NCBI GenBank assembly: GCA_003221005.1
Contig: QHTZ01000082.1
Coordinates: forward strand, 1-46,442
Length of the DNA stretch: 46,442 nucleotides
DNA from: Gemmatimonadota bacterium
GTDB lineage: Bacteria > Gemmatimonadota > Gemmatimonadetes > Gemmatimonadales > GWC2-71-9
Direction: 5' to 3'
In this document: in pieces, positions 1 through 46,442 of the stretch
Layout of the letters: each line of letters begins with the position of its first letter
How positions within the stretch are numbered: position 1 is the stretch's first letter
The notes under the pieces: generated by a model
What the model saw: only the letters and a program-made list of their open reading frames with translations
Database searches by the model: none
Told to the model about the DNA's origin: nothing
Position numbers and translations under genes: made by a program

Positions 1-393
1 ACGGCGGTGCTGCACGCCGTGCGCGGCTCCGACGACCTCGAGCGGGACCGGCCGCACCTCGCCCGGGCGTTCCAAGACGCGGTCCTCGACGTGCTCGTGA
101 CCAAGCTCGAGCGCGCGATCCAGGCGACGGGCTATCGTACCGCGCTGCTCGGGGGCGGGGTGGCCTGCAGCCGCGCCCTCGCCGAGCTCGCCGCGCGGCG
201 ACTGGCGGGCAGCGCCCGCGTCGCCGTCGCGAGCCCTCGCCTAAACGCCGACAACGCCGCGATGATCGCGCGCGCCGGCTGGTACCGCCTCGGGCTGGGC
301 GAGCGCAGCGACTGGACACTCGACGCCCGTGCCGACCTGCCGCTCCCGGGACTGGAGCCGGCCACCCTTCCCGACCTCACCCCACACCCATGA
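1..393 (+). CDS. tsaD: TsaD C-terminal fragment, tRNA t6A biosynthesis (partial)
   Basis: The frame is open from base 1, so the gene begins outside the window; about 130 residues of the C-terminus are present. TsaD is the threonylcarbamoyl transferase that makes t6A37 on ANN-decoding tRNAs together with TsaB and TsaE in the cytoplasm. The visible part carries the ASKHA-fold C-terminal signature: LLGGGVACSRAL, the usual GGVxxN/SxxLR segment, then RLNADNAAMIARAG, the family's CTDNAAMIAxAG metal/nucleotide-binding segment. The TGA stop overlaps the ATG of lgt (ATGA at 390-393), so the two are translationally coupled. Identification is secure; only the 5' part is missing. Confidence 0.93.
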   Translation, partial: TAVLHAVRGSDDLERDRPHLARAFQDAVLDVLVTKLERAIQATGYRTALLGGGVACSRALAELAARRLAGSARVAVASPRLNADNAAMIARAGWYRLGLGERSDWTLDARADLPLPGLEPATLPDLTPHP

Positions 394-1241
394 CCATCTA
401 TCCGTTCGTCCTGCACCTCGGACCCATCTCCCTCACCGGCTACGGCATCATGATGATGGTTGCGTTCCTGATGGCCGGGTGGGCGATCCAGCTCGAGCTG
501 CGGCAGCGCGGGCTGGGGGAGGATTACGCAGCCGACATCATCATCGCGGCGGTGATCGGGGGACTGGTCGGCGCGAAGCTGTGGTACGTGGTCGCGACGC
601 GCGACTGGGAGGCGTTCTTCCGGCGCGGCGGCTTCGTCTGGTATGGGGGCTTCCTGGGCGGGGTGGCGGCGGTGCTGCTGAATGGCTGGCGGCTGCGCGT
701 GCCGCCGCGCTACACGATGGAACTCGTCGCCGCGGCCCTGCCGCTCGGCTACGCCCTCGGGCGCGTGGGCTGCTTCGTCGTGAACGACGACTACGGAATC
801 CCGACGGCGCTACCCTGGGGAATGAAGTTCCCGCAGGGGCTCCCGCCCACGACAGTCGCCAACCTGAGCCAGATGCACGTGTCATTCCCCGCGGGCACGA
901 ACCCGCTCGAGGTCGTGGCGGTCCACCCGACGCAGCTGTACGAGACCACGCTGATGTTGCTGGCATTCGCGTGGCTGTGGAAGCTGCGCACGCACCGGCA
1001 CGCACTCGGCTGGCGCTTCGGGGTGTATCTCGTCGTCGCGGGCGTGGAGCGTTTCTTCGTCGAGATCGTGCGCGCGAAGGACGACCGCTTCTTCGGGCCG
1101 TTGTCCCTGGCGCAGGTGACGAGTGTGCTCGTGGTGATCGCGGGCGTGGTGGTGATGGTGCGACTCTCTGCGCCCGACCCCGTTCCCGTCCCAGTCCCGG
1201 CGCGGCTCACCCGCACCCCGGCGCCGGCGGTCGTAACTTAG
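390..1241 (+). CDS. lgt: Prolipoprotein diacylglyceryl transferase
   Basis: A 283-residue polytopic inner-membrane enzyme that moves diacylglycerol from phosphatidylglycerol to the lipobox cysteine of prolipoproteins. Family motifs are HPTQLYE at residues 179-185 and ERFFVEIVR near 220-228, which matches the conserved R/E pair of the E. coli enzyme. The signature loop reads GRVGCFVVNDDYG at 124-136: the catalytic Arg125 is kept, but the usual Asn of GRxGNFxNGE is Cys and the acidic position is Asp. Cys at this place is common in Lgt homologues outside Proteobacteria. The start ATG overlaps the tsaD stop. A lipoprotein substrate candidate is encoded at 27409-27603. The C-terminal tail is rich in Val-Pro. 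Confidence 0.95.
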   Translation: MTIYPFVLHLGPISLTGYGIMMMVAFLMAGWAIQLELRQRGLGEDYAADIIIAAVIGGLVGAKLWYVVATRDWEAFFRRGGFVWYGGFLGGVAAVLLNGWRLRVPPRYTMELVAAALPLGYALGRVGCFVVNDDYGIPTALPWGMKFPQGLPPTTVANLSQMHVSFPAGTNPLEVVAVHPTQLYETTLMLLAFAWLWKLRTHRHALGWRFGVYLVVAGVERFFVEIVRAKDDRFFGPLSLAQVTSVLVVIAGVVVMVRLSAPDPVPVPVPARLTRTPAPAVVT

Positions 1242-1256
1242 GCCGGGGCGCGACGT

Positions 1257-3311
1257 TTAGGGGAACGACGGCCTGCGCTCGGCGGCCGCGATGAGCCGGC
1301 GGCGTTGCAGCCAGACAACGGCGAAGAGCAGGGCCGCTAGGAGAAGGCCCTGGAGCGCGAGCGACTCGACGGTGGGATAGATGCCCAGCACGGGGACGCG
1401 CGGCGCCCAATCGAGCACCGTGGTCCGCACCAAGCCCCCTTCCTGCAAATCCGCGATGCCCTTGCCCGCGAACACGAACGCCATGTAGTAGAGCATTGCG
1501 CTCGTGACGCCGAAGAATGGACGTAGCGGGATCTTCACCCCGAACCGATTGATGGCGAGGTAGATCACAACCAGGCCGATCGCCCCCGCCGCCACACCGG
1601 CCGCCACGGCCACCGTACCGCCCCCTCCCTGAGCTGAGCCGGCGGACGTCAGTAGCGCCTTGTAGAACAGGATCGTCTCGAAGCCTTCGCGGTATACGGC
1701 GAGGAAGGCCACCGACCCGAGCGCGAAGCTCGAGCCCGTGGAGAGCGCGTCCTCCATCCGCCCCTTCACGAACGCGTTCCACTTGGCCACTTCGATCTTC
1801 GAGAGCAGCCAGTAGCTCACGTAGAACAACACGGCCGTCGCGACGAGCATGGTGGCCCCTTCCAGGGCGTCGCGCTGTCCGGGAGTGATCTGAAATAGCA
1901 TCTCGATCACTGCGGCCGTCACCACGCTCGCGGCCACGGCGAGCCACGCTCCTTTCGCCACGTCGCGCCGCCGCTCCATCGCCCCCGCCCGCGCCAGGAA
2001 CGTCATGAGGGCGGCCACGATCAGGATCGCCTCGAATCCCTCCCGCAGCATGAGCACGAACGATTCGGTGAATAGGTTCGCGCTCGACGTTTGATCCGCT
2101 ACGAGGCGCTCGGCGCGCTCGAGCCCCGAGAGCAGCCGGGCCCGGCATGCCTGCAGCTCGTCCGGGGCGGCGCCCGCCGCCGCGCGGGCCCGGAACGTCG
2201 CGAACGCGTCCTCGAGCTCTCCCGCGAGCGCAGCGTTGTGCGCCCGTACGGCCGTCTCGACCTGCTCGAAGGTCAGATAGGCGTCGAACGCCATCTTGTC
2301 GGAGCGTCGCGCCACCGCCGAATCGATCTTGCTGCGGACCTCGGAGAACACCGCCGCGGTCGGCGACGGCCGGCCGTGCTGGCGCTCGGCGGTGGGGAGG
2401 ACTCGCAGGAACGCCACGATGGCGCGCACCGCCCCCGGGTCGAGCGTGCGCGCGAACCCGGGCATCGGCGTCCCGGGCCGCCCGTGGAGAATCAACTGCA
2501 CGAGATCGTCGTCCGAAAACCGCGCCTGCACCGCGAGATCAGCGAGCGCCGGCGGCCGCACCGACATCGTAGCAGCGAGCGGGCCGTCGCCCCGCCCGGT
2601 GGCGCCATGGCAGGAGGCGCACTGCGCCGCGTACCACCCCTCGCCCTCGCCGGCCATCCCCGGAGCGGCGCGCAGCGTCGCGATGTACGTGGTGAGCGCC
2701 CAGCGATCCTCGGGTGACAGCGCCTCGGCGTATTCGGGCATGCCGGTGCCTGCTACGCCGATCGCGATCTTGCGGTACATGTCCACGGGCGAGACCCCGG
2801 CAAGCCCCGCGGTGTCCCCGAGATCGGCCGGGGGTGGGCCCGTCAGCTGCTTGGACTTGGGACCATCGCCGCGCCCAGTCGCGCCGTGGCACTGGATGCA
2901 CTGCTCCCGATACACGACTTCGCCCCGCGCGAGCGATGGCGGCTGCAGCGGGAACGGCTCGAGCGCACCGCCCACCGCCGCCGCGATGCGCTGCACCAGG
3001 ATCGCAGCGCGATGCCCGACCGAGTCGGGGGGAGCGTGGCGGTCGATCATCGCCCGCAGCGCGCGCAGACCGGTGTCCGCTGCAGCGCGCACCGGTCGTG
3101 GCAGCGAAGGCACGTCGAGCAACGCGGCATCCAGGAACTGGCCGGCCTCCTCGACCTCCTGGGGGGCAACCACGCGGCCGCCGTTCGGCGCCACCCCGGC
3201 CGCGTACTCTTTCGCCGCCAGTGACGTCGCGGCGACCACCCGCCGCGCCACCACGACCGAATCCTCCCGCTGCGCCACCAGCGGGGTGACGCACCAGGTA
3301 CTCAACACCAA
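1257..3311 (-). CDS. Diheme cytochrome c / FTR1 iron permease fusion
   Basis: A 684-residue fusion. The N-terminal half holds two c-type heme sites, CIQCH (138-142) and CASCH (231-235), each followed by GATGRGDGP, plus GMP/MPGF segments likely to give axial Met ligands. The C-terminal part, from about residue 415, is a polytopic FTR1 permease with two REGFE motifs (423-427 and 541-545), the REXXE iron-exchange motifs of the family. The fusion suggests that periplasmic Fe(II) is oxidised by the heme domain and passed as Fe(III) to the permease; this is inference. The start is doubtful: the first usual codon is TTG at 3311, but the hydrophobic stretch of a signal peptide extends upstream (KLFLGLVLSTWCVTPLVAQ), with only CTG or ATC codons available before the in-frame TGA at 3390. 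The gene is last in a (-) run and converges on lgt. Confidence 0.9.
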   Translation of the reverse strand: MVLSTWCVTPLVAQREDSVVVARRVVAATSLAAKEYAAGVAPNGGRVVAPQEVEEAGQFLDAALLDVPSLPRPVRAAADTGLRALRAMIDRHAPPDSVGHRAAILVQRIAAAVGGALEPFPLQPPSLARGEVVYREQCIQCHGATGRGDGPKSKQLTGPPPADLGDTAGLAGVSPVDMYRKIAIGVAGTGMPEYAEALSPEDRWALTTYIATLRAAPGMAGEGEGWYAAQCASCHGATGRGDGPLAATMSVRPPALADLAVQARFSDDDLVQLILHGRPGTPMPGFARTLDPGAVRAIVAFLRVLPTAERQHGRPSPTAAVFSEVRSKIDSAVARRSDKMAFDAYLTFEQVETAVRAHNAALAGELEDAFATFRARAAAGAAPDELQACRARLLSGLERAERLVADQTSSANLFTESFVLMLREGFEAILIVAALMTFLARAGAMERRRDVAKGAWLAVAASVVTAAVIEMLFQITPGQRDALEGATMLVATAVLFYVSYWLLSKIEVAKWNAFVKGRMEDALSTGSSFALGSVAFLAVYREGFETILFYKALLTSAGSAQGGGGTVAVAAGVAAGAIGLVVIYLAINRFGVKIPLRPFFGVTSAMLYYMAFVFAGKGIADLQEGGLVRTTVLDWAPRVPVLGIYPTVESLALQGLLLAALLFAVVWLQRRRLIAAAERRPSFP

Positions 3312-3403
3312 GCCAAGGAACAGCTTAGGAGTGATGCGAAGGCTTCCGGGAAAGAAGGTCAGAAAAAGTAGAGTGAAACTGTCGGGAATTCAAGCTGGCC
3401 GCC

Positions 3404-3790
3404 TCACTCCCCGACGAGCACCGCGACGGCCACTGCCGCCAGGTGGGTGTGCGACAGGGAGAGCAGCACGCGGCGCACCCGCAGCTCCGCCGCGCGGGCG
3501 GCGGCCGCGCCCGACAGGGCGACGTCAGGCCGCCCGTCGGCTCCCCGCGTGACCTCGATCTCGCGCCAGCCGATTCCCCGTGCCGCTTCGCTTCCCTGGA
3601 GCGCCTTGTACACCGCCTCCTTAGCGGCAAGCCGGACCGCGACGTGCGTCGCCGGATCGGGCCGGCTCTCGCAGTATGCGCGCTCTGCAGGGGTAAGCAG
3701 GCGCTCGAATACGCGCGCGCCCTTGTCGGCGATGATCGCGCTCACCCGCGGCACTTCCACCAGGTCCACGCCGACGCCAAGCGCATTCAC
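3404..3790 (-). CDS. acpS: Holo-[acyl-carrier-protein] synthase
   Basis: A 128-residue protein of normal AcpS length. It transfers the 4'-phosphopantetheine arm from CoA to the serine of acyl carrier protein. GVGVDLVEVPR near residue 5 carries the Mg-binding Asp of the family's G-DxVE motif, and AAKEAVYKAL near 55-64 is the classic FxxKEAxxKA helix with the second metal-binding Glu. The GTG at 3790 aligns the N-terminus exactly with known AcpS (VNALGVGVDLVE against MAILGLGTDIVE); a second in-frame GTG lies at 3802. It starts 17 bases after the stop of the unknown membrane protein and is part of the same (-) operon. Confidence 0.94.
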   Translation of the reverse strand: MNALGVGVDLVEVPRVSAIIADKGARVFERLLTPAERAYCESRPDPATHVAVRLAAKEAVYKALQGSEAARGIGWREIEVTRGADGRPDVALSGAAAARAAELRVRRVLLSLSHTHLAAVAVAVLVGE

Positions 3791-3806
3791 GGCGGGGAGC
3801 ACAGGC

Positions 3807-4541
3807 TCAGAAGCCCAGCCGCACCGCGAGCCACAGCGGGGCGGCGATATAGCCCCCCAGCACGAGGCCCAGCCAGATGAGTGCGGCGGCGATCGGTGCC
3901 CACAGGAGGAGCAGCGGCCAGAGCGGCGGCCGCCAGCTCGCGACGGCGTCGATCTCGGGCGCCCAGCGCCGTGCTTCGAGGGCGAGCTCATCTTCGAGCG
4001 CGAGCCACGCCGCTTCGATGACCCGCGCCGTGGCGCGCAGCGCGTCCTGCCATTCGGCATGCGCCGCCTTGTCGAGGACACTGGCCTCGCGGGCGTGCGC
4101 CGCGGCCGCCGCGAGCGCGTCGAGCGCAGCCACGAACCGCTCCGCGCCGCTCCCGAGGCGGGCGACGATCGCGCGGCGCTCCCCGGCTGAGAGAATCCGA
4201 CGCCGCCACTCGCGGCGGGGCATCCGCACGCGCCGCGCGGCACGGACGATGCCATCATCGAGCGCCCGCGCTGCCCGCTCCGCGGTGCGCCGTACGGCGT
4301 GCTCCCATGCAGCGAGCCAGGCGCGCCGGCTCAGGGCTTCGAGCACCGCGTCGCGCTGTTCCCGCGCTGCGGCGCCGCGCGCCTCTCCCGCGAGCTCGAT
4401 GACGCGGGTCGCGAGCTCTTCGCGGATGTCGTCGACCGCGATCCACGGTTCCCCGACGCGCCGCGGCACGAGCAGCCGGCCCAGGAATGGGGCGAGCTCG
4501 GGGACGCGGAGCGGCATCGGGATTTTGAGGGGCGCGCTCAT
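3807..4541 (-). CDS. Unknown protein with C-terminal membrane anchor
   Basis: I do not recognise this 244-residue protein. About residues 1-200 are Ala/Arg/Glu-rich and predicted helical, with many Arg (RRTAERAARALDDGIVRAAR); the last 45 residues contain one long or two short hydrophobic segments (WPLLLLWAPIAAALIWLGL, then GYIAAPLWLAV), so a cytoplasmic helical domain on a C-terminal membrane anchor is likely. Its ATG overlaps the stop of the CYTH gene (4538-4541) and acpS follows closely. Being fully embedded in the operon, with GC-rich codon use like its neighbours, argues for a real gene. No catalytic motif is visible. Confidence 0.75.
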   Translation of the reverse strand: MSAPLKIPMPLRVPELAPFLGRLLVPRRVGEPWIAVDDIREELATRVIELAGEARGAAAREQRDAVLEALSRRAWLAAWEHAVRRTAERAARALDDGIVRAARRVRMPRREWRRRILSAGERRAIVARLGSGAERFVAALDALAAAAAHAREASVLDKAAHAEWQDALRATARVIEAAWLALEDELALEARRWAPEIDAVASWRPPLWPLLLLWAPIAAALIWLGLVLGGYIAAPLWLAVRLGF

Positions 4542-5119
4542 CGGCGCCGGGCAACGCGGGCGGACTTGCCCGTGCGGGCCTCGTACTCCGCCGTGAAGTG
4601 TTTCAGGGATTCGGGAAGGAAGTCCGCCCGCGGCAAACCCGTCGCGACGATCCCGCGCTCGATGGCCCGTGGCCCGCCCTCGACCTCAAGCAGCACGTCC
4701 ATCGCCGGGTACCACTCGAGCCGCAATACCACGCCGGGCAGCCGATAGATCTCCACCGTACGGTCGATCTCGAGCGAGACGCGGAACCCGGCGTGCTCGA
4801 GGATCGCGAGCGTCGCATCCGGATCGGCGACGCGCGCCTCCAGCTCGGCGCGGTGGCGGTAGCCCCGGCGGGCGCTGTGCGGACCCTTCCAGCCGAGCAC
4901 GCCGTACGCTGGACTGCCGTCGGCGGGCCGGTACACCCGCAGCCGCAACACCTCGTCGCGTGCCTTGAGCCTGCCGCCCCGGTCGAGGCGGCGATCGAGC
5001 ATCGCCCCCGAGAACTCGAGGGTCGCCCCCGCCTGCGTCAGCGCCCGGCGCACGGCGGCGGGATCCGCGACTCGCGCTTTGACCTCCAGCTCGTCCGCGG
5101 CCGCGGGCAGTTTGCTCAC
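4538..5119 (-). CDS. CYTH-domain protein (triphosphate tunnel metalloenzyme, class IV cyclase-like)
   Basis: A 193-residue protein with the diagnostic EXEXK motif near the N-terminus (ELEVK, residues 10-14), followed by LRLRVYRP and WKGPHSARRGYRHRAELE, the alternating basic and acidic strands that line the phosphate-binding tunnel of CYTH/TTM enzymes. Members hydrolyse thiamine triphosphate or inorganic triphosphate, or make cAMP; the sequence does not decide which. The start is GTG, overlapping the stop of the upstream HAD gene (GTGA at 5116-5119), and its own stop overlaps the next gene. Pairing with a HAD phosphatase suggests a small-molecule phosphate role. Confidence 0.88.
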   Translation of the reverse strand: MSKLPAAADELEVKARVADPAAVRRALTQAGATLEFSGAMLDRRLDRGGRLKARDEVLRLRVYRPADGSPAYGVLGWKGPHSARRGYRHRAELEARVADPDATLAILEHAGFRVSLEIDRTVEIYRLPGVVLRLEWYPAMDVLLEVEGGPRAIERGIVATGLPRADFLPESLKHFTAEYEARTGKSARVARRR

Positions 5120-5817
5120 GCCAGCAGCGCGTCGAGCACGGCGGCGGTGTCCGCAAGCGTCGCGAACACGTGTGTCGCGCCGGAGGCGCGGAGCGCCGCC
5201 ACATCGTAGTACCCGGTCGCCACAGCCAGCGACAAGGCACCGATGGGACGCCCGCAGGCTACGTCGGCAGGCGTGTCGCCCACGATCACGGCGTCGCCAC
5301 CCCCGAGCCGGCGCCCGGTGCGCGCGGCGGCCCGCTCCAGCGCGATCGCCGGCAGATCGGCACGGCGCCCCGAGTCGGACCCGTACGCCCCGACCGCGAA
5401 GCGCGCAGGATCGACCCCCGCCGCGCGCAGCTTGAGCGCTGCGCCGGACGCGAGGTTGCCGGTCAAGATTCCCACGAGCGCCCGTCCAGCCGCTTCATGC
5501 GGCTCGAGTCCCGCCAGTAGCTCGGCCACCCCGGGCAGGAGGCGCGCGGTGTGCGGCGACCGCTCGAGCTCCTGCGCCAGCAGGTCGATGTAGCGCCGGC
5601 ACACCGCGTCAGCCAGCGCGGCGTCGTCCGCCCGGGGATGGCCCGCCAGGGAAAGCAGGTCAGCCACGATCTGCGGGTCGGTCTTGCCGTCGAGGCGGTA
5701 GCTGTCGATCGGGCCTGCCGTCCCCGCAACGGTCTCGAGGGCGTGCTTGATCGCCCGCCGCCCGGCGCCGTCGGTCCAGAGCAGCGTGCCGTCGATGTCG
5801 AAGAGAATGAGTCGCAT
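5116..5817 (-). CDS. HAD-family hydrolase, phosphoglycolate phosphatase-like
   Basis: A 233-residue haloacid-dehalogenase phosphatase. HAD motif I is FDIDGTL (nucleophile Asp7, acid/base Asp9), motif II is in GILTGN, and motif IV is IVGDTPADV, typical of Gph/PGP-like enzymes with a helical C1 cap between motifs I and II. If it acts on 2-phosphoglycolate, the product would feed the GlcDEF module at 22-26 kb; substrate cannot be fixed from sequence. It begins with ATG 19 bases after the NlpC/P60 gene and overlaps the CYTH gene by 4 bases. Confidence 0.9.
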   Translation of the reverse strand: MRLILFDIDGTLLWTDGAGRRAIKHALETVAGTAGPIDSYRLDGKTDPQIVADLLSLAGHPRADDAALADAVCRRYIDLLAQELERSPHTARLLPGVAELLAGLEPHEAAGRALVGILTGNLASGAALKLRAAGVDPARFAVGAYGSDSGRRADLPAIALERAAARTGRRLGGGDAVIVGDTPADVACGRPIGALSLAVATGYYDVAALRASGATHVFATLADTAAVLDALLA

Positions 5818-5836
5818 GGCGCAAAACTAATGGCGG

Positions 5837-6862
5837 TCAATGGGGAGGGCGTACCCGGCGCACACCCACGAGATTGGCACGCAGCCGACGGCCCGGCTCC
5901 GTGTCCGCGAGCAGGTCGTCCGACCCGACGCCGCCGCGCGCCAGTGCCGAGTGCACGATGCGGCCCGCGCCGGCCCACAACGCGACATGCGCGACGCGCC
6001 CTCCTTCGGCGAAGAACAGCAGGTCACCCGCCTCGTAGCCACTCCCGTCGCTCGCCGGCGGCACCTCGCGCCCGGCGAGAAACTGCAGGTCGCTGTCGCG
6101 CGGCAGCACCGTCCCCCGCACCGCGCAGGTCTCCTGCACCAGGCCCGAGCAGTCGATCCCCCAGTCGCTCCGGCCCCCCAATTGGTACGGCGCCCCGCCG
6201 TACCAGCGGAGCGCCCACTCGGGTGCGGCGAGGAACGTCGCCTCTGCCCGCCACTCCATCTCCGGGCGCACGGCGCCCGCCACGACATTCCAGAGCCGGC
6301 CGTCTGCCGTCTCCACGCGCCCGTCCAGCCGCAACGCGACCCGGGCACCGAGCGGCAACTGGAGGTGGGAGCCCTCGCAGCGCAGCTCCGCGCGCACCGC
6401 GCGCGCAGTAGCCCGGCCGGTCCAATCCTCGAGCCAGTCGACCGGGCCGGACGCGAGGTAGCCGGCGTGTGTCCACGCGTGATAGCCGTCCGTCGTCCGC
6501 ACTCGCAGCCACCCGCCGCGCCGTTCGAGCACCGCGAGCGCCTCGCCGTGCAGGGCGTCGCTGGCCCGCCCGGCGCTGATCGCGGGCGCCTCCACGAGCG
6601 GCGCGAGCGCGGCGGTCACCACGGCGCCAGGCTCGTCTCGTACCGCGGCCGCGGGAAGGGCTGCGACCTCGACCCCAAGGCCCGCCTCGGCAGCGAGGCG
6701 CTGTACCGCCGCCAGTGCTTCGCGACTCGTGGTCGCGCCCACGAGCTTGCGGCCCTCCCCCTCGCCGCCCTCCACCACGCTGACCTCGAACACACCGAGC
6801 CGGTGGTCGGGCACCCATTTCCGGCGCAGGTCGGACACCGTCCGCTCCAACCGGTCCGTCAT
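5837..6862 (-). CDS. SH3-domain NlpC/P60 peptidoglycan endopeptidase
   Basis: A 341-residue protein. The N-terminal about 70 residues are of unknown fold; residues about 85-150 look like a bacterial SH3 domain (EALAVLERRGGWLRVRT), and the C-terminus is an NlpC/P60 cysteine peptidase. The catalytic triad is visible: Cys238 in GIDCSGLVQ, His292 in RVAHVALW and His304 in RIVHSAL. Such proteins cut gamma-D-Glu-diamino acid bonds in stem peptides. No signal peptide is obvious, so the product may act on imported muropeptides. The ATG at 6862 shares a base with the stop of the upstream peptidase gene (TGATG); a GTG one codon earlier is possible. Confidence 0.9.
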   Translation of the reverse strand: MTDRLERTVSDLRRKWVPDHRLGVFEVSVVEGGEGEGRKLVGATTSREALAAVQRLAAEAGLGVEVAALPAAAVRDEPGAVVTAALAPLVEAPAISAGRASDALHGEALAVLERRGGWLRVRTTDGYHAWTHAGYLASGPVDWLEDWTGRATARAVRAELRCEGSHLQLPLGARVALRLDGRVETADGRLWNVVAGAVRPEMEWRAEATFLAAPEWALRWYGGAPYQLGGRSDWGIDCSGLVQETCAVRGTVLPRDSDLQFLAGREVPPASDGSGYEAGDLLFFAEGGRVAHVALWAGAGRIVHSALARGGVGSDDLLADTEPGRRLRANLVGVRRVRPPH

Positions 6863-7860
6863 CACCCCGCTCCGTCCCCGAGACCGGGGATGTCGCGCAT
6901 CCCGCGCGCCAGCCGCACCGCGCGCTCCACGGCAACCGGGACTGCCTGCGCTACGAGCGCCTCGGCCTGAACCGGCGTGGCCGGCGCCACCTGCGCCGTG
7001 CTCACCGCGAAGATGACGTCCCCGTCGAACAACGTGCCGTAGGGGACGATGCGCCGCGCCAGCGCGTCGCCGCCCGCGTGGGCCAACCCTTCGAGCTGGG
7101 GCCGGTCGAGTGCCGCGTTCGTCGCTACGACAGCGAGCGTGGTGTTTTGCCCTGCCCCCACCGCCACCGACGCCGCGACCGCGCCGAGGGGCGCGCCGCC
7201 GTCGCCGAGGTAGCGCAGCGCGTCCACCGGCTTGCCGTCAGGCCCGCGCGCCCCCGCGAGAATCTCACCGGCCGGGCCGAGCACGTTGCCGACCGAGTTG
7301 AGCACCACCAGCGCACCCACGACCACCTCCCCACCCTGCGCTGCCCATGTCCCCACGCCCCCCTTCATCGCGCGGCGCAGCCCCAGCGCCTTGCCGACGG
7401 TGGCGCCGGTGCCCGCCCCGACGGATCCCTCAGCGATATCCACGGTGGCGGCGTCGCACGCGCGGTAGCCGTCGTCCGGCATGGGCCACCGGTCGGCGCG
7501 CCCGCTTGGTCCCAGGTCGAAGTCAAAGATCACGGCGGTCGGCACGATCGGAACGGCGCCAGCCGCCCCCACGGGAAACCCGCGCTGTCGCTCCGCCAGC
7601 CAGCGCATCACGCCGTCCGCTGCGCCCAATCCGAACGCCGAGCCGCCGGTGAGGAGAATCGCGTCCACGTGGCCGACGACGTGCCGCGGATGGAGCGCGT
7701 CCAGCTCGCGCGTCCCGGTCGCGCGCCCGCGCACCGCCGCGGCGGCGCGCATGCCGCCCGCGGGGGCGAGCACCACAGTGCACCCCGTCGCGCGGACCGC
7801 GTCGGTCCAGTGGCCGACGGTGATTCCGGAAACCGCGGCGAGGTTGGACACAGGCGTCAT
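6862..7860 (-). CDS. P1-family (S58, DmpA-like) aminopeptidase
   Basis: A 332-residue Ntn-hydrolase of the DmpA/BapA family, which self-cleaves and then releases N-terminal D-, L- or beta-amino acids from short peptides. Family features are ITVGHWTD near the N-terminus, LLTGGSAFGLGAADGV at about 69-84, and the autoprocessing site GQNTTLAVVATNA at 237-249, where Thr240 after Asn239 is the likely new N-terminal nucleophile. It heads the (-) operon and overlaps the NlpC/P60 gene, so the pair may take peptidoglycan or other peptides down to amino acids; this is inference. Start ATG at 7860. Confidence 0.92.
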   Translation of the reverse strand: MTPVSNLAAVSGITVGHWTDAVRATGCTVVLAPAGGMRAAAAVRGRATGTRELDALHPRHVVGHVDAILLTGGSAFGLGAADGVMRWLAERQRGFPVGAAGAVPIVPTAVIFDFDLGPSGRADRWPMPDDGYRACDAATVDIAEGSVGAGTGATVGKALGLRRAMKGGVGTWAAQGGEVVVGALVVLNSVGNVLGPAGEILAGARGPDGKPVDALRYLGDGGAPLGAVAASVAVGAGQNTTLAVVATNAALDRPQLEGLAHAGGDALARRIVPYGTLFDGDVIFAVSTAQVAPATPVQAEALVAQAVPVAVERAVRLARGMRDIPGLGDGAG

Positions 7861-7905
7861 GAGCTTGGCTTGCTCGGCTTGTGGCCGGCAGGTACGTTAG
7901 CGCGC

Positions 7906-8520
7906 ATGGCCAAGCCGGAGCCGCAGAGCGAGCCCACGAAAATCCTCGTCGTGGACGACGAGGACGGTATCCGGCAAGCGCTCGACCGGTTTCTCACACG
8001 GCTCGGCTACCGCGTGGTTCAGGCGGCAAACGCCGCCGAAGCGCTGGAGCGACAGGCGACCGAGACCCCCGAATTGATGCTCTCCGACATCCGGATGCCG
8101 AACATGACCGGGGTCGAGCTCGTGCCCAAGGCCCTCGCGCACGACCCGGACCTCGCGATCATCATGCTCACGGCGATCGACGAGCCCCGCACCGCGATCG
8201 AGTGCCTCAAGCTCGGCGCCTACGACTACCTCATCAAGCCTGTGGACCTGGACGAGCTGGAGCTATCGCTCCAGGGCGCGCTGCGCCAGCGCCAGCTGGA
8301 GGTCGAGCGGCGCGAGCTGGAGCAGTGGCTCGCCCGCGAAGTGGCGGTCCGCACCCGGGATCTCGAAGAGCACACGACGGCGATCGGTCAAGTCGCCCTG
8401 GACGCGCTCGCGGCCACCAACAGCTGGCCGGGAGAGCGGCAGGCGGTGGAGAAGCTGGCGGAAGCCCTGGGCAGCCCCGCCGACGAGATCGCCGCCGAGC
8501 TCCTCAAGCGCCGCGGCTAG
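7906..8520 (+). CDS. Orphan response regulator, receiver domain plus helical tail
   Basis: A 204-residue protein. Residues 12-130 are a CheY-like receiver with Asp17/Asp18, phosphoacceptor Asp61 (LMLSDIRMPN) and Lys111 (YLIKPVD). Residues 131-204 are helical and charged (RQRQLEVERRELEQWLAREV) with no DNA-binding or enzyme domain, so it probably signals by protein contact. No histidine kinase is nearby. It is transcribed divergently from the peptidase operon with only 45 bases between them, and its TAG stop overlaps the convergent zinc-ribbon gene's TAG within CTAG (8517-8520). ATG at 7906 was chosen because the receiver fold begins right after it. Confidence 0.9.
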   Translation: MAKPEPQSEPTKILVVDDEDGIRQALDRFLTRLGYRVVQAANAAEALERQATETPELMLSDIRMPNMTGVELVPKALAHDPDLAIIMLTAIDEPRTAIECLKLGAYDYLIKPVDLDELELSLQGALRQRQLEVERRELEQWLAREVAVRTRDLEEHTTAIGQVALDALAATNSWPGERQAVEKLAEALGSPADEIAAELLKRRG

Positions 8521-8699
8521 GCCTTCGGGGCGTGCGCTTTCGCCTCACACGCTTTGCAGCGTGTGATCCCCCGAAACGAACAAATCAGGCAGATGAACGT
8601 GCCGCATTCCGAGCAGGGGTATCCCTCCGAGGCGCGCTCTTCGTTGCCGCAGTAGCGGCAGGTCATCGCGTCGTGCTCCTTCAGCTCCGGCTTGTCCAT
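8517..8699 (-). CDS. Small eight-cysteine zinc-binding protein
   Basis: A 60-residue protein with four CxxC pairs: CRYC (14-17), CSEC (29-32), CLIC (37-40) and CKAC (48-51), in the spacing C-x2-C-x11-C-x2-C-x4-C-x2-C-x7-C-x2-C. This would bind two zinc ions in a treble-clef or cross-brace arrangement. The function is unknown; similar small ribbons act as adaptors or regulators. It follows the NtrC-type activator by 11 bases on the same strand and is the last gene of that operon. Confidence 0.8.
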   Translation of the reverse strand: MDKPELKEHDAMTCRYCGNEERASEGYPCSECGTFICLICSFRGITRCKACEAKAHAPKA

Positions 8700-8710
8700 A
8701 GGCGCCTCCG

Positions 8711-10057
8711 TCAGAGGTCGAGCCCGTACACCTTAATCTTATTGATCAGCGTCGCGCGCGAAATGCCGAGCTCCTGAGACGCCCGCGTGCGGTTGCCGCC
8801 GTGGGCACGCAGCGTGCGCTCGATGTGGTGGCGTTCGACCTCCGCCAGGGCCTGCGGGACGTGGCGCCGGTCGGTGGCCCCGGCTCCCTTGCGCAGGTCC
8901 GGGGGCAGGTGCTCGACGCCAATGGCCGCCGCGCCCTGGGCCATGATGAGGGCGCGCTCCAGCACGTTGCGCATCTCCCGCACGTTGCCGGGCCACGGCG
9001 CCGAAAGCAGGCGATCGAGCGCCTCCGTGGTGCAGCCCCCCGGGCACCCCGGGAGCTCGGCGTGCAGCGTAGCGAGAAGCTGCGTCACGAGCGCCAGGCG
9101 ATCCTCGCGAGAGCGCTCGCGCAGCGGCGGGACATGCAGCGGGAGCACGCTCAAGCGGTACAACAGATCTTCCCGAAAGCGCCCCGCTCTGACGTCGCTC
9201 ACCAGGTCCCGGTTGGTGGCGGCAATCAGCCGGACGTCGACCTTGATCTCGTGGCGCCCCCCCAAGCGGCGGAACGCCCTGGTCTCGAGCACCTTGAGGA
9301 GTTTGGGCTGCAGCTCGGGCGCCAGCTCGCCGATCTCATCCAGGAAGATGCTCCCGCCGTCGGCGAGCTCGAAGAGTCCCTGGCGGCGCTCCTTGGCGTC
9401 CGTGAAGGCACCGTTCTGGTGGCCGAACAGTTCGGAGTCGAGGAACGTCGCCGACAGCCTGCCGCAGTTCACCTCGACGAACGGCCCAGCGGCGCGAGGG
9501 CTCAGCTGGTGGATCAGGCGCGCCAACCAGCCCTTCCCGGTGCCGCTCTCGCCGGTCATGAGCACCGTGCTGCGCTCGCTCGCCGCCAGGAGCTCGATCT
9601 GCCGGGCTAGCTCTCTCATGGTCGAGGAGGCGCCGAGCGTCTCGAGACCGTCGCTCAGTCGGCCGCGCGCCCGCAGCAGGGCATTGTGTCGCGACAGCCG
9701 CACCTTCTCCCCCACGCGCGCAGTCGCGGCGGCCAGGTGGCTCATGTCCACCGGCTTGGCGAGGAAGGTTTCCGCGCCGAGCTGCATGGCGCGCACCGCC
9801 GTCTCGGTATCTCCCTGCCCCGTCAGCAGGATGACCGAGCCGCCGCTCGAGCGCAGGCGCTCCAGCACCTCCAGCCCACTCCGGTCGGGAAGGTGCAGGT
9901 CGAGGATCACCACGTCGGGACGCTCCCGCTCGAACGTCTCGAGGCCGCTGTCGCCCGTGGCCTCGCGGTGCACCTCATATCCGAGGCGCTCGAAGTAGTC
10001 ACCCACGGCGCGCAGCACGTCGCAGTCGTCGTCGACCAGAAGCAAGGTGTCAGACAT
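8711..10057 (-). CDS. Sigma-54-dependent NtrC-family response regulator
   Basis: A 448-residue activator with three domains. Receiver, residues 1-120: phosphoacceptor Asp53 in ILDLHLPD and Lys101. AAA+ domain, about 140-370: Walker A GESGTGK (169-175), sigma-54 contact loop GAFTDA (216-221, a common variant of GAFTGA) and Walker B SIFLDEIGEL. C-terminal Fis-type helix-turn-helix: GNRTRASQELGISRATLINK. It opens promoters read by RpoN. No partner kinase is present. Its ATG lies 8 bases inside the 3' end of the lipid kinase gene, so it is coupled to the tamA-tamB-kinase operon and may respond to envelope state (inference). Confidence 0.95.
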   Translation of the reverse strand: MSDTLLLVDDDCDVLRAVGDYFERLGYEVHREATGDSGLETFERERPDVVILDLHLPDRSGLEVLERLRSSGGSVILLTGQGDTETAVRAMQLGAETFLAKPVDMSHLAAATARVGEKVRLSRHNALLRARGRLSDGLETLGASSTMRELARQIELLAASERSTVLMTGESGTGKGWLARLIHQLSPRAAGPFVEVNCGRLSATFLDSELFGHQNGAFTDAKERRQGLFELADGGSIFLDEIGELAPELQPKLLKVLETRAFRRLGGRHEIKVDVRLIAATNRDLVSDVRAGRFREDLLYRLSVLPLHVPPLRERSREDRLALVTQLLATLHAELPGCPGGCTTEALDRLLSAPWPGNVREMRNVLERALIMAQGAAAIGVEHLPPDLRKGAGATDRRHVPQALAEVERHHIERTLRAHGGNRTRASQELGISRATLINKIKVYGLDL

Positions 10058-10997
10058 GCGTCGCGCTCCGCCGGGGGAGGGGGACCTTGGCGGCATCGAC
10101 CAGCACGGAGAGGGCCCCGGGCAAGAGCCGCGCTGCGAACGGTGTGACGCCAGCCACCTCGCCGTCGAGCTGCACCTGACGCGGGCCCCCGTCCACCGTC
10201 TCCACCGCCACCGAACGCCCCCGCGCGAACCACACGCGCCGGCGCGCGACGCCCGAGCCGTTCGCCGAGCCGCGCACCAGCTCCCAGAACGCGAGCACGC
10301 TCTCCAGCGCACCATCGGCATCGAGCGCCATCACGTCCAACCAGCCATCGTCAGGGGCGATGTCGTTGTGCAGGCGCAGGAACGGCGGAATCAGCTCGCC
10401 GCAGTTGGCGATGAGCACCATCGCCGCGCGCCGCTCGTATACCGTCCCGTCAACGGTCACCCGGTGGACGGCGTTGCGCACGCCGGGCAGGGCGGCGAGC
10501 GCCCGCGCCACATAGGCGCCCATCTTCCAGCGCCGCTTCGAGACGCCGGGCGTGTTCGCCATGAGCCGGGCGTCGAAACCGGCGCCGCTGCACACCGCGA
10601 AGTAGTGAGCGCCGTCCGAGCGCTCCACCTCGCCCAGGTCCAGGGACTTCGGCTTCCCGCGCAGGATGACCCGGGCAGCCGCGGCCGGCCCGCTCGGCAG
10701 ACGCAGGTTGCCCGCGAGCAGGTTGCCGGTCCCTCCCGGGACGATCCCCAGCGGGATGTCGCTGCCGACCACGCCCCCCGCCACCTGCATCGCCGTGCCA
10801 TCCCCTCCGTAGCTCACGAGCACGTCCACGCCCCGCTCGCGCGCCTCGCGCGCGAAGCGCCGAGCATCGCCGGGCTTGGCGGTGGCCTGTACTTCCACGG
10901 TCCAGCCGCCGGCGTGCAGGGTGTCGCGGATGGCGCCGACCGCGCGCGCATCGGTGCGCGCCGCGGCGGGGTTGGTGATCACCAGGGCCCGGGTCAT
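10050..10997 (-). CDS. Diacylglycerol/sphingosine kinase-like lipid kinase (YegS/DagK family)
   Basis: A 315-residue kinase of the DAGK catalytic family, which phosphorylates diacylglycerol or a related lipid with ATP on the inner membrane. Key motifs are SYGGDGT (nucleotide binding, residues 62-68) and IVPGGTGNLLAGNL (85-98). The C-terminal beta-sandwich half includes AVCSGAGFDA and DGEVAGVTPF. The ATG lies 1 base from the tamB stop and the 3' end overlaps the NtrC-type gene. Its place between tamB and a regulator fits a role in lipid balance of the envelope; that role is inferred. Confidence 0.92.
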   Translation of the reverse strand: MTRALVITNPAAARTDARAVGAIRDTLHAGGWTVEVQATAKPGDARRFAREARERGVDVLVSYGGDGTAMQVAGGVVGSDIPLGIVPGGTGNLLAGNLRLPSGPAAAARVILRGKPKSLDLGEVERSDGAHYFAVCSGAGFDARLMANTPGVSKRRWKMGAYVARALAALPGVRNAVHRVTVDGTVYERRAAMVLIANCGELIPPFLRLHNDIAPDDGWLDVMALDADGALESVLAFWELVRGSANGSGVARRRVWFARGRSVAVETVDGGPRQVQLDGEVAGVTPFAARLLPGALSVLVDAAKVPLPRRSATHV

Positions 10998-10998
10998 G

Positions 10999-13900
10999 TC
11001 AGTAGCGCCGCTCCCAGATGAGATCGAAGCCCACCTGCCGCGGCACGGTGATGCTCTGCGCCTCCCCCAGGGGGTCCGCCGTGCAGCTGCGGACCGGCTC
11101 GAAGCTCGCCTCCGTGCGGAACTCCGGGCTCATGCGGAACTGGAGACTCACCCCGATTGTGTTTCCCACCGCGACCGGCCGGCCCTGGCAGAACCCCGCG
11201 TTCACCACCAGGAACGTCTTGCGACCCAGCTGCCGCCCGACGGCGAGCTGCACGCCGGAAAGCGGGTCGCTCGGCGCGCCGGGGCGGATCTCCACGTAGT
11301 CGAGCGGGATGCCGAGGTCCGAGACGAGCGTGCGCTCGAGCTCCCCCGAGACGATCGACGCCGCGCTCTGAAGCAGGGCGCGCTGGTCGGCGAGGCCGCC
11401 TTGCTGGCTGCTCAGCTCGAAACTCGGCTTACCAAAGAGGAGGTACGAGATGACCTCGGTCTGCGACAGGTCCTGGTGTTCCGCCGCGAGCGTCACCCGA
11501 GGCACCGACAGCGTGCCCGTGATGTGAGCGACGATGGTGATGTCCTCAGGATTGCGCTGCGACGGCGTGGGCACCGGATGCACGGTGTGTTTCGCCTCGA
11601 TGTTCAACTCGGCGTCGAGGTCTGGCGTCCCGAAGTATTTCACCGTCCCCTGCGACACCACGAATTCTCGGGTCACGCCGAGCTTGAGCCGGTAGACGCC
11701 GCGCGGAGCCTGAAGCGTGCCGGAGAGCAGATAGGCCTTCTGCTGCTTGCTGAGCGTCACGGTGCCGGTGAGCTGGATGTTGGCTTCACCCGAGCGCAGC
11801 CAGACGTCGCTCCCCATGTCGAGGTCCAGGTCCCGGATGCGGAGGCTGTCCAGAAACACGCTTTGGAACTCGGGGCCGAGGCCTTGCTGCTGGATGAGCG
11901 ATGCGAGCGAAGTGTCGGCCAGCTCGCTCAGGCTCACGATGCGCTTCTCGATCAGGTCCGCGAAGTACAGCACACCAGACGTCACGGTCGCGTGCCCGGT
12001 CAGCGTCGCGCCGAACACGGGTCCGGAGAGCGACAGCCGACCGCTGGCGGTGACGGTCACGTCGCCCTTGAGGTCGAGCGCCTTGAAGTGATCCGCGTTG
12101 ATCGTGAGCGCCAGCACGGGATGCGTCAGCTGCTCGAGCCGCACGAATCCCGACACGTCCATCCGGCCGTTGTCGCTCTGCGCGGACAGCGTACGCACGG
12201 CGATCGTGTCCCCCGAGAGGGCCAACTCGCCCGCCACGTGCTCGTACCGCACGTTAAGCGCGGGGATCGTGGCGGCCGCCCCAGCGATCTTGAGGCTCCC
12301 TTCCAGGCGCGGATCCCGCCAGGTGCCCGCGACGCCCACGTCCGCCGAGAACACGCCCTGCACCTGCCGCAGGAGGGGGGTGACCGCTTCCAGCACCGAG
12401 AGGTCCACGGAGTCCGCCTGAGCGCGCACGGAAAGGGTGTCCGGCAGCTGGCGCTGGGCGACGGGGGCGAGCGCGAGGTCGAGCGGCAGGCGCGCCGTGA
12501 CGTTGAGGACCTGCTGGCCCCCACGCCAGAGATGCAGCCCCGCGTCGAGCCGGCGCCCCCGGTACTCGAAGTTCCCATCCATGTAGGGCATGCGGAATTC
12601 GCCGAGGGACCCGTTGGACACCGCCAGCGAGCCGTCGTATTCGGGCTCCGCGCGCGTGCCGGCGAGGCCGACGGTCGCCGTCACGGTGCCCGCGACGCCG
12701 CTCGTATCCTGCTCGAGCAGGGCGTACACGCCCGCCAGCGGGAACCCTTCTATCTGGAGGTGCGCGTCGGCGCGTCCGCGGGTCGGCAGGTCGCCCTTCA
12801 GAACCAGGCGTCCCGAGTCCCGCACGCTGTGCAGCGCGGCGCCGGCGACCCGGATCACCGAGTCGTTCACCGTGACCTGGGTCGGTGCCTCCAGAAACCA
12901 CACCCCGCCGGGCAGCAGCACGGCGAGCGAATCCACGGCGACGGTCACCGTCGAGGGATCGCCTGGCCCGGCCGCGCGCCGCGCGAAGCGGCCCCCCGCG
13001 AGAACCGCGCCGAGGTCGCCGACCCGCGAGCGTGCAAACCACGTCAGCGAGTCGCGCGTCCCGCGCAGCGCGCCGGACGCCGCACCGAAGCCGTACGTAC
13101 CGAACCGCAGCGAGTCGAGCGTCGCGTCGAGCCGGAACGCAGGGACGGGGCCGGGCTGGTACGCACCGTGCAGGCGGCCCGAGGGAATCTCCCAGTCGCG
13201 CCAGCGCACGCGCTCGGCGTTGGCGCGCGCCTCCACGGCCACCGAATCGAACGCACCCTCCAGGGTGAGCAGGACGCGCGCCGAGCCCTTGAGCGAGCGC
13301 CCGCGCCCCACGGTCGCGGTGTCGCGCCCAACGACCCAGGCCACGAGCGAGTCGAGCGAGTTGAGGCTGTCGGCGTCGAAATCGAGCGAGAGCACGCCCC
13401 CGGCCGGGCGCCGCCACCCGAGGGCACCGGCCCCGGTCGTGATGAGCCCCGACTGCGCCACGCGCAGCGAGTCGACGTACAGCCGACCGTCCGCAAAGCG
13501 CACCGCGGCGCGGCCGCTGTCGAACGCCGTCCCGGCAAGCACCGACGGGGCAAGCGCCGCGGTCAGCGCGCCCTCCGGGGCCGCGGCGCTGTCCCACGCG
13601 GCGCCGCCCGTGACCGTGACGTTCAGGCGCGAGCCGGGCAGCCCGCGGACCCACGTCGAGAGGTCGAGGTCCCGCGTGGCGAGCGTGAGATGACGCGCTC
13701 CGGTGCGCTGGTCGAGCAGCGTGAAGATGCCGTCGACCCTTGCCGCTCCCGCCCCTGCAGCGGACGTGAGCTCGGCGTGGGTCTCGAGAGCGGCGGCCGT
13801 GCCGGCGAGCCGCACTGGGCCCTTGACGGCGCCGCGCAGCCGGAGGCCGGGGAAGCTGCCGCTCAGCCCGTCGAAGGAGAGCGAATCGGCGTTCACGTCG

Positions 13901-15390
13901 GCGAAGAACCCGACCGTGTCGGTGCGCGTGTCGAGCCCGACCGTGCCGCGAATCACGCTCGCCGGGCGCGCGCCGTCGCGCTGCGCGAGGGTGCCCGCGA
14001 ACCGGGCGTTGTGCAGCGGCCCCGTGAGCGTACCGGCCCCGGTCAGCTCCCCGCGCAGCGTGACGGCGGGCGCCAGCCGGCGGACCGTGCCGAGATTCAC
14101 GGCCGCCGCCTCCACGGTGAACGGCTGGAAGTGGATGCCGTCCGCCGCGACCAGGTTCACCTCGCCCTTGCCACGGATGCGCGACACGGGCCAACCGGGG
14201 ACGAGCGAGTCTCGAAACGTCCAGTCCAGGTCCAGGGCGAGCGCTTTGACCTGGCCATCGGCGGTGGTATGCCCGGTGAGCCGCCCGTAGAAGGGAAGCG
14301 CCTCGACGAGGCCGCGCGGGAAATCGAGGTCGAAATCGGTCGCCACGAGATCGGCACCTCGTACCGCGACGAGACCGGAATCGGCCGCGGTCACCACGGT
14401 GAGCCGGCCGGCGAGCGCGCCGCCGGCGTACCGCACGTCGAGCGGATCGAGCTGCACTTCGAGGAGGCGGCTGCCGTGCGACCGGAGTCGCACGCCGCCC
14501 CGGTACACCGCGCTTCCCGGAAAGCGAGCGGTCACGAAGCGCGCGTCCTCGAGCGTGGCGGAGTCGGCGCGCAGCGCGAGGTCGTAGAGGAGGGTGCCCC
14601 GGGGCCAGCGCACCCGCCCGCGCGCGGACAGCCGCGAGGCCGGAAGCTGCACGCGCGGCAGGTCGGCCTCGAGCGAATCGCCGACGATGGTGATCTGCCC
14701 CGCGGCGTCGCGCACCTCGACGCGGGGATCCGTGCTGGCCATCGCGAGCTTCGTGATGTCGATCCGGATCCCGCGGTCCTGCGGGGACGAGACGCGTAGC
14801 GCCGAGAGGCGTGCGTTCACATGTTCGAAGCGCCGCACGCGGCGCCGGCCCTGGCTCTCGAGGGGGTCGATCTCGGGGCCGGGCGCCGCTGGCTCGCCGG
14901 TCTCCTGCAATCGCAGCGTGACGGTGCCCTCCTCGATGCGCACGTTGCGGAACAGGATCAAGGTTGCGGGCCCGTGCGGACCGGTGCTGGGGCGCCCGAG
15001 CCGCAGGAACTCTTCAACGTTGAGACGGCCCCCGGGGTGCTGGACGACGTTGATCGTCGGCTCGCGCAGCTCGAGCTCGAGGAGGAGCACGCGGCCGGCC
15101 GCGAAGTCGAACGGATTGTAGCTCGCGTCCACACGCGGGAGCGCGGCCACCAGCGTTGTGTCCGGGTCGAACAGCTTGACGTCCCGCAGCGTGACGCCCG
15201 TGAGGAGGGGCCCCCGGATGTCCCCGATCTCCACCGAGCCGTCCACCACCTGGCCCAGCTCGCTCGTCGCGACCCGGCCCAGCAGGCGGCGCCCGGCGCC
15301 CGTGCCAACCAGGGCGCTGAGCGCCCCGAGGAACGAGGCGAGCAGCCCCGCCACGAGCCACAGCGCCGCCGCGAGCGAGTGGCGGACCAT
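10999..15390 (-). CDS. tamB: TamB-like translocation/assembly protein (DUF490)
   Basis: A very large protein, 1463 residues, with one N-terminal transmembrane helix (SLAAALWLVAGLLASFLGAL) and a long periplasmic beta-rich body full of short repeating strands ending in a TamB C-terminal domain (after about residue 1130: LSGTVTLSKQQKAYLLSG, VTREFVVSQGTVKYFG, SYLLFGKPSF). TamB/AsmA-like proteins bridge the two membranes and are linked to outer-membrane protein assembly and lipid transport. The start ATG at 15390 shares a base with the stop of the Omp85 gene (TGATG), so TamA-like and TamB-like are coupled as in other diderms. Confidence 0.93.
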   Translation of the reverse strand: MVRHSLAAALWLVAGLLASFLGALSALVGTGAGRRLLGRVATSELGQVVDGSVEIGDIRGPLLTGVTLRDVKLFDPDTTLVAALPRVDASYNPFDFAAGRVLLLELELREPTINVVQHPGGRLNVEEFLRLGRPSTGPHGPATLILFRNVRIEEGTVTLRLQETGEPAAPGPEIDPLESQGRRRVRRFEHVNARLSALRVSSPQDRGIRIDITKLAMASTDPRVEVRDAAGQITIVGDSLEADLPRVQLPASRLSARGRVRWPRGTLLYDLALRADSATLEDARFVTARFPGSAVYRGGVRLRSHGSRLLEVQLDPLDVRYAGGALAGRLTVVTAADSGLVAVRGADLVATDFDLDFPRGLVEALPFYGRLTGHTTADGQVKALALDLDWTFRDSLVPGWPVSRIRGKGEVNLVAADGIHFQPFTVEAAAVNLGTVRRLAPAVTLRGELTGAGTLTGPLHNARFAGTLAQRDGARPASVIRGTVGLDTRTDTVGFFADVNADSLSFDGLSGSFPGLRLRGAVKGPVRLAGTAAALETHAELTSAAGAGAARVDGIFTLLDQRTGARHLTLATRDLDLSTWVRGLPGSRLNVTVTGGAAWDSAAAPEGALTAALAPSVLAGTAFDSGRAAVRFADGRLYVDSLRVAQSGLITTGAGALGWRRPAGGVLSLDFDADSLNSLDSLVAWVVGRDTATVGRGRSLKGSARVLLTLEGAFDSVAVEARANAERVRWRDWEIPSGRLHGAYQPGPVPAFRLDATLDSLRFGTYGFGAASGALRGTRDSLTWFARSRVGDLGAVLAGGRFARRAAGPGDPSTVTVAVDSLAVLLPGGVWFLEAPTQVTVNDSVIRVAGAALHSVRDSGRLVLKGDLPTRGRADAHLQIEGFPLAGVYALLEQDTSGVAGTVTATVGLAGTRAEPEYDGSLAVSNGSLGEFRMPYMDGNFEYRGRRLDAGLHLWRGGQQVLNVTARLPLDLALAPVAQRQLPDTLSVRAQADSVDLSVLEAVTPLLRQVQGVFSADVGVAGTWRDPRLEGSLKIAGAAATIPALNVRYEHVAGELALSGDTIAVRTLSAQSDNGRMDVSGFVRLEQLTHPVLALTINADHFKALDLKGDVTVTASGRLSLSGPVFGATLTGHATVTSGVLYFADLIEKRIVSLSELADTSLASLIQQQGLGPEFQSVFLDSLRIRDLDLDMGSDVWLRSGEANIQLTGTVTLSKQQKAYLLSGTLQAPRGVYRLKLGVTREFVVSQGTVKYFGTPDLDAELNIEAKHTVHPVPTPSQRNPEDITIVAHITGTLSVPRVTLAAEHQDLSQTEVISYLLFGKPSFELSSQQGGLADQRALLQSAASIVSGELERTLVSDLGIPLDYVEIRPGAPSDPLSGVQLAVGRQLGRKTFLVVNAGFCQGRPVAVGNTIGVSLQFRMSPEFRTEASFEPVRSCTADPLGEAQSITVPRQVGFDLIWERRY

Positions 15391-17498
15391 CAAAAGGCCT
15401 GCCCCACGGCGAACTGGACGATGACCCGCCGCCAGAACGTCGCCGGCCGCGGGGGTTGATAGGTCGCGTTTTGCACCAGCGTGAGGTTGTTCTGCTTATC
15501 CTGGAAGTAGACCGGTCCCGGCTCCGCGGCGTAGCCGTTGTAGGCCGCGTCGATGCGAACGGGTCCCAGCGGAGTGGCGAACCGGAGCCCCGCGCCCGGG
15601 GTCACGCGGATGTCGTGCAGGCTGGTCTGATCAACGCGCGCCCACACCTGGCCGACGTCCACGAACATTGCAACCCGCATCCGGTCGGGAAACACCGGCG
15701 TGGCGAAGCGGAGCTCGGCGTTGAGGACGAAGAGCGCATTCCCCCCGGTCGGCGCCGTCTGGACGTCGAAGAACGTCCTCTCGGTTCCGTTCACGACGAC
15801 GCTGTCGCTGACGTAGACTCGGGGGCCCAGCTCGTTACGGGCGTAGCCGCGCACCGAGTTCGGGCCGCCGCCGTAGAACCGCTGGTCCGGCGGCACGAAT
15901 TGCACACTCTGTGTGTCAACGGTGACATTCCGGAGGGGAACGATCGCACCCGTCCGAACCCGCCAGGCCAGGACCCCTCGCCGGCCGATGGGATGGTACC
16001 GCGAGACCTCGAGCTCCCCGCGGTTGAACTCGTACAGGGTGTCGGAGCCCACGACGCGGGATGCGTGCATCAGGCCAACGGTCACCAGGCTTCCGCGGGT
16101 GGGATCCAGCACCGAATTGACCTGGTTGCGCACCCCCGAGACCGTTACGGCGGCGAACCGGCGAGAGCTCGTGAGCAGCGCCTGGTCGTTCGCATCGCAC
16201 ACCCGGAACACACTGCATAGCACCGCAGCGTCGGCGGTCGTGCGACCCACGGAGAAGCCATACCCGATCGTCACCGGGATGTTGCGGCGCGCGTTGATGG
16301 TGACGGCGGGATTCACGCCGACATCCTGACGCGTGTACGTCTTGAACTCGGACCGGCGCTCCGCGAACACGCCGAGGCGCGCCGTGTGGCGCGGCGAGAA
16401 GAACGTGGGCTGTCGCAGCGTCAACCCGACCGTGTAGTTGAGAGTGTCCGACGTCGAGTCCGCCTGGAGCGACTGGCACACGTTGTCCCTGAGGCCCACG
16501 TCGGTCGGTCTGCCGACCCCGAGCTTCGAGACGCTCCCCGTCAGGTCGAGCGCGCGCGCCCCGCCGAAGAAATCGTATGCCGTCCAGCCGCCCTGCACCC
16601 GGAAGCAGTCGATCGTGCCGAACCCCATTCCCCCAAGGATCCGATGCCCGGCCCCCTCCACCACCCGCACCACGACGCGCACGAGCGTGTCGCCGGGTGC
16701 CGTGGGCGGCAGCGAGTCGGCCAACAGCACGTTGGCCGAGCGAAACACGCCGATGTCGTAGAGGTCGCGCTGGCTCAGGTACAGCCGGTCTTGTCTGAAC
16801 AGGTCGCCCGGTTTCACCGACAACATGCGCCACACCGTGGCGGTGTCCACGCGGCTCAGGCCCTGGATCACGACGTCGCGAATCCAGATACGTGGCCCTG
16901 TGATCACCTCCAGAGTCGCCGCCGCCGTGAGCGCCGCGTCGTCCTCGTCGAAGTTCCGCAGCACGGTGCCGTATGGATAGCCGACGTTCCTGAGCTGGGC
17001 GACGATGGTATCAGCCGACACCTGAAACGACAACCGGTTGAACGGATCCCCCACCCGGAGCGGCAGGTCCCTCTTCAGTTGTGACAGGTTGAAGATCGGC
17101 TCGGCGCCGATGATGTCGAGCCGCAGCAGCCGCACCGGGTCGCCCTCATGAATGCGAAACTTGATGAAGGCGTCGCGGGGCGTGCGACGCACGACGGTGT
17201 CGACCACCGCGTTCACGTAGCCGCTCTGCCGGTACAGGAGCAACAGGCGCAGCACGTCGCGGCGGAACTCGACCTCGCTGAGGTAGCGCCGCTCACCGAG
17301 ATGGGTCCAGCGCAACCACCATGTCCTGGCGAAGAAGCTCGACTGCGACGTCGCGATCGCGGTGCTCAGGGTGTAGTCGTCGATGGCGTGATTACCCTCG
17401 AAGGCGAGACTGCGTACCACTCGCTGCTCCTGCTGCTGGGCGGCGAGGGAAGCCGCCGCGGACACGGCGACCAACACGGCAAACAGACCGGCACGCAA
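15390..17498 (-). CDS. tamA: Omp85/BamA-superfamily outer-membrane protein (TamA-like)
   Basis: A 702-residue protein with an N-terminal signal peptide (AGLFAVLVAVSAAASLAAQ, cut about residue 20), about three POTRA domains (for example VRSLAFEGNHAIDDYTL, IWIRDVVIQGLSRVDTATV) and a C-terminal 16-strand barrel. The barrel carries YGGGPNSVRGYARNELGP, the family's VRGF/Y lid motif, and ends in the terminal aromatic signal QAF. It is called TamA-like rather than BamA because tamB directly follows. The only usual start codon is TTG at 17498; an in-frame TGA lies upstream at 17538. Confidence 0.92.
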   Translation of the reverse strand: MRAGLFAVLVAVSAAASLAAQQQEQRVVRSLAFEGNHAIDDYTLSTAIATSQSSFFARTWWLRWTHLGERRYLSEVEFRRDVLRLLLLYRQSGYVNAVVDTVVRRTPRDAFIKFRIHEGDPVRLLRLDIIGAEPIFNLSQLKRDLPLRVGDPFNRLSFQVSADTIVAQLRNVGYPYGTVLRNFDEDDAALTAAATLEVITGPRIWIRDVVIQGLSRVDTATVWRMLSVKPGDLFRQDRLYLSQRDLYDIGVFRSANVLLADSLPPTAPGDTLVRVVVRVVEGAGHRILGGMGFGTIDCFRVQGGWTAYDFFGGARALDLTGSVSKLGVGRPTDVGLRDNVCQSLQADSTSDTLNYTVGLTLRQPTFFSPRHTARLGVFAERRSEFKTYTRQDVGVNPAVTINARRNIPVTIGYGFSVGRTTADAAVLCSVFRVCDANDQALLTSSRRFAAVTVSGVRNQVNSVLDPTRGSLVTVGLMHASRVVGSDTLYEFNRGELEVSRYHPIGRRGVLAWRVRTGAIVPLRNVTVDTQSVQFVPPDQRFYGGGPNSVRGYARNELGPRVYVSDSVVVNGTERTFFDVQTAPTGGNALFVLNAELRFATPVFPDRMRVAMFVDVGQVWARVDQTSLHDIRVTPGAGLRFATPLGPVRIDAAYNGYAAEPGPVYFQDKQNNLTLVQNATYQPPRPATFWRRVIVQFAVGQAF

Positions 17499-17522
17499 TG
17501 GACGAGGTCGGGCGGCTCCCGT

Positions 17523-17565
17523 ACGTTGGCTCGCCCGTCAGGGAGTGTCAACCTTTTCGACACCT
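17523..17565 (-). promoter_or_regulatory. Possible promoter and palindrome upstream of the tamA-like operon
   Basis: On the (-) strand a perfect TTGACA hexamer lies at 17546-17551. A -10 element at 17 bases would be CAACGT, a poor match, so the promoter is only tentative. The hexamer is one arm of an inverted repeat, GTGTC-N9-GACAC, which could be an operator. It sits about 50 bases before the tamA-like start. Confidence 0.35.
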
Positions 17566-17582
17566 GAAAACGGGATTAGTGC

Positions 17583-18605
17583 CTAGTCTTCGCTCTGCCC
17601 GAACAGGGCCATGTTGCTGGAGTGCCCCGGGGCGACCTTGGCCGCGGGGTTGATGAAGTGCACGGCGTGGTTCACCGCGATGCTCGCCTCGGCGACCCCG
17701 GTCGCGATCAGCTTGAGCTTCCCCGGATAGGTGGTGATGTCCCCGGCGGCGAAGATGCCGGGGATGTTCGTCTCCATCGTCGAGGCCACCTTGATGTCGC
17801 CCTTGTCGATGTCGAGCCCCCACTCAGCGATGGCGCCGAGCGAAGAGAGGAACCCGAGCTGCGGAATCACGGCGTCCACGGCGACGTGCTCCTCTTGCTT
17901 CGTCTTGCTGTTGTGGATCGTCACCCCCTCCACCCAGTCGCCGCCATGGATGGCCTTGACCTCCCAGAAGGTGCGCAACTCCATCTTCCCGGCCGCGCAC
18001 AAGGCCTGCACCTGCGCGACGGTCGCGTGGTGCGCGCGGAAGCCGTCCCGCCGGTGGATCATCAGGATCCAGTGCGCCACTCCCTGGAGGTTGACGGCCC
18101 AGTCGAACGCGGAGTCGCCCCCGCCGACCAGCAGCACCCGCTTGCCGGCGAACGACTGGGGATCGAGCACCCGGTCGAAAACGCCGCGGCCGTACCACCG
18201 GTCCACGTCCTTGAGCGGCAGCTTGCGCGGCGTGAACGCGCCGATCCCGCCCGCGATGATGACCGTCAGGGAGGGATACTCGTCCCGGTCGGTGACCACG
18301 ATGAAACGTGGCCGGCCGTTGTCCGACTCGCGCCGCAATCCCAGCACTTTCTCCCCCAGATGCAGCGGCGCCTTGAACTGGAGCGCTTGCTCGGCCATTC
18401 CCTTCACCAGGTCCTTGGCGAGGACCTTGGGGAATCCCGCGACGTCGAAGATGTACTTCTCCGGGTAGAGGGCGGTGAGCTGCCCTCCCACTTGATCGAG
18501 GTTGTCGATCAGCCGGCAGGACGCGCCGCGCATGCCGGCGTAGAACGCGCCGAACAGGCCGGTGGGGCCGGCGCCGATGAGGGTGATATCTTTGACGTCT
18601 TGCAT
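17583..18605 (-). CDS. Thioredoxin-reductase-like ferredoxin/flavodoxin-NADP+ reductase
   Basis: A 340-residue FAD enzyme: FAD-binding GAGPTGLFGAFYAGMRG at 11-27, VGGQLTALYPEK, NADP-binding VGGGDSAFDWAVNLQG near 159-174, and the second FAD segment FAAGDITTYPGK. It lacks the redox CxxC of thioredoxin reductase and has the C-terminal extension typical of bacterial YumC-type reductases, which pass electrons between NADPH and ferredoxin or flavodoxin. It is transcribed divergently from the cobalamin adenosyltransferase, which needs a flavoprotein to make Co(I); the link is suggestive only. Confidence 0.93.
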   Translation of the reverse strand: MQDVKDITLIGAGPTGLFGAFYAGMRGASCRLIDNLDQVGGQLTALYPEKYIFDVAGFPKVLAKDLVKGMAEQALQFKAPLHLGEKVLGLRRESDNGRPRFIVVTDRDEYPSLTVIIAGGIGAFTPRKLPLKDVDRWYGRGVFDRVLDPQSFAGKRVLLVGGGDSAFDWAVNLQGVAHWILMIHRRDGFRAHHATVAQVQALCAAGKMELRTFWEVKAIHGGDWVEGVTIHNSKTKQEEHVAVDAVIPQLGFLSSLGAIAEWGLDIDKGDIKVASTMETNIPGIFAAGDITTYPGKLKLIATGVAEASIAVNHAVHFINPAAKVAPGHSSNMALFGQSED

Positions 18606-18620
18606 GGGGGCGAATCTGAC

Positions 18621-18650
18621 AGGGGGCGGTAAGGGACGGTAGGGGGGAGG
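18621..18650 (+). repeat. Short tandem 10-bp G-rich repeat, single arm
   Basis: Two to three units of GGCGGTAAGG/GACGGTAGGG lie in the gap between the divergent reductase and adenosyltransferase genes. The same 10-bp word is the repeat inside glcF at 25508-25600. No reverse-complement arm is present here. The G-rich run ends 12 bases before the GTG start at 18663. Confidence 0.7.
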
Positions 18651-18662
18651 AGCGTAGAGGTA

Positions 18663-19211
18663 GTGGCGCGGATCTACACGCGAACCGGCGACGCCGGCGA
18701 GACGGGGCTGTTCGGGGGGGAGCGCGTTCCCAAAGACGATCCCCGGGTCGCGGCCTACGGGGACGTGGATGAGCTCAACGCCGCCCTCGGCCTCGCGCTC
18801 GCGCTCGAACCGCAGGAGCAGTCGCGCGACCTGCTCGAGCGGGTCCAGCGGGACCTGTTCACGGTGGGTGCCGAGCTCGCGACCCCCGATCGGGCGCGCC
18901 TCGCGAAGGCCCTACCCGGCGAGCCGATCGGAGACCCGGAGATCGCGGCGCTCGAGCGCGCGATCGACGCGCACGAGGCGCAGCTCACCGCCCTCAGCAA
19001 CTTCATCCTCCCCGGCGGAACGCCGAAGGCGGCGGCGCTGCACCTGGCCCGCACGGTGTGCCGCCGCGCCGAACGCGCCGTGGTCCCGCTGGCGCGAGAC
19101 GGCGCCGCGCCGCCAGCCGTGGTGCGTTACCTGAACCGCCTCTCGGACCTGCTGTTCCTGCTCGCCCGCGCGGCGAACGCGGCGGCCGGCCGCTCCGACG
19201 TCAGGTGGTGA
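18663..19211 (+). CDS. pduO: PduO-type cob(I)yrinic acid a,c-diamide/cobalamin adenosyltransferase
   Basis: A 182-residue ATP:cob(I)alamin adenosyltransferase, forming the Co-C bond of adenosylcobalamin. N-terminal ATP site: IYTRTGDAGETGLFGGERV; then AAYGDVDELNAALG, FILPGGTPKAAALHLAR and VCRRAERAV, all typical of the trimeric PduO family. The start is GTG at 18663. Its TGA overlaps the aroB GTG (19208-19211), so they form a two-gene operon. Confidence 0.94.
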   Translation: MARIYTRTGDAGETGLFGGERVPKDDPRVAAYGDVDELNAALGLALALEPQEQSRDLLERVQRDLFTVGAELATPDRARLAKALPGEPIGDPEIAALERAIDAHEAQLTALSNFILPGGTPKAAALHLARTVCRRAERAVVPLARDGAAPPAVVRYLNRLSDLLFLLARAANAAAGRSDVRW

Positions 19212-20314
19212 CGATCCGCGTCCCGCTGCGCGAAGACCGCGACGCGTCGTACGACATCGTGATCGGCCGCGGCCTTCTGGCGGAGCTGCCGCGATTCCTG
19301 CGGGCGGCCGCTCCCGCGGTCGCGTACGCGGTGGTCAGCGATTCGCACGTAGCGGAGCTCTACGGCGCGCCCCTGGTCGCCCGGCTGGTGGAGGGTGGGT
19401 TGCCCGCGCGTCTGTTCGTCTTTCCGGCCGGGGAGTGGAACAAATCGCGGGAGACCTGGGCGACGCTGTCGGACCAGATGCTCGGCGCACAGCTCGGACG
19501 CGATTGCGCTGTGGTCGCGCTCGGCGGCGGCGTCGTCGGCGACGTCGCCGGGTTCGTCGCCGCCACGTATCTCCGCGGTGTCCCCTACGTGCAGGTGCCC
19601 ACTACGCTGCTCGCCATGATCGATTCGTCGATCGGCGGGAAAACCGGCGTGGACGTGCCGAGCGGCAAGAACCTCCTGGGCGCCTTCCACCAGCCGCGCC
19701 TCGTGGTCGCCGACCTCGAGGTCCTCGGCTCGCTCCCGCCCGTACAGCTCGCCGCCGGAATGGCGGAGGCGGTGAAGCACGGCGTCATCGCCGACGCCGA
19801 CTATTTCGGTTTTCTCGAGACGGCGCACGCCGCCGTGCTCGCACGCGACCCGGGCGCGCTCGAGCGCGCTGTCACCCGCTCGGTCGAGATCAAAGCCGAG
19901 GTGGTCGCGGCCGACGAGCGTGAAGCGGGGCGCCGCGCCATCCTCAACTTCGGCCACACGGTCGGTCACGCCATCGAGGCGACGTCCCGATTCGACGTGC
20001 TGCACGGCGAGGCCGTGGCGATCGGGATGGCGTGCGAGGCACGCCTGGCGGAAGCGCTCACCATCGCGGCGCCGGGCACGGCGCAGCGCGTCCGCCGGCT
20101 GCTCGAGCGGTGCGGGCTGCCGCTGGAGCGTCCCGCGGGTGCCTCGGTGGACGAGCTGCTCCGCGTCATGCAAGTCGACAAGAAGGCGCGCTCGGGGACA
20201 GTGCGGTTCTCGCTGCCGCGGGCCATTGGCGTGATGCATGGCGACGCGGGCGCAGGGTGGACAGTGACCGCGCCGGAGCAGCTGGTGCGGGAAACCCTCG
20301 CGGCCGCCGACTAA
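19208..20314 (+). CDS. aroB: 3-dehydroquinate synthase
   Basis: A 368-residue enzyme of the shikimate pathway converting DAHP to 3-dehydroquinate with NAD and a metal ion. Motifs: ALGGGVVGDVAGFVAATYLRG (NAD binding), VPTTLLAMIDSSIGGKTGVD, AAGMAEAVKHGVI, and the metal ligands in NFGHTVGHAIE and LHGEAVAIGM. Length and motif order are normal. The start GTG at 19208 overlaps the preceding stop; another GTG lies one codon upstream. Confidence 0.96.
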   Translation: MTIRVPLREDRDASYDIVIGRGLLAELPRFLRAAAPAVAYAVVSDSHVAELYGAPLVARLVEGGLPARLFVFPAGEWNKSRETWATLSDQMLGAQLGRDCAVVALGGGVVGDVAGFVAATYLRGVPYVQVPTTLLAMIDSSIGGKTGVDVPSGKNLLGAFHQPRLVVADLEVLGSLPPVQLAAGMAEAVKHGVIADADYFGFLETAHAAVLARDPGALERAVTRSVEIKAEVVAADEREAGRRAILNFGHTVGHAIEATSRFDVLHGEAVAIGMACEARLAEALTIAAPGTAQRVRRLLERCGLPLERPAGASVDELLRVMQVDKKARSGTVRFSLPRAIGVMHGDAGAGWTVTAPEQLVRETLAAAD

Positions 20315-20333
20315 TCACATGCCGTCCAACAAC

Positions 20334-20557
20334 TTCCCCACACGGTTCCCACGTCTCCACAGCCGCGCGGTCCCGATCCTTGCGACAAAGTTGTCCACAG
20401 TGTCTGTGGATAGTGGAAAAACGATGGAATCACACCTGCGAGAACACTTTGTGATGTTGATAAGTGTGCAGATTTGCACCATTTACAAGTGGTTCCTATA
20501 TTGGCGCCGTTGAAATTTGGTCCGTTGGCGGGAGCATCCGGCCCGTCTCCATCCACA
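20334..20557 (+). promoter_or_regulatory. AT-richer leader with DnaA-box-like sites before the sigma factor gene
   Basis: The 275-base gap between aroB and the sigma gene is visibly lower in GC than its surroundings. It holds TTGTCCACA (20391-20399) and CTATCCACA on the other strand (20405-20413), each one mismatch from the DnaA box TTATCCACA; they form the perfect inverted repeat TCCACAG-TGT-CTGTGGA (20394-20410). Weaker matches lie at 20334-20342 (TTCCCCACA) and 20549-20557 (CCATCCACA). The pair could equally be the operator of another dimeric regulator. Confidence 0.4.
20466..20502 (+). promoter_or_regulatory. Candidate sigma-70 promoter for the sigma factor gene
   Basis: TTGCAC (20474-20479), a 17-base spacer and TATATT (20497-20502) form a reasonable -35/-10 pair about 90 bases before the ATG. 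The -35 overlaps one arm of the inverted repeat GTGCA-GATT-TGCAC (20466-20479), a possible operator. Confidence 0.45.
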
Positions 20558-20589
20558 ACGTGAGCCGTACACCTGTGGGAGTCCCTCGA

Positions 20590-21483
20590 ATGGCCCGGTC
20601 GAGTGGAGGCAAGCCCAAGGCGTTTTTTCGAGCCAATCCATCCGGAGCGTTCGACCAGTACCTGCAAGACATCCAGAAGCTGCCGCTGATCAAAGACCCG
20701 AATGAAGAGCGCCGCCTCGCGCGCCGGGTCCAGCGGGGCGACGAGAAGGCCGCCGAGCGGCTCGTCACCGCCAACCTCCGATTCGTCATCTCCTACGTCA
20801 AGAAGTACCAGGGGCACGGCCTCGACCTCTCCGAGCTGGTTGCTATCGGCAACGAGGGGTTGCTCAAGGCGGTGAAGAAGTTCGACCCCGACCAGGGCGT
20901 GAAATTCATCTCATACGCGGTATGGTGGGTGCGGCAGGCCGTCTTGAAGGCGCTCGCCGAGCAGACGCGCAGCGTCCGCATCCCTCTGAATCAGAACTCG
21001 CAGCTGATTCGCATGAGCCGCACCGAGACCTACCTGTCCCAGGAGTTGGGGCGCGAACCCACCGACAACGAGATCGCCCGAGCGCTCCAGGACACGGTAG
21101 AGAACGTGCGCACGGCGCGCCGCATGACGGCCGCCGAGCTGTCGCTCGATGCGCCGGTGGACCGCAGCGATCGCGATGCCGCCACGCTGGGCGAGCGGTT
21201 CGCCGGGCAGGAGGGCGGGGAGATCGAGGAGAAAACCGACGGCCGCCTGATGCGCGAGTTCATCGACCGCATCTTCCAGAAGTACCTGACGCCGCGCGAG
21301 CGCAAGATCCTGTACCTCTATTACGGCCTCGAGGAGGGGAGCGAGGCGATGACGCTCGAAAAGATCGGAGCGCTGATGGGCGTCACGCGGGAGCGGATCA
21401 GGCAAATACGGGAGCGGGCGTTCGAGAAGTTGCGCGAATCCCCAGACGGAAAGGCACTGAAAGGGTTCTGGAGAGCAGCGTGA
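20590..21483 (+). CDS. rpoD: Sigma-70 family RNA polymerase sigma factor (primary-like, short form)
   Basis: A 297-residue group 1/2 sigma factor with regions 1.2 to 4.2 but no region 1.1 and no long insert between 1.2 and 2.1. Region 1.2: FDQYLQDIQKLPLI. Region 2: TANLRFVISYVKKYQGHGLDLSELVAIGNEG split over 2.1-2.2, and KFDPDQGVKFISYAVWWVRQ for 2.3-2.4, which recognises the -10. Region 3: IPLNQNSQLIR. Region 4.2: TLEKIGALMGVTRERIRQIRE, binding the -35. The layout resembles the short primary sigma of Bacteroidetes, but a stationary-phase or other group 2 role cannot be excluded. ATG at 20590 has GGGAG about 8 bases upstream. A strong terminator follows. Confidence 0.93.
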   Translation: MARSSGGKPKAFFRANPSGAFDQYLQDIQKLPLIKDPNEERRLARRVQRGDEKAAERLVTANLRFVISYVKKYQGHGLDLSELVAIGNEGLLKAVKKFDPDQGVKFISYAVWWVRQAVLKALAEQTRSVRIPLNQNSQLIRMSRTETYLSQELGREPTDNEIARALQDTVENVRTARRMTAAELSLDAPVDRSDRDAATLGERFAGQEGGEIEEKTDGRLMREFIDRIFQKYLTPRERKILYLYYGLEEGSEAMTLEKIGALMGVTRERIRQIRERAFEKLRESPDGKALKGFWRAA

Positions 21484-21489
21484 CGAGCA

Positions 21490-21599
21490 GACGGGTAGAC
21501 GGGTAGACGGGTAGCGGTTGCTAGGACGAAGTGGTCAGGAGAGCCTTCTCCTGACCACTTTTTGCTGCTCACTCCTACCCGTCTACCCGTCTATCCGTC
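21490..21599 (+). repeat. Inverted pair of 8-bp tandem repeats around a terminator
   Basis: The left arm (21490-21514) is three copies of GACGGGTA plus one base; the right arm (21575-21599) is the reverse complement, matching at 24 of 25 positions. The arms begin 7 bases after the sigma factor stop and end 14 bases before the next start. They enclose the intrinsic terminator at 21529-21563. Confidence 0.9.
21529..21563 (+). terminator. Rho-independent terminator after the sigma factor gene
   Basis: A perfect 14-bp stem (AAGTGGTCAGGAGA paired with 21547-21560) with a four-base loop is followed by a T run. It separates the sigma gene from the Lon-N/glcDEF operon. Confidence 0.92.
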
Positions 21600-21612
21600 T
21601 ATACTATTTTCT

Positions 21613-22302
21613 ATGGCTCGCGAGTTGCCGATGTTTCCGCTGCCGATCGTCCTGTTCCCTGGCACTCCCCAGCCGCTTCATATCTTCGAGCCGCGCTACC
21701 GCCAACTGGTCGCCGATTGCCTCGCCGGCGACCGCCGCTTCGGCGTCGCCTACGTCGCCCCCAGGGACGAGCACGCGGGGGAGCCGGCGCCCAACGCCGG
21801 GGATGTCGGCTGCGTCGCGGTCATCCGGACGGCGCACGAGCTGCCCGATGGGCGCTCGAACATCCTCACGGAGGGCGAGCGCCGGTTCGTGCTGCTCGAC
21901 TGGTGCGCGAGCGAGCGCCTGTACCGGCGCGCGCGAGTGGAGGAGTTCGACGACGATCCCATCGACCCCGCTGCAGCGGGCACGCTGGCGGCGGACGTCC
22001 GGGCGGAGTGCGAGCGCTTGACCGCCGCCCTGAACACGCTGACCAGCCGCGACTTCGAGGAGCCGGCCGCGCTGCCTGCCGATCCGACCGCGCTCTCGTT
22101 TCGCGTGGCCGGTGCGCTCGAGCTCGAGCCCGAGGCGAAGCGGGCGTTGCAGGCCGGGCGGAGCACTACGGCGCGCCTGCGCCAGCTAGCGGCACTGCTC
22201 AAGCCGCTCGCGGAGGACGCCACGCGCCGCGCCGTCGTGCGGGAGCGCGCGAAGCGGAACGGCCGCGGCGGCGCCCACTCGGAGATCGAGCGCGCCTCGT
22301 GA
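21613..22302 (+). CDS. LON N-terminal substrate-binding domain protein
   Basis: A 229-residue stand-alone LON-N (ASCH/PUA-like) protein without the AAA+ or protease parts of Lon. The N-terminus is diagnostic: LPMFPLPIVLFPGTPQPLHIFEPRYRQLV split here as LPMFPLPIVLFPG and LHIFEPRYRQLV; then RRFGVAYV and ILTEGERRFVLL. Such proteins bind unfolded or specific protein segments, with no known catalysis. ATG at 21613 lies just after the repeat hairpin, with no clear ribosome-binding site. Its stop overlaps the glcD start (GTGA), making it the first gene of the glcDEF-ygfZ operon. Confidence 0.9.
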   Translation: MARELPMFPLPIVLFPGTPQPLHIFEPRYRQLVADCLAGDRRFGVAYVAPRDEHAGEPAPNAGDVGCVAVIRTAHELPDGRSNILTEGERRFVLLDWCASERLYRRARVEEFDDDPIDPAAAGTLAADVRAECERLTAALNTLTSRDFEEPAALPADPTALSFRVAGALELEPEAKRALQAGRSTTARLRQLAALLKPLAEDATRRAVVRERAKRNGRGGAHSEIERAS

Positions 22303-23822
22303 TCGACCACGCGCTGGTGGAGGCCCTGACGCAGATCGTCGGCGAGCGGCACGTGCGCACCGCCGGCGCGGAGCGCGCCACCTACGCGAAGGACGGTCTG
22401 ACCGTACACCGACGCCTCCCCGCGGTCGTGGTCCTCCCCGGCAGCCGGGACGAGGTGATCGCTGTCGTGCGTCTACTCGCCGTACACGGGGTGCCGTTCG
22501 TGCCCAGGGGCGCGGGCACCGGGCTCTCGGGCGGGGCGCTCGCCGACCAGGATGCCGTGCTCCTCGTGCTGACCCGGCTCAACCGCATCCTCAAGGTCGA
22601 TCCGCGGAACCGCGTCGCCACGGTCGAGCCGGGCGTCGTCAACGTCAAGCTCTCGGTGGCGGCCGCCCCGCATGGCCTGCTGTACGCTCCCGATCCATCG
22701 AGCCAGAGCGCCTGCACCATCGGCGGCAACGTGGCGGAAAACGCGGGTGGTCCCCATTGCCTCAAGTACGGCGTCACCGCGACCCACGTGCTCGCGCTCG
22801 AGGTCGTGCTGGCGGACGGGCAGGTGATACAGCTCGGGAGCCCCGGCGGCGAGGCCTGGGGGCCCGACCTCGTCGGCCTGTTCGTCGGATCCGAGGGCAA
22901 CTTCGGGGTCGCCACGCGGATCACCGTCCGCCTGCTCCCTGTGCCGCGCGCCGTGCGGACGCTGCTCGCCGACTTCCCGGCGCTGCGGACGGCGGGCGAG
23001 GCCGTCTCCGCGGTGATCGCGAGCGGCATCGTGCCCGCCGCGCTCGAAATGATGGATCACTCCTGCATCCAGGCCGTGGAAGATTCGGTGTACGCGGCGG
23101 GGTACCCGCGCGACGCCGCTGCCGTGCTGCTCGTCGAGCTCGACGGACGCGTCGACGATTCCGTCGCCGCGGACGCGGCCAGCGTCGAAGCCATTCTCAA
23201 GGACCACGGGGCGCGCTCGGTGCGGACCGCGGTGGACGCGCGCGAGCGGGAGCGGCTGTGGCAGGGCCGCAAGAAAGCGTTTGGCGCGATGGGTCGCCTG
23301 TCGCGCGACCTCGTCGTCCAAGACGCGGTGGTGCCGCGGTCGTCGCTCCCCGACGTGCTCGAGGCGATCGGTCGGATCGGCGAGCGCTACGGCCTGACCG
23401 TGAGTAACGTGTTCCACGCCGGGGACGGAAACCTGCACCCCAACATCTCGTTCGACGGCCGCATCCCCGGCCTGCGGGCGCGGGTGGATGCTGCGAGCGG
23501 TGAGATGATGGCCGCGTGCATCGTGGCGGGGGGCACCATCACCGGGGAGCACGGCATTGGGCTCGACAAGCTGCGCTACATGCCCCTCATCTTCGACGGC
23601 GACTCGCTCACCGCGATGCGCGGCGTGCGACGCGTCTTCGATCCCGCGGAGCGGGTCAACCCGGGGAAGGTGGTGCCCGTGCACGCGTGCCGGGAGTGGG
23701 CGGGAGTGCGGAATGCGGAGTTCCAAGCGCGGAACGCGGAAGTGGGAACGCGGAGCGCGTCGCGAGGAGACGGCGTGAGCAGTTCCGCGCTCCGCGTTCC
23801 GAGTTCCGCGGTGGGATCATGA
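22299..23822 (+). CDS. glcD: FAD-linked glycolate/D-lactate oxidase subunit (GlcD)
   Basis: A 507-residue flavoprotein of the VAO/PCMH family. FAD-binding PRGAGTGLSGGALA and GGNVAENAGGPHCLKYGVT lie in the N-terminal half; the C-terminal FAD-oxidase domain has NVFHAGDGNLHPN and TGEHGIGLDK. With GlcE and GlcF it oxidises glycolate or D-lactate and feeds the quinone pool. The start GTG overlaps the Lon-N stop; the stop overlaps the glcE ATG (23819-23822). From about residue 469 to the end (39 residues) the protein is encoded by the heptamer repeat pair at 23704-23809, giving an odd tail (GVRNAEFQARNAEVGTR) absent from normal GlcD. Confidence 0.92.
   Translation: MIDHALVEALTQIVGERHVRTAGAERATYAKDGLTVHRRLPAVVVLPGSRDEVIAVVRLLAVHGVPFVPRGAGTGLSGGALADQDAVLLVLTRLNRILKVDPRNRVATVEPGVVNVKLSVAAAPHGLLYAPDPSSQSACTIGGNVAENAGGPHCLKYGVTATHVLALEVVLADGQVIQLGSPGGEAWGPDLVGLFVGSEGNFGVATRITVRLLPVPRAVRTLLADFPALRTAGEAVSAVIASGIVPAALEMMDHSCIQAVEDSVYAAGYPRDAAAVLLVELDGRVDDSVAADAASVEAILKDHGARSVRTAVDARERERLWQGRKKAFGAMGRLSRDLVVQDAVVPRSSLPDVLEAIGRIGERYGLTVSNVFHAGDGNLHPNISFDGRIPGLRARVDAASGEMMAACIVAGGTITGEHGIGLDKLRYMPLIFDGDSLTAMRGVRRVFDPAERVNPGKVVPVHACREWAGVRNAEFQARNAEVGTRSASRGDGVSSSALRVPSSAVGS
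23704..23809 (+). repeat. Inverted pair of 7-bp tandem repeats in the glcD 3' end
   Basis: The left arm (23704-23759) is eight consecutive heptads of type GAACGCG (GAGTGCG, GAATGCG, GAGTTCC, AAGCGCG, GAACGCG, GAAGTGG, GAACGCG, GAGCGCG). The right arm (23782-23809) is four heptads of the reverse complement type GTTCCGC. The 23 bases at 23732-23754 recur exactly, inverted, at 33955-33977. Confidence 0.92.
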
Positions 23823-25042
23823 AGATCGTCGAACGGGTGAAGGCGCTGCTAGGCCGCGACGCCGTGCTCGAGGATACGGGGGCGCCGGACGGCCTGCCGC
23901 GCGTGGCCCCTGCCTCGCCGGACGCGGTGGCGCTGCTGCTCGGCACCGCGCGCGAAGAAGGCTGGCGCGTCCGCGTCGAAGGCGCGGGCACGTGGATGCC
24001 TGCCGACGCCGCCGCCGACCTGGCGCTCACCACCCGGCGCCTCGACCGCGTCCCGTCGATCCAGCCGCAGGACCTCGCCGCCACTGCCGAAGCCGGCATC
24101 GGGTGCGACCAGCTGCGCCAGCAGCTCGCCGACCGCGGCGCCTGGCTCGCGCTCGATCCTCCCGGACTCGCCGGCCGCACGCTCGGATCGGTCGTGGCCA
24201 CGGCGACCGCCGGACCGCTGCGCCACGGGTTCGGCGCGGTGCGCGACCATCTCGTCGGCGTCACGTTCGTGACCGGCGATGGCCGCCTCGTTCAGAGCGG
24301 CGGCCGGGTGATGAAAAACGTGGCGGGCTACGACCTCACCAAGCTGCAGGCGGGCGGCTTCGGCGCATTCGGCGTCATCGTGCTCGTGCACCTGCGCCTG
24401 CGCGCGCTTCCGCGGGTGGATCAGACGCTCGTCCTCGAGGGATCGCGCGAGGACCTGTCGCGGGTGGCCGACGACATCACGGCCGCCGGCCTCACCCTGG
24501 CGGCGCTGGAGTTGTTTTCACCAGCCCTCGCCCGCCGCGATCGCTGGGTCCTCGCGGTGCGTCTCGCGGGCTCCGCCGCCCTCGTCGGGGCCGAGGAAGC
24601 CGGGTTGCGGTCGGCGACCGGGGGCCAGTTCTCGGCGCTGCGTGCCGACGAGGCGCACGCGTTCTGGATGCGAGCGGCGGAGGCGTTCGCCACGCGACCG
24701 GTCACCTTCCGCGTCGGCGGGCTCCCCGACTCGAGCGATGACCTGCTCGACCTCATCCAGCATCAGGTAGGTGACGAGTGGGTATCGGCGAGCCCCGGCG
24801 CCGGCACCCTGCGCTGGACGGGCGAGACGACCGTCGACCGGCTGCGGCGGCTGCGTCGCACGCTCGCCGCTCAGGAGGTCCCCCTCACGGTGGAACGCGC
24901 CGCCTGGCCGCTGCGCCGCGCCGTGGGCCACTTCGGCGCCTACCGCGAAGGCGTGGGCCCCCTCGTCGCGGGGTTGCGGCACACCTTCGATCCCGGAAAC
25001 GCGATCGCGGTCGCGGTCGAAAGCGAGGACCGTGCCGGTTGA
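23819..25042 (+). CDS. glcE: Glycolate oxidase FAD-binding subunit (GlcE)
   Basis: A 407-residue PCMH-type FAD-binding protein, the second flavin subunit of the glycolate oxidase complex. TLGSVVATATAGPLRHGFG and the strongly conserved GRVMKNVAGYDLTKLQAGGFG identify GlcE. The C-terminal part is weaker, as in the family. ATG at 23819 overlaps the glcD stop, and the 3' end overlaps glcF by 11 bases. No repeat insert is present here, unlike in both neighbours. Confidence 0.92.
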   Translation: MKIVERVKALLGRDAVLEDTGAPDGLPRVAPASPDAVALLLGTAREEGWRVRVEGAGTWMPADAAADLALTTRRLDRVPSIQPQDLAATAEAGIGCDQLRQQLADRGAWLALDPPGLAGRTLGSVVATATAGPLRHGFGAVRDHLVGVTFVTGDGRLVQSGGRVMKNVAGYDLTKLQAGGFGAFGVIVLVHLRLRALPRVDQTLVLEGSREDLSRVADDITAAGLTLAALELFSPALARRDRWVLAVRLAGSAALVGAEEAGLRSATGGQFSALRADEAHAFWMRAAEAFATRPVTFRVGGLPDSSDDLLDLIQHQVGDEWVSASPGAGTLRWTGETTVDRLRRLRRTLAAQEVPLTVERAAWPLRRAVGHFGAYREGVGPLVAGLRHTFDPGNAIAVAVESEDRAG

Positions 25043-26324
25043 CGCCGTCGCGGAGGCGCGCGGCGGATTCGCAGCGCTCGACTCCTGCGTCCATTGCGGC
25101 TTCTGTCTCCAGGCGTGCCCCACGTTCCTCGCAACGGGCGACGAGGCCGACAGCCCGCGCGGCCGCATCGAGCTCATGCGTGCCCTCGAGCGCGGGGAGC
25201 TCACGGCCGACGACCCCTACGTGGTCGAGCACCTCGATCGCTGCCTCGGCTGTCGCGGCTGCGAGCCGGTGTGCCCCTCGGGCGTGGGCTACGGCCACGG
25301 CCTCGAAGCGGCGCGGGAGCTGATCGCGGCCGCGCGGCCCCTCCCCTGGCTCGCACGCGCGGCGCTCGCCGCCTTGACCACGCCCGGGCTCTCGGGGTTG
25401 GTGTACGCGCTCGCCCGTGCGCTGCGCGTCACGGGGATCCCGGGCTGGCTGGCGGGATGGGGGCGGGTGGGGTTTGCGATGGGAATGCTGGCGAGTACGG
25501 CGCCGACGGGCGGTAAGCGGCGGAATGGGGCGGTACGGGGCGGTAGGAGTCACGCCGCGCCGACCGCCTCTGACCGCCCGTTACCGCCCCTTACCGCCCT
25601 GCTGTTCCGCGGCTGCATCATGGACGGCCTCTTCTCCCATGTGCACGATGCCACGGTCCGCGCCCTCACGGTGAATGGCTACGAGGTCACGGATGTCCCC
25701 GGGCAGGTGTGCTGCGGGGCATTACACGTGCACGCGGGGCTGCGAGACGCCGCCCGGGCGTTGGCGCGCCGCAACCTCAGCGCGTTCGGTGAGGGGGACG
25801 AGCCGATCGTCGTCAACAGCGCCGGCTGCGGAGCGCTGCTGAAACAGTATGGAGACCTGCTCGACCTTACCCCCGCAGCGAGCGCTGGGGCAAGGTTCGC
25901 CGCCCGCGTCCGCGATGTCACAGAGCTCCTGGCCGCGCGCGGCCCAGTGCCGGGCGCACCGCTGGACACGCGGGTGGCGTACGATCCCCCCTGCCACCTG
26001 CTTCACGCCCAGCGCATCGCGGAGCCACCGCTCCAGATGTTCCGCGCCATTCCGGTGCTCCAGCTGGTCGCGACGCCGGACGCCGCGCAGTGTTGTGGCA
26101 GCGCCGGGTTGTTCACGCTGGTGCAGCCCGGCATGTCCCGCGCGGTGCTGGCGCCCAAGGTCGCGTCGCTGCGCGAGGCGGCCCCGCAGGTGGTCGCGAC
26201 CGGCAACCCCGGCTGCCTGATGCAGCTCGGTGCGGGACTGCGGGCGGCGCGCATCCCTGCGCGCACGCGACATCCGGTCGAGCTGCTCGACGACTCGTAT
26301 CGGGCGGCAGGCTACTATGCCTGA
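25032..26324 (+). CDS. glcF: Glycolate oxidase iron-sulfur subunit (GlcF)
   Basis: A 430-residue membrane-associated subunit passing electrons from the flavin subunits. Two 4Fe-4S sites are at the N-terminus: CVHCGFCLQACP and CLGCRGCEPVCP. Two CCG domains follow: QVCCGALHVHAG and QCCGSAGLF, with NSAGCGA and TGNPGCLMQ. Between the ferredoxin part and the first CCG domain, residues about 159-190 are encoded by an inverted pair of 10-bp repeats (GGKRRNGAVRGGR then DRPLPPLTAL), a foreign-looking linker in frame. GTG at 25032 is the nearest start, inside the glcE 3' end. The last 8 bases overlap ygfZ. Confidence 0.92.
   Translation: MPVDAVAEARGGFAALDSCVHCGFCLQACPTFLATGDEADSPRGRIELMRALERGELTADDPYVVEHLDRCLGCRGCEPVCPSGVGYGHGLEAARELIAAARPLPWLARAALAALTTPGLSGLVYALARALRVTGIPGWLAGWGRVGFAMGMLASTAPTGGKRRNGAVRGGRSHAAPTASDRPLPPLTALLFRGCIMDGLFSHVHDATVRALTVNGYEVTDVPGQVCCGALHVHAGLRDAARALARRNLSAFGEGDEPIVVNSAGCGALLKQYGDLLDLTPAASAGARFAARVRDVTELLAARGPVPGAPLDTRVAYDPPCHLLHAQRIAEPPLQMFRAIPVLQLVATPDAAQCCGSAGLFTLVQPGMSRAVLAPKVASLREAAPQVVATGNPGCLMQLGAGLRAARIPARTRHPVELLDDSYRAAGYYA
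25508..25600 (+). repeat. Inverted pair of 10-bp tandem repeats inside glcF
   Basis: The left arm (25508-25548) has four units close to GGCGGTAAGG; the right arm (25562-25600) has four units of the reverse complement (TTACCGCCCC). The reading frame passes through both arms. The same unit occurs at 18621-18650. Confidence 0.9.
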
Positions 26325-27342
26325 CGGCCTCAAGCGCCTCGATCCGCAGGAGGTGACCCCGGTCCTCTTCACGGCGCTCCAGACGGGAGCCGTAATCGGG
26401 CCGGCGGACGTGGGCGTGCTGGCCGTATCGGGTCCCGGCGCGGTGCAGTGTATCCAGGGGCTCCTCACGAACGACATCGAGAAGCCGGGCGACGATGCGT
26501 TCGTCTACGGCGCGCTGCTCACGCCGAAGGGCATGATCGTGGTGGACGGGTGGGCGGCGCGGCAGGGAACGACGGTGACTTTTACCGTTCCGGCGGAGGC
26601 GAGGGAGCGCGCGCTGGCCATCTTCATGCGCGCGCTGCCGCCGCGGCTCGCGCAGCCCCGCGACCAGTCGCCTGAGGTCGCGGTATTCCGGCTTGCGGGG
26701 CCGCAGGCGCTGGTGGTCGCGCAAACCGCGGGACTCGTCCTACCGTCGGCACCGGGACGCGTCACGCGCCCCGCGGCAGGCGCGCCGGCGTGGGCGGTGG
26801 CGCGCGCCAGCGAGCAGGCGCCGTTCACGCTCCAGATCACCGCGCCCGCGTCGGAGGCCGCCCGCGTGACCGAGCGCCTCACCGCGGCAGGCGCACTCGC
26901 CGCCGGCGCCGCGGCGCTCGAATGCGCTCGCATCCTGGCGGGATGGCCGCGGCTCGGCGCCGAAGTGGACGACAAGACGATCCCGCAGGAGGTGCGCTTC
27001 GACGAGCTGAACGGCGTGTCCTATACGAAGGGCTGCTACACGGGGCAGGAAACGGTGTCGCGGCTGCACTTTCGCGGCCACGTGAATCGCTACCTGCGCG
27101 GTCTGCTGTTCGATGCCGAGCCCGCGGACGGCAGTACCGGCGTCGTCCACCTGGATCGCGAGGCGGGTCGCGTGACGAGCGTGATGTGGGCGCCCGAGCC
27201 CCGGATCGCGGGCGGCGGGCGGTGGGTCGGGCTCGCGATCCTCCGCCGGGAGGTCGGGCCCGGCGCCATCGTACGCGCTGGCGGGCGCGACGCGCGCGTC
27301 GTCGAGCTGCCATTCGCGACGCCGTTCATTGCTCCCGCCTGA
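26317..27342 (+). CDS. ygfZ: YgfZ/GcvT-domain folate-binding protein
   Basis: A 341-residue member of the YgfZ family, tetrahydrofolate-binding proteins that help assemble or repair Fe-S clusters of some enzymes. The family signature KGCYTGQE is at 238-245 with the conserved Cys240; the GcvT-like N-terminus has LTNDIEKPGDDAFVYGALLT. The ATG lies 8 bases inside glcF, so the Fe-S subunit and an Fe-S maintenance factor are coupled, a sensible pairing. No gene follows on this strand for about 480 bases. Confidence 0.93.
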   Translation: MPDGLKRLDPQEVTPVLFTALQTGAVIGPADVGVLAVSGPGAVQCIQGLLTNDIEKPGDDAFVYGALLTPKGMIVVDGWAARQGTTVTFTVPAEARERALAIFMRALPPRLAQPRDQSPEVAVFRLAGPQALVVAQTAGLVLPSAPGRVTRPAAGAPAWAVARASEQAPFTLQITAPASEAARVTERLTAAGALAAGAAALECARILAGWPRLGAEVDDKTIPQEVRFDELNGVSYTKGCYTGQETVSRLHFRGHVNRYLRGLLFDAEPADGSTGVVHLDREAGRVTSVMWAPEPRIAGGGRWVGLAILRREVGPGAIVRAGGRDARVVELPFATPFIAPA

Positions 27343-27351
27343 GGGGAAACG

Positions 27352-27381
27352 AAAAGCCCGGGGCAGCTGGCGGTCCCGGGC
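27352..27381 (-). terminator. Terminator of the Met-rich lipoprotein gene
   Basis: On the (-) strand the stem GCCCGGG/CCCGGGC with a 12-base loop is followed by CTTTTC. It lies 28 bases past the lipoprotein stop and could also slow transcription arriving from ygfZ. Confidence 0.65.
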
Positions 27382-27408
27382 ATCGTCTGCGCCACAAACG
27401 GCGCGCGC

Positions 27409-27603
27409 TTACGACTTTTTCTTCGTGGCGGGCGCCGCGGGCGGCGTCATCTTCTTGGACGTGTCCATCATCATGTGCTTCGATGTGTCGCCCATCATCA
27501 TCATTTGATGCGATGTGTCGGCGGTCGAGGCGGCGGGCTTCTGCTCGCCCTTCGAACACCCGGCCAGAGCAACGACGGCCATGACGAATGCGATGCGCTT
27601 CAT
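27409..27603 (-). CDS. Small Met/His/Lys-rich lipoprotein
   Basis: A 64-residue protein with a lipoprotein signal (MKRIAFVMAVVALAGC, lipobox LAGC, lipidated Cys16), so it would be processed by Lgt. The mature part is unstructured and consists of two near repeats, DTSHQMMMMGDTSK and HMMMDTSKKM, ending in PATKKKS. Eight Met and two His in 21 residues suggest binding of Cu(I) or another soft metal in the periplasm; this is inference. It is monocistronic, has its own terminator, and is divergent from the GH38-like gene. Confidence 0.75.
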   Translation of the reverse strand: MKRIAFVMAVVALAGCSKGEQKPAASTADTSHQMMMMGDTSKHMMMDTSKKMTPPAAPATKKKS

Positions 27604-27819
27604 GCGGACGACCTCACGATAAGAGAATGCTCGTTGCAGCGGGGTGTGCGCGCGGCATAAGCTAGCGGTGACCCCTTCGGAGTCAAGACCGCGCCACATC
27701 AGCGTATATTCGGGGCCTCGCCCGATGGCTCGTGACCAGGGCACGGGCGCCACAGGGAGGCCCACCATGCCGGAGACAGGCGGTTTCGGGCTGGGACACC
27801 GTCGCGCCAGCCGAGGGAG
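27604..27819. other. Divergent intergenic region
   Basis: This 216-base gap separates the lipoprotein gene (-) from the GH38-like gene (+) and must hold both promoters. I see no convincing promoter hexamers, operator or RNA motif in it. AGGGAG directly abuts the GH38-like ATG. Confidence 0.5.
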
Positions 27820-30780
27820 ATGACGGACCGGCGCAGCTTCCTGGGCTGGCTCGCTTCCGTGTCCACCGCCGTCGGGCGGTCCGGCCGTCGCGCGAGGAGC
27901 GCACCGGTTCTCACCGTCGACGCGCGGCCCACCGCGCTGTTCCAGCAGCCTGACGGGCACAACAACCTCATACGGCTCACCGTCACCGGGCTCGACGCGC
28001 CGGCGGGGCGGGCGCGAGTCACCGATCGCCGCGGGACGCTCGTAGGCACGGCCGGCCTGCTGCCGGCGGAGAGCGGCACCGTGTTCACGGGCGAGGTCTG
28101 GGTCCCTCTCGCCGGCCCGGCGGAATTTCAGATCGAAGTGCAGGTGGGGAAGCAGCGGGTGGGCCGCCAGCGCGTGCGCCTCGCGCCCCCGCGTCGCTGG
28201 ACCCTGTACTGGCTCTCCGCGAATCACACCCAGATCGGGTACACCGATCTGCAGGAGCGTTGCCTCGAGATCCACCGCGAGAATCTCGACGCCGCGCTCG
28301 ACCGTCTCGCCGCGCATCCCGACTACCGCTGGACAGCGGAGTGCGCCTACCAGGTGATCTCCTACGTGGAGAACCGGCCGCCGGCCGCCGGCGACGCGTT
28401 GCTCCGGGCGATCCGCGACGGCAAAGTGGGCTTCCAGGCGTTGTTCGCGAACGTCCTGACGGGGCTGCTCGACCACGAGACGTACGCGCGCCTCGCGTGG
28501 CCCGCGGGGCTGCTCGCGCGCGAGCATGGCCTGGGCTTCGCGAGCGCCCAGCTCACCGCCGTGCCTGGTCAGCCCCTCACCTTTCCCCTCGTGCTCGCGG
28601 CGAGCGGTGTGCGTTATCTCGCCACGGGCCCGAATCCAGAGCGCGCCCTCCCGCTGCTGCCTCCTGATGAGGCCGCGCGCCACCACCTCACCGGGGAGTG
28701 GACGACGTATCCGCAGCTTTACTGGTGGGAGGGCCCCGACGGCAGTCGCGTGCTGCACTGGCGGGGACTGGACTACGGGGACGCCCTGCGCTTCGGCTTT
28801 GATCAGGGACCGGACGTGATGGCGCACCGGCTGTCCGACTGGCTGCTCTCCAGCCCCGTCTTGGTTTCTCCCGCGTATCCGTACGACGTCGCGCTGTTGT
28901 ACGGGGCGCAGCGCGACAACCAAGTGATGGACGAGCAGCTGATCGGCCACATGGAGGACTTCAATCGGCGGTTCGCATTCCCGCGGATCGTACCGGGGCG
29001 CGCCGAGGATTTCTTTCGCGCGGTGGAGCAGCGGTACGGCCGTGTTCTCCCCGTGCGGCGCGGCGACACCGGCCTCTACTGGGAGGACGGGGCAGCCTCG
29101 ACCGCGGCCGAGCTGGCGCGGTTCCGGAGCACTCAGCTCGCGGCCCGGGCGGCCGAGCTGCTGGGACTATGGGACGATCGCACGGAGCCGCCGGACGCGG
29201 CGCAGCGCGTCCGCGAGCGTGCGGCGCTGCGCCGGGCCGCCTGGCGCGACCTGCTGCTGTTCGCCGAGCACACGTGGGGAGCAGACGTCAGCGTCTCCGA
29301 CCCCGACTCGCGGCAGACTGTGGCGCAATGGGCGTATAAGCGGCGCTTTCTGGAGAGCGGGGCAGCGGCGGTCGCGCAGGAGCTCGTGGACGGCCTGCTG
29401 CGACTCGGCACGAGCACGGCTGCCGGGACTGGCCGCGTGGTGTTCAACGCGTCTTCCTGGCCGCGCAGCGACGTGGTGCACATCCCCGACGGTGCCGGCA
29501 GGCGCCTCACGTACGCCGACCGCGAGCTTCCCGGCGTGGACCTCCCCGACGGCTCCTCCCTGGTGGTGGTGCGAGACGTCCCCGCGCTCGGGTACCTGCG
29601 CCTCAGCGAGACCGACCGGCCGCCCAACCCTGCTGTAGACGAAGGCTCGGCGCTCGAGGCTCAGGCGGGTGGCTTCCACGTGGTCCTGGACGCGCAGAGC
29701 GGCGCGGTCCGCTCGCTCACGGGGCCCGACGGCAAGGATCGCGTCAACCCGAAGGTCTGGGCAGGCGTGAATCAGATGGTGCGCGTCACGGGCGGCCCGC
29801 GTACAGCGCTCTGGACCGGGTGGCCCCGCGACGACCTCGCGACCCCGCCGGACCTGCGCATGGCGCAAGCAGAGCTCATTGCCGCACGGCGCGAGCGTCT
29901 GCCGGGAATCGGCGTGCGCCTAGTGGCCCAGCGGCGGCTCGAGGGCTTCACGAGCCTCACTTCAGTCGTAACGCTGTACGACGAGCTGCCGTGGGTGGAC
30001 CTCGAGAACCGGCTGACGAAGACGCCGACCTTGGAAAAGGAAGCGGTGTACGTCGCCTTTCCCTTCGCGCTCGCCCGGCCCACCGTCGAGATCGAGGTGC
30101 CGCTCGGCCGGATGACGGTGGAGCGCGACCAGCAGCCCGGGAGCTGTCGTGACTGGTACTGCCACACGCACTGGGTGTGGCTGCACGAAGCAGCGGACGG
30201 CGTCCTGTGGAGCGGGCCGGACACGCCCCTGTGCACGCTCGGTGACGTGTTCCGCGGAGCGTGGCACCGGCGGATCGAGCCCGACGGGACGCTGTTCGCG
30301 TATGCGATGCACAACTACTGGCACACGAACTTCGCCGCGCGGCAGGGCGGCGAGGCGAGCTTCCGCTTCCGGTTGTCGCTGCTCGCGCCCGGGGGCGACG
30401 CGGCGGAGCCAGTGCGACGCGGGTGGGCGGCGGCCGACCCGCTGTACGTGAGCGCCCGGTTCACCAACGCCGTCGCAGGGCCGCTCATCGACAAGGACAG
30501 CGCGCTGTTCCTCGCCGACCGCGGCGCGCTGGTCGTGGGCGCCAAGCGCGCCGACGACGGTGAGGGGGCGATCGTGAAGCTGCTCGACGTCGCGGGGACG
30601 AGGCGTCCCGTCGGTGTATGGCCGGCGGCGTACCGCTTTGCGCAGGCCCGCCGCGTGGATTTGGTAGAACACAATGGGGACCCGCTCACGGTCGCGAGCG
30701 ACGGAAGTACGGCGCTCGACCTCGCGGCGTGGGGGGTCGCCGCGGCCCGGCTCTTTACACGGCGTGACCCCGTCCATTAA
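27820..30780 (+). CDS. Tat-exported GH38-like (alpha-mannosidase-like) protein, catalytic residues replaced
   Basis: A 986-residue protein. The N-terminus TDRRSFLGWLASVSTAVG is a twin-arginine signal. The rest follows the GH38 layout: first motif SANHTQIGYTD (136-143), then LTAVPGQPLTF around 247 and EHTWGAD with His484, then beta-sandwich domains. In active GH38 relatives these motifs read HTDIGYT and xDVPG; here the zinc-ligand Asp is Gln138 and the position of the nucleophile Asp is Ala247. The later His is kept. It is thus probably not a normal retaining mannosidase: either a carbohydrate-binding pseudoenzyme or an enzyme with another mechanism. The MoxR-like gene follows by 9 bases. Confidence 0.82.
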   Translation: MTDRRSFLGWLASVSTAVGRSGRRARSAPVLTVDARPTALFQQPDGHNNLIRLTVTGLDAPAGRARVTDRRGTLVGTAGLLPAESGTVFTGEVWVPLAGPAEFQIEVQVGKQRVGRQRVRLAPPRRWTLYWLSANHTQIGYTDLQERCLEIHRENLDAALDRLAAHPDYRWTAECAYQVISYVENRPPAAGDALLRAIRDGKVGFQALFANVLTGLLDHETYARLAWPAGLLAREHGLGFASAQLTAVPGQPLTFPLVLAASGVRYLATGPNPERALPLLPPDEAARHHLTGEWTTYPQLYWWEGPDGSRVLHWRGLDYGDALRFGFDQGPDVMAHRLSDWLLSSPVLVSPAYPYDVALLYGAQRDNQVMDEQLIGHMEDFNRRFAFPRIVPGRAEDFFRAVEQRYGRVLPVRRGDTGLYWEDGAASTAAELARFRSTQLAARAAELLGLWDDRTEPPDAAQRVRERAALRRAAWRDLLLFAEHTWGADVSVSDPDSRQTVAQWAYKRRFLESGAAAVAQELVDGLLRLGTSTAAGTGRVVFNASSWPRSDVVHIPDGAGRRLTYADRELPGVDLPDGSSLVVVRDVPALGYLRLSETDRPPNPAVDEGSALEAQAGGFHVVLDAQSGAVRSLTGPDGKDRVNPKVWAGVNQMVRVTGGPRTALWTGWPRDDLATPPDLRMAQAELIAARRERLPGIGVRLVAQRRLEGFTSLTSVVTLYDELPWVDLENRLTKTPTLEKEAVYVAFPFALARPTVEIEVPLGRMTVERDQQPGSCRDWYCHTHWVWLHEAADGVLWSGPDTPLCTLGDVFRGAWHRRIEPDGTLFAYAMHNYWHTNFAARQGGEASFRFRLSLLAPGGDAAEPVRRGWAAADPLYVSARFTNAVAGPLIDKDSALFLADRGALVVGAKRADDGEGAIVKLLDVAGTRRPVGVWPAAYRFAQARRVDLVEHNGDPLTVASDGSTALDLAAWGVAAARLFTRRDPVH

Positions 30781-30789
30781 TCTCGACCC

Positions 30790-32271
30790 ATGACGAAAGC
30801 CACTACCCTTGGCGAATTGAAGCAGACGGAGTGGGCCAGCCCCGCACGCCTGCGTCGCACCGTGAAGGACGAGCTGCGCGACAACCTGGTCTGCCTGCTC
30901 GAGAACGGGTCACCCCTGTTCCCGGGCATCGTGGGCTACGAGGACACCGTCATCCCGCAGCTCGTGACCGCCGTCCTGTCGCGGCACAACTTCATCCTGC
31001 TCGGCCTGCGCGGGCAGGCGAAGAGCCGCATCCTCCGGGCGCTCGTGCTGCTGCTCGACGAGGAGATTCCCATCCTGGCGGGGAGCGAGGTCAACGACGA
31101 CCCGTTCCGCCCGATCTCGAAGTACGGCCGCGAGCTGCTGGCCGAGCGGGGCGACGAGGCGCCGATCGCGTGGCTGCCGCGCGATTCACGGTACGTCGAG
31201 AAGCTCGCGACCCCCGACGTGACGATCGCCGACATCATCGGCGACGTGGACCCGATCAAGGCGGCCCGGGGCGGGCACCTGCTGTCGGACGAGCTCACGA
31301 TGCACTTCGGCCTGCTGCCCCGGGCGAACCGCGGGGTGTTCGCCATCAACGAGCTGCCCGACCTCGCCGGCAAGATCCAGGTCGGCCTGTTCAACGTCAT
31401 GCAGGAGGGGGACGTCCAGATCAAAGGCTACCCCGTCCGCCTGAACCTCGACGTGGCGCTCGTGTTCACCGCCAACCCGGAGGACTACACCGCGCGCGGC
31501 AAGATCATCACGCCCTTGAAGGACCGCCTCGGCTCGGAGATCGTGACGCATTACCCCCACACGGTCGAGCTCGGCGCCACGATCACCCAGCAGGAAGCGT
31601 GGCTCGACCGGCACGGCCGGCCGGTGCGCGTGCCGGACTTCATCGCCGAGCTGGTCGAGCGTGTGGCGTTCGAGGCGCGGGAGGACAAGCGCGTCGACCG
31701 GCGCAGCGGGGTGTCGCAGCGCCTGCCGATCTCGCTGCTCGAAAACGTGGTGTCCAACGCCGAGCGGCGCGCCCTCCGCACGAAGGAGAAGGTGGTAGTC
31801 CCCCGCGTCTCGGACGTGTACGCCGCGCTCCCGGCGATCACCGGCAAGCTGGAGCTCGAGTACGAAGGCGAGCTCCAGGGGTCGGAGGTCATCGCCAAGG
31901 ATCTGATCCGGCGGGCGGCGGGGAAGACGTTCGAAGCGCGGGTCGGCGGGGCGAACGTCGACGACATCGTGCACTGGTTCGACGAGGGCGGCGCCCTCAA
32001 GATCTCCGTGGACGAGCGCGCCGAGACCTGCCTCAAGGGGTTCAGCGTAGTCCCGGGCCTGCTCGATCTCGTGGATCAGGTGGGACTCGCCGCGAAAAAG
32101 GATCCGCCCACCATGGTGTCCGCGTGCGAGCTGGTGCTCGAGGGGCTCGTCGCCGAGAAGCGCATCTCGCGGACCGAGGAGCTGGGGTACGTGCGGGTGC
32201 GCGCGGAGCCGAAAGGGCCCGGGTACGGGAAGACGGGCGGTGGAGGCACCGGGCCGAATCTGTTTTCTTGA
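30790..32271 (+). CDS. MoxR/ChlI-like AAA+ ATPase
   Basis: A 493-residue AAA+ ATPase. The Walker A loop is GLRGQAKS (72-79); Walker B is in [11 protein letters not shown]; the sensor region is [22 protein letters not shown]. The middle is like magnesium chelatase I subunits. MoxR-type ATPases work with VWA proteins as metal-insertion or maturation chaperones, and a VWA gene lies 3 kb downstream at 35240, so the two probably act together. ATG at 30790, 9 bases after the GH38-like gene. The stop codon overlaps the first repeat of the hairpin at 32270. Confidence 0.92.
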
Positions 32272-32323
32272 GACATCAGACGTCAGACGTCAGGGCTCTC
32301 TGATGTCTGACGTCTGACGTCTC
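32270..32323 (+). repeat. Inverted pair of 7-bp tandem repeats after the MoxR-like gene
   Basis: Each arm holds three heptads of GACGTCA/GACATCA. The left arm (32270-32293) starts inside the stop codon of the MoxR-like gene; the right arm is 32300-32323. The 24-base arms pair with two mismatches, which are G-U capable in RNA, around a 6-base loop. No T run follows. The same repeat word is used at 41764-41832. Confidence 0.92.
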
Positions 32324-32363
32324 AGGCAGTATCTTCTCCCACCGTCCCCCCTTCGGAGTCCCC

Positions 32364-33284
32364 ATGGAAAAGCTCGTCGCCGGCGCGGTCCTGCTGGTTG
32401 TCGCGTTCGGCGTGCTCATCGCCGCCGCCGCCTTCAAGGCACAGCGACCCGGCCCCTTCGTGTCGCTGCTGCGCATCGGCGGCTACGCCGTCGCCCTCGT
32501 GGGCGTGTTCCTGCTGCTCGGCTCCGCGATGGTGGTGATCGATCCGGGTGAAGTCGGCGTGCGGCACGCGTTCGGCTACGTGGCTCCGTCACCGCTCCTC
32601 TCCGGCATCCGGTTCGTGCCGCCCTGGTCGTCCATCGAGCGGTTCTCGACGCGCGAAGAGCAGTGGCCCACGCGCGGCGAGCAGATCGAGGCGATCGAGG
32701 CGCTCTCGAGCGAGCAAATGGGGATGCACGTCGAGGTCTCGATCCGCTGGCAGATCGACCCGATGCAAGCGCCCAAGATCTTCACCGAGATCGGCAACGA
32801 AGACCAGATCCGCGGCGCGGTGCTGAACGCGATCCGCAAGGGCGTGCGCGACGGCATGGTAGAGTTCTCGATCAACGACATCTCGAAGCGCACCCGGATC
32901 GCGAACACCATGGAGGGGCTCGTAGACTCGGCGCTCGTGACGACGCCACGCGCGGGGGGCGGCAACTTCCGCATCGCGACCGTCACCGCGTTCTTCCTGC
33001 GGGATCTCCAGCCCCCCGCTCAGGTCGTCCAGGCGATCAACAACAAGATCGCGCAGGAGCAGCAGATCGAAACCGAGCGGCACCGCGTGGAAGTCGCGCG
33101 GCTCCAGACCGAGCAGCAGCGGCTCTTGAACCAGACCCTGTCCCCCGAAGCGCTCACCAAGCAATGGATCGAGGTGCTGCACGACATGAGGAACTCCAGC
33201 AACCTCATCATCTTCGTGCCGACCGAGGGGGGCCTGCCCTTGCTCAACATCGGAGACCTGCGCAAGAACCTGAGACAGCCCTGA
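32364..33284 (+). CDS. SPFH/prohibitin-family membrane protein
   Basis: A 306-residue protein with two N-terminal transmembrane helices (LVAGAVLLVVAFGVLIAAAAF and GGYAVALVGVFLLLGSAMVV), then an SPFH domain (VIDPGEVGVRHAFG, VEVSIRWQIDP, LNAIRKGVRDG) and a coiled-coil segment at about 225-260 (QEQQIETERHRVEVARLQTE split over the helix). SPFH proteins form large rings or microdomains at membranes and often scaffold proteases. The start ATG follows CGGAG. Its stop shares a base with the start of the kinase-like gene. Confidence 0.9.
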   Translation: MEKLVAGAVLLVVAFGVLIAAAAFKAQRPGPFVSLLRIGGYAVALVGVFLLLGSAMVVIDPGEVGVRHAFGYVAPSPLLSGIRFVPPWSSIERFSTREEQWPTRGEQIEAIEALSSEQMGMHVEVSIRWQIDPMQAPKIFTEIGNEDQIRGAVLNAIRKGVRDGMVEFSINDISKRTRIANTMEGLVDSALVTTPRAGGGNFRIATVTAFFLRDLQPPAQVVQAINNKIAQEQQIETERHRVEVARLQTEQQRLLNQTLSPEALTKQWIEVLHDMRNSSNLIIFVPTEGGLPLLNIGDLRKNLRQP

Positions 33285-33919
33285 TGGCGTCCCCGGTCAT
33301 CACCATCACCCGCCAGTACGCCTCCGGGGGATCCGAGATCGCCCGGCTGGTGGCGGAGGCGCTCGGGTGGGAGGTGATCGACAACGAGTTCGTGGAGGAG
33401 GTGGCGCGGCGCGCGGGGCTCCCGGCCGATGAGGTGGCGCAGCGCGACGAGCGCGCGCCGGGGCTGCTCGAGCGCCTGGCCCGCACCCTGGCGGTCGGAT
33501 CCCCCGAGATGTTCCTGGCGGCCGTCACGGCGCCGCCGGTCGAGCGGGACGAGGCGACGATCGTGAAGGTGACGGAGCGGGTGATCGCCGAGGCCGCGGC
33601 GCACGGGCGGATCGTGCTGGTCGGGCGGGGCGCGCAGGCGGTGCTCGCGCAGCGGCCCGACGCGCTGCACGTGTACGTCGTGGCCTCCAAGCCGTGGCGG
33701 ATGCAGCTGGCAGTGGAGCGCCTCGGCGTGCCGGCCGCGACCGTGGACAAGGCCGTGGACGAGATCGACCACCGGCGCGACCAGTACGTGAAGACCTACT
33801 ACGGGCGCGCCCGGCACGACGTGGTGAACTACGACCTGGTGGTGAACGCGGAGCGGCTGGGAATCGAAGGGGCGGCGGCGGCGATCGTGGGGGAGGCGAG
33901 ACGGAGAGGCTGGAAATGA
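33284..33919 (+). CDS. Cytidylate kinase-like family protein
   Basis: A 211-residue P-loop kinase-like protein of the Cytidylate_kin2 type. It starts ITRQYASGGSEIARLVAEAL, the family's ISRxxGSGGxEIA loop; later IVLVGRGAQAVLA and RMQLAVERLGV and YYGRARHDVVNYDLVVN match the family order. The substrate is not known for this group; it is not the standard Cmk. ATG shares a base with the SPFH stop (TGATG). Its TGA stop (33917-33919) overlaps the first heptad of a repeat pair. Confidence 0.87.
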   Translation: MASPVITITRQYASGGSEIARLVAEALGWEVIDNEFVEEVARRAGLPADEVAQRDERAPGLLERLARTLAVGSPEMFLAAVTAPPVERDEATIVKVTERVIAEAAAHGRIVLVGRGAQAVLAQRPDALHVYVVASKPWRMQLAVERLGVPAATVDKAVDEIDHRRDQYVKTYYGRARHDVVNYDLVVNAERLGIEGAAAAIVGEARRRGWK

Positions 33920-33977
33920 ACGGGGAACGCGGAACATCGTCTGTCATGCCCCGTTCCGCGTTCCCACTTCCGCGTTC
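33918..33977 (+). repeat. Inverted pair of 7-bp tandem repeats between convergent genes
   Basis: Left arm: GAACGGG, GAACGCG, GAACATC (33918-33938). Right arm: CCCGTTC, CGCGTTC, CCACTTC, CGCGTTC (33950-33977). A 13-bp perfect stem can form. The left arm begins in the stop of the kinase-like gene and the right arm ends in the stop of the MFS gene, so both stop codons lie in repeat sequence. Bases 33955-33977 are the exact complement of 23732-23754. Confidence 0.92.
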
Positions 33978-35195
33978 ACGCTTTTCGCAGCTCCGGTGCC
34001 CGCCACGCCGCGAGCGCTACCGCGATCAGGCACCCCGCGCCGCCGACGCCGATCGCGAACGGCGCGCTCGTGTGCTCCGCGAGGAGGCCCGCTAGGAACG
34101 CCCCCAGCGGCGCCATGCCGACGAACACGAAGGCGTAGAACGCCATCACCCGCCCGCGCAGCTCGTCGGGGACGAGGGTCTGGAGCATGGTGTTGGCGAG
34201 CGCGGTGGTCACGATCATGGCGCAGCCGGCGAGCGCCAGCAGCAGCAGCGCCGTCGCGAAGCTGCGCGCCGCCGCAAACGCGACCAGCAGGGCCGCGAAC
34301 GCCGCGCCGCCGTTCAGGAGGGTCGAGCCCTTGCGCACACCGCGGCCGCGCAGGGCCAGAGCCAAGGCGCCGAGCATGGCGCCGATCCCCACCCCCGCCA
34401 TCAGGATTCCGTAGCCCCGGGCATCGGTGTGCAGCACGTCGCGCGCGACCACTGGCATCAGCACCAGGAACGGAAAGCCGAACACGCTGAACACCGCCAC
34501 CAGGACGACGAGCGCGAGCACGCGGGCATCGCTGCGGATGAAGCGCACGCCCACGCGGAAGCCCTCCCACGCCGTGGCGGCGGCGGGCCGCGGCGCGAAC
34601 GGCGCGAGCCGCATCGCCAGCAGGCTAGCGATGACGGCGATATAGCTCACGCCGTTCAGGAAGAAGCACATCCCTACCCCCGCCGCGCCGATCAGCACGC
34701 CCGCTACGGCGGGGCCGGCGATGCGCGCCGCGTTGAACATCGAAGAGTTGAGGGCAATGGCGTTCATCAGGTCGTCCTTGCCGACCAGCTCCACGATGAA
34801 TGCCTGGCGGCCGGGGATATCGAAGGCGTTCACCACGCCGAACCCCACGGCGAGCGCCATCACCTGCCACGTCGCGATCGATCTTGTCCACACGAGCAGC
34901 GCCAGCGCGAGCGCCTCCAGCATCTGCAGGAGCTGCGTCCACACAATGAGCCGGCGCTTGTCCACGCGATCTACCACGACACCGGCGTACAGGGCGAACA
35001 CGAGCACGCCGAGCGAGCGCAGCGCCTGGTTCAAGCCGACGGCGAATGGGAGTTGGTGATCTCAAGCACCAGCCAGCCGAGGGCGACCGACTGCATCCAC
35101 GTTCCAATGAGGGAAACGCCCTGACCGAAGAAGAACAGCCGGAAGTTGCGGTGGGCGAGCGCCCCGAGTCGCGATGCACCGGCGGCTTCCGTCAT
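33976..35195 (-). pseudogene. MFS exporter (EntS/MFS_3-like), broken by a -1 frameshift
   Basis: The gene is in two frames. ATG at 35195 starts the N-terminal part ([40 protein letters not shown]), which runs into a stop at about 35031. The rest ([34 protein letters not shown], then 9-10 membrane helices) is in the other frame down to 33976. Adding one base to the GGG at 35048-35050 joins them as [19 protein letters not shown], a perfect family match. Intact, it would be a protein of about 406 residues exporting siderophores or other small molecules. The break is in a short homopolymer, so it is either a recent mutation or a consensus error. Confidence 0.88.
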
Positions 35196-35239
35196 TGCGG
35201 GAAAGCTCGCCGCGCCCCGATATTGGGGGTAGGGCACCG

Positions 35240-36538
35240 ATGAAATACACGACATACAGCCGCTACCTCCCCGAGCTGGCCGACACGATCAATCTCCAGG
35301 GCCTGCTCGACCAGCTCGCCGACTTCCTGCTGCAATCGGGCTTCGCCGGAGGCGCGTACTCGCACCCCTTCTGGGGCGAGTTCGGGGAGGACGATGCCGA
35401 CCGCTCGCTCGATGCCCTGCGCCAGGCGATCCTCCAAGCGCTGATGGAGTCGGGCCAGCTCACGCCCGAGATGCTCAAGCTGCTGCGCGGCGAATCGAGC
35501 GGCGATGCCGAGCGCGATGCCGATCTCCAGCGCCAGCTCTCCGAGCTGCTGGACAAGATCGTCCAGCGCCTGATCGAGGACGGCTACCTGAACGTCTCCG
35601 AGGCGCCCAAGATGCCGGCCGGGCAACAGCCGCTGCTCGGCCCCGGGGGGATGGCGAAGGAGGCCGCCCAGCAGGTGCAGTTCAACCTCACCGAGAAGGG
35701 CATCGACTTCCTCGGCTACCGCACCCTGAAGCACCTGCTTGGCAGCATCGGGAAGTCGAGCTTCGGCGCGCACGAGACCGAGCACCTCGCGACCGGGATC
35801 GAGGCCGAAGCGGCGAGCAAGCCTTACGAATACGGCGACACGCTCAACCTCGACGTCAACGCGACCCTGACGCACGCCCTGGAGCGCGAGGGACTCGGGG
35901 TCCCCATCAATCTCGAGTACGAGGACCTGCAGGTGCACCAGGCCGAGTACCGCTCGTCGTCGGCCACGGTGCTGATGCTCGACTGCTCGCACTCGATGAT
36001 CCTGTACGGCGAGGACCGGTTCACGCCGGCGAAGAAGGTGGCGCTCGCGCTCACGCACCTGATCCGCACCCAGTTCCCGGGCGACACGCTGCGCGTGGTG
36101 CTGTTCCACGACACGGCCGAGGAAATCCCGCTCGCCCAGCTGGCGCGCGCCCAGGTCGGGCCGTACCACACCAACACCGCCGAAGGCCTCAAACTGTCGC
36201 GCCGCATGCTGATGTCGCAGCGCAAGGACATGCGCCAGATCATCATGATTACGGACGGCAAGCCGTCGGCGCTCACCCTCCCCGACGGCCGCATCTACGT
36301 GAACTCGATGGGGCTCGACCCGCAGATCCTCCAGGCCACCTATCGCGAAGTCGCCCTGTGCCGCCGCAACGGCATCCTGATCAACACGTTCATGCTGGCG
36401 CGGGACCGCAGCCTGGTGGAGTTCGTGAAGAAGGTGAGCGCGATCTGCCGCGGCAAGGCCTACTTCACGAACACGATGACGCTCGGCCAGTTCATCCTGA
36501 TGGACTTCATGCGCAGGAAGACGCGGCGGGTGAGCTAG
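35240..36538 (+). CDS. VWA (von Willebrand factor A) domain protein, MoxR partner
   Basis: A 432-residue protein. Residues 1-230 are helical and acidic without known motifs; the C-terminal half is a VWA domain with a complete metal-ion site: Asp248-x-Ser250-x-Ser252 in LDCSHSM, the Thr of HTNTAEGL and Asp of MITDGKPS. It should bind Mg and be remodelled by a MoxR ATPase, probably the one at 30790. ATG at 35240 leaves 44 bases to the divergent MFS gene. A palindrome follows the gene. Confidence 0.9.
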
Positions 36539-36599
36539 CCCGCGCAACGCTCCCTCCCGGGCGTACGTATTCCCTCTCGATCCCGACCTCGCCCCCTGG

Positions 36600-36626
36600 C
36601 CCCCTCTCCGCGATGCGGAGAGGGGG
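36600..36626. repeat. Perfect REP-like palindrome
   Basis: CCCCCTCTCCGC, a 3-base loop GAT, and GCGGAGAGGGGG form a 12-bp hairpin in the 134-base gap between the VWA and Spy-like genes. No T run follows, so it is not a classic terminator. It differs from the heptamer arrays. Confidence 0.75.
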
Positions 36627-36672
36627 AACGAAGGTGCGGTCTGTCGCGGACCTTCACACGGAGGAAGCTCAG

Positions 36673-37098
36673 ATGCGCACAATGCTCTGCTCCCTGATCG
36701 CGGCCCTCGGCATCGCCGCCACAGCCCCCGCGCAGCAACCGGCCCCACCCGCCGGTCCCCCGGGGATGATGGGCGGGGACTCGGCTGAGTTCGAATGGCT
36801 CGGGCTCACGGCCGACCAGCGCGCCAAGATCAAGGCGATCCGCGACCAGCTGCAGCAGCAGAACGCCCCGCTCCGCGAGCAGGTGCGCCAGATCACGGGC
36901 GGCCGCTCCTTCCGCGACCTGTCGCCTGCCGCGCGCGATTCCTTGCTCCCCAAGCTCCAGCCAATCCGGGACCAGATGATGGAAAACGGCCGCAAGGCGC
37001 ACGAGCAGATCGAAGCACTGCTCACGCCGGAACAGCGGAAGAAGCTGGCGCAGCACATGCGCGAGCACGGGATGCGGGGCGGGCCGCCGCCAGACTGA
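36673..37098 (+). CDS. Spy/CpxP-like periplasmic protein
   Basis: A 141-residue protein with a signal peptide (RTMLCSLIAALGIAATAPAQ, cleavage after the AQ) and a helical body carrying two LTxxQ motifs, LTADQRAKIKAI and LTPEQRKKL, the mark of the Spy/CpxP/ZraP group of periplasmic chaperones or metal sensors. It is rich in Gln, Met and Arg. GGAGGA lies 7 bases before the ATG. Confidence 0.85.
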   Translation: MRTMLCSLIAALGIAATAPAQQPAPPAGPPGMMGGDSAEFEWLGLTADQRAKIKAIRDQLQQQNAPLREQVRQITGGRSFRDLSPAARDSLLPKLQPIRDQMMENGRKAHEQIEALLTPEQRKKLAQHMREHGMRGGPPPD

Positions 37099-37156
37099 CC
37101 GCATCGCGCCCCGCCAGCTCGTATCTCGGGGGTGACGGACTCGTTAAATTCCTGTA

Positions 37157-40100
37157 GTGAGCGAGTTCGTCTTCGGTACCCACAATGCGGCGTTCGTGCA
37201 GGTGATGTACGAGCAGTACCTGCGCGATCCGCAGTCGGTCGGGGAAGAGTGGCGTAACCTCTTTGACAACGGTCGGGTCGCCGACCTGCCGGTAATCCCG
37301 ACGAGCCGGGAAGAAGTGCTGCGGGACGAGGGACGAGGGACGAGGGACGGGTCGGTCGTCACCGAGCCCGGGACCACCCGTCCCCCGTCCCCCGTCCCAC
37401 CTCCCCAGGGCCTCACGCCGATAACCGGCCCCGCAGCTCGCCTCGCCCAAAACATGACGGACTCTCTGTCCGTCCCCACGGCGACGTCGTTCCGCGACAT
37501 CGCCGCAGACGTGCTCGACGCGCAGCGGCGGCTGCTGAACGGCGCCCTGGCTGCCCGCGGGCTCAAGATCTCCTACACGCACCTCATCGGCTACGCCCTC
37601 GTACAGGCGGCGCGCGGCTTCCCGGTGATGACCCACGCCTTCCAGGAAGTCGAGGGCAAGCCGCACCGCTTCGATCCGCAGGCGGTGCATCTCGGTCTCG
37701 CCGTGGACGTCGAGAAGAAGGACGGCAGCCGCGCGCTCGTCGTCCCCGTGATCAAGCACGCCGAAGGGATGGATTTCGCGCAATTCCGCGCGGCCTACGA
37801 GACCCTGGTCGAGAAGGCTCGCGCCAACAAGCTGCTCCCCGACGACTTCGCCGGCGCGACCATCACGCTCACCAACCCCGGCACCCTCGGCACTTTCGCG
37901 TCGGTGCCGCGCCTCATGAAGGGTCAGGGCTCGATCATCGCGACCGGTACGATCCGCCAGATCGGCCCCGCGAAGGTCATGACGCTCACGAGCACCTACG
38001 ACCACCGCATCATCCAGGGCGCGGAGTCGGGGATGTTCCTGCGCAGAGTCGAGGGGCTGCTGCAAGGGGAGGACGAGTTCTACGGCTCGATTCTGGAGAG
38101 CCTAGGGTTGCAGGGACGTGGGACGCGGGACGTGGGACGGGTGGCGACGGTAACAGCTCCACCGACCCCGTCCCCCGTCCCCCGTCCCTCGTCCCTCGAC
38201 GATCTCAAGCACGTAGCAGCAGCCATGGCGCTCGTGAAAGCGATCCGCCATTTCGGGCACATGGCGGCGCGGCTCGACCCGCTCGGCTCCGCGCCCCCCG
38301 GCGACCCGGCGCTCGATCCCGGTCCGCTCGGCCTGACGCCCGAAATCATGGCGCGGATCCCGGCGGAGATCCTGCGCATCTACGTGCCGGGGGTCACCCT
38401 CGCCGACGCGTATCCGGAGCTGTTGCGCACCTACTGCGGCACGATCTCTTACGAGGTCGAGCACATCGGCAGCCACCAGGAGCGCCTCTGGTTGCGCCAC
38501 GTGATCGAGTCGGGGGAGCACCGCACGCCGCTCACGCCGGACGAGCGGCGCGAGTTGCTTGCGCGGCTGACGGCGGTGGAAACGCTCGAGCGCTTCCTGC
38601 ACCGTACCTATCTCGGGCAGAAGCGTTTTTCGATCGAGGGACTCGACATCCTCGTGCCGATGCTCGACCTCACGATCGAGCTCGCGGGCGCGGGCGGCGC
38701 CCGTCGCGTCGTGCTCGGCATGGCGCACCGCGGGCGCCTCAACGTGCTCGCCCACGTGGTAGGGCTCCCCTACGAGACGATCTTCGCCGAGTTCGAGGGA
38801 GGTAGGCACGTGGAAGAGACCCTCACCCCCGAGGGCGGCACCGGCGACGTGAAGTACCACCACGGCGCGGACGGAGTGTACCAGACGGCCGATGGCAAGC
38901 CGGTCAACGTCACCCTGTCGCCGAACCCGAGCCATCTGGAGGCGGTGAATCCGGTGGTCGAGGGCCGGGCCCGCGCCAACCAGACGAACCGCCGCGGCAA
39001 GGAGGCGTTCTCCGATGCCTCAGTCGCCCTCCCCGTGCTGATCCACGGCGACGCCTCGTTCGCGGCACAGGGCGTCGTGGCGGAGACGTTCAACCTCGCG
39101 CGGCTCAAGGGCTACACTACGGGCGGTACGATCCATCTCATCGCGAACAATCAGCTCGGCTTCACGACCGACGCCAAGCAGGCGCGCTCGACCGACTACG
39201 CGAGCGATCTCGCGAAGGGGTTCGACGTTCCCATCATCCATGTGAACGCGGACGATCCCGAGGCGTGCCTCGCGGCGGTGCGCCTGGCGCTCCGGTACCG
39301 GGCGGAGTTCAAGGGCGACGTGGTGATCGACGTCGTGGGGTACCGCCGCTACGGCCACAACGAGGGGGACGAGCCGGCGTACACGCAGCCGCTCATGTAC
39401 GAGAGGATCAAGGAGACGCCGACCGTGCGGCAGCGCTACGCCGAGCAGCTCGTCGCCGCCGGCGTGGTGGACGCGGCGCAGGTCGAGGCAGAGCCCCAGC
39501 AGTTCTACCAGCGGCTGAGCGAGATCCAGCAGTCCCTCAAGGCCCATCTCTCCGAGGACACGAAGGGCGAAGAGCCGCAGCGCATCTCGGGTGTGCAGCA
39601 GCTGGTCTCGGAGCCGGACACGCGGACGGCGCCGCAGCTCCTCACCAGCCTGAACCAGCAGCTGCTCGCGGTGCCCGACGGATTCACCGTGAACCCCAAG
39701 CTCCAGAGGCAGCTCGAGCGCCGGCGTGAGGCATTGACGCAGGGCGAGATCGACTGGGCGCACGCCGAGGCGCTGGCGTTCGCGTCGCTGTTGCAGGAGG
39801 GGATCTCGATCCGCCTCACCGGACAGGACACCGAGCGCGGCACCTTCAGCCAGCGCCACCTCGTGCTGCACGACATCCGCACCGGTCAGGGCTACGCGCC
39901 GATGCAGAACCTCGCCGGCGCGCGCGCGCCGTTCGAGCTGTACAACAGTCCGCTGTCCGAGTTCGCATGCCTCGGCTTCGAGTACGGGTACGCGGTGGCG
40001 GCGCCCGACGCGCTAGTGTTGTGGGAGGCGCAGTACGGCGATTTCACCAACGAAGCCGAAGTGATCATCGACCAGTTCCTCATCGCCGGGCTCGCGAAAT

Positions 40101-40780
40101 GGGGCCAGACCTCGCGGCTGGTGCTGCTCCTGCCCCACGGGTACGAGGGCCAGGGACCCGAGCACTCGAGCGCCCGCATCGAGCGGTTCCTCGCCTTGGG
40201 CGCCGACGGGAACATCCGGATCGCCAACTGCTCCACGCCGGCGCAATACTTCCATCTGCTGCGCCGCCAGGCGCGCCACACCGAGATCCGGCCGCTCGTG
40301 CTGTTCACGCCCAAGAGCCTGCTGCGGCTGCCGCAGGCGGCGTCCAAGCTCGAGGAGCTGACGGCGGGCGCGTTCCATGCTGTGCTGGACGACGCCGCGG
40401 CGGCGGAGCGGCGTGACGCCGTGCGCCGCCTCGTGCTGTGCAGCGGCAAGGTGTACTACGATCTCCTGCTGGCGCCGGCGCGTGCCAGCGCGACCACCGT
40501 GGCGGTCGGCCGCGTCGAGCTGATGTATCCCTTCCCCGAGGCGGAGCTCGCCGAGCTGGTGCGGCGGTACCCCAACCTCACAGAGATCGTGTGGGTGCAG
40601 GAGGAGCCGCGCAACATGGGTCCGCAGAAGTTCATGTTGCCGCAGCTGCGCGAGCTCGTCCCCGCGAGCATCGAGCTACGCCACATCGCGCGGCCCGAGC
40701 GCTCGAGCCCGGCCGAGGGGTACCCCGCAGCGCACCAGGCCGAGCAGGCGCGGATCGTGGCGGAGGCGTTCGCGACCTGA
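37157..40780 (+). CDS. kgd: Multifunctional 2-oxoglutarate decarboxylase/dehydrogenase (Kgd/SucA type)
   Basis: A 1207-residue fusion of the mycobacterial Kgd kind. Residues 1-45 are the SucA N-terminal segment (FGTHNAAFVQVMYEQYL). About 85-315 is an E2 succinyltransferase catalytic domain without a lipoyl domain, with DHRIIQGAESG and His283. About 350-1207 is the thiamine-diphosphate E1 part (GTISYEVEHIGSHQERLWL, MAHRGRLNVLAHVVG, GHNEGDEPAYTQP, HGYEGQGPEHSSAR). It acts in the TCA cycle. Both interdomain linkers, residues about 55-82 and 319-348, are encoded by inverted heptamer arrays (peptides such as EGRGTRDG and TPSPVPRP). GTG at 37157; no clear ribosome-binding site. Confidence 0.95.
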   Translation: MSEFVFGTHNAAFVQVMYEQYLRDPQSVGEEWRNLFDNGRVADLPVIPTSREEVLRDEGRGTRDGSVVTEPGTTRPPSPVPPPQGLTPITGPAARLAQNMTDSLSVPTATSFRDIAADVLDAQRRLLNGALAARGLKISYTHLIGYALVQAARGFPVMTHAFQEVEGKPHRFDPQAVHLGLAVDVEKKDGSRALVVPVIKHAEGMDFAQFRAAYETLVEKARANKLLPDDFAGATITLTNPGTLGTFASVPRLMKGQGSIIATGTIRQIGPAKVMTLTSTYDHRIIQGAESGMFLRRVEGLLQGEDEFYGSILESLGLQGRGTRDVGRVATVTAPPTPSPVPRPSSLDDLKHVAAAMALVKAIRHFGHMAARLDPLGSAPPGDPALDPGPLGLTPEIMARIPAEILRIYVPGVTLADAYPELLRTYCGTISYEVEHIGSHQERLWLRHVIESGEHRTPLTPDERRELLARLTAVETLERFLHRTYLGQKRFSIEGLDILVPMLDLTIELAGAGGARRVVLGMAHRGRLNVLAHVVGLPYETIFAEFEGGRHVEETLTPEGGTGDVKYHHGADGVYQTADGKPVNVTLSPNPSHLEAVNPVVEGRARANQTNRRGKEAFSDASVALPVLIHGDASFAAQGVVAETFNLARLKGYTTGGTIHLIANNQLGFTTDAKQARSTDYASDLAKGFDVPIIHVNADDPEACLAAVRLALRYRAEFKGDVVIDVVGYRRYGHNEGDEPAYTQPLMYERIKETPTVRQRYAEQLVAAGVVDAAQVEAEPQQFYQRLSEIQQSLKAHLSEDTKGEEPQRISGVQQLVSEPDTRTAPQLLTSLNQQLLAVPDGFTVNPKLQRQLERRREALTQGEIDWAHAEALAFASLLQEGISIRLTGQDTERGTFSQRHLVLHDIRTGQGYAPMQNLAGARAPFELYNSPLSEFACLGFEYGYAVAAPDALVLWEAQYGDFTNEAEVIIDQFLIAGLAKWGQTSRLVLLLPHGYEGQGPEHSSARIERFLALGADGNIRIANCSTPAQYFHLLRRQARHTEIRPLVLFTPKSLLRLPQAASKLEELTAGAFHAVLDDAAAAERRDAVRRLVLCSGKVYYDLLLAPARASATTVAVGRVELMYPFPEAELAELVRRYPNLTEIVWVQEEPRNMGPQKFMLPQLRELVPASIELRHIARPERSSPAEGYPAAHQAEQARIVAEAFAT
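37323..37397 (+). repeat. Inverted pair of 7-bp tandem repeats in the first kgd linker
   Basis: Left arm: GGGACGA three times then GGGACGG (37323-37350). Right arm: CCCGTCC three times (37377-37397). It is read in frame and makes the linker between the N-terminal segment and the E2 domain. Confidence 0.93.
38113..38194 (+). repeat. Inverted pair of 7-bp tandem repeats in the second kgd linker
   Basis: Left arm: GGGACGT, GGGACGC, GGGACGT, GGGACGG (38113-38140). Right arm: CCCGTCC three times and CTCGTCC (38167-38194). It uses the same word as the first linker and lies between the E2 and E1 domains. Confidence 0.93.
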
Positions 40781-41343
40781 CGCCCTACGCCATCGCCCGG
40801 TTCGCCGTCTTCGCCGTCTTCTGCCTGTCGCTCGTCGTCGCGCTGGCGGGCTGGTTGGTGCGCACGCGGCGTGTCTCGCCGTTCAGCGCGCTCGGCCGCA
40901 CACTGCGCTCGCTGAGCGAGCCGTTCACTGGATCGATCGAGCGCCGCCTGACGCGGGCCGGGGGCAATCCCGTGCACGCGGGATGGTGGCTCGTGATCGG
41001 CGTCGCGGTGACAGGTGTGCTGCTCCTGTCGCTGCTCGAGTGGCTCACGCGCGTGGCGGCCGAGGTGTTCGGAGCGGCCGCGGGCGGCCCTCGTAGTCTG
41101 CTGCGCCTCGGCGTGGCGCTCGCGTACGACATCCTGGTCGTCGCCCTGCTGGTGCGGGTCATCGGCTCCTGGCTCGGGATGTTCCGCTACTCCCGCTGGA
41201 TGCGCCCGGCCTACGCCCTCACCGACTGGCTGGTGGGCCCGATCAGCCGCGTCCTACCCCAGATGGGAATGTTCGACTGGAGCCCGCTCGCGGCGTGGCT
41301 CGTCCTCTGGGTGCTGCGGCAATTGCTCTTCTCCGTGATCTGA
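40777..41343 (+). CDS. YggT-family membrane protein
   Basis: About 188 residues with four or more membrane segments. The second half is a clear YggT unit (DILVVALLVRVIGSWLG, LTDWLVGPISRVLPQMG, DWSPLAAWLVLWVLRQLL); the first half is a degenerate copy (LRSLSEPFTGSIERRL). YggT proteins are found near division and cell-shape genes, function uncertain. The start is unclear: no ATG, GTG or TTG lies near the beginning. CTG at 40777 overlaps the kgd stop (CTGA); the first usual codon, TTG at 40855, would remove the first membrane helix. Confidence 0.8.
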   Translation: MTPYAIARFAVFAVFCLSLVVALAGWLVRTRRVSPFSALGRTLRSLSEPFTGSIERRLTRAGGNPVHAGWWLVIGVAVTGVLLLSLLEWLTRVAAEVFGAAAGGPRSLLRLGVALAYDILVVALLVRVIGSWLGMFRYSRWMRPAYALTDWLVGPISRVLPQMGMFDWSPLAAWLVLWVLRQLLFSVI

Positions 41344-41345
41344 CG

Positions 41346-41615
41346 ATGGCGACGATCTCGCTCCACGTCGTCCCCCGCGCCCGCGCCACGGCAGTGGCGG
41401 GGAAGCACGGTGACGCGGTGCGAATCCGGATCGCGGCGCCACCGGTGAACGGCGCGGCGAACGCCGAGCTGGTGCGCTACCTGGCGGCGCGGCTGGGCGT
41501 CGCAACCGGCCGGATCACGATCGTGGCCGGAGCCGGCGGGCGCCGCAAGACCGTGGCGGTGGAAGGCATGGAACGGGAGCGCATCGAGCGAGCGCTGCTC
41601 GAGGACGCGCCGTGA
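41346..41615 (+). CDS. DUF167 (YggU) family protein
   Basis: An 89-residue protein with the family pattern: VVPRARATAVAG, IRIAAPPVNGAANAELVRYL and RITIVAGAGGRRKTVAV. DUF167 proteins commonly sit beside yggT, as here, with unknown function. ATG at 41346 is 2 bases after the YggT stop, and its stop overlaps the next start (GTGA at 41612-41615). Confidence 0.92.
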   Translation: MATISLHVVPRARATAVAGKHGDAVRIRIAAPPVNGAANAELVRYLAARLGVATGRITIVAGAGGRRKTVAVEGMERERIERALLEDAP

Positions 41616-41764
41616 GACTTCTCAAGACGCTCGTCAACCTCGTCGTCGCGACCCTCGTCGGTGCGCTCGGCGACAAGCTGTTCGGCGCATGGGGCATGGT
41701 GCTCGGCTTCATCGCGGGCGGCCTCGCCGCCTGGTGGGTGGCGCGGCGAATGTTCGACAGCTAG
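41612..41764 (+). CDS. Small glycine-rich membrane protein, 50 residues
   Basis: Starts GTG overlapping the DUF167 stop. The protein VRLLKTLVNLVVATLVGALG continues with a second hydrophobic segment, GMVLGFIAGGLAAWWVARR, giving two short membrane helices with glycine spacing and positively charged ends. No family is recognised. The translational coupling and clean membrane pattern support a real gene. Its TAG stop (41762-41764) touches the first repeat of the array that follows. Confidence 0.68.
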   Translation: MRLLKTLVNLVVATLVGALGDKLFGAWGMVLGFIAGGLAAWWVARRMFDS

Positions 41765-41832
41765 ACGTCAGACATCAGACGTCAGACGTCAGAGGCGGGC
41801 CTGCTGATGTCTGAAGTCTGATGTCTGACGTC
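41764..41832 (+). repeat. Inverted pair of 7-bp tandem repeats at the cydB end
   Basis: Left arm: GACGTCA, GACATCA, GACGTCA, GACGTCA (41764-41791). Right arm: TGATGTC, TGAAGTC, TGATGTC, TGACGTC (41805-41832), with a fifth degraded unit to 41839. The 29-base arms pair with two mismatches. It lies between convergent genes: the stop of the small membrane protein touches the left arm and the cydB stop (41782-41784) is inside it. Confidence 0.93.
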
Positions 41833-42837
41833 CGATGTTCTCTTGAACACTCGAAACAACAAATACAGCGACGGGAACAGCACGATCGCGCCGAGCACCA
41901 GTGCGCCGAGGGCGAGGCGCAGCGTGGCGTCGGGGGCGGCGACGTCGGCGATCGCGAGGTCGGGTGGGAGGATGTCGGGGTACTGGCTGAGCGGCCACCC
42001 CCAGAAGATCAGCGTCACCTGGCCCGCGGCGGCGATGCGGGCGATGCGATAGTGCCGCCGCGATAACGCGCCGAGCGCCGTGACCGCGGCGACGCCGGTG
42101 AGGAGATGCAGCGGCAGGGCCCAGGGCGCAAAGACCAGGTCATCCAGGAGGCTGGGAGCGCCGCCGCGCGCGAGGAGCAGCACTGCGACGGCCGCGAAGA
42201 ACAGCGCCACTCCGGCGCCGAGCGCCCGGCGGCGGAAGTCCTCCCGCAGCGGCTGGTCCTCCGTTTCGAGCGTCAGATAGACGGCCGCGAGAAACGCGAA
42301 CGCCACGAGCGCAAACACCCCGACCGAGAGCGCAAACGGCGCGAGCCACGGCGCGACGTAGATGGAGTAGAACCCGTCCCCCGTCCCTCGTCCCCCGTCC
42401 CCGATCGCGCCCGACGCGATCGCTCCTACGGCGGTCCCGAGCAGCAGCGGCGTGATGAGGCTCGCGCTCGCGAACAGTCGCCCCCACCGGCGCTGCACCG
42501 CGTCGCGCTGCCCGCCGTAGCTACGAAACGCGAACGCGGAACCGCGCAGCACGATCCCGATCAGCACCAGCGAGAACGGGATGTGCAGCCGGATACCGAG
42601 CTCGGCGAATGCCGCCGGAAAGCAGGTGAACAGCAGGACGATCGCGAGGATGAGCCAGACGTGGTTCGCCTCCCACACGGGACCGATCGCGTGCGCGACG
42701 AGCTCGCGTTGCTGTGTCTTACGCGGACCGCTCGCGAGCAGGTCCCAAACGCCGCCGCCGAAATCTGCGCCCGCGAGCAATACGTAGGCGTTTAGCGCTA
42801 CGACGATGATGCCGGCGAGCAGGTCGGCGAGCGTCAC
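41782..42837 (-). CDS. cydB: Cytochrome bd oxidase subunit II
   Basis: A 351-residue membrane protein with about eight helices. The N-terminus is characteristic: LADLLAGIIVVALNAYVLLAGADFGGGVWDLL contains the AGADFGGGVWDLL segment, then GPVWEANHVWLI. It partners CydA in quinol oxidation by oxygen. GTG start overlaps the cydA stop (42834-42837). Two repeat-derived parts are present: an internal loop GDGGRGTGDG from the array at 42373-42400, and a C-terminal tail of about 18 residues (TSDVRHQTSDISRPASDV) from the array at 41764-41832. Confidence 0.93.
   Translation of the reverse strand: MTLADLLAGIIVVALNAYVLLAGADFGGGVWDLLASGPRKTQQRELVAHAIGPVWEANHVWLILAIVLLFTCFPAAFAELGIRLHIPFSLVLIGIVLRGSAFAFRSYGGQRDAVQRRWGRLFASASLITPLLLGTAVGAIASGAIGDGGRGTGDGFYSIYVAPWLAPFALSVGVFALVAFAFLAAVYLTLETEDQPLREDFRRRALGAGVALFFAAVAVLLLARGGAPSLLDDLVFAPWALPLHLLTGVAAVTALGALSRRHYRIARIAAAGQVTLIFWGWPLSQYPDILPPDLAIADVAAPDATLRLALGALVLGAIVLFPSLYLLFRVFKRTSDVRHQTSDISRPASDV
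42373..42400 (-). repeat. Single-arm 7-bp tandem repeat inside cydB
   Basis: Four heptads CCCGTCC, CCCGTCC, CTCGTCC, CCCGTCC on the (+) strand, so the coding strand is G-rich GGGACGR, the same word as in kgd. No second arm is nearby. It encodes a Gly/Asp-rich loop between two membrane helices. Confidence 0.9.
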
Positions 42838-44135
42838 CCGTCCCCCGCGTGCGTCACGAACGTCCACACCTCCTCCGGCACCTTCGGACTGCGCACGATG
42901 TGACGATAGAGGAGCCACGCCACGATCACGCCGAGAAAACAGTACAGCAGCGTGAATACGACGAGCGGCACCATGAGCCCGGGCATCGGCGTCACCGCAT
43001 CCCGCGTCCGCAGTACGCCATAGATCGCCCACGGCTGGCGCCCCAGCTCCGTCGCGATCCACCCGGCCTCGGTCGCGATGAACCCCATGGGTGTAGCGAG
43101 CGCGACCGCGCGCATGAGCCACCGATGCTCGGCCAGGGCTTCACGTCTCTCGTTTCCCGTTTCCCGCTTCCCGGTCTTGATCGCAACCCATCCTGCCCAA
43201 AGCGCCACGCCCGCCATGTAGCTCCCCAGTGCGACCATCAACTGAAACGACCAGTGCACCGCGGGGACGTTCGGCCAGTCCTCGCGCGGCACGGCGTCCA
43301 GTCCCTTCACGACGGCGTTCGGGTCGTGGAAGGCGAGCAGCGAGAGGCCGTAGGGGATCCGGATCGCGTAGCGCGTCACCCGCGCCTCTACGTCGGGCCA
43401 GCCGCCGAGCACGAGTGGCGCGCCGGCCTCGGTGTGGAACACCGCCTCCATCGCGGCGAGCTTGGCGGGCTGATTGCGCGCCACCTGGCGGGCCGCGAAA
43501 TCGCCCGCGAGCGGCTGCAGCACGGCGGCCGGCCCGCCCACGAGCAGCGCGATCGTCAGGGCGCGGCGGTGGAAGGCGTTGGTCGGATCTTTCAGCAGCA
43601 GGAATGCGTGGATGCCGGCGACGGCGAACCCCGTGGCCGCATACGCCGCGAGCGTCATATGAATCGTCTGTGACAGCGCCGCGGGGTTCAGCATGGCGGC
43701 GATGGGGTCCACCTGCACCACCGCGCCGCGTACCAGCGTGAACCCCGCCGGGGTGTTCATCCACGCATTCGCGATCACGACGAAGATCCCCGACGCCGCC
43801 CCGCTCACCGCCACGAGCAGCCCGGCCGCGAGGTGGGCGCGGGGGCGGATGCGCTCCCAGCCGTACAGGTAAATGCCGAGGAAGATCGCCCCGGGCCACA
43901 AGAGCCCCAGCTCGAACGACAGCACCGTCCCGGACACCGCACCCACGGCGAACAGGATCGCCGTTCCCTTGGCCCAGCGCTGTGCCAGCTCGAGGTAGAT
44001 CTCGTCTCGCGTGATGAGCCAGCGCCGCTCCGCCACGACCATGAGCAGCGGCATCCCGATCCCGACGAGCGCGAAGATGATGTGGAACGCGAGGGAGATT
44101 CCCATCTGCGAGCGAGCGGCGAGGAGGTCGGACAT
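42834..44135 (-). CDS. cydA: Cytochrome bd oxidase subunit I (short Q-loop)
   Basis: A 433-residue subunit, clearly shorter than E. coli CydA (about 520), with a short quinol-binding loop (QPAKLAAMEAVFHTEAGAPL). His18 in LAFHIIF and Met300 in SFQLMVALG are the expected heme ligands; ELGRQPWAIYGVLRT is the conserved late motif. Short Q-loop enzymes include the cyanide-insensitive type. The loop after the helix near residue 312 contains repeat-encoded GKRETGNERRE from the heptamers at 43152-43172. It is first in the cydAB operon, divergent from the methyltransferase gene. Confidence 0.93.
   Translation of the reverse strand: MSDLLAARSQMGISLAFHIIFALVGIGMPLLMVVAERRWLITRDEIYLELAQRWAKGTAILFAVGAVSGTVLSFELGLLWPGAIFLGIYLYGWERIRPRAHLAAGLLVAVSGAASGIFVVIANAWMNTPAGFTLVRGAVVQVDPIAAMLNPAALSQTIHMTLAAYAATGFAVAGIHAFLLLKDPTNAFHRRALTIALLVGGPAAVLQPLAGDFAARQVARNQPAKLAAMEAVFHTEAGAPLVLGGWPDVEARVTRYAIRIPYGLSLLAFHDPNAVVKGLDAVPREDWPNVPAVHWSFQLMVALGSYMAGVALWAGWVAIKTGKRETGNERREALAEHRWLMRAVALATPMGFIATEAGWIATELGRQPWAIYGVLRTRDAVTPMPGLMVPLVVFTLLYCFLGVIVAWLLYRHIVRSPKVPEEVWTFVTHAGDG
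43152..43172 (-). repeat. Single-arm 7-bp tandem repeat inside cydA
   Basis: Three heptads GTTTCCC, GTTTCCC, GCTTCCC on the (+) strand; the coding strand reads GGGAAAC. The same word forms the array at 44310-44337, 1.1 kb away in the opposite orientation. Confidence 0.85.
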
Positions 44136-44309
44136 GGGCTACAACATAAAGGCGTGGTGCGCGCCTTTCAGTCCTTGCATCGGATCGCTAAGTTATAGAC
44201 CGACATCGGTTCTCCGTGGCGATTTGCGGCGTATTGCGGCCACGTAAAACAATCCGCTAAAAGGCCGGCCCGTTGCGGCTTTCTGCGCTGTGACGGGATT
44301 TCGTTTTGT
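44136..44309. other. Divergent intergenic region between cydA and the methyltransferase gene
   Basis: About 170 bases carrying both promoters. TATAAC on the (-) strand at 44192-44197 could be a -10 for cydAB, but no good -35 is placed for it. Two copies of TTGCGGC lie 10 bases apart near 44226-44242. I see no SAM or cobalamin riboswitch signature. Confidence 0.35.
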
Positions 44310-44337
44310 GGGAAACGGGAAAGGGGAAACGGGAAAG
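44310..44337 (+). repeat. 7-bp tandem repeat directly before the methyltransferase start
   Basis: Four heptads GGGAAAC, GGGAAAG, GGGAAAC, GGGAAAG end exactly at the GTG chosen as start. They occupy the ribosome-binding site position, or, if translation begins at the GTG at 44290, encode an N-terminal GNGKGETGK. Confidence 0.9.
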
Positions 44338-46170
44338 GTGCCGACGCTCCGCCAGCTTCTCGACGACGGCAAGGTGCACGTCCTCGACGGAGCCATGGGC
44401 ACGATGCTGTACTCGAAGGGCTTCTTCCTGAACGTCTGTTACGACGAGCTAAACCTGAAGCAGCCGAAGCTCGTCCAGGAAGTGCACGAGGCGTACGTGC
44501 GCGCCGGCGCCGAGATCCTCGAGACGAACACGTTCGGGGCGAATCCCGCGAAGCTCGCGAGCTACGGTCTCGCGGCGGAGACCGAGCGGATCAACCAGGC
44601 GGCGGCCGAGCTCGCCCGTAAGGCGGCGGCGGGCCGGGCCAGCGTCGTCGGCGCGATCGGGCCGTTGGGGCTGCGCATCGAGCCGTTCGGCCCGACCTCG
44701 CGCGAAGAGGCGTTCGCCTTCTTCCAGCGCCAGGCGAAGGGTCTCCTCGCAGGCGGCGTGGACGGATTCATCCTCGAGACGTTCTCCGACGTGGACGAGC
44801 TGCACGAGGGGCTGCGCGCGGTGCGCAGCCTGTCGGATCTTCCCGTCATCGCACAGATGACGATCGGCGACGACGGCCTCACCCATTACGGCACCGCTCC
44901 CGAGATCTTTACGAAACAGCTCGCCGAGTGGGGGGCGGATGTCATCGGGGTAAACTGTTCTGTGGGACCGGCGGGCGTGCTCGAGGCGGTCGAGAAGATG
45001 GTCAAGGTCACCGACCGCCCGATCTCCGCCGTGCCGAACGCAGGGCTGCCGAAGGACGTCGGCGACCGGAAGATTTACCTCGCTTCCCCCGAGTACATGG
45101 CGAGCTACGCGCGCCGCATGATCGAGGCGGGGGCGCGCATCGTGGGCGGGTGTTGCGGGACGACGCCCGAGCACATCAAGAAGATCCGCGACTACGTGGC
45201 GAGCGTGGTGCCGCGCCATCAGCCGGTGGTCGTATCGCGCGATGTGGTGGCCGCTCCCGCTGGCGTCGAGGCGGTGCCGCTCGCCGAGCGCTCGCGCTTC
45301 GGTACCAAGCTCGCGCGGCGCGAGCTCGTGACGAGCGTCGAGATCGTCCCGCCCAAGGGAGTGGATCCCGCGCCCATGTTCGCGCAGTGCCGGGCGCTCA
45401 AGGCGGCGGGGGTGGACGCCGTGAACGTCCCCGACGGGCCGCGGGCCCAGAGCCGCATGGGAGCCCTGCTGTCGTCGGTCATCATCGAGCGGGAGGTGGG
45501 GATCGAGACGGTCACGCACTACTCGTGTCGCGACCGGAATCTCCTCGGCATGCTCTCCGACGTGCTCGGCGCCTCGGCCGCGGGGCTGCGCAACATCCTC
45601 ATCATCACGGGCGATCCGCCGAAGATGGGGCCGTATCCGGACGCGACCGCCGTATTCGACATTGACGCGATCGGGCTCACGAACCTCGTCTACCGCCTCA
45701 ACCACGGGCTCGACCCCGGGGGGAATCCGATCGGCAAGCCGACACAATTCGCGATCGGCGTGGGGGTGAATCCCGCCGCGACCGATCTCGACCGCGAGCT
45801 GTCGCGCTTCGCCTGGAAGGTGGACGCGGGCGCCGACTTCGCGGTCACGCAGCCGGTGTTCGACATCGCGCAGCTCGAGAGCTTCCTCAATCGTGTGGAG
45901 CAGTTCCACATCCCGATCGTGGCGGGGATCTGGCCGCTCTTGTCACTCAGGAACGCCGAGTTCCTCGCGAACGAGGTGCCAGGCGTCTCCGTCCCCGATA
46001 CGGTGCTCGCGCGGATGCGGAAGGCGAGCGACGGTGGCAAGGATTCAGCGCTCGCCGAGGGTGTGAAGATCGCGCGCGAGATGTTCGCCCTCGTGAAACG
46101 GGATGTGCAGGGGATCCAGGTGAGCGCGCCGTTCGGGAAGGTGGAGGTGGCGCTGGAGGTGTTCAAGTAG
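44338..46170 (+). CDS. Bifunctional homocysteine S-methyltransferase / 5,10-methylenetetrahydrofolate reductase
   Basis: A 610-residue fusion. Residues 1-300 are the zinc-dependent homocysteine methyltransferase (HVLDGAMGTMLY, ETNTFGANP, zinc cysteines in IGVNCSVGP and VGGCCGTTPEH). Residues about 325-610 are the FAD-dependent MetF barrel (TSVEIVPPKGVD, THYSCRDRN, NILIITGDPPK, DFAVTQPVFD). It lacks the cobalamin-binding and activation modules of MetH, so another methyl donor such as S-methylmethionine, or a separate corrinoid protein, is needed. GTG at 44338 fits the family's N-terminus; in-frame GTGs at 44290 and 44308 would add repeat-coded residues. The TAG stop lies in the next gene's Shine-Dalgarno site. 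Confidence 0.92.
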   Translation: MPTLRQLLDDGKVHVLDGAMGTMLYSKGFFLNVCYDELNLKQPKLVQEVHEAYVRAGAEILETNTFGANPAKLASYGLAAETERINQAAAELARKAAAGRASVVGAIGPLGLRIEPFGPTSREEAFAFFQRQAKGLLAGGVDGFILETFSDVDELHEGLRAVRSLSDLPVIAQMTIGDDGLTHYGTAPEIFTKQLAEWGADVIGVNCSVGPAGVLEAVEKMVKVTDRPISAVPNAGLPKDVGDRKIYLASPEYMASYARRMIEAGARIVGGCCGTTPEHIKKIRDYVASVVPRHQPVVVSRDVVAAPAGVEAVPLAERSRFGTKLARRELVTSVEIVPPKGVDPAPMFAQCRALKAAGVDAVNVPDGPRAQSRMGALLSSVIIEREVGIETVTHYSCRDRNLLGMLSDVLGASAAGLRNILIITGDPPKMGPYPDATAVFDIDAIGLTNLVYRLNHGLDPGGNPIGKPTQFAIGVGVNPAATDLDRELSRFAWKVDAGADFAVTQPVFDIAQLESFLNRVEQFHIPIVAGIWPLLSLRNAEFLANEVPGVSVPDTVLARMRKASDGGKDSALAEGVKIAREMFALVKRDVQGIQVSAPFGKVEVALEVFK

Positions 46171-46174
46171 GAGG
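46169..46174 (+). promoter_or_regulatory. Strong Shine-Dalgarno site fixing the TMEM175 start
   Basis: AGGAGG overlaps the preceding TAG stop and lies 6 bases before GTG 46181. The competing GTG at 46177 meets a stop after three codons. Confidence 0.75.
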
Positions 46175-46180
46175 TCGTGA

Positions 46181-46442
46181 GTGGGTAAGCAGCGGTTGGA
46201 AGCGTTCAGCGACGGCGTCATCGCGATCATCATCACCGTCATGGTGCTGGAAATGAAGGTGCCGCAAGGAGCGGACCGCGCGGCCCTCCGGCCGCTTATT
46301 CCCGTGCTTCTGAGCTACGTGCTGAGCTTCGTCTTTCTCGGGATCTACTGGAGCAATCACCATCACCTGCTCCAGGCGGTGCGCCATGTCAACGGCCGGG
46401 TCCTGTGGGCGAACCTCCACCTCTTGTTCTGGCTGTCGTTGA
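46181..46442 (+). CDS. TMEM175/DUF1211 potassium-channel-like protein (partial)
   Basis: The frame is open to the window end, with 87 residues visible. The N-terminus KQRLEAFSDGVIAIIITVMV carries the RxxxFSDG motif of first helix in TMEM175-family proteins, bacterial relatives of the lysosomal potassium channel. Two further hydrophobic segments follow (LLSYVLSFVFLGIYW and the start of a third, LHLLFWLS), with WSNHHHLLQ between them as in the family. The 3' half is missing. Confidence 0.9.
   Translation, partial: MGKQRLEAFSDGVIAIIITVMVLEMKVPQGADRAALRPLIPVLLSYVLSFVFLGIYWSNHHHLLQAVRHVNGRVLWANLHLLFWLSL

Follow-up and report, generated by a model that had tools for sequence, protein, structure and literature searches.

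We found that the predicted intrinsic terminator of a sigma-70 (RpoD/SigA-like) gene in a Gemmatimonadota bacterium is bracketed by two convergent arrays of a short tandem repeat, and that the terminator stem and the arms enclosing it appear to have had different histories, the inner stem evolving as a transcribed structure and the outer arms not. The arms are members of a group-specific family of paired convergent arrays with 7-, 8- and 10-nt units, G-rich on the 5′ side and C-rich on the 3′ side, which settles in freely varying DNA, that is, in intergenic gaps and protein linkers. The explanation to which we give slightly better than even credence is a joint one: an ordinary terminator, a group-specific array family whose members would be replaced as whole pairs, and arms that would act at the level of DNA. 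The DNA analysed, hereafter the window, is a stretch of 46,442 nt (contig QHTZ01000082.1) from a genome of 2,793,158 bases in 141 contigs. The closest named relatives of this genome are Gemmatimonadetes MAGs, for the most part isolates whose contig names give a depth in cm and isolates from groundwater.

Together, the arms and the hairpin occupy the whole gap between the stop codon of the sigma-70 gene (21483) and the start of the next gene (21613; Table 1). The arms are 25 nt long, built of GACGGGTA units, and flank the inner hairpin on both sides, their alignment giving 25 matches and one G-T. This agrees with the preliminary description of this DNA, which had reported a 14-bp terminator with a T run inside 25-nt repeat arms. 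The strands of the inner stem are AAGTGGTCAGGAGA (21529–21542) and TCTCCTGACCACTT (21547–21560); three of the five T's lie beyond the 14-bp stem and the other two are paired within it, and the 21529–21563 hairpin was not among the calls of a consensus terminator scan, which requires five T's downstream of the stem. The inner hairpin is most probably an ordinary intrinsic terminator serving the sigma-factor gene. The ATG of the downstream Lon-domain gene lies 8 nt past the TATACT box, at which a promoter scan found no −35/−10 pair, and TATACTAT or a related box is repeated in the rpoD-region orthologues inspected. The minimum free energy predicted for the RNA from 21484 to 21604 is −87.4 kcal/mol, compared with −38.9 ± 4.1 kcal/mol for shuffled sequence (z −11.9), and none of 200 dinucleotide shuffles folded as well. 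Thus, the RNA structure prediction that had been suggested as a check bears out a stable two-tier fold filling the gap.

Table 1. Features of the sigma-factor locus and other paired arrays, in window coordinates.
Feature	Position	Strand	Basis or location
Sigma-70 (RpoD/SigA-like) gene	20464..21483	+	Pfam Sigma70_r1_2, r2, r3, r4; ORF; stop codon 21481–21483
Left (G-rich) arm, AGACGGGT x3.2	21489..21514	+	Tandem Repeats Finder; inverted repeat I1/I14
Inner 14-bp stem, loop GCCT, predicted intrinsic terminator hairpin of sigma gene	21529..21560	+	Sequence; fold; G-U over A-C in orthologues
Five-T run, two T's also stem-paired	21559..21563	+	Sequence
Right (C-rich) arm, CTACCCGT x3.4, downstream of T run	21575..21601	+	Tandem Repeats Finder; inverted repeat; fold
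TATACT, −10-like box of next gene, overlaps right-arm end	21600..21605	+	Sequence; orthologues
Lon substrate-binding-domain protein gene	21613..22302	+	Pfam LON_substr_bdg; start from gene calling
Paired 7-nt arrays, GGAACGC type	23728..23810	+	3′ end of FAD-linked oxidase gene; inverted repeat I10
Paired 10-nt arrays, GGGCGGTANN	25508..25599	+	In gene, between Fer4 and CCG domains; I2
Paired 7-nt arrays, AGACGTC	32269..32324	+	3′ end of gene 30790–32271 and gap; I11
Paired 7-nt arrays, GGGACGN	37323..37405	+	Linker 1, 2-oxoglutarate dehydrogenase gene
Paired 7-nt arrays, GGGACGN	38113..38198	+	Linker 2, 2-oxoglutarate dehydrogenase gene
Paired 7-nt arrays, AGACGTC/AGACATC	41763..41838	+	3′ end of cydB-like gene; I4

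We compared 80 distinct rpoD 3′ regions, consisting of 79 named loci and the window; an 80th named locus was of insufficient length. T-tailed stems stand behind rpoD in both groups, with 27 distinct stems from the 28 close-group regions and 36 from the 52 others (identical inner stems were counted once, and the stem picked for L026 falls within its arms). An arm score of at least 15, which 2.1% of shuffles reach, was obtained in 21 of the 28 close-group regions versus 10 of the 52 others. Thus, terminators are general behind rpoD, and the arms are chiefly a close-group trait, in line with the earlier proposal that the arrays appeared around a pre-existing terminator. In the more distant Gemmatimonadaceae genome of L059, a large ACACAGAG-like palindrome lies directly after the terminator, not around it, ~60–165 nt past the rpoD stop.

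The mismatches of the two stems also differ. Across the 63 stems behind rpoD, inner-stem mismatches are predominantly of the G-U type (39, versus 10 A-C), whereas the outer arms of 22 rpoD loci carry 37 G-U and 43 A-C mismatches (Fisher p 2e-4 against the inner stems). The presence of stems in both groups and the 39:10 ratio indicate that the inner stem is conserved as RNA behind rpoD. When the 95 array pairs of every context are taken together, the ones that can be oriented by transcription yield 58 G-U and 86 A-C mismatches, and genic array pairs yield 23 versus 46 (binomial p 0.008). Furthermore, the right arm lies downstream of the T run and is therefore absent from the terminated RNA. Because the arm mismatches are not RNA-like and the right arm lies past the T run, we favor arms that would act, if at all, on DNA, and not through a stem formed in the rpoD transcript.

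Selection for RNA structure, in which a long two-tier hairpin would boost termination or shield the 3′ end of the rpoD mRNA, could account for the very stable fold. However, it is at odds with the position of the right arm, with the absence of a G-U bias in the outer arms as compared with the stem inside them, and with the many arrays located mid-gene, and we consider it highly improbable. Specifically, the mismatch types of the arms and the location of the right arm past the T run led us to reject a functional role for the two-tier RNA hairpin; the preliminary description was correct on the fold itself, and its reading as RNA is weak. The rpoD locus thus splits an RNA-selected terminator stem from an enclosing stem that does not appear to evolve as RNA, which is a caution for those who take long covarying stems as functional RNA.

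A second array-bracketed terminator lies in the same genome (contig 4), on the 3′ side of a gene that we assigned by eye as probable rpsA, since it has an S1-repeat-like sequence and follows a cytidylate-kinase-like gene. Here, a near-identical stem stands between GACGCCGA arms. The preliminary description had reasoned that its idea would fall if no other array in the genome were centered on a hairpin, and had called for a search for further terminator-centered arrays; the rpsA locus supplies such a case, although most arrays in the genome lie off terminators (loops judged by eye) and many are intragenic. In relatives, rpsA has this layout as well, with arm scores of 18 (G000), 24 (G019), 26 (G010), 30 (G015) and 14 (G011), and only one of the 25 other rpsA loci scores at least 15. 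The exact terminator stem pattern has a single match in the own genome, and a looser search, filtered for T's and for a stem, recovered only the rpoD and rpsA sites in the sampled own sequence; on these results we rejected the idea that this stem is a repeat scattered widely through the genome. By eye, the rpsA terminator-array element (L005 / L121:15832-15975) is nearer to the rpoD elements of L013 and L018 than to its own rpoD element.

The arrays are a genome-wide kind. With a paired-array detector that overlooks imperfect pairs, such as window 23728–23810 and rpsA, we identified 24 inverted pairs and no direct pair over 596,556 bases sampled from the own genome, 48 inverted pairs and one direct pair in all eight genome samples, and 53 inverted pairs and one direct pair in the 80 named loci (1.25 Mb). 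The relatives' samples contain seven pairs in 140,000 bases (G015), 10 in 126,765 (G031), four in 178,418 (G025) and three in 97,088 (G010). No pairs were detected in 120,000 bases sampled from G027, a member of the close group, or in 80,000 and 60,000 bases from the more distant relatives G020 and G043. Dinucleotide-shuffled controls (one shuffle each) yielded no pairs in either 356,557 bases of own-genome sequence or 1,252,192 bases from relatives, and we rejected a chance origin on this basis.

Among 95 distinct pairs, the period is 7 in 56, 8 in 26, 10 in 11 and 9 in two, and the inter-arm gap spans 4–85 nt; 86 pairs have a G-rich left arm, six a C-rich one and three a neutral one. By the classes of a simple gene caller trained on the own genome, 38 pairs are genic, 16 lie at gene ends and 41 are intergenic. 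Several unrelated unit types and periods occur within one genome; several units have no GGG run, and G-quadruplex formation was accordingly rejected as a general rule. Of ten genic arrays whose host proteins were searched with Pfam, eight fall in a tail or in a stretch separating domain matches (2-oxoglutarate dehydrogenase twice, the Fer4/CCG protein, NAD synthase, YidC, a TrpE-like protein, an AAA protein and DnaG); the array in MnmE is ambiguous and that in asparaginase lies inside the domain. The arrays reveal how much repeat-driven change conserved proteins tolerate in their linkers.

Additional repeats were noted along the way. Single 7-nt tandem arrays with no close inverted partner lie at 42373–42402 (within the cydB-like gene), 43144–43173 (within a cydA-like gene) and 44310–44336 of the window; the TTCCCGT unit at 43.1 kb is complementary to the GGGAAAC unit at 44.3 kb, yet the two are 1.1 kb apart. 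A SAM_alpha riboswitch (44206–44280; 52.5 bits versus a gathering score of 36) precedes the ORF at 44290 and the GGGAAAC array at 44310–44338. At 36585–36641, a non-tandem inverted repeat with 27-nt arms, 74% complementary and separated by 3 nt, overlaps the start of the ORF at 36613. Similarly, L126:12486-12987 contains two GACGGGTA array pairs at most 500 bases apart, near putative tRNA genes.

At fixed sites, the arrays turn over. The unit, and even the period, differs between species at rpoD, rpsA, the 2-oxoglutarate dehydrogenase gene and the Fer4/CCG gene, and both arms switch together. The rpoD unit is GACGGGTA, GACGCACA, GACGCTGA, GACGGCTA or another, depending on the species, and the mean match of an arm to its own partner is 13.0, versus 7.4 across species (57 regions, with kinship kept in and armless regions counted). 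Among 20 of 30 loci of the 2-oxoglutarate dehydrogenase gene, the linker units are GGGACGN, CGGGAGN, GGGAAGN, GGGATGN and so on by genome, with complementary arms in each; linkers 1 and 2 have a common unit in G000, G015 and G025, and both change together between genomes. In the Fer4/CCG gene, one and the same linker is occupied by paired arrays in 16 of the 23 close-group rows, the period being 10 in eight, 8 in three and 7 in five; no array was detected in the remaining seven, and only three of 30 other rows have one. Conservation of position across many species could also mean selection for the paired structure.

The units also have genome-specific distributions. In three of four genomes (G010, G015 and G019), the rpoD and rpsA elements are each other's best match, the rpsA stretch in this comparison including 60 nt of the gene end; in the exception, G000, the rpoD element scores 50 against the rpsA element of G015 and 38 against its own. 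Three tandem copies of GCGGATT occur 27 times in G015, 32 times in G025 and not in G000, and three copies of GCGGAAT occur six times in G000, 13 times in G019 and nine times in G025. Each pattern is present in seven of 61 genomes, the reversed control patterns being absent throughout, and GACGGGTAGACGGGTAGACGG is present in four of 61. Identical 7-nt units were shared by 11 of 115 locus pairs within genomes versus 12 of 381 between genomes (31 of 2000 label shuffles were as high); 8-nt units gave no significant within-genome excess of identity (535 of 2000 shuffles as high).

Such observations bear on how the arrays arise. The preliminary description proposed growth around an existing hairpin, perhaps by template switching at the palindrome; in a local origin of this kind, slippage and template switching at the terminator palindrome would grow both arms in place. 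Older terminators are indeed enclosed by arrays at rpoD and rpsA, the unit is common to both arms locally, each arm of L023 contains far more units than its L020 counterpart, and template-switch mutations are known, from the available text of one report (PMC8794818), to create stems or restore them. Template switching would explain the match of the arms and predicts copies in register. However, when the unit order was permuted in 50 testable array pairs, in-register sharing of variants gave Z 0.2–0.4 for the real arms, compared with 12–15 for simulated full copying and 4–7 for copying in a quarter of the arrays, so that copying of one arm onto the other is unsupported; the arms appear to have a common core and not to be copies of each other. 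Units common to unlinked loci and the switches among periods 7, 8 and 10 at one site also speak against local origin. Later unequal slippage in each arm could mask an old copying event; even so, we regard this origin as quite unlikely.

We instead favor whole-pair replacement, because the dialects are common to two loci, the units turn over at fixed sites and variants are not shared in register. The whole array pair would be replaced or homogenized from other copies in the same genome, through ectopic copying or mobilization, and not by copying one arm onto the other in place. Against the joint explanation that includes this step stand the facts that neither a copying event nor an enzyme came to light in the analysis, that 8-nt units have no significant dialect, and that G000 has mismatched rpoD and rpsA elements and the G027 sample has no pairs.

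The main rival to whole-pair replacement is recognition of the core: the unit core would be the binding motif of a putative DNA-binding or nucleoid protein, and paired arrays would be selected as its loading sites, as has been suggested for the paired repeats of Geobacter metallireducens. Within-unit variation clusters at one position (235 versus 154 expected, Z 14.9, in 78 arrays), a pattern that simple homogenization does not predict and that hints at core recognition, and the polarity is fixed and the arrangement is also found in other phyla. Yet a binding site does not readily fit several unrelated unit types and periods in one genome, or near relatives that differ in unit at the same site, and we hold this rival to be unlikely. 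A further reading, which we put forward tentatively and judge rather unlikely, is that the paired arrays are self-dispersing palindromic DNA with genome-specific "dialects," the current unit overwriting whole pairs at fixed sites such as terminators and linkers, driven by a putative core-recognizing copying machinery. If so, unit and period would change while position and mirror symmetry persist.

Another rival is that Y1/RAYT-type transposases would mobilize the array pairs as REP-like hairpins. The seven genomes that bear the GCGGAAT array all encode Y1_Tnp, as do 20 of the remaining 54; however, this genome-level association is confounded by relatedness, no paired array lies within ~1.5 kb of any of 14 Y1_Tnp loci from the array-bearing genomes, and the periodic array, with no fixed REP stem, differs from the REP plan. 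In other genomes, one of six Y1_Tnp loci (L248, G006) has a paired array ~1 kb off. With an association at the genome level yet no physical link, we rejected RAYT mobilization and consider this route very unlikely. Loss of SbcCD as the reason for palindrome survival proved uninformative: SbcD-type matches with E <= 0.001 are present in 41 of 41 genomes, two of which exceed the curated cut-off.

We found no description of such arrays in Gemmatimonadota in the open-access papers searched. Rickettsial palindromic elements are palindromic repeats tolerated within protein-coding genes, as are the arrays here, but each of their families has one fixed sequence and is not known to contain a short tandem unit. 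REPs, described as 20–40-bp palindromes with a GTAG or CGTC foot (PMC3733652), and REPINs with their RAYT transposases resemble the present arrays, as far as the available accounts go, in being dispersed short palindromes of genome-specific families that form extragenic hairpins (PMC3733652, PMC3116915). The Gemmatimonadota elements are, unlike these, tandem arrays, and at none of the 14 loci do they flank a RAYT (Y1_Tnp) gene.

Closer parallels are found among short tandem repeats. In Geobacter metallireducens, the available part of the published account describes "global regulator sites" and GGGACCG elements with three to five tandem units of 7 or 8 nt, mostly in opposite-strand pairs at variable distance, for which the global regulator IHF/HU was suggested as a guess (PMC2700814). 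The pairs studied here share the opposite-strand layout, unit length and variable spacing, and the G. metallireducens units TCTCCGTS and MTYCTGA look, by eye, like complements of units found here; between-species turnover, unlike in Gemmatimonadota, is not part of that account as available (PMC2700814). In Xanthomonas and Nostoc, the portion of the report at hand describes tandem, genome-dispersed heptamers, GGGAATC / GGGGA(C/T)T (GGGANTN), frequently arranged as two neighboring convergent arrays (70 cases in Xcc and 75 in Xac). Most occupy sites shared with relatives, in which length and sequence differ, and each genome has one type, 89–93% intergenic and interpreted as G-quadruplexes (PMC4692102). 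The Gemmatimonadota arrays likewise have a short, G-rich, dispersed tandem unit with loose positions and form convergent pairs with the G-rich arm first (86 of 95; 48 inverted and one direct). They differ from the Xanthomonas heptamers, as characterized there (GGGAATC, four GGG runs, ~90% intergenic), in having several types and periods of 7, 8 and 10, units such as GACGCACA and AGACGTC with no GGG run, and 38 of 95 pairs in genes and 16 at gene ends.

To conclude, the arrangement is, so far as the available accounts allow comparison, of the same kind as the paired short repeats of Xanthomonas, Nostoc and Geobacter metallireducens, which have been known for years and remain unexplained there, with no established function. 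To these, our analysis adds the coexistence of periods, arrays in protein linkers, the turnover of both arms at fixed sites and a terminator that contrasts with the arms bracketing it. Conserved genes in which arrays turn over at a fixed site offer a clean test bed for the origin and spread of paired short repeats.
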